From assembly GCA_004764695.1 (NCBI GenBank), contig SMSO01000025.1, positions 47,102 to 111,101 of the forward strand: DNA of 64,000 bases, read 5' to 3'. Below, one piece after another: positions 1 to 64,000 of this stretch. Each line of letters opens with the position of its first letter. Within the stretch, counting starts at the first letter, position 1. The position numbers and the translations under genes are program-made. This DNA is from Schizochytrium sp. TIO01 (lineage: Eukaryota; Sar; Bigyra; Thraustochytrida; Thraustochytriidae). Below the pieces are notes generated by a model. The model did not search any database. It was not told the origin of the DNA and worked only from the letters and a program-made list of their open reading frames with translations.

Positions 1-836
1 ACTGGTATACTGCAGTTTTAAAATGACGGTTTTGCAAAAAAAAAAAATCAATAGTGTATTTTACTTGTTAACCTAACACTTACATAAGATATTGATACGG
101 AGGCCTGCTCCCTGTATACTGGTCTGGTTTAACAACATATTTTCAAGCTTTTTATGACACATACTTGCCTCGGACACCTTTGTTCAACAAACACCCATTT
201 TACACTTTTATAGAAATAACATAGTGTTAACAGTCTGCATAGTGATCAAGGGTGTTGATACAAAACACGCCAGACTCTGTTTCGTTTCATAATCTATTGC
301 AATATAGATCATAGCAGACATCTTTTGTGTCTCTTGCTACGAGATGGCTTGGAAGATAAACAAGAAAACACCCCCCTTCCCCCGATTGGTTATTCCACTT
401 CTACGTGATCAAGGACCATACGAGTGATCTCGCAGAAGAAACCTTCAAAAGCCAGCGTGAGGCAATCGCCAAGAAATAGCAGAGGCAGTGACATTAAGGA
501 AAAGAAAGGTTAAAGTTAGCATTTTGGAATTGCTGATAAAGGCTTTCGACAAAGCCTAAGCATTGGATTGTGCAAGGTCTTCTCATAGATATGCAAAGTC
601 GTACAAACTTAGCTGTTAAGAGCATAAGTGCTTGAACTTGTAAAACGAGAAAGATGAGCTGCGAATTCTATTTGAGATAGTTTTTAAAAGGGACGTATTG
701 ATGAACAAAATTAATATGAAACGGCTGTGCCTTTTGTTTTGATTGCACGTTTAATAAGAAGAATCACCTTCATCATCTATATAAAATAAGTAGAAGCCGA
801 GCAAATCTGACGAACTGATGATCGCCATGTTGATAT
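1..836. other. Spacer downstream of the LRR pseudogene
   Basis: No gene can be supported here. The stretch is AT-leaning, with short A and T runs and no frame resembling the leucine-rich repeats that follow. It would hold the 3' flank of the minus-strand LRR copy whose last exon ends at 837. Confidence 0.5.
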
Positions 837-3800
837 CTAACAATCTGTTATATTGTGCTTCCTGCTCTGCAAGGTATTTCTCTTTGCAGACAACTGGTCG
901 CTACTGTCTTTGACTAGCGTTTCAGTGCTCAGGAATTTTGTACTGTAATAATTCTTTATTGAAGACGGCAAAGAGAGCGTGCTCCTCACAACGTGTACAC
1001 AACAAAGCTTATCTAACACCTTCTCAAGGTCTTCCTTATTCCTTTTTACAGTTGAAATCGCCCTATTCAAATTGACTTCTTTCGCAACATCCTGACCACT
1101 TGCAATCCTATTGTTTTGACCACAAGATTTAATAGTACACAAAGCAATAATCCAATCCATTATGTCAGTTGACAGTCATGACTTGCTCTCCTCCTTTAAC
1201 GTACTTAAAGTCGACAAGAGTCCCATTTGCCTGGAGAGCTTCGGCCAACTCAATTTCAACCCCAGCATCAACATCGTAATCGACATAAATTCTATGTATG
1301 CTTGTTCAGCATCGTAAATGTCAAAGGTGAGTTCTCTTGTTTACGTGTTTTCAGTATTGCTTGAGCAAGTAACAAGGCTTTGTGTCTTCAAGTTTTAAAA
1401 AATAATCTTCACATAATAGTCTCATAAAAATCTCCCTCAACTCACCCTAATACCCTCAGCGTTTTGTTATTCTTGAGTGTCTCAGCAAACGCCATGCAAG
1501 CTTCATTGCCAAATTTGCTACATGAGAGCCTGTCTACGCACGTTCGTCAAAAGAGAACATGATCAAATTGATTAACGGGTCAGTTGTTATTCCCTCTTTA
1601 CTTAAGTTAATCTTGTTGCATTCGTTAAAGTCAGATAAGTATCTATGGAAAATTAGCCAAATGGCGTATCGCATTAACATTTTGAAACTCACTCCAATTT
1701 TGTCAGCGCCTCGTTGGTCTTTAGTGCTTCAGCCATCGCCATCGCACCCTCAGCACCAATGAACCTGTTCGCGTAAACACTGTGATGCTTGTTGTTAATC
1801 ATAATGTAAAAGTTGAGTTCTTTCCTGTTGAGGTTTCTAGTATTGCTTGAGCAAGTACCGCGGCCTTGAGCCTTCGGGTCTACCAACAAAGCTTCATATA
1901 ATAGTCGCATAAAGACATTCTCTTCAACTCACATTAAACCTTTGAGCGTCTTGTTCGTAGCAAGCATCTCAGCCAACGCCACACAATCTTCGTTGCTGAC
2001 TTTATTCTTACGAAGACTGCTCATCCAAATTCGCCAGAAGAAAACATGATCAATACGAGTAAAGTGTCAGTTGTCATTCCAAGAATTTTAAGCATATCAT
2101 CTGTTTGCACGAGTGTATACATATGGGAAATCAGCCTCGTGGTATCGCATCAAAACTTACTTCAATCTTGTCAGCATCTCGTTCGTCTCAAGCGCCTCTG
2201 CCACAGCCACAACCCTTCATCACCAATCTTATTGTTTTGAATACTGTTCATCCGCATTCAACAGAAGGAAATATGTATATTATTGCAAAATTGAACCAAA
2301 TCAATTGCCAGTCAGCTATATTTCTCTCTACTTGTAGTAAATTCTCTTTCACGTCTGTCTGATAGTTCTCCATTGCAAATATGCAAAATAGCGTATGGCT
2401 TAAGTTTATTCACTGTGATTCTGTCAACGCTCGATTTGTTTTCAACGCCTCCAAAGTCACGCAACCTTCGTTGCTTATATAGTTATACTGAAGACTGCTA
2501 AGCCGCACTCGTCAAAACATATATCCAGTTGTAAAATTGAAACAAAGCCATTGTCAGTCGTTTATCCCACTAGTACTAAAAAAACCATCTTGTACGCCTA
2601 TCAAAATGGTTTTGGCGCATACGGTCTCTTACATGTCCAATCAGCCAAACGTTATATTACAGAAAGCTGTCTGAACTTACTTTAAACTTGTCAGAGCCTT
2701 GTTCGTCTTAAGCCCTCAGCCAAAGCCACACAACCTTCGGGACCGAACATATTGTAATGAATCCTGCTCATATGTATTCATCAAAAGAGAATATGTAATT
2801 ACAAAGTTGAAACGATTCATGTGTCAGCCATTATCGTTTCTGTGAACAATTTATGCGTATCAAGCGGTCACAGTGCATACAGTCTGCTATATGTCTATAG
2901 GGAATCAGCTTTATCTACAGATACTTATTTGAACCCACTTTAAACTTGTCAGAGCCTTGTTTGTCGCAAGCCCCTCAGCCAAAGCCGCACAACCTTCATG
3001 GTGAATGCTGTTTTCTGCAAGACTGTTCATTCTCAAGTCGTCGTAATTTCAAAATCGAAACGAATCAAGTACCAGTCAGCTATATTTATCTCTATCATCC
3101 AGAAACCATCTTGCACGTCCATCAAAAACATTCTGGCGCATACAGCCTCCTGCATGTCCATGTGATATCAGCCAAATGCTACATGAAACAAACTTATCTG
3201 AACTCACTTTAAACTTGTCAGAGTCTTGTTATTTTTTAGCACCTTAGCCATAGCTACACAACCTTCGTGGTCAACATAGCCTCCTGCAAGATTATTTATC
3301 TGCAATTGTAGAAAGAAATGCAATTTTAAAATTGAAACGATGAAAGTGTCAGTTCTCCCTCGTGCGATTACTATCATCTTGCACGTGTATGAAAAATAAT
3401 CGTAGCGCATAAGCTAGATGTCATATTACAGAAACTTTTCTGAACTTATTCTAATTTTTTCCTGGAACTCACCCAACTCTGAGCAAGGCTATCCATCAGA
3501 TCCCATCGTAAGATAATATGTTATTCCATGACGATTCAACTGTCAGCTATCTTTCTCTCTATTATTAACAAACCTTCTTGCATCCCTGGCAAACATCTTC
3601 GGCGTGGCGTATGAGAAATCAGACAAATGGTATGAAACCCACTTTAAGGTTGCCAAAGTCTGATTCGTCTTGAGCGTTTCATATAAAGCCAAACAACCTC
3701 CGTCGCTAATGTAGATTCGTTCAAGACTGTTTATTCACATTCGTCGAAAGAGAAATACAATTCCGAATTGAAGCGATTATTCACATTCGTCGAAAGAGAA

Positions 3801-4233
3801 ATATAATTCCGAATTGAAGCGATTCGCGTGTCAGTCAGCTACACTCCTCTCTCTACTAGTAGAAACCCTCTTGCGTGTCTCTCAAAAGGAGACATGCGGA
3901 GTGGAATATTTACGATCTTCTCTTCTCTTTTGGAAAGTTTCTTAGTTGTCTTTCCCATGGGCTGCTCCTTGCTGAGTACGACGCTACTCGTGCGTAGTAC
4001 GGGTAGGCAGGTACAGTCTGCCCACATATACATGAGAAATATGCCAAATGATGTATGATATCAAAAGCTGAACTTCACTCACGTAACTCGGCTAATGCGC
4101 GATTTATTTTAAGCATCTCGGCTAAAGCCGCGCAAGCTTCATGATGAGTTCCTTCAAATTCCGAAAGTTCAAGTCGCGGCGGGGATTTCTTCCCAAAACT
4201 TGATCCAGTGCTTTGGGTCGTGTTCTGCTTCAT
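837..4233 (-). pseudogene. Decayed RI-type leucine-rich-repeat gene, tandem paralogue of the copy at 5779-10294
   Basis: Recognisable minus-strand exons, 5' to 3': 4083-4233 (starts ATG), 3643-3726, 3208-3291 (by homology), 2939-3022, 2681-2763, 2414-2494, 2161-2243, 1933-2016, 1693-1779, 1446-1529, 1205-1291 and the terminal exon 837-1107. Good units read like LAENSIHHEGCAALAEGL, the ribonuclease-inhibitor/NLRC3 type of 28-residue repeat. The terminal exon matches the paralogue's (shared pieces LCTI, LPSS, ELSAK or QLSAK). Damage seen: the first exon ends in phase 1 where the rest need phase 2; the unit near 3449-3470 is truncated and its donor is ATAAGT; the unit at 3208 has AA where the acceptor AG should be; the units at 2681 and 2161 are each 83 nt, one base short, which brings in stops. 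The 81-nt unit lacks one codon in frame. It may still be transcribed with damaged exons skipped, but pseudogene is the simpler reading. Confidence 0.66.
3733..3824. repeat. 46-bp tandem duplication inside an LRR intron
   Basis: The segment beginning ATTCACATTCGTCGAAAG occurs twice in a row with a 46-bp period (starts 3733 and 3779), with only scattered differences. It lies just upstream of the acceptor of the exon at 3643-3726 and shows that short tandem duplications arise in this array. Confidence 0.85.
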
Positions 4234-5778
4234 GGGCGGTTGTAGTACCTGTGATACTATGAAGGTTGATCATAGTTTTTAATGGTAATTATATTCGCCT
4301 AACAAACGGTTTTATTTTTGTTTAGCATAGAACTGTAATGAGTATGTACCGTGCTTATTATTATGTCAACCATATGTCTCTAAATAAATCGTGACTATCA
4401 GTTTGAGCTTCTTTTGCTCCAGGCTACATCACGGATAGTTATCTCTAAAGAGTTTTATTCTATTTGTTTGAAGCTTTCAATTGACACGAAGGGTCTTCGA
4501 TTGAGTTATATTGCTTCGTTGTACCTGCCCGTGGGTTTGTATTGCCTGGTTGAATGAGCTGTTGGACATTCTATATAGGCGCAATGCTACATCACTTTGG
4601 AGAAAATTCTATTCGTGTTAGTGTAAAAGATATAGGCTAAACAACTGATGGTTCACTTCGCGCCATAGTATCGCTGTTAGTGCAATCTACTTAATTCTTA
4701 CTTTTCGTAGCAGGCGTATGGTGGATTTTTTGATAAGCAAATGGGAGCATTTTCTCTTCGCTACAATCCGAAATAACCTTGTGTCTTTCGAAAAGGTCTT
4801 TAATCTTTAATCTATTTCAATAAAAAATAAAGTTCTTTGTTTAAAATATATTAGGAAAATACAAAGTTTTTGAAAAGTTTTATTTTAATTTTTAAAACAT
4901 TTGAAATTTGTTTTTAAAGATGTCATTTTAAAAAATTAAAAATTAAAATTTGAAAAAGTAGAAATACCTTTGTTTGTTTTTTGCAACTTGTAAGCGCATG
5001 AGGCAATTTGTTTATAGGATTAGTCTCTAGAAGGACTGGACAGATATTTTTCGACACAGTTCCCATATTTTGTGAACACCTCTACTGCATATAGGTGTTC
5101 CATATCATACATCTCATCATTAGGACTTGTAATCTACATGCAATGCTTCATCGCTAGATTCGAGCTTGTTTGAATACTCTACTCAATCCTATGGTTTGAC
5201 CTACTAAACCATCTCCTTCTACTTAATAGCAATAAAAAGAATACACGCTCACGGCAAAGGTGAATCTAGGAGATGCCATTTCTTTCTTTATTCTACGACG
5301 AACATATCTAAGAAACGAACAACTGAACTAATGCGTCGTGGTCGGAAATTGAGGAAATATCGAAGATGGTAGTAGTTAGTTAGTGCTGAGACTAGGGTTG
5401 TCGGTTGTATTGTTGAATGTGCTTGGGTAGATTCAAATGTTTTGGGTCGATTGGGGTATTTCGGGTCTGCTGTCTGGTTTGCTTTGCAGCTCCTCTTGAC
5501 GCTTGTTTTGTCCCCTTCATTCCTTGGATCCAACTCATGCGGTGTCACACAAACATTACTCATCATGCCATGGTGTCAAATAGGTGTTCCTTTAAGCCTT
5601 GCAAAATCATGTCGTGATGATGTATTTATCTACCTGCTCAGCATGTATGACCAGGTTGCAGGTATGCATAACAGCTTTTAAAATATTGTAGATACCTAAC
5701 AAAGGTATGAAAAGAAAAATTATTTGAAAAACTGTATCAACATATCGAGAGTCGATGATCTAGTTTGACACGATGGTG
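4234..5778. other. Spacer between the two LRR paralogues
   Basis: No convincing exon. It includes an AT-rich block (about 4790-4990) built of T and A runs. It should contain the promoter of the downstream copy and the 3' flank of the upstream copy. Confidence 0.5.
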
Positions 5779-8700
5779 TCAGTTGTCTGATTTGATGATA
5801 TGACGGCGATTGAACCAAGTTCTTTTACGTTTGAAAATGTATGGCCCGAGTATCTCTGACGATGCAACGAGGATCTTGTTGGCAACTGCCAATCTGTCGC
5901 ATATTGCTCCCTCCTCAGTAATGAAATGCTTCTTTGCAGATAGTTCGCTGCTGTCGCCGCTGCCTGAACTCATCGTCCGAATATAGCCTGAATAAGACAC
6001 GCATTCCATCGATGATGGCAAACAAAACATGCTGGCCAGAGCATGCATGCAACGCAGCTCGCATAACGCTTGCTCAAGAACCTTCTTTCTTTCTTTCACA
6101 GAAGAAACACGCTCATTTAAGCGAACTTCCTCTCTAATCTTCTTCATTTCAGTACCCCCGCGATATTGGCGGGGAATTCTAATTGTGCACAGACCAATAC
6201 AAAATAATATGTCAGTTGACAGTTCTTGCTTGCTTTTTCCTTGAACGTACCTTAACTCTGTGAGAGTCCAGTTTTCCTGAAGCCCTTCGGCCATCGCTCT
6301 TTGGGCCTCATCAGCAAGTTCGTAGTATCCTATAATCCTGTGTTTGTTTGATAGAAACAATTAGTGGGAAATGGTTAGTAGTCTACTTTCCCATACGTTT
6401 CGTAGTTACCAAACCTTGTATATAGGTTTCAAAGGCTTTTAAAATATCCACATGTCAAAGTCTAATAAATATATATTTTCAAACTCACTTCAGACTCGCA
6501 AGCGTATGGTTCCTTTTGATCGCTTCGCCCAAAGCCGCATAAGCCGTGGTACCCATTATGGGACCCAGTATGGTATCCGTTACATCGCTACCAAACCTGT
6601 CCATCCTCACTCACTCAACAATAGCAATTTCAATATTGTGATAATTGTCAAATAATTTCAATGTCAGCTGTCTTTCTCATTACTCATTATCGGACTCTTT
6701 GTTCGCATTTTTCTTTTTAAACGTGTTTTCGTCTTTGAATCACCTCATCAAATGCCTTTAAACGATCTAATGTGAATACTGCATAACCTCATCAAAACTC
6801 ACTGTAAGCTTGTCAGCGTATTGTTCGTCTTGAGTGCCTCAGCCAAAGCCACACAGCCTTCATTGCCAATACAATTATGAGAAAGACTGTTCATTGGTAC
6901 TTATCAAAAGTGAGTATATAATTACAAATTGAATTGATATAAATGTCAGTTGCCACTCCCTTTTTTATTATGATATCTGTCGAAACTGCCAATGTACATA
7001 CAACTTGCCAGCTATACACATGGAATCAGCCGTATAGTATACCACATTAGAATTATCCAAACTCACTCTAGTTCTACCAGGGCCATGTTTGTCTTGAGCG
7101 CCTCAGCCAAAGCCATACAGCCTTCGTCGCCAATATCATTGTGCGAAAGACTGTTCGTCCGCATTCGACCAAATTGAATAAAAAATTGTAAATTCCGAAC
7201 CACTCACGTGTCAGCTGCCTTTCCCTCCATTGTTAGAATATTTCCTTGGATGTCTGTCAAAACACTCGGGCCACCCATATTCTACTATAGATGCACATGT
7301 GAGACAAGTCAGGAAGCATCTCAGCTTAACTCACCGTAAAATCTTCAGAGCCATGTTCGCCTTGAGTGCATCAGCCAACGCAGCACAACCTTCGTTGCTT
7401 ATGTAATTGTCACCAAGCCTGTTCATCCACATGCGTCAATCGAGAATATGTAATTACAACATTGAACCGATTCAATCGTCAGTTGTTTCTCCTGCCATTA
7501 CTGATAATATCATCTTACACGACTATCAAAATGCCATTGTCGCATACGATCTGCTAGATATTCATGAGAGATCAACCAAATGCCATTTCACAAAAAGTTC
7601 TCTGAACTCACTCTATATCTGTCAGAGTCTTGTTCACTTTGAGCGCCTCAGCCAAAGCCGCACAAACGCCGTCATCAGCTTCGGTGTATGAAAGACTGCT
7701 TATCCGTATTCGTCAAAGGAGAACGGGTAATTGCAAATTTGGGAAACCATTCAAGCGTCAGCTGTCCTCCCTTCTGTTAAAACTAGATTCTCGTGCGGTC
7801 TGTCGAACGATCTTGGCGCCTAGAGTATAGTATGCTAACCGATTCGCATTCGCATTAAAGACAAAATAAACTCACCCAAGCCCTGTTAGTATCTTGTTGG
7901 TCTTAAGTGCTTCAGCCAAAATCATAAAATTCTGACAGGAAAGTTTCATTCTCACAAAGCTACCCGTTCACATCCATGGAAAGTTAATTCATCATGTAAT
8001 TTTAATATTCAAACGATGCAAGTGTCAGTTGTCTTTCCGTCTATTATCAGGCCCTTTGGAATATGTGTCGAACGGTCGCACAGAATATTGTAGTCTGCTG
8101 GACCTTCTTCGGAAACAAGTCAAATCGCATCTTATGTACACTTAACCAAACTCACCCTAGTTCCTTCAGAGTTTGGTTTGTCTTGAGAGCCTTGACTAAA
8201 GACACAAAACTTTCGATGCCTATATCCATCAGTCCAAAACTGCCCCCGCGTTCAGTCAATAGTTAATAGATTAAGCATTTACACGCTCATTTAATTTTCC
8301 AGGCGTCAGCTGCCCCGATCTTGTGTAATTATTTCCCTTACATGTTACTTAAATAGTCTCGAGAGATCCTATGTAGACTTTACCAAACTTACAGTAGTCC
8401 CTCCAAAGCCTGGTTCGTCTCAAGCGCCTCAAGCAAAGCCACACAACCTGTGTTGTCAATACTAGGGGAAAAAACCCTGTGCATCCGCATTTGTCCAAAA
8501 AAGAATTTAGCAGGTAATTGAAAATTCGAACAAACTCAAATGTTAGCTAAGCTGCCTTTCTTTTTGCTATTCCGTCCTATCAACGCCTATCAAATATTCA
8601 CGAAGATCGAAAAGCCCGATAGATGCACCCAGGAAAACCAAACCAAATATCATGTAGCAAACTTACCCCACAATTTTGAGCGTCTTGTTCATTTTGAGCA

Positions 8701-10294
8701 TTTCAGCAAAGGCCACACACCCGTCATTGTCAATATTCAATCCCTCCAAACTGCGTTGTGAGAAATTTATGTCATGCAAATGTGAAACATAAACCACACA
8801 ATTGTCAGTCATCTTCCGCTCTATTCTTTAAAGTATTTTCTTTGCATGGATGTCAAATGGTCTTGACAGCCTACTTTATGTCTGTGGAAAACAATCTAAA
8901 TGGCAAAATTCAAAGACTCAACCAAACTTACAGTAGTTGCACCAGTGTCTTGTTTGTCTTGAGCGCCTCAGCCAGGGCTACGCAACCCCCGCTGCCAATA
9001 TTATGGGAGAAAAGGCTGTCGTCCACATTAATCAACATATAACATTGTGTGGCAATACCAAATTTGGAATGTTAGCTGCATTTTTCTCTATTACGAGCTT
9101 CCTGTGCGTTTCTGTCAAACGGTTTCATTGAGTACGGTTTGCCACACATTGAAAAATGAGGAATCTGATAGGCTCGGGTCATAAACTCACGTTAGGTCTG
9201 CTAGCGTGTTGTTTGTTCGAAGTGCCTCAGCAAAGGCCACGCAATCCTCGTCGCCAATGTTTTGAGAATTAACTCTGTTTATTCGCACATATTAAAAAAG
9301 AATATATTAGTTTGTACAATTGAAAAAATCAAACGATTCAAAGGCCAGCAGTTTTTCCCTCAACTCTTCAATACCTAATGTATATCTATAAGTTCTCAGT
9401 AAATATATCGGACCAGACCGACGTATTTGCACAGAACTGCAAACAAATAGACTCAACTAAACTCACTCTAATTTTTTCAATGTCTGGTTTGTCCGCAGCG
9501 CCTCAGCTAAAGCCACACAGGCCCCATCATGTAATAGAACCTGATCAAGACTGCTCATCACCATTTTCTCGATTATGGGATCGAATTCAGCCATGCAAAT
9601 AACACAATATCAGAGTTAGTCTAACAAGTTAAGCATACGAATATATGGAGAAACGCTCCTAGAAATCGCAAGCTATAAATGAGCACCCACCTTATTACAC
9701 TCAATACGGTATTCACCTTGAGTGCATCACTCAGAGCCGACCATTGGGAAATACTTAAAATTATGTCCTCAAGTCTGCGCTCGTACAAGGTCATGGTAGT
9801 GAAACCAAGAGTTCAGAGCTTCGTCAGTCATCAATTACTATTGCAGGGTAGCTTGTGTTGCAAATTTGCAATACCACCTCTGCCAGTGCATTTTTAATAT
9901 ACATCTTCAATTTATACGTAAGCATACTTACTCCAGTTTAGAGAGTATCCGATCCTCCTTGACTGCCTCAGCCAATGCTTGCAAACCATCCTCACTGATT
10001 CGATTTCCATCCAGTCGAGACCCGTGAAGCCTATTTTCGAAGAAGTTATTTTGCATTGAACAATGTTCCGATTCTCAAAGTTAGTCATTATTCCATTTTT
10101 GTAGATCTAAATCTTCTAACGACCATCAAGCGAAGCAAGAGAGACGTCTGACATATTTATCGATAAATTAAAGTCATCAAGATGCTTTCTCGTCTCACTT
10201 ACTCAAGCTCCTCCATGTTACCGCCATCACGAAGACGTTGAAGTTTATGCCGAAGTACAATGTCAGAGTGATCCAAAAAGATGACCTCGTCCAT
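5779..10294 (-). CDS. Intracellular RI-type leucine-rich-repeat protein, 18 exons, one repeat per exon
   Basis: Exons 5' to 3': 10203-10294, 9932-10030, 9691-9774, 9467-9550, 9191-9274, 8932-9015, 8667-8750, 8393-8476, 8156-8239, 7876-7959, 7612-7695, 7335-7418, 7067-7150, 6803-6886, 6489-6596, 6251-6337, 5779-6178. Donors are mostly GTGAGT or GTAAGT; acceptors are mostly CAG; every intron is phase 2. The splice gives 1794 nt, a clean 597-residue frame. The ATG at 10294 is preceded by an in-frame TGA. Twelve exons are exactly 84 nt and encode one 28-residue repeat such as LSHNDIGDEGCMALAEAL, as in ribonuclease inhibitor and NLRC3 proteins. The 99-, 108- and 87-nt exons are variant repeats. 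The final 133 codons form a basic tail with no domain I recognise, shared with the paralogue downstream. No signal peptide or membrane segment is seen, so a cytosolic ligand-binding scaffold is likely; the ligand is unknown. (The list shows 17 intervals; the summary count of 18 is superseded by this list.). Confidence 0.85.
6251..9774 (-). repeat. Tandem array of ~265-bp exon-plus-intron units
   Basis: Exon starts recur at about 224-314 bp, mostly 259-280. Not only the exons but also the introns are alike: after each acceptor the plus strand reads close to CATCCGCATTCGTCAAA, then a GTAATTxxAAAxTTGAA element, then a TGTCAGTTG element (CAACTGACA on the coding strand, a possible branch region). 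The array therefore grew by duplication of whole exon-intron units. The same unit makes up the downstream paralogue. Confidence 0.85.
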
Positions 10295-12400
10295 CTTTTC
10301 TACTTCTATCAGCACTGGGCCTCAGAGTGTAGTAGATTTTCGCTCAGATCCTTGCCCGCGAACGTTTACGCTAACGAATCTCAACAAAAGCGTCGTGTCC
10401 TATGTGGGATGTTCTTCAAGAGCGCCCTACCTCGACGATCGTTCAAGCAAAAGCTTCTTTTCTTCACAATCCTGGGTAAGCTAACGCTCACGAAGAGCAA
10501 CAAGCGACCGCGTTGCTCGTCGCTGCTGTTGTATATCCTATTCTTTCCTCTCTGCTGCGCGACACCTGCTGTTCGGTCGTAGAGAGCGACTCAATCTAAT
10601 TCTGCAGCGCTTTCGTGCTGGCCTTCACTCTTTCATTTTATTTCTAAAGGTAATACCTAGCTGAGTACTCCTATTCCTTGCTTACCCACTTGTACCTAGT
10701 AAATTACTACTCTACTACCTACAAAGTATTAACAACTATAATTGTTACGATATCTGAACCCTGAAACGAGGCTGTGAGTGTGTGAGCGCTGCAGCAACAA
10801 CTCATGGGAGGTCTGACATCCCACAATAAGTAAAAATCTACAGGTCAACCAGCGTCCGTCTGCGTGTACTCCTCAACTAAGCTCATGACACAGGTCCCCG
10901 GTCGTTGCAGAAGGTTTCGAACTTGCTGAAGCTGCAAATCCATGACAAGGTTGTGTGCACGTGCACACGTCCTAACTTACTGAGCTGCTAGGGATTTCCC
11001 TGATGTGTTTTTAATTACGTCCTCAATGAAAAGTTATTTTACGAACCTGAACCTACCTCGCTCTTTCAAGTCTTATTACTATGCAAACTAATAACGATTG
11101 CTCCAGAAGTTCCTTACTATCTCATAGGTAGCCATAGACGAAGTAAGTGACTTTCAAATTAACACTGCCTATAAATTCATCATACACCCTCTCCACAGCA
11201 CATTCGATCATACCACGCGGGTAACACCTCATCTCATTCGCACTGAGAAGTAAAGTCGCGTAGGGCCGGGTCAGTAGTATGATAGGGGACTGCATGCGAA
11301 GCCCCGGTGTTGAATGTTTGTTCCTCCGTTTAATTTTTTACCTTTGCTTAACAACAAAGCAACTCCAAGGTTACCAATATTGTTTTGCAGTTTTGTTTTG
11401 GTGAGTATCTAAATTTCCTCCAGCGCATACGACGGCAAGATTGCTCACTCGTTGAAGGGATTGACGTTGTGTGTTTTAATTCAACTTAATTATTTGCACG
11501 CAGCATCGCAAAGTTTGCATATCAATCACCAATTGTATGAGTCAAGGGTGCAAAGTCGGCGAGAGTGACAGCATTTTGAATGCGATGCTTTACCGTGACT
11601 TTCAACAATGTTTTGGGGCTATATACTCCAGACAAAACCAACCACTCATGCTATACTCAGCTTCTATCCAATATTCAATATTGCATATATCTCCTTCTAC
11701 AAGCTGTTTGCCTTTTCTATATCTAGAAAATGAAATGATTATTGTCTGGCCCTAAATGAAAATCTTCCCATTTTAGATGCCAAAATATTCTTTGAAATTG
11801 TCGATACAACGGGGCACTCGCATCTCTGCTCCTGGGATCTTCGAATATTAGCGATTCATTCAGTTTTCACTAAGCATATATGTTTTCCGGCGCTGTTTTT
11901 CTCTCAAGTCAGGCTAATGCGCTAAAAAACATCGAAAACAATACACTCCTAATCGAAAATTATTTGCTTTTGAGCTAAATACTTTGGTTCGTTCGTCACT
12001 TTAAATAGGTCAGTGGGTATCTAGTACTATTGTTCTAGCAAGTCTACTCGTACAATAATTAGGCCTACTCAAAGCAAATCTTGAATGAAGAATTTGGTCC
12101 ACGTGAAGCTCTGGCACGGAACACGGGAGTCTATTGATTGTTAAGCAAATCGGGAGTGAAAGATCCTGCTCGAGCGCCCATGCCTGCGAGCCCTTCTCGT
12201 CCCCTGTCTATCTTCTGCCCTGCTGTTTCAAACTCTGGAGTTTGGGCTCCTTCTTGAGAATTTACCTGTTCAACAATGCTGAAAACTCTGCCACTTTTGA
12301 GAGGTCTTCCCTCATCGTTCAGAAACGGAATTCTCTACAAAACGCTGAGGGAAGCGTCACTGGGTTTGTACACTCGGGGCATCTGTTGCGCAACACTAAT
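10295..12400. other. Intergenic region upstream of the LRR gene
   Basis: No supportable gene. Open frames here are short, without recognisable domains or splice structure. The first few hundred bases presumably carry the promoter of the minus-strand LRR gene. Short palindromic TACC/GGTA words occur near 10640-10740. Confidence 0.5.
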
Positions 12401-12650
12401 TAATAAGACTGCTGTGAAGTCTCAGCAGAGAGAGAGTTGATGATGGAAAGGTGTTGCTTTAAGCTTTCTCCTATTCTTGAGGGCAAATCCACTACTGACA
12501 GAAGTACAATTCTTATGGAGCATCGAGTCAGAGCGGCAGGGACACAAAGTCTTTTCGTGCGGCACCGAAGCACCACTAATCATGAAATGAGGACAGGTCA
12601 AAGAACTAGTCAGAAGACTAGCGACACGCCTGGAAAAGCAGACCGAGAAG

Positions 12651-14950
12651 GTGTCCAAAAGGTCCTTGAGAAGATGGATGGATGGATGGGGTACTAGAGC
12701 ATGTAAAATTTCTTGGAAAGGCTTTCTCGGGAAAGAAGTTGTCCCTAAGCTATTGAATTACGGCCTTCGAGAAGATATAGTGGCGACTGCTTTCTCGAAT
12801 CTTTTCCATGCTGGCTGTGATACTTGCACATTCCTGCGACATCTTGGCCAAGGTGAGTACAAGACATTTCTGAGTATTTTGTGTCAGAAAGGCGTTCCTT
12901 TAGCTGCCTGTAACTTTCTATATCATGAGTATGATGGCGAGAGCAAGTTATCTGTGCGTACGAATCCGGCTGATATTGACCAACCTTCCTTCTTCAACAC
13001 GGACGGGCTTGACAAGGAGATTACTCGGAAGCTACAGCGAGCATGAGCCAATTATATCGAATGCAGACCAAAAGCTGCGGATGATGAGCAAGCGTGGCTT
13101 CGAAGCGTGTCGGGCGCTGAGGTCGTGAATCATGGAACTCGAAGACTGGATGAGGAAACAGGGTTTGTGGACTGGCCCAAAATGGCCGGGGCTGACAAGA
13201 TTGGGGTGCCAAAGGTGGCGTGGAAGAGTGAAGAGAAGTTTGATGTAGATATCTCCATGTACGAGGTCACCTTGCCACGTTCTCTTCCAGGAATGCTGAT
13301 TGACCTGGATCAAATATTTTATTCTTTAGAAATGAATATATTGGTCTCATGAAGGCGTGGTGGAAATATGAAAATTCATTCACTGTTGGCAATCCAGGGA
13401 TCTCAAAGTCTTGACACCTTTGGAAGTACTTAGTGGTGGTATCCAACCCTAATGTGTGGCGTGCTCTTGGTGAAGACGTCGCAATGCTTCCACAGCCACA
13501 AATGATCTTGTTCTGCCGAAACGGAGCAGCCGTCAGCGTTGATGCATTCTTCTTGTCGCTAGAGGCAGGTTCAAGACAAGTTTGTCGGGTTGAGAGGAAC
13601 ATCGCAATTAGTGTATCTGCGCTCAGGCCTATTTCTCATAATGGTAATGTACAAATGTTGTATGAGCCAGAGGCCTGGAGGCAGGAAGTACCTGCAGTTC
13701 GGAGAATACCATGCGTTGCTGCCTCTCCAGGTACGCAGCGCTACAAAGAGTTTTGTAAACAGTATGATGCAAAGAACAGTATGATGCAAAACAGCTTTAT
13801 ATGTCATGCCCGACACGGAATGAAGTACTTACGATGGGATCGAGTCTTGTATCTTTAGCTGAATGCTCGCACTTTACTCCAACAGAGATTCTCAAACGTA
13901 AGTCCAGTTTACGATTTGTGTTCACTCCAAGTTTGGATTTCGAACAGTATTCAAGAAAACATTCAAGACAAAGTTAGCAACATGAAAAAATCGGAGGTAT
14001 TCAAAAGCTCTAACAAGGCTCCGCCTCGAGACTCACTCACAAGAGGATCACTTGACGCACACGCTAGGCTCACTAGTAACTCCAGATGTAGACGTGGGGG
14101 ATTACTTCAACTTTAAACTTGCTCCTGCATTCGATGGTATTTTGCAACGACTGAGAGGAAAGGCTAATCCCGTCCCTATCGCCTATCGACGAGGCTCGTC
14201 GCAAGCTATACCTGATGAACTTGAGCCATCTCAAAGATCACGGTGACCCAATGTTGTTGGAAAAGTTAGTCGAGACCTATCTCATTTCAGGCAAAGGTTT
14301 AAAATGGCGGTGGTCGAAAGTGGAGAACAGAGGAGGAAGGGACAAGTGCCTTTTCAATCCGTTGATTTGTTAGAACCAGGGCAAGTGCAATACGCGCATC
14401 GTAGGCTGACAAGTGCAAGTGTAATTTGGAACCGCTTTTATGAAATCGTCTGAAATGGACGTTGGATATTTGTACAAGCCATTGGATCCAACATATCCAT
14501 TTCTTGATTTGTTCAGGGTAGAAAATAATGGAGGACTTTCAGATGGACTTGGCGGGCATCGTACTGTGCATGCTATACATTATTCCCCAAAATTTTGAAA
14601 TTAGTTTTAGTGCACGCAGTTTTGTAGTTTGTTACTGACTACGTGTTTACGGGGGTTTCGGATAGTTTAAAAGGTTTAAGTCCTTTTCCTCGTTTAAATA
14701 TATTTTATGATAATTTTCAAAGGCTTATTTCTTCTTTGAAAATAGGAATTCAACAAAATGCAAGTGTTGGTGCACACTGAATGACAGGCATCTTCAACCA
14801 AAAACTGCATATGAATCACTGCGAAGGAAGTTGGATCTTGGTCCTGGCGACCGTATGATTGTATATTTCGCAACACTTCCTAAATATGAGCAGAGCTATA
14901 TTAATGGTCCGAAATCAACGTTTTGGAAGAACGAGTTACCATAAAGCCCA
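12651..14950 (+). pseudogene. Decayed coding-like region, family not recognised
   Basis: Several consecutive plus-strand stretches read like protein but change frame or hit stops: 12651-13046 (with KISWKGFLGKEVVPKLLNYG), 13080-13352 (GFVDWPKMAGADKIGVPKV), 13433-13858 and 13590-13784 in different frames, 14052-14246 (VDVGDYFNFKLAPAFDGI) continuing in another frame to about 14370, and about 14750-14943 (YEQSYINGPKSTFWKNELP). I see no start-to-stop frame and no convincing set of introns joining them. A decayed gene or mobile or viral-type insertion is likely, but I do not recognise a diagnostic motif and assign no function. Confidence 0.35.
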
Positions 14951-15509
14951 CTTCATATCTTTCATGTTTTAAGAGCTCACCCTGAGTTCCAAAACCTGCA
15001 TTTTGAGGGGACATGAGCTCGCTAACATGTTTATCAAAACATAATCAGTGCATAGAGTTAGTAAAAGGCACCAATGCTACTTTCAAAGAAATCTCGTCAG
15101 AAAGTACATATTGTTCGCCAGAAGAATTAATGTTTGGATTTAGGAGATGAAGTCTATCATCTCAGTCTCTGAAGAACCTTTCACTATTGGCCATGAATGG
15201 AGAGATCAAAGGACAACTAGTTTCATGTAAAAACAATAGGAAACAGCATTTTTTTGTAAACTGAGAAATTCTCGAATTTTAGACTTGGATAACTCTTTCA
15301 GTCTTTCCATGGAACAAAGAAAGTACAAAGTTTCACTGTTCTTCTCGTTTCTCAACAACAACTGTCTTCATAATCTTTTGACTTCAAAAATTTCGAGTTG
15401 AAAAAGGCCCTAAAGTCATCCTCACGAATCGAACCCCCCAAAGACTAGCAAATAAAGCAAGAAAGGAAGAAACAAGAAAAAAGTAATGCGAATGCACTAT
15501 CCAAAAGTA
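14951..15509. other. Unassigned spacer
   Basis: Nothing recognisable. No frame of note on either strand and no clear repeat. Confidence 0.4.
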
Positions 15510-15745
15510 CATCGAGGTGGTATTTCCGTTGCCTTTTGAGGTTTGCATCGGTTGTATATTGCACGTCCAAAGTCAATTATATTTACACAATCTATCTTAT
15601 GATCATATGTGATATCGCCTAGAGCTAAATCTCCGTGAGCCACAGTCAGTGATAGATCGCAAGAAGCTCTCTGCGGTTTGGGAGCGCCAAAAATCCTCTA
15701 GTTTAGTCTTGGCCAGCATCTGTTGTTGAGATACTTGTACATTTC
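15510..15745 (-). pseudogene. Kinase-like remnant
   Basis: On the minus strand, near 15645 down to 15512, the frame reads VAHGDLALGDITYDHK and then IIDFGRAIY. These match the order of a protein-kinase catalytic loop (HGDL, followed four residues on by D in place of the usual N) and the metal-binding DFG about 20 residues later. Upstream, in another frame, comes a helical piece with LEDFWRSQTAESFL that fits the preceding kinase segment, so there is at least one frameshift. No complete N-lobe or start was found. I read it as a fragment of a kinase-fold gene; the subfamily is unknown. It could belong to the decayed region at 12.6-14.9 kb, which is on the other strand. Confidence 0.42.
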
Positions 15746-16336
15746 CCTATTCACCACGACAGAGATGAGCAAACCCTGGCGCTTCCTAAGCGTTCTGACC
15801 TACATGTTAATTTTACTATTTGAAGAAGCACGGTTGTTCTCTATAGCATCGCCACAAAACTATTATCTTCAACATCGTCATCATCACATACACACGGCAT
15901 CCCTAAGCTGAAAATATGACTTTGGCAATACGAGCTGATGTTGAGGTCTAAGGAAATGGGGTGAAAAATATTTGTGAGTCCAAGGGAGAAACTCAAAACA
16001 AAACATAGAAACATCAAGAAACAGTATGGTGCGACTGTTAGGCTCAGAAATTCTAGTGAAGATACAACAAAGTAAAGTCCTCAACCCGTTCCCAAACATA
16101 CCCACGACGTTGGGCTAGAGTCATGGCGAGGCAATTTATGAGGGTTCATACTCTGAGCATCAGGGCGATGTTAGGTTTATAGTTGTTTAGGTGCGTCTGG
16201 CATGCTTTAAAAGCTTTGCCTGCAAGAAGCAGAACTATTGCCTAAGTTACTTGTATCCTTGTAACTTAAAAATAATATATCCGCAAGGGCTTGATTAAAG
16301 CTAAGGTTTTTGCCCTGGCCATGCAAATATAGCCCT
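15746..16336. other. Spacer 3' of the dolichyl-diphosphatase gene
   Basis: No gene seen. Short frames on both strands have no domain. The stretch nearest 16336 would contain the 3' end of the minus-strand phosphatase transcript. Confidence 0.4.
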
Positions 16337-16957
16337 CTAGGTCATCTTGCTTTTATTCATTTCATTTGAGCTTTCGCTACCTTTTCCAAATAATGCCTCA
16401 AGGTAGCAACCAAGCCCTTGAGTCCAGACGAGATGCCATGCAACAGCCACGGATGCGCCAATGAGCCATCCCACAATAACTTGGTCTAGAGTATGGTACT
16501 CCAGATAGACACGGCTCCACCCTACAAGCAAACTCCCGACGAGCAAAGCAAAAGACAATGCTCGAGGGTACCGGAATTTCCCCAGTTGCTTTTGATTTTC
16601 CATAAGGGCAAAAACCGCTAGGAATGCCATAAATTGAGAGTGGTTACTAGGCATGCCATACTTGCCAAAATAAACTAGATGTTCCTTATCTGCAGGCCTC
16701 GGCATGCGCACCATATGCTTCAAAACCACGTTCACTACTACATTTCCGAGCTGACCAACAAACATGAAGACCAATTTGAGTGGAAACCCAAGCGCTACGC
16801 ACACAGAGACATACGACACCACTGCAAAGATAGGTGACAAAGTGCACAATGCCAACACGTGACCTAAGAGGTCCCCTTCATTGTAGTGCACCAACGTCAA
16901 CGAAAAGGGTATTTTGCTAACGGCAGCGTCCTCTATTACCACAGCATCCGGCGGCAT
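16337..16957 (-). CDS. DOLPP1: Dolichyl-diphosphatase (PAP2 family)
   Basis: A PAP2-type integral membrane phosphatase of the DOLPP1/CAX4 branch, which removes a phosphate from dolichyl diphosphate on the luminal side of the ER so the lipid can be reused in N-glycosylation. From the ATG at 16957 it is 206 residues, close to family length. All three PAP2 motifs are visible: K80-x6-R87P88, GMPSNHSQ at 101-108, and SRVYLEYHTLDQ at 148-159. About four hydrophobic segments surround them. The N-terminal LVHYNEGDLLGH is also typical of the subfamily. The open frame extends 18 codons upstream to a good acceptor (ccagactcag at about 17012), so a further 5' coding exon is possible; I could not join one in frame. 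The C-terminal tail is basic and polar. Confidence 0.88.
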   Translation of the reverse strand: MPPDAVVIEDAAVSKIPFSLTLVHYNEGDLLGHVLALCTLSPIFAVVSYVSVCVALGFPLKLVFMFVGQLGNVVVNVVLKHMVRMPRPADKEHLVYFGKYGMPSNHSQFMAFLAVFALMENQKQLGKFRYPRALSFALLVGSLLVGWSRVYLEYHTLDQVIVGWLIGASVAVAWHLVWTQGLGCYLEALFGKGSESSNEMNKSKMT

Positions 16958-17011
16958 CCTCTTTCTTGACGATGCTAAGTGCCCTGCTCTAGGATCCAAA
17001 TAAAACTTCAA

Positions 17012-18127
17012 CTGAGTCTGGTTGTTAAAAATTCCACTTCCCCTGGAAACACAGCCAGCGCTTCTAACCTGCTCATCAAGTTGAATATTGCGTTTGAAGG
17101 ATTTGGAGCAGCCGTCTCACGGGAAAAGTTGGAAAGCAACGTACTGAGTGCTATATTGGGTCTACTAATTACCAAACCTAATTAGAAGTATCAAGTGCTA
17201 CGTAGGTTTTACATACCAATCAGCAGTGAGTAAGGAATGCAGTCTTTTTGTTTACTCGAATACAACACGTCTCAGCCTGGGCTAAGCTAAGCCAATAACA
17301 ACCTGGTAACACCAGGCTAGATCTTCATTTTCGCCACCCAGCTTTCATTCAAACACAATTCGACCGTGTTTGCCGCTTTAGAGATTGATTCATCTCCAGT
17401 GCCTTAAGAGTAACGATTATCCTTATAATAAGTTTCTACTGTGAGCCGTCTGTTTATTTATTTATTATATCATGATGATAAATAAAACAATAAAATAAAA
17501 TCTTAGATAGTAAATTCCTTCAATCTTTTTGTTCTTGTTTGTTCCTTTTGTTCTTTCTGTATTCCAGACTCAAAGTTAGCTACCCGAATCCTAGTACCTC
17601 TAGTGATTCCCTCCTCGACAATCTTTTCTTTCTTTCCTTCAACTTCTGTCCAGCTCTCTTCAAACCCGGAGTGATATCTGTCTTCTTGCGGTGGGCTCGA
17701 ACGTCAACTCTGCGCAAGGGTCACCTTACGTACGCCCTTGCTCCGGCAACCTCCTCCCGCTGTGCGCAGTGAAGCCTTCAATCGCGGAACTGTTCTTTGC
17801 GAGGCCTGGAACCGGTGAACGGGCAGGAACGAGAAGGGGCTTTTCTTTTGGTGTCGCGGGGCGCAGCTCTTCTATTCGTAGGGTTTGGCCTTGCTTTATT
17901 TTCTTTGATTATAGACTCCTGTAGTTCCTGAGCAAACCATTGGAGGTCGTGAAGTGGTTGTGGAAAAACTATACACTGCGTGTGGCTATTGGATAATCAA
18001 TTAAAGGCATTCGAATATTTGGAGATCTTCATATCTGCTTAATACGTCTCGATATTTGCGTTACAGCTTGCTACATCGGGCCAGCACTTACTTGCTGTTG
18101 TCAAGTAAATACTTTTGAGGTTGGAGA
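17012..18127. other. Divergent promoter region between the phosphatase and TMEM65-GAF genes
   Basis: It contains a possible 5' exon of the minus-strand phosphatase (about 17012-17170), an AT-rich block at about 17450-17520, and open frames of 77 codons near 17540-17920 with no recognisable domain. It should hold promoters for both flanking genes. Confidence 0.4.
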
Positions 18128-19607
18128 ATGCTTGCAGCGACACATCCATTCTCACATGGAGTTAAAAGGTCTGCGTGGCATGCTGGAATATCATCTTTGA
18201 GAAATCGATCTAGCACAAAGAGCTGGGTCACACCGCCAGTATTAGTGTCTTTACCGAACAGCTCAAATGTGGCTTCTTGGATGCCTTTCAGAAGAGTGAT
18301 ACGTAGGAGGAAATGCACACAAGTGAATGCTTCTGCAGAACAGCAGGATGCCCTCAAAGATCTCTCCACACTTGTCGATGCAGACCCACACGCTCTACAG
18401 CGCCTTGGACGTGCCTTGAGTCATCGCACACTAACAAATCTACAGAAGGCTGTGCATGCTGAAGCTGAAGCAATGCAGAAACTTACGACGCCACGTCCTA
18501 CCAATAAGCAGCTTATGCTCGTTGCACTTGCCCCCATGCCTCTTTTTGTAGTGTTTGGCATCATTGATAATGGTACGTTTGTTCAAGATATTTGCACGCT
18601 CTTTGTATTTGCAGTGAAAAACTGACTTTTACACTTGACTTACATTCGCCACCACTTCGCTTTGGTTTGGGCCTTTTGTTTCGACATCAGCAATCATGAT
18701 CGTTGCCGGCGAATATTTCGATGCGACGCTGGGAGTTGCCTTTGGAATATCGACAATGGCTGCGGCAGGTTTAGGCAACCTTGTCAGTGATGTCTTAGGA
18801 CTTGGTGTTGGTGGCATGGTGGTAAGTTGAATGTGCCTCAATCCCGCGTGACTGCTGCAATGCGGAATGAACTAACATAGAGCGTGGCCATTTCAGGAAG
18901 AGCTTTTTGAAAAAATGGGGCTGGCCAAAGATCCTGGCCTGACCCGTGCCCAAGAGAGTCTCACGGTGGTACGCAAAGCCCGCCTGTCTGGTAATGCTGT
19001 TGGTGTTACAATTGGGTGCCTTATTGGAATGTTCCCTCTCTGGTTCATGGATTTTGATCAAATCGCTCGACGTAAGCACCAATCCAAACTAGACGAACTC
19101 TTTGAGGCTGTCATGGAATATGTAAACGAAGCCTTGCAAGCAGAGTCTGCGACTTTGTATATTGTTGATGTGGAGCACAACGAGCTTTGGACACGTGTAT
19201 CCGTTGGCAGTAACCGGGATTCGCGACGAATTCGCCTTCCCATGACAAAGGGTGTCATTGGTCATTGCGCCGTCACTGGGGATGTTGTAAATCAAAGTTT
19301 TCCTCAAACAGGTGGAAACGTACTTTGCACACCCGTTTTTGGACGCACGGGTGAAATTATTGGTGTAGTTCAAGTTCAAAATAAAAAGGATGGAGCTCGA
19401 TTTAGGGTCAAAGATGAGGTAGCTCTAGCAGCAATGTCTGCTCATATCAGTTGCGCCCTAGAAAGAGTAATAGTGGACGCAGACGCAGAGCGCGCATCAG
19501 AGCAAGACGAGCTATTGCGTGCGTTAAAGGCGAGCTTTGAACATCATAACCATCATTTACGGTTTGCCACTGAAAGAGCAGACGGAGGTCGCGTAGAGCT
19601 TTCATGA
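18128..19607 (+). CDS. TMEM65-like membrane domain fused to a C-terminal GAF domain
   Basis: Three exons: 18128-18572, 18691-18821, 18897-19607, with donors GTACGT and GTAAGT and acceptors ATCAG and TTCAG. They join in frame to 428 residues. The ATG at 18128 follows an in-frame TGA. Residues about 125-245 are the TMEM65 fold: membrane segments ending FGIIDN, then AIMIVAGEYFDATLGVAF, a Gly-rich stretch SDVLGLGVGG, and a last helix VGVTIGCLIGMFPLWF. The first splice falls inside the family's conserved DNAIMI sequence, which supports the intron. TMEM65 proteins are known in the mitochondrial inner membrane; the basic N-terminus fits mitochondrial import. Residues about 255-385 form a GAF domain (ATLYIVDVEHNELWTRVS, GVIGHCAVTGDVVN, CTPVFGRTGEIIGVVQVQNK), a small-molecule or redox sensing fold. 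The fusion suggests a ligand-gated membrane protein; the ligand is unknown. Confidence 0.87.
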
Positions 19608-19832
19608 TTAGATTCTTCCTGAACATCCTGCCTGCATCATATAGAGTGCAATATTTAAATTTATACACATTTTACTATTCAATACTCTCCCGTGCATTAA
19701 CCTAAACGGCAGAGCGTCGCTTTCTCGACTGCTTTGGCCTTATTTAAGATACAAATCATTTCTTTTCAAAACTAATGATGGAAATTTTGAATTGGAAAAA
19801 GAAGAAGAAAAATAGGTTTACTGATATACTGA

Positions 19833-22800
19833 TCAACCGCTAGTGTTGCCGTTTGTTAGTGCAGAGACATTAAATTTACGGATCACTGCTCCACTGCGAC
19901 GTCTACCGTGAAGTTTGGCTTTGCCATTGGAAGCGTCCATCCACTGCAGCATTGAAAGACTGGGCCCGTCTGTGTCACTACAACCACCATGGGAAAACTT
20001 GGAGCAGGCAATTCGCTCTAAGACCAATAGCCATGATGGGAGATCAAGAAGGCTAGTGGTGCTTGAATAAGCCAGTATTTCTTGATAGAGTTCTCTAAGC
20101 TGGCCTCGTCCCACCAGAGATGGCATGATATCAAAGTCGCTGCACATTTGCACAAGTGCATCCCACTCTATCCCTTCGCGAATTTGATGTACCATCGTTC
20201 GATGATCAAGGGAGGATCGCTGCTGGGCTCGAGGATCCCGTTCACGCTTTGCATACTGAGAAAACATATCTTTGAGAGGCTTGCGTTCACGCCGCCACAC
20301 CTTTGACTGGAGAAACTCACCTGCACTCTGTGGTCGGGCATTTTCATCATCGCTATCTACGTTCCGTTCGATGCTCGGGCTCGCATGAATCTCATATCCA
20401 TCTGCGCGGCCTGCATGAAGACCAATCTGTGCCTTAATCATAGTAGACGGTTGTTGATGCTCCTGACGCTGGTGCTGACTCAACGCATCCAATGAATGAG
20501 AAACTGGGGTCAGCTCTCGTTTGCGTAAGACTACTCCAAGCTTGTTGTTTACATAGCGAATGAAAGCCTCGTGCTGTAACAGAGACTCCATCCCATCTAC
20601 TGTGCCGCATGTGGATGATGCGCAGTGATCCAATACAGCTGCAAAGGCTACTGCATCCAACTTTCCTCGACGGCTAGACTGGTCAGCGAAGCTAGAGAAA
20701 ATGACGTCGCAATTGGCACGTGTGAAGCGATGAGGAAGAATTTCTGTCTTGCGTACAAAGTTGTACATGCTCGTAAAAGAAATGGCAGGTGGCGGGCCAT
20801 CGTCCGGTTGCAATGCTATGAAGATTTCACGCCAAGGTTCCTGTTCCATCAAATTACGTTTACCAGTACCCCCGGTAGATGGGCGCTGCACCTCGAGCCT
20901 CTTTGGAGTTTTAGGACCTGCTTGAGGTGAGCTATTAGAAAAGTTGCTTGTGCTGTTGTGTCCTTTTCTAAGCCCCGGCATCGATGCTGCAGAGGATGGT
21001 CGGATAGAATAATTCCTTGGGGATAAAGCTAACGGATTGCCAGCCAATGTGTGCTCAAGTCTTGCTACTTGAGTTTGCAGTTGCAAACGATCCCCCTCAG
21101 TGCGTTCCAGACGTTCCTCGAGGCGCGAACGCGACGCCGTGAGTGCCTTGATCACCATGCGATATTCAGTCTCCAACTGTGACTTGATAAGCTCTGTTCG
21201 GTGAGTTTGGTCCCTCGATGCTTCTTTCCTTTCGTCTGCAAGGGCAGTTTTCAAACGTTCAAGCTGCCCTCGAAGAGCATCAACTCCGTGCGGCCCGTTT
21301 TCCTCTTCACGTTCATTTTTCAGTTGTTCAATAATTTCTTCCTGAGTCTGGACTATAGAACATGCTTCTTCGTACTCGCGAGTCATATTTTCCAGTTTCT
21401 GTGCTGTGTTTTGAGCGTCAAGCTCTCTTGTATGTGTTCGATTTTCCATGTGAACAATCTCGTTTCGTAAAGCTTGACTCTCTGCACGGGACTGTCCAAG
21501 ATTTGTGCGTGTTATATCCAACTCACCCTCAAGATTCTTGATTCGATCGATTGCATTCTCTAACTCTGCAAACGTGCCATCGGAGTGCTTCTTATCCAAC
21601 CGAAGTGACGCGAGTTCGCCTTCGAGATTTGCTCGTTCATTGCGTTCTCGAGCGAGGGCGCGTCGAAGTTCTTCCAGTTCCTCTGTTTCAGGCAAGAGAC
21701 TAGTTTTTCTGGGTGAGATACAATCGCGATTCACTTCATCTGCAGCAAAATCAAGAGCCTCCTTCAGTGTAGCTACCTCTTCTTGTAGGGAAAGATTATT
21801 CTCTTCGAGGTCTTGGTTGACTTCAAGAAGACGTCTACCCTTCACGTTCGTGGTCCTCTTGATTTCGCTTGAGAACCACGATCTCCTCTTCAAGAGCTGT
21901 TGCATCAGCCCAGCTCTTTTGTAGGTTGTTCAACTGCTCCTCTAACTCTGCTGCTCTATCAGCTTTCGCTTGAATTTCCAAAAGCTTATTTTGTAAATCA
22001 TTCAAGTTCCCACGCAGATTTTGGTTCTCTCGTTCAAGTTGATGATTTTCCTTGTTTTGTTGCTCTTGTGTTTGCTTTAAGGTGAGTTGAAGGTTTGCTG
22101 ATGTAGCTTTAGCTTGGTTTTCAAGTCTTGAGAGCTGTTCAATTTTTGTCTGTGTTGAGGCAAACTCTTCTTCAAGCTTTCTGTACCGAGACTCCCATTC
22201 TTTGGCTTCGTAGCTCCCCTCCGTAGCCGCTGCAGATGCCTTTTCATTCGCCATAGCCAGCTCTGCTTCCAAGCGCTCGACAGACTCAGCCTTCGACCTC
22301 CACAAGGCGACACTCTGTTTCAAGGTCTCGCACTCGGTGCTAAGCTCCTTCTCAGCTGAACTGTGAGTATCTTGAACTGCCCTCAGCTTGTCATTGACAG
22401 TGTTTTGCTCACGTTCGAGATCATTCTCAGCCACGCGATACCTGTTCTGTGCCTCAAGAAGCTGCTCTTGCTTTTCGAGAAGCTCCTTTGCTTGCTTCAT
22501 GACAGTTTCTTCGAGGTTAGTAAGTTTGGCACGAGCCTCACCGAGCTCCTTCTTTGCTTCATCTTGACTTTGCTGCTGACTTGCTGTTGCTTTGGCTAGT
22601 TGTGTCCGAAGATCGTCGAGCCTTTGCGCCATTTCTTGAGATCTGTTATGGAGAAGACTCTGGGTGGACTCTGATTCCAAAAGCTTGGCCTTGAGGTCCT
22701 GCATATCACTAACTTGCGAAGTGTACTGAGACATAGCCTTTTCTTTCTCACATGTTACCAGTACTAACTTCTCCTCTGTATCTTTTAATTGTTGCTGAAG

Positions 22801-25800
22801 AGTATTTGCTCGCTCAATTTTATCTTGCAAACCCTGGTCACGCTGGGAGGCTTCCTGATGAGAAGATTGACGCTCCAAGTTGAGTTGTTTGGTGAGCTTT
22901 TCAATTTCAGACAGTTTAAGTTGATTGTCTTCATCACGCCTGGCGTGTGCACCTTGTAGTTGCTGCTTAACAAAGTCAAGCTGCATCTTGAGGTCCTCAA
23001 TTTCCGACAACTTGCTGCTCATGCCTAGTTCGTACTGAGCTTGATTGTCCTGTACTTGTTTGTTCGCCAATTCAAGTTTTGTCTTCACATCCTCAAGTTC
23101 GGCTAGCTTGGTCTTAACCTCCTCGTCATGTCTATTTTGTGTGTTCTCAGTCATCTGACTGACAAGTTCTAGACGCTTCTTCAAAGTTTCAATTTCGGAG
23201 TTTTTAGTATTCAGATCCTTTTCGTGTTGAGCAGTTCCAACTTCAGCGCGCTCTAGCGTAGCTGCGACCTCTGTTTTCAAATTCTCAATTTCTATTTGTT
23301 TCCGCTCGCAATCTAGCTCAAGCTCCGAAAGCACGTTTGCTTCCTTTTTCATTTTTGCTAGATCATCTTCCAGTTGCTCCATCTTTGCACTACGTTCTTG
23401 CATGGAGAGCATTCTTTGCTGTAGCCGCTCGGTGTCATGCGCTTTCTCACGCAAAGTTGCAGATTCATTTTGCGAGAACGTAAGTTTCTCACGTAAAGTG
23501 GCAATTTCTGCTTCGAGATTTGCCATCTCAAGCAGCTCCTGATCCATAGCAGAATTCTCCTCGCGCAATTTTGTGAGCTCTTCTAAATCGCTGGAATGTT
23601 TGCGTAATTCCAGGTTGAGTTCCGCGACCTTTGCCTGCAGTTCATCATGGGTATCCTGAACGTGGGCGTTACGCTCGAGTTCTTCAAGAAGCACGGATTT
23701 GTCTTCCTGTGCTTGAATCAGTGCAGATGCTTGTTCAGAGACCTGTTGCGTGAGTTTGTTCAACTCAGATCGAAGTGTTTCACGCTCTTCACGAAGGGCT
23801 TCTAGTTCTTTTACATGAATATCGAAGTTGTTCTCAACTTCAAGAATCTGCAACTTTTGCTCAGCCACTATTTTTTCACTTTTCTCTTGCAGAGAAACCA
23901 ACTCGTCAACCTTCGCATCCAACTCACGGTTCTGGCGCTTAGCGTGTTCCTTTTCTTTCCGTTCTTGTTCAAGGAGCTCGCGTAGATCCTCTTGCGTTTG
24001 TACGATGTTTTCAAGTTTCTTCTGCAGGTCTTGATTGGCTTGCTGTAGTGGTGTCAGATCTTGCAACTGACTTTGCAGTTTGGAATGTTCTTTTTGAAGC
24101 TGGACCAAGTCTTGATGAACACTAGGGGAGCTTTCCTGGGCGCTAATAAACTTTCCGATCTCTTCTACTAGAGCATCGTTATCCTTTTGCAACTTACTAG
24201 CTTGCGCAGCTTTGGCGCGCAGCGCCTCTAAAGCATGCTCTTCGCGTTCAAAAGCGGCATGGTCGTCTTCAAGACGCCTTACATGGGTCCTCTCTAATTC
24301 TAAATCTTCCTCCAGTTTGGTGACAGCAAATTGCATTCTGTTCAATTCTCCACTTAGCTGTTCCTTGCTTCGTTCCGAAGATGCTAGCTTATTTGTTAAG
24401 TCCTCTGTTTTCCCACGGCGACAGTGCAAGCTCCAGATCATCATCGCAGATCGAAGCGTGATAACTCTTGACTGAGAGTGACGCAGAATAATACTTCGCA
24501 CGATGAGGCTCCGGGCCTGGACCAACTTCACATGTGATGGAGTTATAGCGAAAGCTGCTGACCCAGCATGCCTGGCCTGTTCGATAAGGTCGCTATTGAT
24601 AATCGCCAAGGACCCGGAGCTAATGCGCGTTTGTTGATTGCTGCGTTGTGTTTCGTCAGAGTTGAGAAACGATGTCGTTTTGGTATTCATAGTATCCTCA
24701 TTACCTTGCACAATGCAATCCTCATCTGCCCCACTGAGCGTGAGATCTGAAGCACTTAGAGCGTCACGAACACGTTCAAGTGCCTCCATGGCACAGACGT
24801 GCACGGAGTCACTTGCATCCCAGGCATCCTGACGGCGCTGTATAATGTTTTGCATTATGGTAACTGTTTTGGTGGAAATGAGACCTGTTGTTGCAAGCCA
24901 TAATAAGTCATTCTCGTCAAGAACGCAATGAAGGAGATGTACGGCATCTGCTGCTGCTTCAGTATCCTGATCAAGGTCTATAAGCACGTTACAAGCAACC
25001 TGAATGGCACCTGATTCAGCAGCATGCCGTCTAATTGTAGAGGCAGTGGCTGAGGACACAATAGCGGCAAGTACAGCGAGTCCTTTGGCTCTTGCCGCAT
25101 CATCCATTCCTCTTCGTCCTAATCCTTTGCAGAGCGCCTGGATAGTCTTTGATATAAGTACTGTGGCACGGTTTTCCTGAATAAGACTTTCCAACTCAAA
25201 AATGATAAAGTACATGGCCGTACAGACTGAAGCTAACACGGTAGGATCGCAGTCGTCAAAAGAAATAGTATGCGCCATCGCCTTGACAGCATCCTCTTCG
25301 ATCATACGGGCTTTGTTTGTTTCTTCAAGCGCAAGCGCTTTCAGTACTTTGCAAGCCGCCCTCGCGACTCGCATATTTGAATGCATTTCTAAAAGGGCCT
25401 GAGAGGTCGCCCGAATAACACCGTCCGAGCCCAATCGAGAGCGACACGATGAGGAGCTCGCAAGACCAGCTAATAAGGTAAGAGCATCAACTACAAGATG
25501 TTCATCGCCCGAAGCATTTGCTCCAAGGGCAGTTTGCAGAATTGAGGTAACCACCGAGCCGATATTGGCCTCAACTAACTTGACCTTATTCTCGTCGCAG
25601 TACCCAAGAGCTTGGCATAATGCACAAACTTGAGCAGCCGATTGGGCATCGGAAATATCAATAAGTGGTAGCAAGCTATGGATACATCGCTCAATGTTCA
25701 CAGAAATCAAGCTGAGGCCATGGCCGCTCAGTAGAGCGAGAGCATCTTGTGCTGCATCCCTAGCTTGGCCGATTGGGAGTTGGGCAAGGTGATTTACGAC

Positions 25801-26310
25801 TCCATTAGCACCTCCAGAACGGGCAATTTCATCTAAACGAAGGTTTGCTCCAGGGCTCTTTGTTTCGTAGCATAAGTCTTGGTCAATTGCAGAGAAACCA
25901 GAATCACGATGGTCTGTGACAGGGCCATCATCATTGTTGCTTCGGCTAGGAGCGAATCTTGCAAAGAACCCCAGCTTGGAGGAGCCTGATCTAGATTGCT
26001 GCTGTGATGAAGGGGATGAGGGCGTATGATGCTGTCGCTTTTTTTCTTCAAAAGTTCCACTTCGGTGATCACTGATCCTTTCTGAGGCGTCGTCCTGATC
26101 CTCATGGGAGAATCTGGGAAGTCTCCCTGAAGCGAGCCCATCCCGTGAAGTGTCAAGCCGTAAAGCAGGTCGCTCATGTGCATGGTGTTGATGATGCAAG
26201 TGTTGCGCAGCCCTCTTTCGTTGTGCTAGAGGTGTGAGTGAGAACTCCCCATCTGAAGACACATCAGAATCGCTAAAGTCGCTGAGGTCTTCGAGTTCTG
26301 TGTTCTCCAT
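19833..26310 (-). CDS. Giant armadillo / coiled-coil protein with C-terminal EF-hand-like modules
   Basis: Two overlapping minus-strand frames appear to be one gene. The first (26310 to 21835, starting at an ATG) has an acidic and Ser/Gln/His-rich N-terminus, an armadillo-like helical array at about residues 150-530, and a very long coiled coil from about 640 to its end. The second (to the stop at 19833) continues the coiled coil, then a Ser-rich linker and two related modules: FVRKTEILPHRFTRANCDVI followed by FAAVLDHCA, and MCSDFDIMPSLVGRGQLREL followed by WLLVLERIA. These look like the degenerate EF-hand-type pair common in protist scaffold proteins. Joining needs a +1 frame change near 21835-21845. 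A 25-nt GT-AG intron at 21821-21845 would give 2150 residues, but a single-base error is as likely. A cytoskeletal or trafficking scaffold is my inference; no enzyme domain is seen. Confidence 0.75.
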
Positions 26311-28394
26311 CGCCTTTTCCCTGGGGGAAACCTGACGTTTGATTTAATTTATGCTGGAAATGGAGCTAGTGCACTCTCGATGAAGCCGGTCAATCTGCTT
26401 ATGGTCACAATCGCTACTGTGTTTACTGCAGTGAAACTCTATTTCCTAACGTGGACTTCAAGTATTGGAGATCCTGCCTGGACCAAAAATGTAAATCTAA
26501 GTCACCGTTTTTCGTGAATTCTTCGAAGTTGCTGCTGACAATGTTCGTGTTAATCCACTTGATAGTGCCCCGCTAGCGTGTAATCTATTATTGCTGGCTG
26601 GTTGATTCTCGGTTCTTGCCTGCTGTTTGGCAAGGGCTTGAAGGGTAGGTATGAAATTGGGGGCTTCCTCTATACCTTTCTTCAGAAAATCAACAAAGCA
26701 ACCCAATCAACAGAGTGTTCCCTATCCTCCACATGTAAAGCAAGACACTCACAGCTGGTTTAATTGCTCAACAGCCCAATTGCTCAACCGCACAATAAAG
26801 GACTGCCGTAGAAGGCAAATGTGTCTCGCGTCTACGTGCACGAATCAGACTCAGGCTTCGAAAACGGGGTCCTATTTGTTGTTCAATTACATAAGAGTCC
26901 TACGATCTGGAAGTAAGTAAAACTAGAGTTTTACTACTAGTGTAGTACTAGTACTACTATTAGTGAAAGGTCTCTCGTTTCGTTTTGACAATAAAAATGG
27001 CCGTTGAGCAGATTGCTTCGGTTTTATTGATCATGAAGGGCTTCGCGAGAAGCCCTAGAATGCCATTGATTGGCGAAAACAGTGCACTGCATGTTGATAC
27101 AAGGCGATTTTCTCTTGATTGCACAACTTTGCAACTGCATAACCAAGGTGTTGTCATGGAAATAGATTTGATCTCTCTCGGATACTGCTTTCTCATTTTT
27201 CTTTCGTTGTCAGTTTGAAGACTAAATAGAATGGGCTCAGCACCGAGGGGCTCAGAGAAACAATATAGCTTGGCCAACGTAGATTTTTTAAAAGAAGCAC
27301 TAACATTATTAGAAAAACTAGAGGGCTTTCTTAGTAAGTGAAAAAGGGTCTCAGAAATAGCGAGATCTTCGCCTACTATTGTGCATTGGAAATTTAAAAA
27401 AAAAAAAAAGTAAATATGGAAAAAGTGTGTATTATTAGGTCAGCTTTGTCAAGATTTAAGTCAGTCAGCAGATTTATTCGTAGCTCATTTATGCTTAGTG
27501 GGACTACATCCTTTTTTTATGGTGGCATTCATACAGCATGTGCGATAATTATTCGAGACACAGATTGGGAGAGAAATCGAGAATTTAATGATGGATATAA
27601 AATGATCATTTGTATGCTAGATGAATAGAAGAGAACAAAAGATAGAATGCGATAAGACTTTCAGTAATAGAGAAACAGAGTGTTTTGCCGTCTGACGCAC
27701 ATGTTTAAGTGGATCAATATAAAGGGGAGGAAATATGCGAGCAATTGGATTTATAGCGTGCTTGTGTATGGAAATATGGAAAAGCAATGGAAGTCCTGAT
27801 CTTCTCTCGAAAGCTCTTTTGGAGAAAATTACATGGGAGACGGGAATGTGGATGGACAATCAATTGTTTGCACGCAATGGGTGGAAAGTGGAGGCGGTGC
27901 AGTCGATAGTCAAAGCACCAGAGCCACCTAGCATTCCGGGGTGAATTCGGTGGTAGTACATGAAATTATGTGTCATGGGCGCATGCGAGGTTATGTATGC
28001 GAAGTAGGATTATTTTCTTCATTTGAGGTAGGGAAAAACAGTCTGGGAGGACGACTGGCCAGGGCAGATGCGAGCGACAAGGTGAATAGCCTCTCTATAT
28101 GTATATGTAAGCAAGCATAAACGGCGAAGTATACTGTGTACAAGGGGCTGACCAGAACTCCCGTGAGAGGGTTTGTTTGCATGAAGCTTGTTGGTTGTTT
28201 TTTCAGAGATCCATGCTAAATAAGCATGCAGACGTGAAACTGCAGGGGCAATGACCTAATATTGTAAGCAATCACTAGCGATCTCGACCTTGCAAGGCGA
28301 ATGAGGAGCAGGAGCAGGATAACAGATGACACGTAACGGGGTTGGGGAAGCTTTAGCTTTTTGCAGCCAGCCTACAAAAGGCTAGCCCCTTTCT
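26311..28394. other. Intergenic region
   Basis: No firm gene. A 70-codon minus-strand frame at 26497-26706 has protein-like composition but no start context or partner exon. There is a TACTAGTACTA-type palindromic cluster at about 26925-26965 and an A-run near 27398-27411. The part near 26311 should carry the promoter of the giant coiled-coil gene. Confidence 0.4.
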
Positions 28395-29615
28395 CTAGCA
28401 GTGACGGCGGCCATGATGGCGGCGACGCTGACGCTGAACATGATACAAAGTAACGAAGGTAAGGTGGCACTCCCCCGAGCAGAATGATAGTCGTAGGGCT
28501 TCACGACCGACGGGGTCTACTCCTGGCGGCTGGACAAAGGGAAATATGGTGTGGCAGTGACGGCAGTTTCTAAACTCGCCAGAAACATTGCAATGCATGT
28601 CATCTAGAACCGAGCGGCTATAGGATCGTGGATGATGAACGTTGTTTGACAACACATACTGCGAGTTTCCCGATGATTGCATTGAATTTGAAGAGGCCCT
28701 ATTGAGTGTAATTTGCCCTGAGTTGTGGGTCTGCTCAGTCTCCGTCAACATTGCTTCTCCGGAGGAACTCAAGACCCGGAATAGACCGCTCCGCTTTCGC
28801 ACAGGACGCATCGAGGCAGTTGGTTGCTCTTCACCTTCCGAAGCGCTCGATGAATCCCTCCTCAGCTGCACCAGGGGACAATCCTCAACTCCTCCGTAAT
28901 CTTCTGGATCTTCTTCGTCTTCATCTTCTCCTCCTCGACCTTGACACGTTTCTCCGTGCTCAGTACCTTCTTCCTCATTGTCATCATCAACATTTACGGT
29001 ACAGCTGACAAACTCCCTTTGTTCGGGCTCCGATCCCCAGCTCTGTTCACTGCATGCGTCAAAGTTCACAGCCTCGTTCGGTTCCATGTCCTGATCCTGT
29101 TTGAGGCACCTTGCGGCAAGCTTCTGTCTGCGCTGTGCTGCATCCAGGAGTGCACAGAACTGGCCCAAGCCGCCTTTCTCCGCCACACAGGTTCTGCGCA
29201 GACCTGGTCTCGAGCGGCGGCAGGGTCCGACCTGGAGTCCAGCCAACTCGGCGAGTGATGACCTTTTAGCGCTGCGAGGCGTTGCTGCGAGCTTCGCAAC
29301 CGTGTCCTGCGGGAGGTCTATGAGGCCGTCGTCGAAATCTTGGCGGCTCTGCGTCTTCTCAAGCTTGATTACATCTTGGGATTGAATTTGAAATCGTCGA
29401 AACGAGGCTGGGGCGTGGAGGGAGGTCAAGCTTGGCGAAGTCCGGGCCGCAGCCGCGCGAGCAGCAACTGTTTCGGGCGCTTGCGCAGTGGCTGGATTCT
29501 CGTCGCGCTCTAGGGCGCTGCGGAAGACCGCTGGCAGGTCATCCTCGTCATCCTTTTGTTCCTCCTCGCCCCGCGACGAGGAAGGCTGGTTCCGTGATCC
29601 TACGCGAAGCTCCAT
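28395..29615 (-). CDS. Acidic, disordered protein with C-terminal Cys4 zinc-binding-like motif
   Basis: Single exon, 406 residues from the ATG at 29615. The N-terminal half is rich in Arg, Ala, Ser and Glu and probably disordered. A strongly acidic block (EDEDEEDPEDYGG) lies in the middle. The last 70 residues are different in character: CRHC, then FPFVQPPGVDPVGREALRLS, then CSGEC, a CX2CX24CX3C arrangement that could bind zinc, followed by LTFVTLYH and a basic RRRHHGRRH tail. I do not recognise the family. The sharp contrast between a loose body and a compact Cys-rich end suggests a regulatory adaptor or nucleic-acid-associated protein; that is inference. The opposite strand is also open over parts of this GC-rich frame, so the evidence is composition and the Cys motif rather than homology. 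Confidence 0.6.
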   Translation of the reverse strand: MELRVGSRNQPSSSRGEEEQKDDEDDLPAVFRSALERDENPATAQAPETVAARAAAARTSPSLTSLHAPASFRRFQIQSQDVIKLEKTQSRQDFDDGLIDLPQDTVAKLAATPRSAKRSSLAELAGLQVGPCRRSRPGLRRTCVAEKGGLGQFCALLDAAQRRQKLAARCLKQDQDMEPNEAVNFDACSEQSWGSEPEQREFVSCTVNVDDDNEEEGTEHGETCQGRGGEDEDEEDPEDYGGVEDCPLVQLRRDSSSASEGEEQPTASMRPVRKRSGLFRVLSSSGEAMLTETEQTHNSGQITLNRASSNSMQSSGNSQYVLSNNVHHPRSYSRSVLDDMHCNVSGEFRNCRHCHTIFPFVQPPGVDPVGREALRLSFCSGECHLTFVTLYHVQRQRRRHHGRRHC

Positions 29616-29794
29616 TGCCACGCCCTGTCGATTGCTCTGTCTCTCGCTCGCTTGCTCTCGCCGGCCAGTCCAAAGAGGTCCAGAGTGTAGGGAGTAGAGG
29701 CGCGAGGGCCGGCGAGCGGGCGGAGCAGTTGAGGATCTGCTTCCTGTTTGAGTTTTGTACTAGTACTAGTAACTAAGTAGGTACGTAGGTATTC

Positions 29795-29867
29795 GTTTGT
29801 TTGTTTGTTTGTTTGTTTGTTTGTTTGTTTGTTTGTTTGTTTGTTTGTTTGTTTGTTTGTTTGTTTG
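29795..29867 (+). repeat. (GTTT)n microsatellite
   Basis: About 18 perfect copies of GTTT, followed directly by GAACTTGTTT. The same GTTTGTTTGAACTTGTT word is found, inverted, in the minisatellite at 37347-37771. Confidence 0.97.
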
Positions 29868-30285
29868 AACTTGTTTGGACTCATTTCTGTTAGTCTTTTT
29901 ATTATAAAATACATTGATTGCTATTAGTAGAGATCTTTGTTGCTGCTTACCGTGGTGTCTATACGTATATCAACTAGTAGAAGGTACCTAGAGAAGGGAG
30001 ATCTTTAGAAAAAGAAAGTTAAAAAAAAAAACGTTTTAAAAAAGCTTTATTCTTTCATTGCAATGTGAGGGGCGACTGTGGGTAGTATTGTAGGTAGAAG
30101 GCGGATGAATAGATATGAACTCTATTCCAAGAGAGCTTGAAGGTATGAAGCATGTGCTTTGCTCAATTGCCTATCGATCGGCCCATCAGTCAAACATGTT
30201 TCTATCTTTCCATCTATCTATCTATCGTTCCCTTTTCTTATTGACATCTGTAGTCGCTTCGATATTTCTTATCTCTATGATTTTA

Positions 30286-30361
30286 AAGAAAAGAAAAGAA
30301 AAGAAAAGAAAAGAAAAGAAAAGAAAAGAAAAGAAAAAGATATATATTATATTTATATTTT

Positions 30362-30393
<32 letters not shown>
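30286..30393 (+). repeat. (AAAAG)n microsatellite and 28-base A tract
   Basis: About ten AAAGA pentamers (30286-30338) are followed by a short TATA-rich stretch and a run of 28 A (30366-30393), then by a G-rich sequence. It could be the tail of an inserted retro-sequence, but I see no body or target-site duplication. Confidence 0.9.
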
Positions 30394-30395
<2 letters not shown>

Positions 30396-31861
30396 AGGCG
30401 GGGGAAGAGGATACAATTTCCTCGGACACTTCACTCTAATTTAATTCCATAGTCCTCAACTTTGTAAATCTTTCAATTCCAAGAAAACGACCGACCAAGA
30501 GATGCAGATCAATAAACCCATTGCCGCAGAGCAGATGTTTTGACTGGATGTATGCCCCAATCACCAGCCTGAAGGAGTGTGTCAAGCAAGCAAGCAAGCA
30601 AGCACGCAAGCAAGCTTCTATTTCCACTCAGCTTGGCAAGTTCAAGAATTAACAACAATGAAGCAACGAACCGACGAACTTTTGCGTTTCATTCAAGCAG
30701 AGACAGACACAGATCCTTCCATCTGCTCAACTTTAACCGTGCCAGTAAAGACTTTGGAGTTTGCCCTTTCTTCGTACTCAACAAAGAGGCAACCAGTAAA
30801 GCCTCGGGATTGCAGCGACCTTTGTTCGAGCTCTCGAGACGTCCCCTACGCGTGGAAACTGGGCGCTGTACCGGGACGATCGCTCGCACACGAGGAATAT
30901 CCAGGCCATCGCCGTAGGTCTCTTCGCCACTGCCTGGATTGATTTGGAGAGAAGGACTTGAGCGCCCTGAAGACAGCGCAGCATTGTCATGCACCGCTGT
31001 CTTCATCAGTATCAGCTGTCATCATCATCATCATTCCCTGTCGCTGTCGATTTCAATTTCAATTTTGTTTTGATACTTATTTTAAAATAAAACTTCTAAG
31101 CAATGGATGAACTATAATATACAGGCTTCACTGCCGCACACGCTACTCTGCGATAGGATTAAACTCTATTTTGGGAAGCAGGCACGTGTAATACATTATT
31201 ACATGCGTCCTTCGGCACGCTCAGCACTGCGGGGGACTAGCGCGAGGAAAAGAGCATCTGTCCCGTTTCAAAGGTGCAACAAACCTTCACAAAGTCGCCT
31301 GGAGTTTTAGGAATGGAGCATTAGCGCGTCACGAGAGGCACCTCATTTGGCGCATCGTGTGAGTGCCATCTCCATAATCTATCTACCACTTCAAGAGGCG
31401 CGAAGTGACCAATTGGCGAGATTTTGAGACCCATCCTTAATTTTCACTTTTAAAATATGCACAGAGAGAAACAAATAAATAATATTTTACTTTACTCTGT
31501 ATTATTTTGATTAAAAGTTATTTTGTCGGAAGAGAGCCTCTCGCGGCTGTGGACTGAAAGAGAGAGGCCTGCTCCACTGCGGGGATTTAACTATTTTCGC
31601 ACTAGTTTAGAGTCCTAATCGTCAAGACGTGTCGATCGCTCAAGAACTTGATAGAGAACTCGAGCAGACTGAGAGTGAATAAGTAGAAACAAATGTAAAT
31701 TTAAAAAATAAATTAAACTATTAAAAAAAAGCGCTTCCCATCCCTTACTTATTGGAAACCCTCGAAAACCTCAGGCCCTACACATCCTCTCGAGGCGAGT
31801 TGAAGCTAAAGCCATCATCTCCGCATTTCTGCTGTCAAGAGCCGAAGCTTTTCAAGGGCTC

Positions 31862-31912
31862 CACCCATCCATCTATCTATCCATCTGTCAGTCAGTCAGT
31901 CAGTCAGCTGGC
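31862..31912 (+). repeat. (CATC/CTAT)n and (CAGT)n short tandem repeats
   Basis: Adjoining tetranucleotide runs: CCATCCATCTATCTATC followed by about five CAGT units. Confidence 0.85.
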
Positions 31913-33017
31913 GCCTACGGTGTCGGCATCAAGCAGCCTTTTGCATGAAAGACCTTGGACACGGATTTCACTCTCGAAGTTCATGTCTTCAAATGAGCCT
32001 GTGCCGTTCCAAGCGTTCAGACTCCAAAGGGGCAAAGAAGAACAGTCAGCCAAAGTCAAACTCGGAAAAGCTCAACCAAAGTCAGCAAAACTCGCCTGTG
32101 CACGCCAGAGAGTACCTGCCTGCCTGCCTGCCTTCGGGAAAGGGCCCCAATAGTCTCGCTCGCGAGACAGCGGCGCGTTCCTCGATGGGCTTGAAGAAGG
32201 CTCGCTCAATCTTCTCCTCGTCCTTCGATCATCCTGCGAAGCCGCTCTTTAGTCGCATCCATCCATCATCAGCAAACAAGCACCGTTAGAGTGAACGAGT
32301 GCCGCGCGCCAGCAGCCAGCAGCCACTATCCCACCGGACCTCGCGTACCACAGCGGAATAGACCACATGGTACACCCAGTCCTGTGCAGCCGAACTGCTC
32401 ACACCAAGGTCTTTCATTCGACTTGTTTCTTCTCTCCCTTTGCACTGCCTCTCTCTTTCCCTCTTTAACACACACTCTCCAAATCGATGAATACCCACTC
32501 TCCATTAATAAAGGGTATACAGGAATTGGACTCATCAGAGTTCGACTTGATCAAACTTCAGTTGAACAGACACCTGTTATGGCAAGGTACAGGAGAGTTT
32601 AGCGTGGCCAGCCTCCTCCATGTCAAAAAAAGAGGACATGTATTTAGTTATAATCTGTACAGGGGACTGCGAGCTCCTCGTTTTCCAGAGACAGCCATTT
32701 TCATTTCTCGCATCGATCGAAACCTGAGAATTAGCTTGAAGCTGCTTCCTCTCAGAGGCTGGCTCCCACATTTCGTTTCGCGTCCTCTGCCCTGCACTGG
32801 GGTCCTCAGAGGGAGTGGGTCGTGCGGTTCCTGAGAGGGAAGCCCCGCATAAGCCCACGGAACTCTCAAACACAGAGGGAGCTCAGCCTCCTCTGTCCTT
32901 GGCCTTCGGCTGAATGGCTGACTGATGATCATACAGCTAGCAAGTCTTTATTTAATTTAAGTATGTATATTATAAATATTAAACAAAGTTTTAAAATTGA
33001 AGTTTTTTTAAAAGTGT

Positions 33018-33040
33018 TTTTTTTTTTTTTTTTTTTTTTT
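33018..33040 (+). repeat. Poly-T tract
   Basis: A run of about 23 T inside an AT-rich island. Confidence 0.85.
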
Positions 33041-34089
33041 AAAATAAACTAATCATGTGTTTTTCTTGCATTTAAAGTTAATTAAAAATTAAAATGAAAT
33101 AGATTAGACTAGGCGGTGCTTCGCGATGCCTGCTCCGCTGCGGAGTCTTTCAAAGTTTCTCCCTCTTGATTGATTGCTGATAGGAGAGGATTAGAATCAG
33201 TGATGGCCTCACTGGAATTTGTGAATGCGCGTCATCTTTGAGATGCGAACTGAGCGAGTGTCGCATTCTTGCAAGCGAAGGCTAACTATGCCGACGCCGT
33301 CAGAATTGGCGGTGCAAGTTCGCTTACCGTCAGACTTCATTTCTCTCTTCACCCTTTGATGAGTTCCGAAGGACGCTCGTAGTCCTTGCTTCAAGACGCC
33401 CCGGAGCTCGAGGAAAGTAAGTAAGTATGGAGAAGTAATATACCAAGCAAGCAAGCAACAGCACAAGAACTCCATCGTTTCAGGTTTCAAGCTGGCCGCT
33501 GCAACGCCAATAAAGCGCCTTCTTCTCTAGACCCGTCATCCTTCAAGTGAAATGAACTTGAGCGAATGAATCGGCATTCATTCTTGCGCTATTGCGGCCT
33601 TATTGAGGTTTCCCGCCTCAGATTCCAATCCATTTGGAGAAGCGGGGAAAGAAGGGGGGAAGCACTCTCGATAAGCGCTAAAAAGCGAACTTTAAAACCG
33701 GTATTTGAAAATCCCGACCAGGACGGCACCTCTCACTCAGTTGGGAACCGCACTCCGAAGCCGCGAGGAATCGCCTTTGCAGGCGACAGAAACGCATTTC
33801 AACAAGCGATGAGCGGCTTTCTTTCTTATCTGCAGTTTGGCTTGCTTTCTCAAGAAGAGTCGGCTCGACCAGCGAACACACCGGTTCTTCGAGAGCCCCC
33901 CCCTCCTCGCGTAATGGCTTTGGATCTCAATCCCCCCGTCACCATTTTGCGACCCGCCAGCAGGCAGAAACTTCGTTGCATGTAGTCGTAGATAGTTGGG
34001 CACATGATTTTGCGATTGGGCTCACCAGCTTTGCAAGAAAAAGGCATTCGCTTTCTTTGCTTCTTGATTGCAACGACTGTTTCCGATGT

Positions 34090-34125
34090 CTTAGTCGAGT
34101 CGAGTCGAGTCGAGTTGAGTCAAGT
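34090..34125 (+). repeat. (GTCGA)n pentamer repeat
   Basis: About six units of GTCGA with small variants (GTTGA, GTCAA). Confidence 0.85.
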
Positions 34126-34261
34126 CGCGAGAAAGAGCCCTCTTTCTCCACGCAGAGAGTGAAAGACGCGAGTCGGGTCTTTCGCCGAGTCAACGTCCTG
34201 TCTTTCACTGTCTTTCCCTGTCTTTCAAAAGCAAGTTCTCCCTTAGCAGAGCTAGAAAAGC

Positions 34262-34263
<2 letters not shown>

Positions 34264-34338
<75 letters not shown>
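34264..34338 (+). repeat. (GATA)n microsatellite
   Basis: About 18-19 near-perfect GATA units. The complementary strand reads as a stop-free Leu/Ser/Ile/Tyr-type frame, which is not a gene. Confidence 0.97.
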
Positions 34339-37267
34339 TGAGGCTGCCACGAGTACGTTCACGCTGCTTGAGCTTAAGCAGCGGCGCACACCCCATCAAC
34401 GGAGACGCAAGAGGCCCCCGACAGATAGATTCAAGTTCGTCCAGATGCTAGCTAGCTAGATAGATGGATGGAGCGCGTTAGGAATTGAACTTGCTTGTTC
34501 GAAGAGCAAGTTGAGGCACCTACGTAGGTACGTGTCTATGATAGAGAGCGGCCAAAAGTCAGTTGGCCAACCTGCAACCTGGGCTTTGGCCTCTTTCAAA
34601 CTAGTACAGCACACGCGAAACTTTTTTGCAGAAATCAAGCATCCGCTTCAGGCTTTTTCTTCAGCTTAAAAATGAGTTTATGTTGTTTCAAAATAAACTA
34701 ATAAAATAAAAATAAAAGTACCTATCTATAACTAGATATGTAAGTTTGGAAACAAAAACGAAGATGAAAAGGATGGGGGACTCGGAAGGAGCTGCCAAGG
34801 ATTAGGTAGGGTCTGCCTAAAACAGTATTGGACATCGTTACGCGACGATTGGGGCGGAAGATCGAGCATATGCATAATAAGCAGGATACACGCACCACCG
34901 TCTCTTTTGGAGCGGAGGTCTATCATGCGTTAAAGCCCTAAAGTAAAGATGTTTTGCACTCTTGGGCCTGCCACTGCTTTCTAGCTGCTGCCTGCCCACA
35001 GCGCAAGGATAGTCTCGTTGTTCCGTAGTGTCCCACAGCTCAGGATCAAATCCCCACAGTCATGATAATCGGCTGCTAGAAGAAGCAGAGAGAACGCATA
35101 ACTTTGACAGCCTGAGGTTGTCTTTCCCTTTTACGCAACCAGGCTTCTTCGTTGTGTTATTTGGCAGCCAGTCCTGCAAGTCTCATGAATGGCTTGTATA
35201 GTGGTTGCAAGTACTCGTATAATTTTGGAAACCAGCAGCATTTCCTCCGTCGCAATGGACCGTGAACAAACTCTAGTAGGAACACTGGAGGATTGTTGGT
35301 TTCCGACTCGTTTTGCACATTTTGACTTTACTTACAATCCTCGATGCATCAACCGTTGCCGTAACATACAGTTGCACGGTAGATTTGATCCAGATTTCAT
35401 GTGCTAAATGTAGCTGCCCATTTATTCTTGCGGAATTTTGACCAACGCCGACACAGTGTCGTACTGAGCAGGATGCCAGAATTATGGAGAGAAGAGTATC
35501 GAACACTATTGGAGAAACTAACTATGTCTCGTGGCAAAGAAATGAGTACTCACTTTCCTTGTCAAAACACTCTGCCCATAAGCTGATATCGTACTTTGTG
35601 CGCACAAGCGCTGGCTTGACCTAGATACCATTATTCAAGCAGAGATTGGATTCTCCACATATTCCGCTCGCTAAGGGAGCCTAATGACTGGTTGATCCAA
35701 GGATTCATAACGAACGCCTAAACCTTAAGCATTATTCTTGACTCGCTAGAGTACGGCACGCCGGTTCAGGTCTGTCAGGGGGATGAAACGGGGAAGGCAG
35801 GCAAGGCGTGAGTAACCGCGTTTACCCCTTTGTACATCCTCATTGTTGGCGGACAGCTTTTGGCACGTTTATGGCTAACGGCAACGGTATTTCCTTTCAT
35901 AGATTGTCTATTTTCTATTTTCTATTTTTTTTTTTAAGTTTCAAAATTAGGTATATCATGCTGCAAAGTCAAATACTACACGATCTTTTTAAAATGAAAA
36001 ACTTTTCTATTTCGCAAGTTCCCATATTCAAAACATTTTCATTTAAAAAAAAATACAATTAATAATGAAAAATTGAAACTTTTTTTAAAAAACTAAAAGT
36101 AAAAGGTTATATAACAATTAAATATCTAATACTTAAAAGGCTGTCTTCTGATTGGCCATCGCATCGTCCAGCATATGATGTGTATCCCGGTTAAAGAGGA
36201 GACAATCAACAGGAGGCAGCGATACCAAAGTCTGAAAATTGGGGAGCGGTAATGAGGCAGACTGAGTTTCCAATCCTGATGAAAGAGGAGAACGTATATC
36301 TGGCCTGTGGAATCTCCGCAAAGTCAACTAACCCTCAGCCAGCCTGGGTGTGGGGCGCCTTTTAGCGAAGGATTGAAGGAAGAAGGCTCCTCACTTTGAG
36401 GAATGATAACAGGAAGAAACTAGCTGATCGTGGCAATGGGGTCGGTAGCTCAGCTAGCTGTACCTATCATGCGAGGGTATGATATAGACGAGGTTGAACT
36501 TGAAGAGGAAGAAAAGAACAGCGGCGTCACGGCCAACAGAAGGAACGATCTTCCTTGTTAGAGAGCTAAGTCAGGTCACTGGACAGGTCAACTTTGTCGT
36601 TAGGAGCATTGCGCCGCCTCCGGTGTCCATTCCGCGAAGCTATCAGCTTGTATGTTGAAGCAAGTTTGTGCCTGCGCTTTTTGGCCATCAGTGTGGGGAG
36701 GCAGTTTCGGTGGTACCAGTAGAAGGTAGCTAGCTACTATCAGCGTTGCTGCAGATTATTCATAGCGATCGATTGCTGAGCGCGCAATATTGAGCGATCG
36801 ATTGATTGGCTGAGAGAGATCGATTTCAGGGCTCTCGCGTCGCTGCAAGTGGGATTGAATTGGAGCTCTGCCTGCTGCTCATCTTGAGCCCTCGCTCGTC
36901 CTCTTCTGACAAACAGGGCTTCTCGCACGAGGTCGTCTCCCTCCAAACCAAGCAGCTTTCGAAGATCACCGTCAGCGATCGAACTGTTCAATATGGACGA
37001 CTGGTTCGATTTCAAGATTCGAAGCTGCGGCGATGAAGGCGGCGTAAGAAGCCGAGAGATGAGAGTGGAGCACGGCCCACTCTGCTTGAGCGCGATTGAG
37101 CAGTTGAGCGAGCGAGTGAGAGTCGGTAACGGCAATAGGAACCCCCCTTCTATTGGCGCCTATCTACTTATGCCGTGAGCTGGAAGATCGACCTTTTACC
37201 CTCAATCAAAGACGCCTCGGGAATGGGAAGAAAGCGATGGCGCGAACCTCAAAGATTGCAGTCACGC

Positions 37268-37322
37268 GTAGTAAGTTAGTTAGTTAGTTAGTTAGTAAGT
37301 AAGTAAGTAAGTAAGTAAGAAA
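37268..37322 (+). repeat. (GTTA)n / (GTAA)n tetranucleotide repeat
   Basis: Runs of AGTT followed by AGTA units immediately before the minisatellite at 37347. Confidence 0.9.
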
Positions 37323-37346
37323 GTTAGAGCTTTAATGACCATTACC

Positions 37347-37771
37347 ACACAAACAATTGAACAAGTTCAAACAAACAAGCAAACAATTGAACAAGTTCAA
37401 ACAAACAAGCAAACAATTGAACAAGTTCAAACAAACAAGCAAACAATTGAACAAGTTCAAACAAATAAACAAACAAACAAACAAACAATTGAACAAGTTC
37501 AAACAATTGAACAAGTTCAAACAAACAAGCAAACAATTGAACAAGTTCAAACAAATAAACAAACAAACAAACAAACAATTGAACAAGTTCAAACAATTGA
37601 ACAAGTTCAAACAATTGAACAAGTTCAAACAATTGAACAAGTTCAAACAATTGAACAAGTTCAAACAATTGAACAAGTTCAAACAATTGAACAAGTTCAA
37701 ACAATTGAACAAGTTCAAACAATTGAACAAGTTCAAACAATTGAACAAGTTCAAACAATTGAACAAACAAA
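37347..37771 (+). repeat. 18-bp hairpin minisatellite with interspersed ACAA runs
   Basis: The core CAATTGAACAAGTTCAAA (18 bp) is repeated. In the left part, cores are separated by ACAAACAAGCAAA or longer ACAA tracts, giving 30-bp and longer units; in the right part about ten 18-bp cores are directly joined. Each core contains TTGAAC-AA-GTTCAA, a 6-bp inverted repeat, plus the palindrome CAATTG. Both strands are stop-free for up to 179 codons (TIEQVQ and LNKFKQ readings), but this follows from the repeat itself and not from selection for a protein. Confidence 0.95.
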
Positions 37772-40700
37772 CAAACCATTGGAGGCAAGTCAGAACAGGA
37801 AGACTCGCACTACCTACACTTTGAATCGCATTGTCTGCCTTGCCAGAAGTGGAGGTATCGCTGGTTGGGCCTAAGCATGACTTGAGGTTCAGGTGGCATC
37901 GTGCTGACTTATGGAGGAGAGCAAGAGCCTGGAAAGCGAATGGTCTGCATTACTTTAACTTGGCGCACAGATGGGGCGAAACCCGAGAACGAAAAGGCAT
38001 GAAAAGTGCCCGCTTTGGTGTAATTTACCCTGTACGCCAACAACAAAGAGGCCCCCAGCGGCGAGTTTCAGAAAGTTCTCGTGAATGGCTGACCACAACC
38101 AGCTACTTCCTGGCAATTGCAGCCTTGTCCTGGCGAATGAGAGCTTCCACTAGATCATGACTTTTTGAAAGTCTCAACCCGGTCGGTGGCACCAGCATTA
38201 GTACTGCAGTATAACCACAGAAACCTTTGTGCAATTCACCAACTGACCTCGTCCGAAGGTGAATTTCTTCTCTGAAGGAAGTACTGGCGACACCGCTTAG
38301 AGGCGACATTGCCAATCTATCTCGCTGCAGAAAACTGGTCAGTCTCGCTACGTTGTGGCCTGTCTTGAAAGTCGAAAATGCCCCGTGCGCTGATGAGCTA
38401 TAGGTAAGACGGCGAAGGCTGCATAATATTAGGAGCTTGCACATCTTGCAGAAGAACATACTTCTTTGCAAATTGCACTCCCATAGAGATCGAGCGCGTC
38501 ATTTTACACGGGAAAGAAAGCCAACCAACCCCACACTTGTCGAAGAATTTGAAGTGCAGTCCCGCTTAAAAAAGAGGTCAACTCCGAGCAAAAGTGGGTA
38601 TTCGAGCACGCGCCATTGAATGAATGATCAGGAGCCTCGTGCTTCACTATCTTTCAGAGCTCAGAATTCACCGCCTTGGCACGCCAACCTGGACGGACTC
38701 GAACGCGTCAGACCCGGTTTCGAAATGATGCACTTTAGAAAGAGAAGCTAAAAAAGGAAAAACCTAAAAAAAAACAGTAACGCCCCTTTTGAAAGCATTG
38801 CATATTAGTGAAGGCGAGAGAAAAAGCTATGGGGCTGCCAAGGCCTGAAGTGAAAAAGGATCGTGCAGGACATCAATGAACATTAAGAAGTATGGATGTT
38901 GCTGGCATGTATGAATGAAAACTCAGATAAAGCTTGTAGCAATAGCATCATGCGTTCTTGACCAGGCATTTGCTAGAGCAAAAGGGGAACTATCGAGTCT
39001 TGGATCTCGCGGCTGTCAGCTCACTACCTAACTACTACATGGCTTGCTGATCCATAACGTTGTCCCCCTTTTGAAAACTTTCTGTTGATCTTTGCACTTT
39101 AGGTAACCTACCCCGGATCTAATGCTGTTTGCTCTAACAAGCAGTCGGTGCAACTGTACGGTGTACCAGAAGCAAGCTTCATAGTCCATAACCAAAAAGA
39201 TATATCCCGAATGAAGAATAGCAGCTTTCCATTGGAAAAATGGCGTTTGAGAAAACTCCAAAGACTATAACGAGACGATATACCAATTCCAGCACAGGCG
39301 TCTTGCCATAACAGCCAACGCTTTTAGGTGACTAGCCACATTTCACTTCGTATCTTCTTGAAACATGGTAAAGCCTCTCCACCAGGAGAAACTGAAGAGT
39401 CATTATTGTAAAAATAGAGACGACGGGTCAGAGCAGCACCTTCCTATTTGTACATCACAATATTCATACGCGCCCTCGCCACCGGGATCTCAACGCTTTT
39501 GTATTTCCGAAATACTTTACATCACAATGCATCTTCCCCCCCCCTCTAAGTATATATTTAATCACCTAATGTAGTTTTAGGGGAGGCCAGAGAAGGTAAA
39601 ATGCACTAAACAGTACAAAATAAAATTACATCTTTGACTTCAAATCTTTAAAAAGGGATTTAGCTTTTGCGCATGCGCGAAGTTTCTTGTGTTGTAGAGT
39701 TGAAAGAACACACATCTACTAACAGCTCGTTCAGGACTTTCAAAACAAGTGGTACATTTAAGAGTTTTCAGCTTCAATCCTTGATACTTTTGCAATCTCT
39801 CTGGTAACAATTTGAGCACCACAGAATTGTTGTTGAACCCAGCACTGTATCAGGCAGTTGCAATTTATCTCCACCTTGCCACAATCACACCATGCCGTGA
39901 CTTAACCTTTTACCTTGATTAGAACATCTAAAAGACTTTTAAATGTAGTTCTTAGTATTACACTGCAGAAAGACGCTTTTAAATTTCCCATGGACTCAAA
40001 TTTGCAGCTAAGCCTCGATCTAAATGAGAGATGCCAATATCACAGAGAAATGGGAACTACATAAAACAACACAGCGTAGTAGTTAAAGCATCAAAGCTTC
40101 AGTCAGGGTCATAGTTTGACCATAGCATACATAGTAATTGGAATGAAACCCTGATTCTCTCCTCGATTGTAAAATTCTCGTCTGCAGATTGTTTCCAGGT
40201 CAAAACCATGATGGCAGCCCATGTGACGACTCAAAACAATTGCTTTGGCATCCCGAGTCCATAGCAAACGTTGCAAGATCTCAGCTCTGAATGCAACTTA
40301 GGTCGGCTCATTGAAGATGAATCAATGCAGAGCCCTCTCATGAGCATCAGCGCTGATTTCTGTTGCATACATTGACGGCCAGGACGGCGTCGCGCAAACT
40401 TAATTTAAGATTGCTTTTAAGAGGCACTCGTTGAATTAGACCCGACACACGCCGGGCCTCCAATAGTACGAGTTTCGTCTACATGAATGAATTCTTATGG
40501 ATAAGCCTGTCATCACATGTACGATTTGAACTCACAGCAGAGTGGGATCTGCCGAGAATATACCTTGAATCCTATGATCTCCTTCTCCCAGACAAGATAT
40601 AGTTATTTGATTCATGTTGTCCAGGTGCTACAGAGCTTGAAATTGCGAGGGTTTAACTCTAACCCCTCGAGCACAGCTCTGCTTCCCAGCTTCAAGTTCA

Positions 40701-42222
40701 CGTGTGGAAGGTCAATTGCTGCTAGGGCACGAACCTTCAGCTTCACGTATCATTCACGATGAGTTGACAAAGCACGCGTGCGGATCAAGAATCCTGAGAT
40801 GTCTTCGCGAAGAAGATCTTAGAGTTCTTCTCAAGTTCCAGACTTGGAAATTGTCACCTGCTCAGATTTGAGTACTTTATGCTACTCTAAGAAAAAACTT
40901 CGAGAGCTGCTTTGAAATACCGTGCAATGCAGCAGCAGGCGCACTAGACATATGAATCAAGCAGGCCTGAGCTCCAGCAGGCTTTAGAAAGCCTGGAAAT
41001 ACCCCAAGGCTACTGCTCCAGCCTATAGTCGCCAACTCGAAAGGGGGTAGCTCAGGCAAGCCCCGAGCTTCACCAAGACGCTCTGGGTTCCTCCTCAGAT
41101 CCACGGTGGTTCCGTGGACGTGCTTTGGTGTCCTATGCAACTTCTAGGACATGAAGCTGACCCTCAGGTGTGAGGGTGTGTACCAGAGGTCCTCGTTTGT
41201 GCATTTGGGGACTTTAGTGCCTAAGCAGCAATAGTATGTACTTTTTTTCTCTCTGCTGATGCTGAGAGCGTTGGCGCACTCCGAGAGCCTGAAGCGGTGG
41301 CTTTGAGCGGATCATGTCCGTGCGGAGGACGGGCGGTTCGCAGCGTGCGAGGTGCTTGCGCGAAAGGGATATCTCTGGCCACCCTGCGTTTCGGTGTTTC
41401 TTGTAACTTCTGGACTAGTTTGCTAGCGTGTCTGTAAGCTTTGAAGCGATGCGGGCCGGAAGCTCAGGGAAACACAGCGAAAGACTCGCCACGCTCCTCT
41501 TGCACTCCCGCTACAGCAATCAATAGCTGCGCATACGCATGGCATGGCATGCATAGCATGAAATGAAGATGTCCAAGACCACACCATTATTTAAAAGGCT
41601 AGTTGATGGATAGATGAGTAGATGAATGACCAACTGTGCCGTGGAATCTGATGATCTTGATTCGTGAAGGTCAACCGAGTTGGAATACGTTGAAACGTGA
41701 TCATTGTGACGTAAGCCTCTGCCCAGCGCAACTTTGCCCTTGACACGAAAGATCGCATGCTACTCCGAGCGAACTTATGCGCTAGAAGAAGATTGGTTTA
41801 ACCTACCAAAGAAGGGTAGGTACCAGCCAATGTGGCTTGTGATTCGAGATCCATCGTGAGGCGAAGCTCTGCTCGCTCGAGTTATGGCATTTTGTAATAC
41901 TAGGTACCTACTGCCTACCTGAGTACCATGGTAGATAGATAGTTGGCTAGTTGCTGTCAAGCCCTAGCTGGCTAGCTAGTGACTAGCGATTGCTTTTGAC
42001 TCATAGGGTTTCCTTCCAATACATGATCTAAGTCGATCTATGAATGTGCTAGTTCCTGAGCATCATGTGGGGGAAATCCACTCCATGTGAGAATCAGCAA
42101 GTTGAGGACCTGACGAATCAGCAAAACCAAAACTCGAAACCAAAAGCAAAACAACAATCCAAAAGCAAAACAAGCAACCGACCCACAAGTCTTTGTAGCA
42201 AGCAAACAACTCACCTAGAACA

Positions 42223-42684
42223 ATGTCTGCCCCCATCGAGAAGCCCCAGGCCTCCCACGAGGTGAACAACCAGCCCAATGAGAACAACACCGCCACCTTT
42301 ATCCAGGACTTTGCTATTGCCTGCGCTGAGAAGAACACTGCCGGCGTTGCTGAGCGCCTTGCCAACATCACCCCCGAGGAGGCCGATGATCTTGTCCAGG
42401 TTCTTGACAAGCTCTACCGTAAGGATGACGTGATGACTTACGACAACTTTTTCCACGAGACCATCTCCAACACTTCTCCCCTCAATGCTCGCTCTACTGC
42501 TCGCCTGGTCTTCGCCGCCATTCGCCAGAACATGGATGAGCTCGCTGATGCTCTTGTCAAGAACCGCAAGGTAGACCAGAAGACCTTTGAGGAGGAGATC
42601 AAGAACCTTAACGGCAAGTTTCACGTTCCTGAGGACAAGCTCCAGTCCTTTGTCAAGAACCACGAGATGGCTGCTAGCGCCTAA
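42223..42684 (+). CDS. Small, strongly codon-biased helical protein, family not recognised
   Basis: Single exon, 153 residues, ATG at 42223. The codons differ sharply from the neighbours: Lys is nearly always AAG, Asn AAC, Glu GAG, with abundant CTT, GCC and ATC, which in protists usually marks very high expression. The 5' leader (about 42100-42222) is rich in A and C (AAAGCAAAACAACAATCC), as in many highly expressed genes. The protein is predicted mostly helical and charged, for example ITPEEADDLVQVLDKLY and VFAAIRQNMDELADALVKN. It has no signal peptide or membrane segment. I considered small actin-complex subunits but found no convincing match, so I name no function. It stands alone after a 12.6-kb gene-free region and converges on the STAND ATPase gene. 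Confidence 0.85.
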   Translation: MSAPIEKPQASHEVNNQPNENNTATFIQDFAIACAEKNTAGVAERLANITPEEADDLVQVLDKLYRKDDVMTYDNFFHETISNTSPLNARSTARLVFAAIRQNMDELADALVKNRKVDQKTFEEEIKNLNGKFHVPEDKLQSFVKNHEMAASA

Positions 42685-43288
42685 TTGAAACCTGAGATCC
42701 TCCATGGCCAGCACTCCAGTTCTCAATCATAATGAGTTCCCGCCCTTTCTATTATTTTAGCACTAGTAAATGCGAGTACATACAATGTTCACTCCTTTTG
42801 TAATGATCAATTTCAACCAAATACCAAGGATGGTGGTGTTGCTGAACATGTACCACAAAACTCAGAAACTCCAGCCACTCTGTGGTCATAAGACCGCTTT
42901 ATCTTCAAAGTCCCAAATTGTACTTATAATTTCCACAATAACTTCGATTGTGGCCTGATCTGCGATGTGTCATCCATGTAATCTATCGTAGCAGTCACGT
43001 TGATAACATCGCTTTTAAAACAACGCCAGTTTAGCATGTGAAGAACAGCTTGTTCAACATTGTTCGGCATTGCATTGTGTATGTGATCTCGGTGTTTATA
43101 GCCGTGCTCATTAGTGAGCTCACGTGCAGGAAGTCCTCTAAGAAAACATTTATTTGAATTTATCGGCGGGTAGCAAAGCTCAATACTTTTTAAGAACTAC
43201 TATTATCAATAGATTATATTCCGTATCAATAAAATTTTGTGACTATCCCAAACTAGGATCAGGCATACTTTTTATTTTATTATTCTCG
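42685..43288. other. Convergent 3' flank between the small protein and the STAND ATPase
   Basis: No gene. TTTATT words at 43271-43280 are AATAAA on the minus strand, 10-20 bases beyond the stop of the STAND gene, and are a plausible polyadenylation signal. Confidence 0.45.
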
Positions 43289-46200
43289 CTACGCAAAGAA
43301 ATCATTGCTTTCTTGGTCCTCTGACGCTTCGGAGCAAAGAGAATTTGCGGTTGTTCGGGTGGAGATCTTTCCAGTTTTTTTCTTAACAATGCGTTTCTTT
43401 GTTTTAAGCTTTGATCCCAACCCGAAACCACTCGTTGACCCACTCAGCATAAACGGCGATGCAGCACCATGATCGTTTAAATACGATTCCATTAAATCAG
43501 TTACGTCTAGGCCTCCACATAAAGCATTGTAAAGCTCCTCTGTCCCTTCTGGCCGAACACTACTTAGAACGTAACGAGCAAAATCCTGATTACGAGCTCT
43601 AAGAATTGCAGGCAACATTACTTTAACCAAACGAGCATCTTCACAAAGGTTTGGAACCCGGGAAGTGAGAAATTCTAACACAGGGACATTGTCAAACGCG
43701 GCAAAGTTGCGGACGCATGCCTCGAGATTGTCAATTCCTCGCACAATCTCTTGCAGGCGTGGAACATCAAAGAGTAGCTGAAGAATGGGCAAGCCTTTTG
43801 TCATTTGCAAAGGACTTTGTGATAAATTTAACATCGCTTGGTTCAGCATCGAACTATCAATGTATTCAATTATTGACTGATGCTGCAATAATACACGAGT
43901 TACGTTGAGGAAAGGTTTACGAAATGCCAATTCAATGCACGATTCGCCTCGATCTGAATGATTCTCGCGGCCTATTTTCTCACCAGGCAGTCTCAATAAA
44001 AACTCCACAACCCGGCTTCGACCGCTAAAGCAACCCACCAATAGAGGAGTATATCCCATACGAGCGTCACCTATGTTCAAAATAGCACCAGCATCACTCA
44101 AGGCATTAAGTGATCGCACTCCATTCATTCTGGCTGCTAGCCATGCAGGAGAGACAGTCTGGCCATCGATTTCGATTGACTCATTAGGGTCTGCACCTTG
44201 GGCTAGGAGATATTCTGTCACAGAAGCTTTACCCCACTTGATTGCAGCACCCAAGAGTGTTAAATCTTCTTTGCGAGAGCCAATTGTAAGACGAACGCGA
44301 TGCAGGTTTAAAAATTCGCGGATGTCAGCTGCTCGCCCCGCTTTGATCTCTGAGCGAGCAATTGCTGCAAGAGCGTCAACACATCCTGACTTTGCCGCAA
44401 GGTACGCAGCACTTGCTCCACCTTCAGAGAATACACTAGAGTCTGCTCCTCGACTCAAGAGAAAGTCAACAATCTCTGGTCTTCTAGCGCTACAAGCTAC
44501 AAGTAAGGGAGTATAGCCATTTGATTTCCGTTGATTAACTTCTGCTCCTCCTGAATCAACAAGAACGCGGACCATATCCAACATGCCAGTACGGCTCGCC
44601 TCATACAATGCAGTACGCCCTTGGTCTCTTTCGCAAGTAAAGTGAACATCGCTACCTCGGTCAAGGAGGAGCTGTAAGACATCTGGGTCCTTGCCTGTTG
44701 CTGTACAATGCATCAAGACGCTCCATCCGGTGCTAGGACTCTCTGTACAAGACGACAGGCCAACAAGTGGATCCGTCAACAAGCGAACTACAAAGCTAGC
44801 AAATTGAGCGGATCCGGCGGCAACACAAAGCAATTCATCGCGAGCAATTTTAGATAACACTTCTTGAACGAAAACTCGTCGCAATTGCGGGCTCAAATTC
44901 TCAATGAGAAATGCAAGAAATGCAAGATTGCATTCCACAAGATTGACATCTTTTGCACTATCAAGCTTGGTACATAGTGCAGATACTTGTCGTAGATTGT
45001 TCCTATTGTTAGGGACTTTAACCTTTTGAAGTAAAGCCGATGTTAGCGCATGGATGCGCTCTGTGCTGTTTTCATCGCTCTCATTATTAAGTCGACGAGT
45101 CACTTCCTCGTCTAGTTTTGTGACTTCTTCATTCACTTTATCGCTCACCAAACGACGCTTTAACTCGTTCAAGAGCTGCGGAGAGCTCAGCAGTGGTCCG
45201 TTGCCCAACGAAGTTGGGTTGGCGAAACAAATCGCGAACCAGCTGCTGAAGGGATTGCTTGGTTGTACATTTTGATGCTGCATAGTTTGCTGCTAAAAAC
45301 GCTTGCGCATTACCACTCAAAAACGTGTACTCTCGCTCTGTTACTCGTTGATTTCGGTCACGGCAACGGAGAAGCGGATGGGCGTCTAAATGGACTGATT
45401 CAAGCAGTGAATTTAGCCCTCGGGCTAGGTTTGTAGTGGAAAGTAGTCCAACATCAACATTTTCCTGGAGCATGTACCAACCCATCTCAAATTGTAACTC
45501 ATCAACCATAGCTTTTAGGACTGCGTCTATTTTGAAAAACCCAGTCTCGATTCCATGTAGCTGTACATAGAAGGCAATATGAGCAAGAACTCGCTTAAAA
45601 GAGATATGTTCACCGCCCGAAAGACGCAACGGGGCTAAGTTGTGGTCAATTAGAGATGAGAATAATGCACTCGTAGAGAGTGCGTCTTCAGCTTCTTGGC
45701 GAAGAGCCATTTTCGATTCTTTCTCTTTGTGCAGTTCCTTTTTTTCCTCCACCGTGCCTCCTTTCTCTTCTGCTAGCGTTTTCCTGGAAGAAAACACGTT
45801 TTCATTCGTTTCTTTGTTGTTGAACCGTGCAAGAACAGATGTCAAAAGTAATGATACTTGAAGAGCATCCTGACAGAGGTAATAGTCGCGGAAAATTGCA
45901 TCCATAATTTCCTTCCGTGGAGGAGCTCGAAGGTAGTTTTCTGCAAATGCAAGAACATGTTGGCTTTGTAAAGGTTGCAAACCGATATGAATAAAACCTG
46001 CATGTTGTACCATATGCCGGATCTGCCCATTAAGTGGACGAGTTGCCACAACCAAACGAAACGAACCTAATTGTGTAGACTCTCCTCCCACGGAGTCTGA
46101 TACTTCAGTACGACCTGCAAATGTATCATCTTCGCTCGTTTCCGATGCGTCACTAGTGGAGTTTGCCTCAGATTCAGTCTCATCTAGCAGGGGCCGAGAT

Positions 46201-48759
46201 AACCTAATCAACGTCGTAAGCAACGGAGTCCATGAGTCTGCTGCTTGACTAATACCATCGCACAACAGTACTAATCGCCCTTGCGCGCGCGCACGACGGA
46301 GCATTGCAGTGCGTAAAGCTCGTTCACCATACCTTGCTTCCCAAAATGCGTCGACAATATCTAAATTATTAGTAGCACTGTCTTCTGAATGCTCAAGTCT
46401 ATCGACCCATGGTGCTAGTTCAACTGCATTTACAACATAGGGGACAAGGTTTGTCAGAGCGATTAGTCTCGTCACGAGCAGAGAAAGCAAAAGAGTTTTG
46501 CCCATGCCACTACTACCAATGATGGCAAGACGACCACACATTGAAGCATCCGTGACTTCTTCGTGTAACAGAAAGATCTTTGTGAAATCTACATCGAGAC
46601 GCTCAGAGCTTGATGTCTCTGGTATGGAAACAATCGCATTATATGCATCTGCCATACGTGTAGAGATTGGGAGGCGCTCACATGTGACAGCATCGGTATA
46701 AAATGCATGTTTCAGCCTGCATGTAGTTCTATACTTGGCTTCCACTGCCTCTAAATCAAGAGCAGCGAAAGAATCATTATTAGATGGCGAATAGCGTGCA
46801 GTTGGAGGCGGACCCTCGTTTGCAAGGATAGCCTGGGCATGCAGAATACAGAACTGTAGCGCCCAAAGTTTCCCTGCATTACTAACATCTGGATAGCGTA
46901 ACACATCGAGTGTATACGCAAGCAATGCAAATGCATGCTGTGACTGTTTACCTACACCCTGGGTTAGATCTGCAGCAAACTGCCGCAGACGCGTCATTGC
47001 AACAAATACCGGCTCAAGACCTGGCACCGGTAGCGGATTGTGAATAAAGTTCAGCGCATGGTTAATTGTCAGCTCATCGAGGAGAGGTGTATACTCGAAT
47101 AAAAGGCAAGTCTCGAGTTTGGCTAGGTCCCGCACAATGTGACTTTCGTCGAAATCTGCAAAATCAATAATCCAAGCCATGCCCATGGCGTCAACAAGTA
47201 CATTGTTTCCGTTCAAATCGTTATGTTGTAGCCCAAAGTATACTTCATCGCTGCCATCGACCTGCTGTAGAAATTTTTGAAAGAATCGCAATATACCCTC
47301 AGGGGTGCGAAACTCACCGCCACTAATTCTTAATCGATCGAGATCCAAATTCTTCAACATACCAAAGTTGTTGAAAATATTGCGTTGGACTTTCTTTTCC
47401 AGTTCATAAACTTTGACAAGGTCGACCATGACTTTATGTTTCGTTTTATCATAACATTTTGCCATTACTTCTCCGAACACCATAGAAAGCAGATCTTCAA
47501 AGTCCATGACAAAATGACGAGCCGATGGCGGGAGCCGTGGGGCAGCAAGTGACCCAATGTTATTATGTTTGTCAAGGGCGTTAGCGTTGTTTTGCGAAAC
47601 TGTCGTGCGAGGGTTACTTTTGAACTGCATTTTGTAGAGTGATTTCAATGTCAGAATCAAGGTTGAGTTTTCTTTCACAAAACGAGGCAACGTCCAGCAG
47701 GCCCCACATAGTTGAATGCGAACAGCCGCACAACCACCAGAGCTAGTATATCCCAAGACTGTTGGCGCACTGTCACCTAGATAAGGAGCAGCAACTTCCA
47801 TGCGGTCGACCTCACTCTGAAGTTCATGCACCTCATCCATTTTAACGACGCTTTGTTCTTCTTCCACGTCTTCCTGGGACCAAGATCGACAACGAAAGAC
47901 TGAAGCTGACGAAAACCCGCCCGCAAGGACATCAAGCTCAACACGAACAGAGTTTTCAAAAAGATTTGACACCATAGACTCAATCAACTTCTTTCGGGGG
48001 AAAAGGGTATTCGGGGCATTCAACCCAGTCAACACGTGCGGGAGGTCTTTGGTGGCCTTCGTCAAATGATGCAAGCCGATGACGCAGCATGGAGGGTTCA
48101 GCAACTTCATTCTCTAGCACATGCTGCCACGAGCAAATATGGGCGCTGCAATCATGAACGAGGTAAAAGGGACTGGTTTGGATTTTGCTACCAGAAAGAT
48201 GCACTATGTGATCATCTTTTTTCGCCGTCTCCCGGATTGTTTGCAACTCGTAATCATCTACCAAGCTTTCGAGTAATATACCAAATTCATATTCCGTACT
48301 AGGGAAACCGTCTGTGCTCTCAAATAAACCTCGCCGTAAGCTGAGGTGCGAGTTGACCCGTTGTTCCTTCCATTCAACTACTGGTATTTGTTCATGCTTG
48401 TTTTCCTTTGTATTTGAGCCAGAGTATTGTTCTACAAACTCTTTCGCAAAGGCGTAAACATCATCTGGCTGCTTTTGAACAATCTTCTCCAAGAGTTCAC
48501 GAAGAATTGGAGCTGTTCTTTCTCGCAAGCTGGCGTCGGATCCGCATCGATATCGTGCTCGATCCTTTATCGTAGTTTCTCGTCCATCAGTGAACCACAT
48601 TCGAATAAATTGTAAAGGATCTTCGCTCGGCCTCAGGTACAACCGCAAGTCCATCAAAAGAGATCGAATAATTGAATTGGCCTCTCTATGGTTGAGAGTT
48701 TGCGCCAGGGCTTGGGAACCTCTTCGAGGGTTTGTCCCGTCTGCATGGGACAAGTCCAT
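43289..48759 (-). CDS. STAND/NLR-like ATPase: RIIa-like, TCAD9-like kinase fold, NACHT, ankyrin repeats
   Basis: Three long overlapping frames join into one gene. The ATG at 48759 follows an in-frame stop. A phase-0 model is 48025-48759, 45240-47987, 43289-45175, giving 1789 residues. Domains in order: an RIIa-type dimerisation helix pair near residues 80-112 (ILRELLEKIVQKQPDDVYAF); a TCAD9/APH-like kinase fold with AGGFSSASVF loop, VVK lysine, HNDLNGNNVLVD catalytic loop and IIDFADF metal site; NACHT with Walker A GSSGMGKT, Walker B LVLLCDG and sensor VVATRP; an acidic insert between the last two; a helical stretch; then about eight ankyrin repeats (NGYTPLLVACSARRPEIVDFLL). The C-terminus is basic then acidic. 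In known families NACHT drives oligomerisation and ankyrins sense a ligand, with the N-terminal part as effector or adaptor. The two joins need a +1 frame change: introns of 37 nt and 64 (or 34) nt, or base errors. Confidence 0.82.
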
Positions 48760-49741
48760 CTCTGGCTAAACAGCGTACAACCCAGTCAATAGGGTTTCAG
48801 GTATTCTTGTAGTTTCGTTCCTGCGTTTTGATGACTCCAGTGTCACATCAGAATGAACGTGCTGTAGCTCTGCTCAGCTCATCTGCAGAATTGAAATATT
48901 CCATGAAAATGTAACACTTGGTATGGCAACGGTATTGAATATGAAGGATTAGTAGTAGTACTTATTGTTTTAGCCTGGACGCTCTTTTAAAAAGCTATAA
49001 GGAGCGCTCACTGGGCTGGGTTAAACAAAGAGGCGAAAGTAATGAAGATTTACATCCATTGTGACTTCGAGGTGCAATATTTAAGGCAACTCTGGACGAG
49101 GAATATGTCTTCATTAGTCTGGTACTGATTAAATGAGAAAGTTGTGAAATAAAAATAAAAATATATTCTAATCAAAAGATGACAAATGAAATTTATAGCG
49201 CAAATTATGAGACGGTATTCAAGAGTCATTTGTCTCAAAGCCGCACACCCGGTCATAATTGGTAGTACTATTGCTATCGCTCCAATCATGCAGCACCTCG
49301 AACCACCCACACCTTCAGTGGGTAAGAAAGTTTGTGAAAAAAGAAAAGAAAAAAAGACTACATCGCCATAATGATCACATTAGGGAAAACAAGAAGAGCT
49401 ATAAATGGCCAGGTAAAACAATATTGGCTTTAGATACGCTTGCAATTCTCCTATTTTTGTGAAATTGGGCTCGCGGAATATGTGACTAGCAAGTTCTTAA
49501 GATAAAGCGCTGATCAGAGCTATTCATTCCAACGTATTGTGTTGTGGAATAATTGGTTTCATAGAAAAACAGCAAGATGTATTTGTTCATTATCATGGCA
49601 CTACTCGCAGAAAGGACCAGCACAGCACACGGACAAAAGATTGAGGATAGTTATACCTCCTTTTGATTTAGAATTATAAGACAATATTGAGCATTGCAGA
49701 GCTCATTTCCGGAATTTGAAATTAAATGTCACCAGGACAAG
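48760..49741. other. Intergenic region
   Basis: No gene seen. It carries the promoter side of the STAND ATPase and the 3' flank of presenilin, both on the minus strand. An AT-rich patch lies at about 49140-49190. Confidence 0.45.
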
Positions 49742-50980
49742 TTACACAGTGTAATGTTGAAATGCAAGGGAGTCTCCAAATGCTTGCAAAGTATACCTGC
49801 TACCAAAGTATATTGCTACGCCAATAGTCAAAGTTATTGGGAGGGCTGGAATAGTAATGTTTTCTGGAGTGACAGCAATCGTAATGATAAGTCCCGCAAT
49901 AATCGCACAAACACAAGCGATTGTAGTACAAGCGTCTATCATCGCAGCACGGCCAACAATGACCCCGTAAAAAACAAGATCCATCAGGCCCAGTTGATAT
50001 AAAGCACGCTCAAAAACCATTCCGGAGGGCATTTTAAACTCTTCTGCCATGTACTTTCGTTGTTGTTCTAAATACATTGCATACCGCAGCGGACCAATCG
50101 GTGTTAATACAGCAAAGAGATCCCAGATAATCATGAAAAGAACCAGGAACCAAAGAGCTAACTCAGGAAGGCTACAAAATGGCCATGTTAGGGCCACACT
50201 AGCAAGAAGTAATGATAAGTCCGCGAGTCGACGAGGAGCATTTTCCCAAAGAATAGCAACAGCTCCAACAACACCGAAATTCCAAAACACCAGGGAGAAA
50301 GTAATGGCATCCACCGGAAACTCATGCCATTTACTCACACAATAGAGCAAGTATGCTGGCAATGCTGCGAGAAAGCCTGAAAAAGTGATAAAAACAAGCG
50401 CGTATACCGTCTTTTCAAGACGAAAGTGAAGCATACCTACAAACAACAGTGTGAGAACAATGATGGCAGCCTGAATGATGCTTGCGTACACAACTCCTTT
50501 CAAGGTTCGATCTGTGACAGTGTCATCTTCACCTGGGCGAAACCGAATTGGAGCAAAGGGTGCGCTACCAGACTCTTGCATGTCCAGACCCCATACATAT
50601 GCGCAAACAAGTACAAGAACGAAGACCAATGGCCATGTTAGGCAATTGGCCTTGTCAAAAATTGCCTGAGCTTGCGCGTTCTCATGGTATTGAGGCAAAA
50701 GGATTGATTCCTGTGCTTGAGTGAGTATATCACGGAGCCAACCTTTTGGTCTTTTCGTTACAGAGCTTGTTGTTTGGGAGGCAGCCTCACCTTGTTCAAG
50801 GTTTTGTGCTTGTTCGCTTGGTTGTTGTGCACTACTAAATGAGGTCGAACCTGGCTTCACTTCCAGCGTTTGAAAAGTTTGGTCTTCAATTTCAGTCGCA
50901 GTGGAGGGCGCGATGCCCACCACGGCCTTTCTTGGTTCTGATGATGTTGTTGTCTCTTCCGTTGTTGAACTCATGAGCAT
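49742..50980 (-). CDS. Presenilin, intramembrane aspartyl protease of gamma-secretase
   Basis: Single exon, 412 residues from the first ATG (50980). Nine hydrophobic segments follow a Ser/Thr/Gln-rich N-terminus. Presenilin landmarks are clear: WNFGVVG at 233-239; the first catalytic region IIWDLFAVLTPIGPLR with Asp287; the second QLGLMDLVFYG with Asp334; and PALPITLTIGVAIYFGS near the C-terminus with the PAL triad at 378-380. Presenilin is the catalytic subunit of gamma-secretase, cutting type I membrane proteins in the bilayer. Two departures: the usual GxGD signature reads GLMD, and the Tyr-Asp before the first aspartate is Trp-Asp. The cytoplasmic loop between the two aspartates is short, about 45 residues. 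The open frame runs upstream to an acceptor-like ctcag, so a few more N-terminal codons are possible. Confidence 0.92.
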   Translation of the reverse strand: MLMSSTTEETTTSSEPRKAVVGIAPSTATEIEDQTFQTLEVKPGSTSFSSAQQPSEQAQNLEQGEAASQTTSSVTKRPKGWLRDILTQAQESILLPQYHENAQAQAIFDKANCLTWPLVFVLVLVCAYVWGLDMQESGSAPFAPIRFRPGEDDTVTDRTLKGVVYASIIQAAIIVLTLLFVGMLHFRLEKTVYALVFITFSGFLAALPAYLLYCVSKWHEFPVDAITFSLVFWNFGVVGAVAILWENAPRRLADLSLLLASVALTWPFCSLPELALWFLVLFMIIWDLFAVLTPIGPLRYAMYLEQQRKYMAEEFKMPSGMVFERALYQLGLMDLVFYGVIVGRAAMIDACTTIACVCAIIAGLIITIAVTPENITIPALPITLTIGVAIYFGSRYTLQAFGDSLAFQHYTV

Positions 50981-51688
50981 CCTCCTCAGGAGCTCGTTTG
51001 ATGTTTTGTACACCTGAGTCAGTGCTATAGCAAAGACTATTAGACTTTCAAATAGTCAAAAGGCTAAGGCGAAGTAACAAACTTTGTGACGATGGTGGGA
51101 CGATGGTAGGTAGTATTAGGAGTAGAGGCAGTGGCTCGTTGTATGGGTATCAGTATGATTTGCTTGAAAACAGAAAAAGCTGGCACGCCTAGAAAATACA
51201 CACACTTATGAACACAGGCTTGTGATTACTACAAGAAAGACTATCCGTATGTTTAGTTCACTTTTACTTAATTTTATTTTTATTGAAGGCTTGCTTTTGA
51301 AAATGTGCTGGATTTTAGAGGTCGACCGGCTTTCGCGTATGACTGTAAGAGATGCTAAATAATTTACGGAGAGGCAACAACCATCTAGAAATTACCATAA
51401 ATTTACAAAGGATCCCTTTCTTTAGCTGAAAAGAAAAGCGAACTTCCGTTTCAAAGCACACTACTTCAATCAAGTTGTTTCAAGAAAAAGCAGCCAGTAT
51501 GATAATTTATCTATTTCATATGTCACAGGCTTCAAGCAAAAAGACTTGTTTACATATCTTGTGGTTGGTCAACAGCTGTTTTGCTCAATCTGACCCTTCT
51601 TTTTGAATTACTTAGACGTAACACAAGTGTTTGAAAGCGAATGGCCCAGGATTTTTAATAAGGTATCCTGATGTTCAACGTAAGCATA
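50981..51688. other. Short intergenic region
   Basis: No gene seen. It includes the promoter side of presenilin and the 3' flank of the FKBP gene. Confidence 0.45.
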
Positions 51689-52144
51689 TCAGGTGAAGGT
51701 GATGAGCTCAACATCAAAGATCAGCGTACTATTCCCTGGGATAAGGCCAGGAAACCCGCGCTCGCCATATCCAAGTTCAGCAGGGATTACCAACTTTGCA
51801 CGCTCTCCGACAGAAAGCTGTGATACACCTTCGTCAAGTCCATGAATGACTTGTTCTGCCCCAAGCTTAAATTTAAAGGGCTTGCCTCGGTCCCTTGAGC
51901 TGTCGAATCGTGTACCATCTGCCAGATAACCTGTGTAGTGAATAGTGACAGTTTGGCTTCTCTTAGGATAATTCACTCCATCTCCGCTGTCATTCAGATG
52001 ATCAAAATCAATTCCACGCTACGTTAGTTTGAATGTAAACGACATCGAGTCCGAAGCTCCTCGCAAGCCGCGACATGATTTTAAGAGAGGATAATTCACT
52101 TACGCCGAAAAAATCTCTACTGTTACTGCGCTCTTCTTTGTCAT
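51689..52144 (-). CDS. FKBP12-type peptidyl-prolyl isomerase
   Basis: Two exons: 52104-52144 and 51689-51986, 112 residues, the normal length for a single-domain cytosolic FKBP. The first exon is only 41 nt (13 codons plus two bases). The donor is GTAAGT and the acceptor GACAG; the join gives [20 protein letters not shown], exactly the strand-and-loop order at the start of FKBP12, which decides the acceptor over an alternative further upstream. Active-site residues of the family are present: Tyr in IHYTG, FDSS, the Phe in FKFKLG, QVIHG with Val-Ile, and Tyr in LGYGERG with the following [16 protein letters not shown]. It catalyses proline cis-trans isomerisation and would be expected to bind FK506/rapamycin. 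Confidence 0.93.
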
Positions 52145-53098
52145 GTTGCCAGAGTTTACTGACAGCGAGTTTTCCTTCGTTCAATGGATAACAAGGATGA
52201 AGAGAGAAACCAACTCACACGTACTTTGACGTGCAAGCCAGAGGATTACAAGTTTTGTAGTAGTGCTTGGAGTTAACTTGTTCCTGCACGAACGGCGCTC
52301 AACTTCTATGTTTGCTTCGCACGAGATAGATTTGTATTAGCAGTACAACGGATAACTTTATTGGTCAAAGGTGACTGCAAAAGGATCTATGTTTATTAGG
52401 TAGCTACCTAATTACGCCTCGCCCGACAATTCGAAAGTCAGATTATTTCATTCAAGTCTCCTTCTCTCCTTCATTGCATTCTCAAATAGATCTCACCAAA
52501 CTAATTCGTTTGAGGGCTAAATCAGTGGAGGTATGATTGTTTTGGTAAAAGTTCATACTTTTCATTCAACCTTTGCTTTAGAGTTTTCTAGATCAAATAC
52601 TTGGTTTTGAACAGCCATTAGGTCTAAATAATAATGTGGATTAACATTTAAGGTACCCTATAATATAATTCAATAGAGATACTGATCTGCTGACTTTGGA
52701 GGTGATTACCAAGGTGAGCAGCATGCCTTGATGAAGGATTTGCCTTGGTGAAGGATTGCCCTGATCGACATGCCTTTAAAAAAAATAAAAAAAAAATAAA
52801 AATAAAGTTTTGATTTTACCTATTATATCTCCTAGAACAACCTATTTCACCTTTTCGTTTCTGCTTACTAGCTAGGAGAATTCTCCTGGCTTCACACAGA
52901 GGAATATCCTAGCCACAATCTCAATACACCGAACACACGGCATTTACTTCAAAAGTCAATCTTTGAACCCACGAATTTGACGAACATAGCAAACTAGTGG
53001 TGTTGCATCAGTGTTGTGTCAGCTTCTTATTTCTTACTCGTCTTAAAGCGCTCGAAATAGGTTTTCTTCGACTCGCGATTTTCTGATTTTCTCTCCTC
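52145..53098. other. Divergent promoter region between FKBP and AMMECR1
   Basis: No gene. It holds the promoters of both flanking genes, an AT-rich A/T-run at about 52770-52820, and a small palindrome TAGGTAGCTACCTA near 52397. Confidence 0.5.
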
Positions 53099-53752
53099 AT
53101 GGCGGGGCTTGTGGATCCAGCTGCGACCATTGGCGGTCCAGGAGACGGTAGACCTGCGCTTCTGGCAACAACAGATCATTGTAAATTCTGCTTTGACGTG
53201 CTACTTGCCAAGCTGCAACGCAAGCCACTTCCAGAGCCGAGCTTTGCAAACAAGCACCTTCAGGCACCTCTTTTTGTTACGTGGACCAAACTCAATGGGG
53301 ATCTTCGAGGCTGCATCGGAAACTTTTCCGATCTGGAGCTTGGGAAAGGAATTTCTGAGTACGCTCTAATTGCCGCACTGGAAGACCATCGCTTTGACCC
53401 AATACGTCTATCGGAGGTCCCTGGGCTTTCCGTAGGAGTGTCACTTCTTGTGAACTTTGAGAATGCCGACCATGCCCGCGATTGGGAGGTTGGAAAACAT
53501 GGAATTCGCATTTCCTTTCGCAACCCAGAGGACGGTCGGAATTGCAATGCTACTTTTCTGCCTGAGGTAGCTAAGGAGCAGCATTGGACAATTGACGAAA
53601 CGCTTGCCGCCCTCGTACGTAAAGCTGGCTGCCGTCTACCGCTCACTGAAGGTTTGGTACAGTCTATCAAATTGGTGCGTTACCAATCCTCCAAGGCGCA
53701 CTTGGCGTATCCAGAATTTCTTACCTACCAGAATAGTGCAACATCTTCCTGA
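53099..53752 (+). CDS. AMMECR1-domain protein
   Basis: Single exon, 217 residues from the ATG at 53099. The AMMECR1 domain covers nearly the whole chain: CKFCFDVLLAKLQ, APLFVTWTKLNGDLRGCIGNF with the family signature LRGCIG at 69-74, then EYALIAALEDHRFDPI, VSLLVNFE, GKHGIRISF, ATFLPEVAKEQHW and a C-terminal LVRYQSSKA. The family is conserved from archaea to humans; its biochemical role is not settled. Length and gap-free fit argue for an intact gene. AATAAA at 53815, 63 bases past the stop, is a plausible polyadenylation signal. Confidence 0.95.
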   Translation: MAGLVDPAATIGGPGDGRPALLATTDHCKFCFDVLLAKLQRKPLPEPSFANKHLQAPLFVTWTKLNGDLRGCIGNFSDLELGKGISEYALIAALEDHRFDPIRLSEVPGLSVGVSLLVNFENADHARDWEVGKHGIRISFRNPEDGRNCNATFLPEVAKEQHWTIDETLAALVRKAGCRLPLTEGLVQSIKLVRYQSSKAHLAYPEFLTYQNSATSS

Positions 53753-54320
53753 CGAAAGATAAGTCAAAGCGATGTCCATAGTGTAAATCATCCTCGGTTA
53801 TGTCTATCCATGGAATAAATCTATTTAAAACGATGTAACCCTTCACATTGACTTTTTCTCCTTGCTTGGTACGCACACTTTGAGTCTGATTGATAAGCAG
53901 TTTGGCTAGATTGTGGCACAAGCGTCTACATGATAAAAGATATAGAAATTGAAAAGAAATTTGTTGTCATGACTCAACGTCATCGTTTAGGAAACTTTAA
54001 AAAATCAATGAAACAAACAGATGCTAAGATGCTTGCGAGTGCAAATATGCATGAAGCTCTTGCCATCATTGCGATACTCTTATTTCGTTTCGCAAATTAA
54101 GGTGGCGAATGTTGACAAGAACAAATTTGATAGTACAGCTGGCAGGGCATCCAAACGATCGCCATCTACAAACTTGCTCCAAAATAGCATCCTCATTAAC
54201 AACAATAGTAAGATTCAAAGAAGAACAACAAGCCTTGTATATAGTCACTGTATGGTGGGTTTAGAACATCAATTTGGGGGGGGGGGGGGGGGTATGTGTT
54301 CTCCCTACGATGATAACCAA
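53753..54320. other. Convergent 3' flanks of AMMECR1 and the PH-AGPAT gene
   Basis: No gene; a 153-codon plus-strand frame across 54021-54482 runs antisense into the PH-AGPAT gene through a poly-G tract and is not supported. Confidence 0.45.
54276..54292 (+). repeat. Poly-G tract of 17
   Basis: A run of 17 G on the plus strand, 28 bases beyond the stop of the minus-strand PH-AGPAT gene (so poly-C in that transcript). Confidence 0.95.
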
Positions 54321-56231
54321 TTAAATGAAGAGGTATATGAGCGTAAAGAGGAGCACGACCAAATTTATGACCCAAAGCGCTACCATAGGCTTAATATTAC
54401 CCTCAACACTAAAGGCATCTCGGGTAATGACTTCCTCTTCATTTTCAGGAGGAAACGCCGTGTACAACGAAAAGTGTTTTAGTTTGTGATCCTTCATTTG
54501 CCAACGCTCATCAAGCCAACCGGCAGTACCGCCCGGATGTAAGAGAACGTCCTTTGGGTCAAAGCGTACAATGTTCATATGAATGTCTGTTGAAGCTGAG
54601 GCACTCAGAAGGTTGCGGTAGGAAGGGACAAGACGGTTCTTGTATAACTCACGTTCGTTGTCGGCGACTTCATCAGAGTAGCCTTCATAAGCTATCGTGA
54701 CATCGTAGATCTCTACCTGTTTATCCTCAAGAGCTTCCAGGGCTGCAATAAGTTCGTTTGCGTCGGGTAAAAGCAGCGTGTCAAGTTCGGGACGACCAGG
54801 TTCCTCGAGGCGCTGCTCCTGGATCGCATCTTTGGTTGCCCAGCCTCGTTCGGGAAAGATCAGGGACCACTCATAGGCACGATCTGCATGAAGAGCACGG
54901 TAGTGGCGTGCGACGTTCTTGCGATCCTTCATTTCGCGATCCTCCTTCGAGCGCCGCGATAAAAACGTAAAGCCAAAGAGCTCAAACAAAGAACCCAGAC
55001 CTAGGAGAGCTACACGCTCTCGCAGACTAAGAAAGGCCTTCACGTTTCCTTGTGCGTCCTCAAGCGCCTTGGCAACGAACATCATATAGATCACGTCAGC
55101 CTCACAAGCAGAGTTCATCAAAAAAATACGTGTCACCTTTTCAGAGGGTAAAGAGCGTCGCCTTGAACTCCGCCTACTGCTTGTGCTGTGGCGTTTGGAA
55201 TGACGCGAGGAGCGACGCAGGTTGGCAGGTTTAGGTACATCACCACTGAGGTGGAAAAGTTGCGGAGGTAGCAGCCAAACAATTGCGTCGACCCAAATAG
55301 TCTGAAGCCTGGTTGCAGTAGCACGTCTAAAAGTGGACGGCGCAGAGACAGCTTTAAGAGCAGATTTGACGATGCCACCTACCATATTGATAGAAAGCGA
55401 TGCCGCAATAGCTCCAGCAGTACGTCCAAGTGTCTCCAAAGGCTTTTCAGCCTTCTGTTTAGCCTCACGGTTGTTCCGTGTCCACATTTCCTCAGCTTCG
55501 AAATATAGTCTAGATTTATTCCTGCGTCCCAAACGATGCCCTGTGCTTTGCCGCTGCAGCGCGGGGCCGTCGTCAATAGCTGTGTTGTACTCACGAAGCT
55601 GAGTAAAGGATGACTTGGGTTTGGTGGACTGGCTAACTTGAATGGCCTTATTTATGGAATTGACCCATTCGCGAGCCTCTTCCATCGTATTCGCCCGAAA
55701 TACGAGAACCTCGTCTCTGAAGGTGACTTTGGAAGGGTTCATGTGATCTAGAGAGTCCTCCTCGAAATCACTGTCCCCGCCGAAACTGAAAGAGAACTCG
55801 CCATCTTCCTGCTCCTTCTGACGTAAGGGGGACCGCGTGGCAACTTCCTCCCGCTCCCGTGCGGTCCAAGTGATGGCAAATTCGGGTTCGCCATCTACAG
55901 GGACAACATGTTTGATGCTGTTGAGCATGATCTCCATACGTTGTGAAGTCACCTCAAGATTCTGCACAATGACCTTTTCGTTGTCGATGAAAACTGTGTT
56001 CAAAGCCCATTCGCCAATGACCTTGTGGAAAATCTTGTCACGTTTGCGTTGCCGAAGTCCTACGCGACGCCTTGTCCGGAGCTGACCTGATTTGATCACA
56101 GATCGTGCAAGTACCTGCATTTTTCTCTCAAAGAGCTCTTCCGGCGTGAGACCTGTGCCAGCACCTGGGCTTACCTCCTCGACGGACTCATCGTCCGAGT
56201 CATAGTACGCTCCATCGACCTCGTGCGCCAT
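54321..56231 (-). CDS. PH domain plus AGPAT/LPLAT-like acyltransferase fold, probable pseudoenzyme
   Basis: Single exon, 636 residues from the first ATG (56231). The N-terminus is acidic. A PH-type domain spans about 65-200, interrupted by an acidic insert, and ends with the usual helix NTMEEAREWVNSINKAI. The linker has an amphipathic stretch and a Ser/Arg block (SSRRSSRRRS). The C-terminal half follows the AGPAT (PlsC) plan: VTRIFLMNSACEADVIYMMF at the NHxxxxD position, LFELFGFTFLSRR, LIFPERGW at the FPEGT position, YDVTIAY, then GWLDERWQMKDHKLKHF and a final membrane segment of about 22 residues. The catalytic His of NHxxxxD is Ser (NSACEAD, 373-379), and FPEGT reads FPERG, so acyl transfer is doubtful. 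It may be a lipid-binding or regulatory relative held on a membrane by the PH domain and tail. Confidence 0.82.
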   Translation of the reverse strand: MAHEVDGAYYDSDDESVEEVSPGAGTGLTPEELFERKMQVLARSVIKSGQLRTRRRVGLRQRKRDKIFHKVIGEWALNTVFIDNEKVIVQNLEVTSQRMEIMLNSIKHVVPVDGEPEFAITWTAREREEVATRSPLRQKEQEDGEFSFSFGGDSDFEEDSLDHMNPSKVTFRDEVLVFRANTMEEAREWVNSINKAIQVSQSTKPKSSFTQLREYNTAIDDGPALQRQSTGHRLGRRNKSRLYFEAEEMWTRNNREAKQKAEKPLETLGRTAGAIAASLSINMVGGIVKSALKAVSAPSTFRRATATRLQTIWVDAIVWLLPPQLFHLSGDVPKPANLRRSSRHSKRHSTSSRRSSRRRSLPSEKVTRIFLMNSACEADVIYMMFVAKALEDAQGNVKAFLSLRERVALLGLGSLFELFGFTFLSRRSKEDREMKDRKNVARHYRALHADRAYEWSLIFPERGWATKDAIQEQRLEEPGRPELDTLLLPDANELIAALEALEDKQVEIYDVTIAYEGYSDEVADNERELYKNRLVPSYRNLLSASASTDIHMNIVRFDPKDVLLHPGGTAGWLDERWQMKDHKLKHFSLYTAFPPENEEEVITRDAFSVEGNIKPMVALWVINLVVLLFTLIYLFI

Positions 56232-58075
56232 GAAATCCTGGACAACCACGCCACGGTCCACTCCAACGATGCCCGCCTTGCGAGCCTTAAACGTTCTGCT
56301 CTCGCTGCAACAATCACAACTCCTCACTCGATGCCACAGCAGAAATCGTAATTACTCACTCCTTCGCTTACACTCGTTCACAACACCCATCTTTATTGAG
56401 ATCGATCGATAGCTTTGCACCTACCATAAACCATAGTAGTTGTAGTCGCGCACACCCAGCCGCCCACCCACTCAGTGTGTCTTTTTTGGTTAATAGCAGA
56501 TTCCATAGCCTTTCGATAGATAACACCTCCTCAAGTTTAACTTCGAAAACACTCCTTCATACTGGAATCGCTCAGGCTCGAAAATCTTGAACGTAATCGA
56601 CCACAAAGACCTCGAGGCACCTGACATGATGGCTGTAAAGTGCGAGCATGTGCTGGTAGCCGGGCTACTACTCTTGTGAAAACCAAGGTAGGTAGGTAGC
56701 AAAGTAAGGTACGTACCTACCCTACCTGCATACCTTCCTTTCGAGTTACCCACGAGGTACCTACCTACCTACCTCTTCAAGCTGATGCTTTCTCACTGCC
56801 ATGGTAAGTACGGTACTAAATTAGTTTAGATTTTCTGCTTCAGGCTTGTTTGTTTTCATAAACTACACAGTAGTAGGTCTTCTTGATGTGCACGCGCGGG
56901 TCAGCAGTTCTGCTGGTAATATTAGAAATAGAAACTTCATCAAGACTATTGCATGCTTGGCACGGGAATAAACTTTCAAGTCTTTGGGTGATCCATTCAT
57001 CCATTCGGGTCGTTTCGATAGTTCGTAGGAGGCGCCAGCACCAAGGTTCTGAGCGAGCGAGCGAGTGAAGGAAGGAAAGAAAGCCCAAAGAGACAGAGGC
57101 ATCCCATGATGCCAATATCCACCGGCCGGCCGAATATTCTTGTAGAGCTCTTTCTGAGCAGCAGAGAATTAACTTCTGAAGGAGTGTGCGGAAGGATCGA
57201 TTGCTGTCCTAGAGCTGGCTGGATTTATATTATAATTCATTCGTTTTGTTTCAGACTAGCTCTAGAGAACACAGCGGCGCTGGAAGGGTGGTGCAACAAA
57301 TACCATAAGCGGCCACGCGCGTGCACTAGTCAATACTTATGGGCCAGTAGGAAATAGTTACATATGGTATGGGTAGAAGTAGTAGAAGGTAGGTAGTCCT
57401 TCAGGTACTACTTTTGTAGTAGTACCTACCTAGTAGACCACGAGATCATTCTTGCTTCCGCATCTTTGGGTACTGACCTCGGCAAAACAGATTTAATCTG
57501 AAGTTAAACTTGAAGTTGGCATCGGCAGCTTGTAGAGGAACATTCTTTTCACTCTACAGCTAAAAAGAAAGGATACTGACTGTGACGCCTTGAATTGTTA
57601 AGTGCAAGGTCAGATCGATCTTGAGTCCTGGGAATAACACTGGGACCATGGGTAACAAAATAGCTGTAAGTATTGGGCCTTCGTTGGCATGAGGTTAGCG
57701 AAGTTGGCAAGATCGAACACGAAGATTGAAAAGCTGGCATAGAAGTCAAACAAATTGAAAGAATTCAACATTAGCCACCTTCGTATCAGTCATTCAGACA
57801 ATGAACATCACGAGCCGCAAACATCCAACTTTTTTTCATGCTGACTGAACGGTGACTTCAATTTCGAAGCTCCCTCCTTCCGCTATGAACAGGAGTTCTT
57901 TTATGTTAGCAGTTTGGCATGACACAAAGATATTATCTTAGGTACATGGTCCTGATGATTTCTCAGGCCTAGAGGGCTGCCTGATTGTCAAGGTACAGTA
58001 CGTTGGATACAAAGCGATAGAACGAATAACTGGACGCATCTGTATCGGTGAGATCAGCAGGGTACGGTACTCGCG

Positions 58076-58098
58076 TTCTCTCTCTCTCTCTCTCTCAG
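58076..58098 (+). repeat. (CT)n microsatellite
   Basis: About eleven uninterrupted CT dinucleotides. Confidence 0.93.
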
Positions 58099-61000
58099 CA
58101 GCTCTCAAAGCATAGATAATTTATTGACTAGGCTGAAAGGTTGCCAGAGCAGAAACATTGCACAACAACATTGTATGTTTGGGCGTATCTAGTATGGGAT
58201 AAACGTTTCGCATTTTGTGACATCCTCAATCACCATACCTACCTATGCCGACTTGCGTAAGTGAACACGATCGTAGAGAGAATTGATGCGTTCAAACCTT
58301 CTGCTCTACAAGAGCCCATTTTATGAAGGGGGAAACTCATGATATAGGCTTTTTTTAGTTCAATGGAATCGACACTGTACCCACAATTGCAATTAAGAAA
58401 ATGATGCAAGGTCTTTTATTCGTAGTAACAACCACCATGCTCAGACTGGAGGTTGCGACCCTGGCCTTTGACAAATGCGATGCCAATGAGAACAAGGATC
58501 AGAGGAGAAGTAAGGACGCATGTGTTAAATGAACATGTGCGAATTGAAACTTTTGAGACAATACCAGGATTTCCATTCACAAGCAGAAGTATCTAATCCT
58601 GACATCAAAGTTTGTGCAAATGTTGCGTGTGAGCATTGACACGCAAATTTGAAAGAGATGAGCCAAAGATACTGTATCTTTAGAGACCGTATTCCTTGAA
58701 GTTTAAGAGGCATAGGAATACAAACAAATCAATATATATCCATCTGAATCACATTTCATATGGAATTTGATATTCTGCTTAAGTAGCTGCACTTTAGCTG
58801 GCCAGGGTTTCCATGTGCATCCAAGCATCGAATTGTACTACTACTCACACTTAAAAAAAGGGATATTGAAATTTTGGAGTAAATATTTTCAACATCTTCC
58901 ACGCCATCAACAAATCGATCAAACACTATATGAGGGTAAGAACTTGCTTAGGGCGTAGCCTGAGAAGGACCCACGGTATTCGCTCTTGCCGTGCAAAGGC
59001 AAAAGACAAAAGACAAACTACATGATATTGGCTCGTTTCCTGAAATTATTGGGGACCCGGCCCTGTTGTTACATCAAAGTCTTCACTCCCCCTGCGCGAA
59101 ATCCTCTCTTCTCACTCATTCATGTCCCATCTCTGCATACAATGTATGACTTTGACTTTGCTCTAGCTAGAGAACATCAAAATAAGTGCCTGCTAGAAAT
59201 CTACAGCGCTGTGCTAATTAAGCAGCGCCCCGAAGAAATATCCTTTCTAAATAGCCACAACTCACCCGTCCACTCCAGCTTGAGCACTGGCAGGAGTAAC
59301 TTTTAAAGCAAAAAGACCGCCACAATACAGCAGCAGGTACCCACTTAGTAAGGTGCTACCTACGTGGTACAAGACGCCTTACTCAAGATCTGTTCACGTG
59401 ACGATGCCAATCATGTACTTGCTCTGGGCCAAGCAAAAAGATTTCCAAAAGAGCCGCAAGCCATGCGAGGACAGCGCTTTGTTCCTATCGACTCAACTCC
59501 ACTAGCTAGACCAAGCGCAGAGAGCTTTTCTAAATAAGAACTTGAGGGTACCCAGCAGCGGCTAGCTTTTGATTGATATGACGTACCGGAACAACTTAGC
59601 CTTCCACGCGTGCCAATCAAAACGCAGTCCCGATCTCTAGATTGTCCCCGTGCCAATTTGCAGAAGTGGGCAGTATTACAGTAATGTACGGCAGGAATCA
59701 GGCCCGCTGCCACCAAGAAGCGTGAGTGCCAGGACTTGAAGTCGAATCTCATGATAACTTCATGATCAATCATTCTACTAAACCCGGCCAAATGCCTAGC
59801 TAACCTACCTGTCAAGTACAAGTGATCATGATAATCTGCGGGGACATACAGACATTCGAAGCCACCTAATATTCGCATGAGTTATCCTCAAATCATAATC
59901 ATCCTTGTAAGTTCGCGCGACTTTGAGTTTGCTCCTCCGTCTGTGCTATCTATCTATTATGGTACTTAAGTGTACTCTTTTTCTGTTTCTTTTCATTTTC
60001 TTTCTTTTTTTCATTTCATTTTCGTTTCCCTTTTCATTTTCTTTTTCGTTTTCTGTTGTTTTTTCTGATATCAGGCGCCTTCCTTCCAGAGTACCCCTAC
60101 AGGTGCGTCTACCTTGGAAAGATCCCTACAGCTCATGAAAATGGCGTTACCCTATTGAACTTTGAGCCCACGCCCACTACTGCCTCTCCTTTTTACAATC
60201 GAATCCTCAGCTCCATCCTGCAAAGAAAGAAGACAAGACAAGAGAAGAGAGAGCCTAAATCACAATTTAGGCTATCTAGGCACTAGCAGGTGCTAGGCAG
60301 CACCCTCTTCCTAGTGACCCTTGCAAGAGCCAGGCCTCGAGTGTTTAAGAGTTCTCTTCAAGAGTGTTCAACAACTCATCAGCATCTCTTCGAAGCCTCG
60401 TTCGTATCCCTCGTCCGTGACAGACACGCAGTCAGTCAGTCAGTCAGTCAGCTAACCAGACAGCCTAATGCCTCCCGAGTTCCTGCGTGTGTGATGATCG
60501 ATCATCCGCTGAATCGATTGATTGATCGATTGATGATCGATTGATTGCATTGGCACGGTCCTCGATGCAAGCAATCTTACAAGTGCTTCAAGTTCATCGC
60601 ATTCATGCATGCATGTGCATAACCCATGTATGGCGCATATAACCCTCCCAATTCAATTCCATCGCCATGATACCCGGAGCCTTCAGAAGGCATGCATGCA
60701 TAACCAACCAGCTTGAAGACGGTGACTGACTGACCTTCCTTCCGGCACATGCACGTGATTGCAGCTTTGCCAATGAGTTATTGGTCCATTGGGCACTCGC
60801 TTTCAAGGCCATAAGGTTACCTCTGCGTCGAATTGGGCTCGAGATGAAGAAGCCAATTCATTCATTCGCTCATGCATTACACTTAGAAGTAGCGCACAGC
60901 TAGCAGACAGATACGGAGTTAGTCGAAAGCTGGGGAAGTTAAAGGCGGCAGAACTAACTAACTAGACTCGTTGCAAGATTGGAGCACTTGGCGGTGGCAC

Positions 61001-61138
61001 CAGCAGATCTGAAGAGCAGTGCAGACTCGAGGGAGGATGGCTTCCTTCCTAAACAAGGGACGCCGAATGTCTTGAAGCTTCGAGTTCATAGAACTAGCTT
61101 GCTTGCCTAGTTCAGAGGATCGTGTGCAGAGGACCTAC

Positions 61139-61213
61139 TCGTAGAAGGTTGTAGGTGAAGGTTGTAGATGAAGGTTGTAGAAGAAGGTTGTAGAAGAAGA
61201 AGAAGAAGTGGTA
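61139..61213 (+). repeat. GAAGGTTGTAG minisatellite
   Basis: About five units of roughly 15 bp, GTAGAAGGTTGTAG with small variants, ending in a GAA run. Confidence 0.85.
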
Positions 61214-61336
61214 GAACTGTACAGGTGTAATGTTTGTGGCCCGTGGGGGTACTCGACCTGTACATCCTATAGTGCCGATAATGGAATGCTCAACTCTTAA
61301 GTGTGACACCGAGTTGATCAAAAGAGGGCACTCTAT

Positions 61337-61372
61337 TTTTTTCTTTTCTTTTCTTTTCTTTTCTTTTCTTTT
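61337..61372 (+). repeat. (CTTTT)n microsatellite
   Basis: About seven TTTTC pentamers. The complement is the same AAAAG motif as at 30286-30338. Confidence 0.93.
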
Positions 61373-61664
61373 TTCAATAAAGTGCATTCTCAAGTAGGTG
61401 TAGCAAATGAACTCTTAGCAGCCAGCCTTCTAAAGATTTGATGGTGTTTTGCTTCGCTTGAGAATTGTTGACGCTTGGGTCTGTTTGTACTTAGCTAGCA
61501 TCTATTCAACTTGCATATGGTACTACAATTCGAATCGAAAACTAATGCTGCCCGCGAAAACCAAGCAAACCTGAAATACCTTCAGGCTCAGCGTACGTCG
61601 ATACCGCTGTGCAGAAAAGCAGCATCGAGGAAGACTAGTACGTGGAGTACACAGTAGGGGTACA

Positions 61665-64000
61665 ATGCGCTATCTATCGGTCACCGTGCTCCTAGCACTT
61701 GTGGCAATTACAAAGGCAGCTGAGCTTTCCGCAACAAATCTCACTGCAATTGGCACAAATGCCACAGCAAAAATCGTCAATGGCATTACGGCAAACGCCG
61801 AGACTACGGAATGGGTCGTAAGCCTTCGGACGATGAGCGACTTTCATTTCTGTGGTGGATCTTTAATTGCTCCTGGATGGGTTCTTACTGCTGGCCACTG
61901 CGCAGATCGTATACGTATCCCAGGGCCCCTTTCAGACTCTCACTATGTTACGAACACCTATGCCTACATTGGGCAACACGTTCTCCACGGCCCGATAGAC
62001 CCTTCCCGTCAAGCGCGTCGTGTTGTTGAAGTTTACATTCACCCACAATTTGACCCTGATGAGCTCACCTATGATGTTGCCCTTCTTCGGCTCGACCGTG
62101 ATGTGGAGGGTGTCACACCAGTGAATATTCTTCATGCTGACGAATTAGAAATTGAAGGGCTCATGCTCACCGTGACTGGATGGGGTACCGAAGATGCAGT
62201 CATTGTAAAAAGGAGAGACAAAACTGGCAAACTAGTTATTGTCAATGATAATGAGCGCGGTGAAAGCAAAAAAAAACATTCCAAAGTCCAGGTGCAAAAT
62301 GATACTGATACTGATTCTCTTTCCGAAGATTATGGCGATGATAACGACAATGATGATACAAAAGACAGCAAGTATTACGGCATTGAATACTGGTCAAGCT
62401 TCTACTACTCCTCTGAGCTGAGCGTGAGAACCCTTAAAAGCGCCACGGTCCCCTTTGTACCGTACAAGGCGTGTACTCGGTCAGGCTCATACCAAAAGTC
62501 AGATATATCCAAACAGACAATGATTTGCGCTGGTTATATTGAAGGAGGCACGGATTCATGTCAAGGAGATAGCGGTGGACCTTTGTATCTAGACGGTGGA
62601 GCAGGCAACCAGTTCCTTGTTGGCACTGTATCTTGGGGTTACGGATGCGCATCTCCAAAATACTATGGTGTATATGGTCGCGTATCTGCATTTGCTTCTT
62701 GGATTCAAAGCTACGTATCAGAGGGTCTTAAGACAGGAGACGTCCCAGCTGCATTGCTCGTTGTAAGCCCAACACCAAAGCCAACGTCTCCACCAAAGTA
62801 TAGTTCCAAGGTCATTGCAAAATCCAAGCATGTCAGACTAATGGGTTCAAACCCTGGTTATTTGTTTGTCAAAACGAAGGGCTCTAGTTCCTTTCGTTCG
62901 GCTTTAGCTGATACACGCTTCAGTGATACAGAAGCACGTGTCGCATGCAGAGAACTAGGATTCAGTGATGGTTTGTACCGCTGGGATCTTCACAATGACT
63001 TCGAAAAACTACCCTCCAAGATTAGTACATTTAGTGCACCATTTCGCTGCAAAGGCAACGAGTCAAGTTTGCTCGATTGTCCCCTCGGAACTCTACCCTC
63101 AGACTATTATTGGACTGTTTATTATGATGAACAATACCCAGCCATAATAGAATGCGTCGCAACCCAAGTTCCGACCCGCGCGCCAGTCGCTCTGGAAATT
63201 CCCATTTCGTCAACATCCGCGGATATACTTGCGCAGAGCGAAACTACTCGTCTGCGCATAGTCTCCGAGATCTATCCTGAACTCGCACTTTTAGAAGTGG
63301 CCAAGGATGGGGAGTGGGGAATTGTGTGTCCTACGAACTGGAGAGGAGACATTGGAACCAAGGCAAAAAACGTTGCTTGTAGGGACCTTGGATACCTTGG
63401 GGGGTCGTATTTTAGTTTTGTTCCATCTGACTCCACCGTCACATCGTCGGTCAATGTGGCATACGGTGATATTATCTGTGACGGTTCAGAGCCAAATCTT
63501 TTGGCATGCGAGATTCGGGTGTCCACTGAGTGCGACCCCCTCACCGATGCAGTTTACGTAGAATGCTATAATGAGACTGATTCCCCAACGCCAGCTCCTA
63601 CTCAGATGGTCACAATACAAGAGAAAAGAAAAGTTTATGCTTCATCCAAAAAAACGCGTCTGATGTATGGCAATCCTGGTGTGCTCGAGTATCGCGAAAA
63701 TAAGTGGGGAAGTGTTTGCGAGACGAACTTCACTCTCGTCGACCGAGATGTTGCTTGCCACTCTTTTGACCTTGGTGATTCTGCACGCATGGACCTCGGT
63801 AGGATTCCTGTGGGCTTGCAATCACTATCATCAGCGTTGTCAATTCGCACAAGTGACTTTGAGTGTAACGGTTCAGAAACTTCGCTTACTAAATGTACTC
63901 ATACGACTGAACCTTGTGAAGAGGCTTACACCGTACTGGAATGCCTCGAATCTGAACGACCTGCTGCTGTTACCAAATTGGTACTTTCCGAACCTACAAC
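61665..64000 (+). CDS. Secreted trypsin-like serine protease with three SRCR domains (3' end outside window)
   Basis: One open frame from the ATG at 61665 to the window edge, 778 residues so far with no stop. Residues 1-19 are a signal peptide. The S1 peptidase domain begins at about 37 (KIVNG, a plausible activation site) and has the full triad: His78 in TAGHC, Asp137 in TYDVALLRL and Ser303 in DSCQGDSGGP. The Asp six residues before Ser303 predicts cleavage after Lys or Arg. A roughly 70-residue insert with an Asp/Asn-rich block separates GWGTE from the next conserved strand. A Pro/Thr-rich hinge leads to three SRCR-like domains at about 389-505, 528-635 and 664-762, each with paired Cys (for example WGIVCPTNW, VACRDLGY, CEIRVSTEC) and separated by Pro/Thr linkers. 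SRCR domains bind ligands in animal receptors and proteases. It is probably secreted or cell-surface. Confidence 0.92.
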   Translation, partial: MRYLSVTVLLALVAITKAAELSATNLTAIGTNATAKIVNGITANAETTEWVVSLRTMSDFHFCGGSLIAPGWVLTAGHCADRIRIPGPLSDSHYVTNTYAYIGQHVLHGPIDPSRQARRVVEVYIHPQFDPDELTYDVALLRLDRDVEGVTPVNILHADELEIEGLMLTVTGWGTEDAVIVKRRDKTGKLVIVNDNERGESKKKHSKVQVQNDTDTDSLSEDYGDDNDNDDTKDSKYYGIEYWSSFYYSSELSVRTLKSATVPFVPYKACTRSGSYQKSDISKQTMICAGYIEGGTDSCQGDSGGPLYLDGGAGNQFLVGTVSWGYGCASPKYYGVYGRVSAFASWIQSYVSEGLKTGDVPAALLVVSPTPKPTSPPKYSSKVIAKSKHVRLMGSNPGYLFVKTKGSSSFRSALADTRFSDTEARVACRELGFSDGLYRWDLHNDFEKLPSKISTFSAPFRCKGNESSLLDCPLGTLPSDYYWTVYYDEQYPAIIECVATQVPTRAPVALEIPISSTSADILAQSETTRLRIVSEIYPELALLEVAKDGEWGIVCPTNWRGDIGTKAKNVACRDLGYLGGSYFSFVPSDSTVTSSVNVAYGDIICDGSEPNLLACEIRVSTECDPLTDAVYVECYNETDSPTPAPTQMVTIQEKRKVYASSKKTRLMYGNPGVLEYRENKWGSVCETNFTLVDRDVACHSFDLGDSARMDLGRIPVGLQSLSSALSIRTSDFECNGSETSLTKCTHTTEPCEEAYTVLECLESERPAAVTKLVLSEPT

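Follow-up and report, generated by a model that had tools for sequence, protein, structure and literature searches.

Organisation of the locus

The gene analysed here occupies positions 48759-43289 on the minus strand of the window, the 64,000-nucleotide stretch of Schizochytrium sp. TIO01 contig SMSO01000025.1 under study, and is spread over three reading frames (ORF1 to ORF3). A kinase-fold module, a NACHT domain and ankyrin repeats had initially been annotated on one strand, behind an RIIa-like N-terminus; when the positions were re-located in the sequence, the corresponding motifs were recovered at the expected minus-strand positions and in the same order. The features are as follows:

47980..48759, minus strand: ORF1, N-terminal part, 259 aa (ATG at 48759, stop TGA at 47982-47980; open frame 48765-47980)
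48418..48525, minus strand: RIIa/Dpy-30-like helix pair in ORF1, borderline Pfam RIIa match
47980..48000, minus strand: junction 1, where the frame changes by +1; the changepoint fits best at the TGA stop
45138..47981, minus strand: coding part of ORF2 (TCAD9, linker and NACHT; open frame 48113-45138)
46836..47963 (ends approximate), minus strand: TCAD9/APH-type kinase domain in ORF2, with GGFS loop, VVK lysine, candidate alpha-C Glu, HNDLNGNN and IDF Asp
47921-47898, minus strand: kinase motif GGFSSASV
47852-47832, minus strand: kinase motif SVVKMDE
from 47225, minus strand: kinase motif HNDLNGNN
47174-47151, minus strand: kinase motif WIIDFADF
46671..46703, minus strand: linker motif FYTDAVTCERL between TCAD9 and NACHT, located by alignment
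45834..46583, minus strand: NACHT core in ORF2, located by hhalign and alignment
46517-46494, minus strand: Walker A, GSSGMGKT, intact
46277-46245, minus strand: Walker B, RLVLLCDGISQ, degenerate (CDGISQ)
46058-46035, minus strand: NACHT motif RLVVATRP (TRP motif)
45138..45170, minus strand: junction 2, where the frame changes by +1; the changepoint fits best 27 nt ahead of the TAA stop
43289..45137, minus strand: coding part of ORF3 (open frame 45292-43289; final stop 43291-43289)
about 44720-43850 (ends approximate), minus strand: ankyrin repeats in ORF3, five stretches, Pfam Ank_2 139.7 bits

The ankyrin match of ORF3 is far beyond chance in the profile search (E-value 4.5e-41), and a Lys-rich stretch lies near the C-terminus. 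At the DNA level no tandem repeat was found at 43000-49000, nor does the gene contain a high-identity repeat array. Pfam results for its three ORFs and for nine other ORFs of the window included no vWA, MoxR or VMAP domain. Among the PADLOC models, PDC-M72A and Ankyrin matched the ankyrin repeats of ORF3 and of a paralog (L027, see below), which was also matched by mad8 at 5.2e-5, and no model matched ORF2 or a second paralog, L028.

Kinase and NACHT domains

ORF2 matches the TCAD9 profile of Pfam (PF19974) with 75.9 bits for a cut-off of 40 (E 4.7e-21), which bears out the TCAD9 assignment proposed initially and excludes the case in which no such match exists; the APH profile scores 24.0 bits (cut-off 23.2). 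The Lys, the Glu, the HxD...N residues and the Asp of DF are invariant in the alignment of the four paralogs described below, and likewise in that of the window gene with 28 bacterial relatives, in which one bacterial row departs from the Phe of DF. As judged from these alignments and from the predicted structure, the domain is a kinase of APH/choline-kinase type with intact catalytic residues, and its fold matches across the domain.

The Pfam NACHT profile scores 13.3 bits on ORF2 (E 0.076), below its cut-off of 26.7, and AAA_16 (6.6e-5) and AAA_22 (2.2e-4) match the same site, each below its own cut-off. Alignment with hhalign against four NACHTs from the same genome gave a probability of 97.8 and an E-value of 7.2e-13, and sequence comparison thus supports a real but divergent NACHT domain. 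Walker A is kept and the second acidic pair of Walker B is missing (CDGISQ, versus DGxDE in 4/4 other aligned NACHT genes), so that the domain could bind nucleotide yet may turn it over poorly. The linker motif FYTDAVTCERL recurs in the three paralogs and ahead of the NACHT of L031.

A TCAD9-NACHT family with variable N-termini

Three further TCAD9-NACHT genes (L027, L028 and L029) were found in this genome, in which the TCAD9-NACHT core is, by sequence, a real family of four. L027 and L029 each hold TCAD9, NACHT and ankyrin within one unbroken frame, so that in this family the three modules can be assigned to a single polypeptide, as had been claimed, while L028 has HEAT repeats and a +1 frame change of its own. 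In the three paralogs, the open frame ahead of the kinase domain is about 490-630 codons long. The genome also encodes a TIR-NPHP3_N/NACHT-WD40 protein.

Within this family the RIIa-like N-terminus was found in the window gene alone: ORF1 has no paralog. Its score against Pfam RIIa (PF02197, cut-off 22.4) is 19.7 bits for the whole ORF (E 6.8e-4) and reaches the cut-off, at 22.4 bits, when the first 120 aa are searched alone (E 9.6e-5). The structural model of ORF1 is helical but poor (mean pLDDT 44.8), the first RIIa-like helix lying within residues 31-100 (block pLDDT 67-86) and the second (98-113) being mostly below 50. Foldseek returned no match to this model at E <= 0.001, and the four phmmer matches of ORF1 in the PDB include no RIIa chain. 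Of the modules initially proposed, the dimerisation helix is the more weakly supported one. If real, the helix pair would make the protein a dimer or attach it to an anchoring helix.

Frame junctions

Codon usage changes its preferred frame near 47993 and near 45157. In ORF1 this preference is followed up to the stop, being clear near the 3' end and weaker in the first part; some stretches of ORF1, as well as positions 45270-45225, show little preference, and there the third frame does about equally well or slightly better. The changepoint of junction 2 is 1.6 nats better than a placement at the stop. Runs of T and C occur just ahead of junction 1.

Classic introns were considered at both junctions: GT-AG pairs of suitable length number 50 at the first and 111 at the second, and among them particular donor types were looked at. 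None was judged convincing, because each disrupts sequence that is conserved or looks coding, meets a stop codon, or is weak in its splice signals. By eye, probable introns elsewhere in the window show strong signals (GTAAGT...TTTCAG and GTACGT...TTTGCAG). At junction 2, for example, two candidates are possible from their sequence: one (donor GTGAGC at 45148, acceptor at 45061) would remove coding-like sequence, and the other (donor GTAACA at 45344, acceptor at 45176) would delete EYTFLSG, a motif with a match in L027.

Programmed +1 frameshifting at stop codons was attractive, all five overlapping ORF pairs examined being of the +1 kind, and was not accepted for several reasons: in L036 the best changepoint precedes the stop by 81 nt; L028 has an overlap of just 8 nt, which is uninformative on the place; an ABC gene has a 1-nt deletion, of opposite sign, in a linker that was probably altered a second time; and homopolymer runs occur near junction 1 and in L028. 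L060 looks like a +1 case as well, its start codon being unsure.

Bacterial relatives

Relatives of the kinase were collected by scanning contigs with the patterns HGDLN[GA][AM]N and I[VL]W[VL]IDFA, which yielded 80 loci biased to that motif. Among 32 bacterial relatives scanned from this motif-selected set, TCAD9 was found in all, a phosphatase in 29, an isochorismatase in 25 and a NACHT or ankyrin domain in none. The step from TCAD9 to a conflict system, made in the initial annotation, is consequently not a safe one. When contigs were scanned with a window-first alignment, 0/73 pattern stretches from genomes and 0/54 from viruses were confirmed, and scans of phages and plasmids found nothing.

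Two of three Chloroflexota proteins fetched carry TCAD9 ahead of a STAND ATPase (L142, TCAD9-NB-ARC; L143, TCAD9-AAA_35). A common origin for the TCAD9-STAND fusions of the protist and of bacteria was weighed; the tree groups L142 with the protist sequences at no better than 81/63, on an end branch of 9.2, and L141 and L143 stand apart.

Proposed function and alternative explanations

The window gene probably encodes an NLR-like STAND protein belonging to the four-gene family and acting as a receptor with a small-molecule-kinase effector. The family plan is a variable N-terminus, a TCAD9 kinase, a linker, NACHT and a presumed repeat sensor: the repeats would bind a cue, NACHT would switch and cluster, and clustering would gather the N-terminal kinase domains so that a phosphorylated small molecule (or protein) is the signal. 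Alignments and models show the family, its domain order, intact kinase residues and a predicted APH/choline-kinase-type fold; an immune role is one that we only infer. A receptor whose effector is kinase-like is the natural interpretation and is supported, and two bacterial TCAD9-STAND proteins have the same domain order. Counting against it are the window gene's sub-threshold NACHT score, degenerate Walker B and pair of frame changes, as well as the bacterial relatives scanned, which are not receptors. Four copies also make a small repertoire, and no high-identity repeat array was found in the window gene, unlike many fungal NLRs as described in the parts of PMC4986451 considered here.

The frame changes allow other accounts of the locus. 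Chances are evenly balanced that both are consensus errors within one intact open frame, an account compatible with the receptor reading. Dynein heavy-chain genes lie in open frames below 3,300 aa in 7 of 18 cases and above 3,800 aa in the other 11, which suggests that breaks (introns or indels) are common genome-wide; the ABC gene has its 1-nt deletion relative to an 80%-identical paralog, and the T and C runs lie directly ahead of junction 1. Random indels, however, should yield both signs, whereas all five overlapping pairs are +1, and two of the best changepoints coincide with the stop or miss it by 3 nt, despite overlaps of 131 and 92 nt. It is improbable that ORF1 is a separate small gene and that the receptor starts, without the RIIa-like part, at an ATG at 47975, which follows the ORF1 stop by 4 nt. 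The changepoint does coincide with that stop, an ORF2 Met (ESMVSN) is found right there, directly ahead of the kinase domain, and ORF1 has no paralog, but so narrow a gap between two nuclear genes of the same strand would have no space for untranslated regions, the paralogs have long open frames at the corresponding place and junction 2 would be left unexplained.

We also think it rather unlikely that, in an otherwise functional family, this one copy has decayed into a pseudogene or hypomorph. The frame changes at 47980 and 45138, the altered Walker B, the N-terminus without paralog and the end branch in the tree, which at 2.43 exceeds those of the other three protist rows, would fit such decay. 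Against this, three long open frames extend over about 5.4 kb with no other stops, codon usage is coding-like up to both junctions and the catalytic residues of the kinase are retained; moreover, L028 and an unrelated coiled-coil gene of the window show the same kind of +1 change, which is thus not special to this gene. A signalling scaffold in metabolism, trafficking or the flagellum, with a kinase acting on a metabolite and no immune role, is somewhat less remote, though still unlikely. The APH/choline-kinase-type fold is consistent with it, the bacterial relatives fused to isochorismatase and phosphatase look enzymatic, and the genome has 18 dynein heavy-chain genes, RIIa domains being common in flagellar proteins; yet the effector-NACHT-repeats order is typical of NLRs, and the TIR-NPHP3_N/NACHT-WD40 protein is encoded in the same genome.

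The receptor reading can be extended, speculatively, to a eukaryotic NLR lineage whose bacterial-type small-molecule kinase makes a phosphorylated alarm signal, drawn in parallel to the bacterial TCAD9-STAND proteins, with a window member that would be turnover-deficient and tethered through an RIIa-like helix to a cAMP or flagellar scaffold. Known NLR effectors include TIR, death folds, coiled coils, lipases, phosphorylases, HET and protein kinases. If the proposal is true, an APH-type kinase effector would be a new kind of NLR output, and TCAD9 before STAND in Chloroflexota and a protist would add an effector-switch pairing common to bacteria and eukaryotes.

Comparison with known systems

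No paper with this domain combination was found among the best-ranked open-licence PMC matches. The TCAD name comes from the vWA-MoxR-VMAP ternary conflict systems, for which the portions consulted (PMC7159879; figure legend of PMC10910872) report a few active APH-superfamily kinase domains as effectors (PMC7159879). Unlike these systems, the window gene would encode a single-polypeptide receptor in a eukaryote, and their partners are absent from the ORFs scanned. The closest bacterial kinases found, 22-32% identical to the window kinase, belong to isochorismatase-TCAD9-DSP phosphatase proteins of about 780 aa, which differ in having enzyme partners, with no ATPase switch or repeats found.

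The Chloroflexota proteins L142 and L143 resemble the window gene in that TCAD9 is N-terminal to a STAND-type ATPase; their kinases are 20.8% and 17.1% identical to that of the window, the ATPase is of another family and no ankyrin occurs in the parts examined, both proteins running off the end of the bacterial sequence fetched. Within the passages of the fungal NLR study considered here (PMC4986451), TCAD9 does not occur, and a term search of a later survey (PMC9815663) gave no phosphotransferase or APH, with kinase solely in the reference list. According to the same passages of the former study, many fungal NLRs have strongly conserved repeats, and those with NACHT and ankyrin include an N-terminal PKinase class (PMC4986451). 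Fungal NLRs thus share with the window gene the effector-NACHT-ankyrin order and a kinase-fold effector class, the fungal kinase being a protein kinase (PF00069) and that of the window gene being of TCAD9/APH type.

Gene structure and domains of the window member

The NLR-like gene of the window (G000:C24:47102-111101, from an assembly of 64.06 Mb in 37 contigs) is carried by three overlapping open frames on the minus strand, from 48765 to 43289.

begins 48765, ATG at 48759; minus strand; ORF1, 261 aa stop to stop
middle frame of 48765-43289; minus strand; ORF2, 991 aa
last frame, ends 43289; minus strand; ORF3, 667 aa

Pfam recovers the kinase-fold and ankyrin modules of the initial annotation as TCAD9 in ORF2 (75.9 bits for a cut-off of 40), where APH also matches (24.0 bits, cut-off 23.2), and as ankyrin in ORF3 (139.7 bits). 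The proposed NACHT module reaches just 13.3 bits in ORF2 with Pfam, but hhalign aligns it to the NACHTs of three paralogs and of the NACHT-ankyrin protein L031 of the same genome with probability 97.8 (E 7.2e-13). At Walker B it has CDGISQ, whereas the four other NACHT genes aligned all have DGxDE, and the HxD loop of the kinase is HND versus HGD in the paralogs.

The RIIa-like helix pair proposed for the N-terminus is borderline: the N-terminal 120 aa of ORF1, taken by themselves, score 22.4 bits, exactly the cut-off, and helices are modelled in residues 11-113, but the whole ORF1 scores 19.7 bits, the AlphaFold model of isolated ORF1 is poor (pLDDT 44.8, with 67-86 reached only by about residues 31-100) and Foldseek returned no match to it at E <= 0.001. 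No second locus of the genome matches ORF1 at E <= 0.01. The four TCAD9-NACHT genes have mutually dissimilar N-termini (best E 0.096; 3.9 for ORF1), and the RIIa-like pair was found in the window member alone.

The surrounding genes are typical of eukaryotes (presenilin, FKBP, AMMECR1 and a trypsin-SRCR protein). In the latter (61575-63998), a trypsin domain is followed by SRCR matches in three stretches, a combination that is animal-like for a protist.

TCAD9-NACHT and other NLR-like genes in the genome

Genome-wide searches with ORF2 or the TCAD9 model as query detected three further loci with TCAD9 over the cut-off, on C4 (L027), C13 (L028) and C30 (L029), and two weaker matches below it (24.5 bits on C5 and 20.3 bits at C13:5461237). 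TCAD9, NACHT and ankyrin are all encoded in one uninterrupted frame in L027 (2149 aa) and in L029 (2238 aa); L028 encodes TCAD9 and NACHT in 1268 aa and, beyond its own frame change, HEAT repeats. Because two of these genes are unbroken and the third has TCAD9-NACHT and then HEAT, the TCAD9-NACHT-repeat order is a true architecture, not a by-product of three frames that happen to lie side by side. In all four genes the kinase is followed by a short linker motif, D.[VITF][ST]...[LVF].[IV], which is also found ahead of the NACHT of L031. The latter (L031:4443-8696) has no TCAD9 match and could represent the family in a truncated or ancestral state.

Another NLR-like receptor of this genome is a TIR - NPHP3_N/NACHT - WD40 protein of 1238 aa (L032:3062-6775). 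Together with two NWD1-like WD40 proteins, one with NACHT over its cut-off (L030) and one below it (L033, 24.4 bits), it fits an NLR-like repertoire.

These data establish the family and its domain order, together with the fold and the catalytic residues of the kinase. In the proposed working, ankyrin or HEAT repeats would sense, NACHT would switch and cluster, and clustering would let the N-terminal kinase domains act, either on a small molecule, as their fold suggests, or on a protein.

Frame changes

Codon usage prefers the ORF1 frame to its stop, ORF2 to about 45157 and then ORF3, and no obvious non-coding stretch separates them; the preference is weak over the initial part of ORF1 and between 45270 and 45225. 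A scan of the window and 15 further loci for adjacent coding frames on the same strand found seven pairs, two of them separated by gaps (301 nt, shift +1; 207 nt, shift 0). In each of the other five the frames overlap and the shift is +1: the ORF1/ORF2 and ORF2/ORF3 junctions, whose best changepoints lie at the upstream stop and 27 nt from it; a coiled-coil gene of the window (26343-19836, shift at 21837; 3 nt); L028 (L028:4443; 3 nt, overlap only 8 nt); and L036 (L036:5622; 81 nt). Same-strand coding frames also appear to be joined by a +1 shift at L060:1421.

Programmed +1 frameshifting at the stop codon is a possible explanation for the adjacent-frame pairs, against which counts the one-base deletion, opposite in sign, of an ABC-transporter gene (L048) relative to its 80% identical paralog. 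Among 18 dynein heavy-chain genes, 11 occupy an open frame longer than 3,800 aa and seven a shorter one; breaks by intron or indel are therefore common. For the two junctions of the window gene, assembly indels are our first guess and real decay our second; insertion-type assembly errors or decay are likewise possible for the coiled-coil gene, L028, L036 and L060. Alternatively, ORF1 might be a separate gene, a reading favoured by an ATG in ORF2 located 4 nt past the ORF1 stop.

Bacterial relatives and possible origin of the kinase

In a collection of 84,980 prokaryote species, searched by pattern matching and then kinase alignment, none of 73 pattern-matched stretches gave a relative when the window kinase was the first query. 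With the L028 kinase, 85 of 135 encoded one; 80 loci were kept, in 71 of which the ORF is closed and spans 590 aa or more, and 32 of these 71 were aligned and domain-scanned. TCAD9 was found in 32/32, dual-specificity phosphatase in 29/32, isochorismatase in 25/32, and NACHT or ankyrin in none at E <= 0.001.

The isochorismatase-like hydrolase - TCAD9 kinase - dual-specificity phosphatase protein (L062, L064, L114 and others) is widespread in bacteria and unites three enzymes in ca. 780 aa; no description of it was found among the best-ranked open-licence literature matches. A kinase and a phosphatase sharing one chain suggest a phospho-switch whose target would be a small molecule or a protein.

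At least 7 of the 301 Chloroflexota genomes sampled contain a match at E <= 1e-10; this is a lower bound, as scoring was limited to five candidates in each genome. Three proteins from this phylum, a non-random sample picked by long open frame (932, 924 and 1155 aa), have the domain orders Pkinase-TCAD9 (L141), TCAD9-AAA_35 (L143) and TCAD9-NB-ARC/AAA (L142), TCAD9 thus lying ahead of a STAND-type ATPase in two of the three. The tandem protein kinase and TCAD9 kinase domains of L141:486-3242 are accompanied by a weak SH3-like match at the C-terminus.

A tree of 31 kinases, subject to a long-branch warning from the program, groups the four protist rows together (99/95) and places the 24 isochorismatase-type rows in a second clade (86/87). 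The simplest history would be capture of the kinase from bacteria and later fusion to NACHT, this protist alone making up the eukaryotic side of the comparison. Descent of the protist and bacterial TCAD9-STAND proteins from a common TCAD9-STAND ancestor is a conceivable alternative.

Comparison with known systems

Among the best-ranked open-licence literature matches, no TCAD9-NACHT or RIIa-NACHT protein was found. The window gene is classed here as an NLR-like STAND protein whose putative effector belongs to a new class; any immune or self-recognition role is a prediction. A survey of fungal NLRs (PMC4986451) includes protein kinase among the N-terminal domains, whereas the window gene has TCAD9. 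The paper on ternary systems (PMC7159879) describes a few active APH-superfamily kinase effectors in bacteria.
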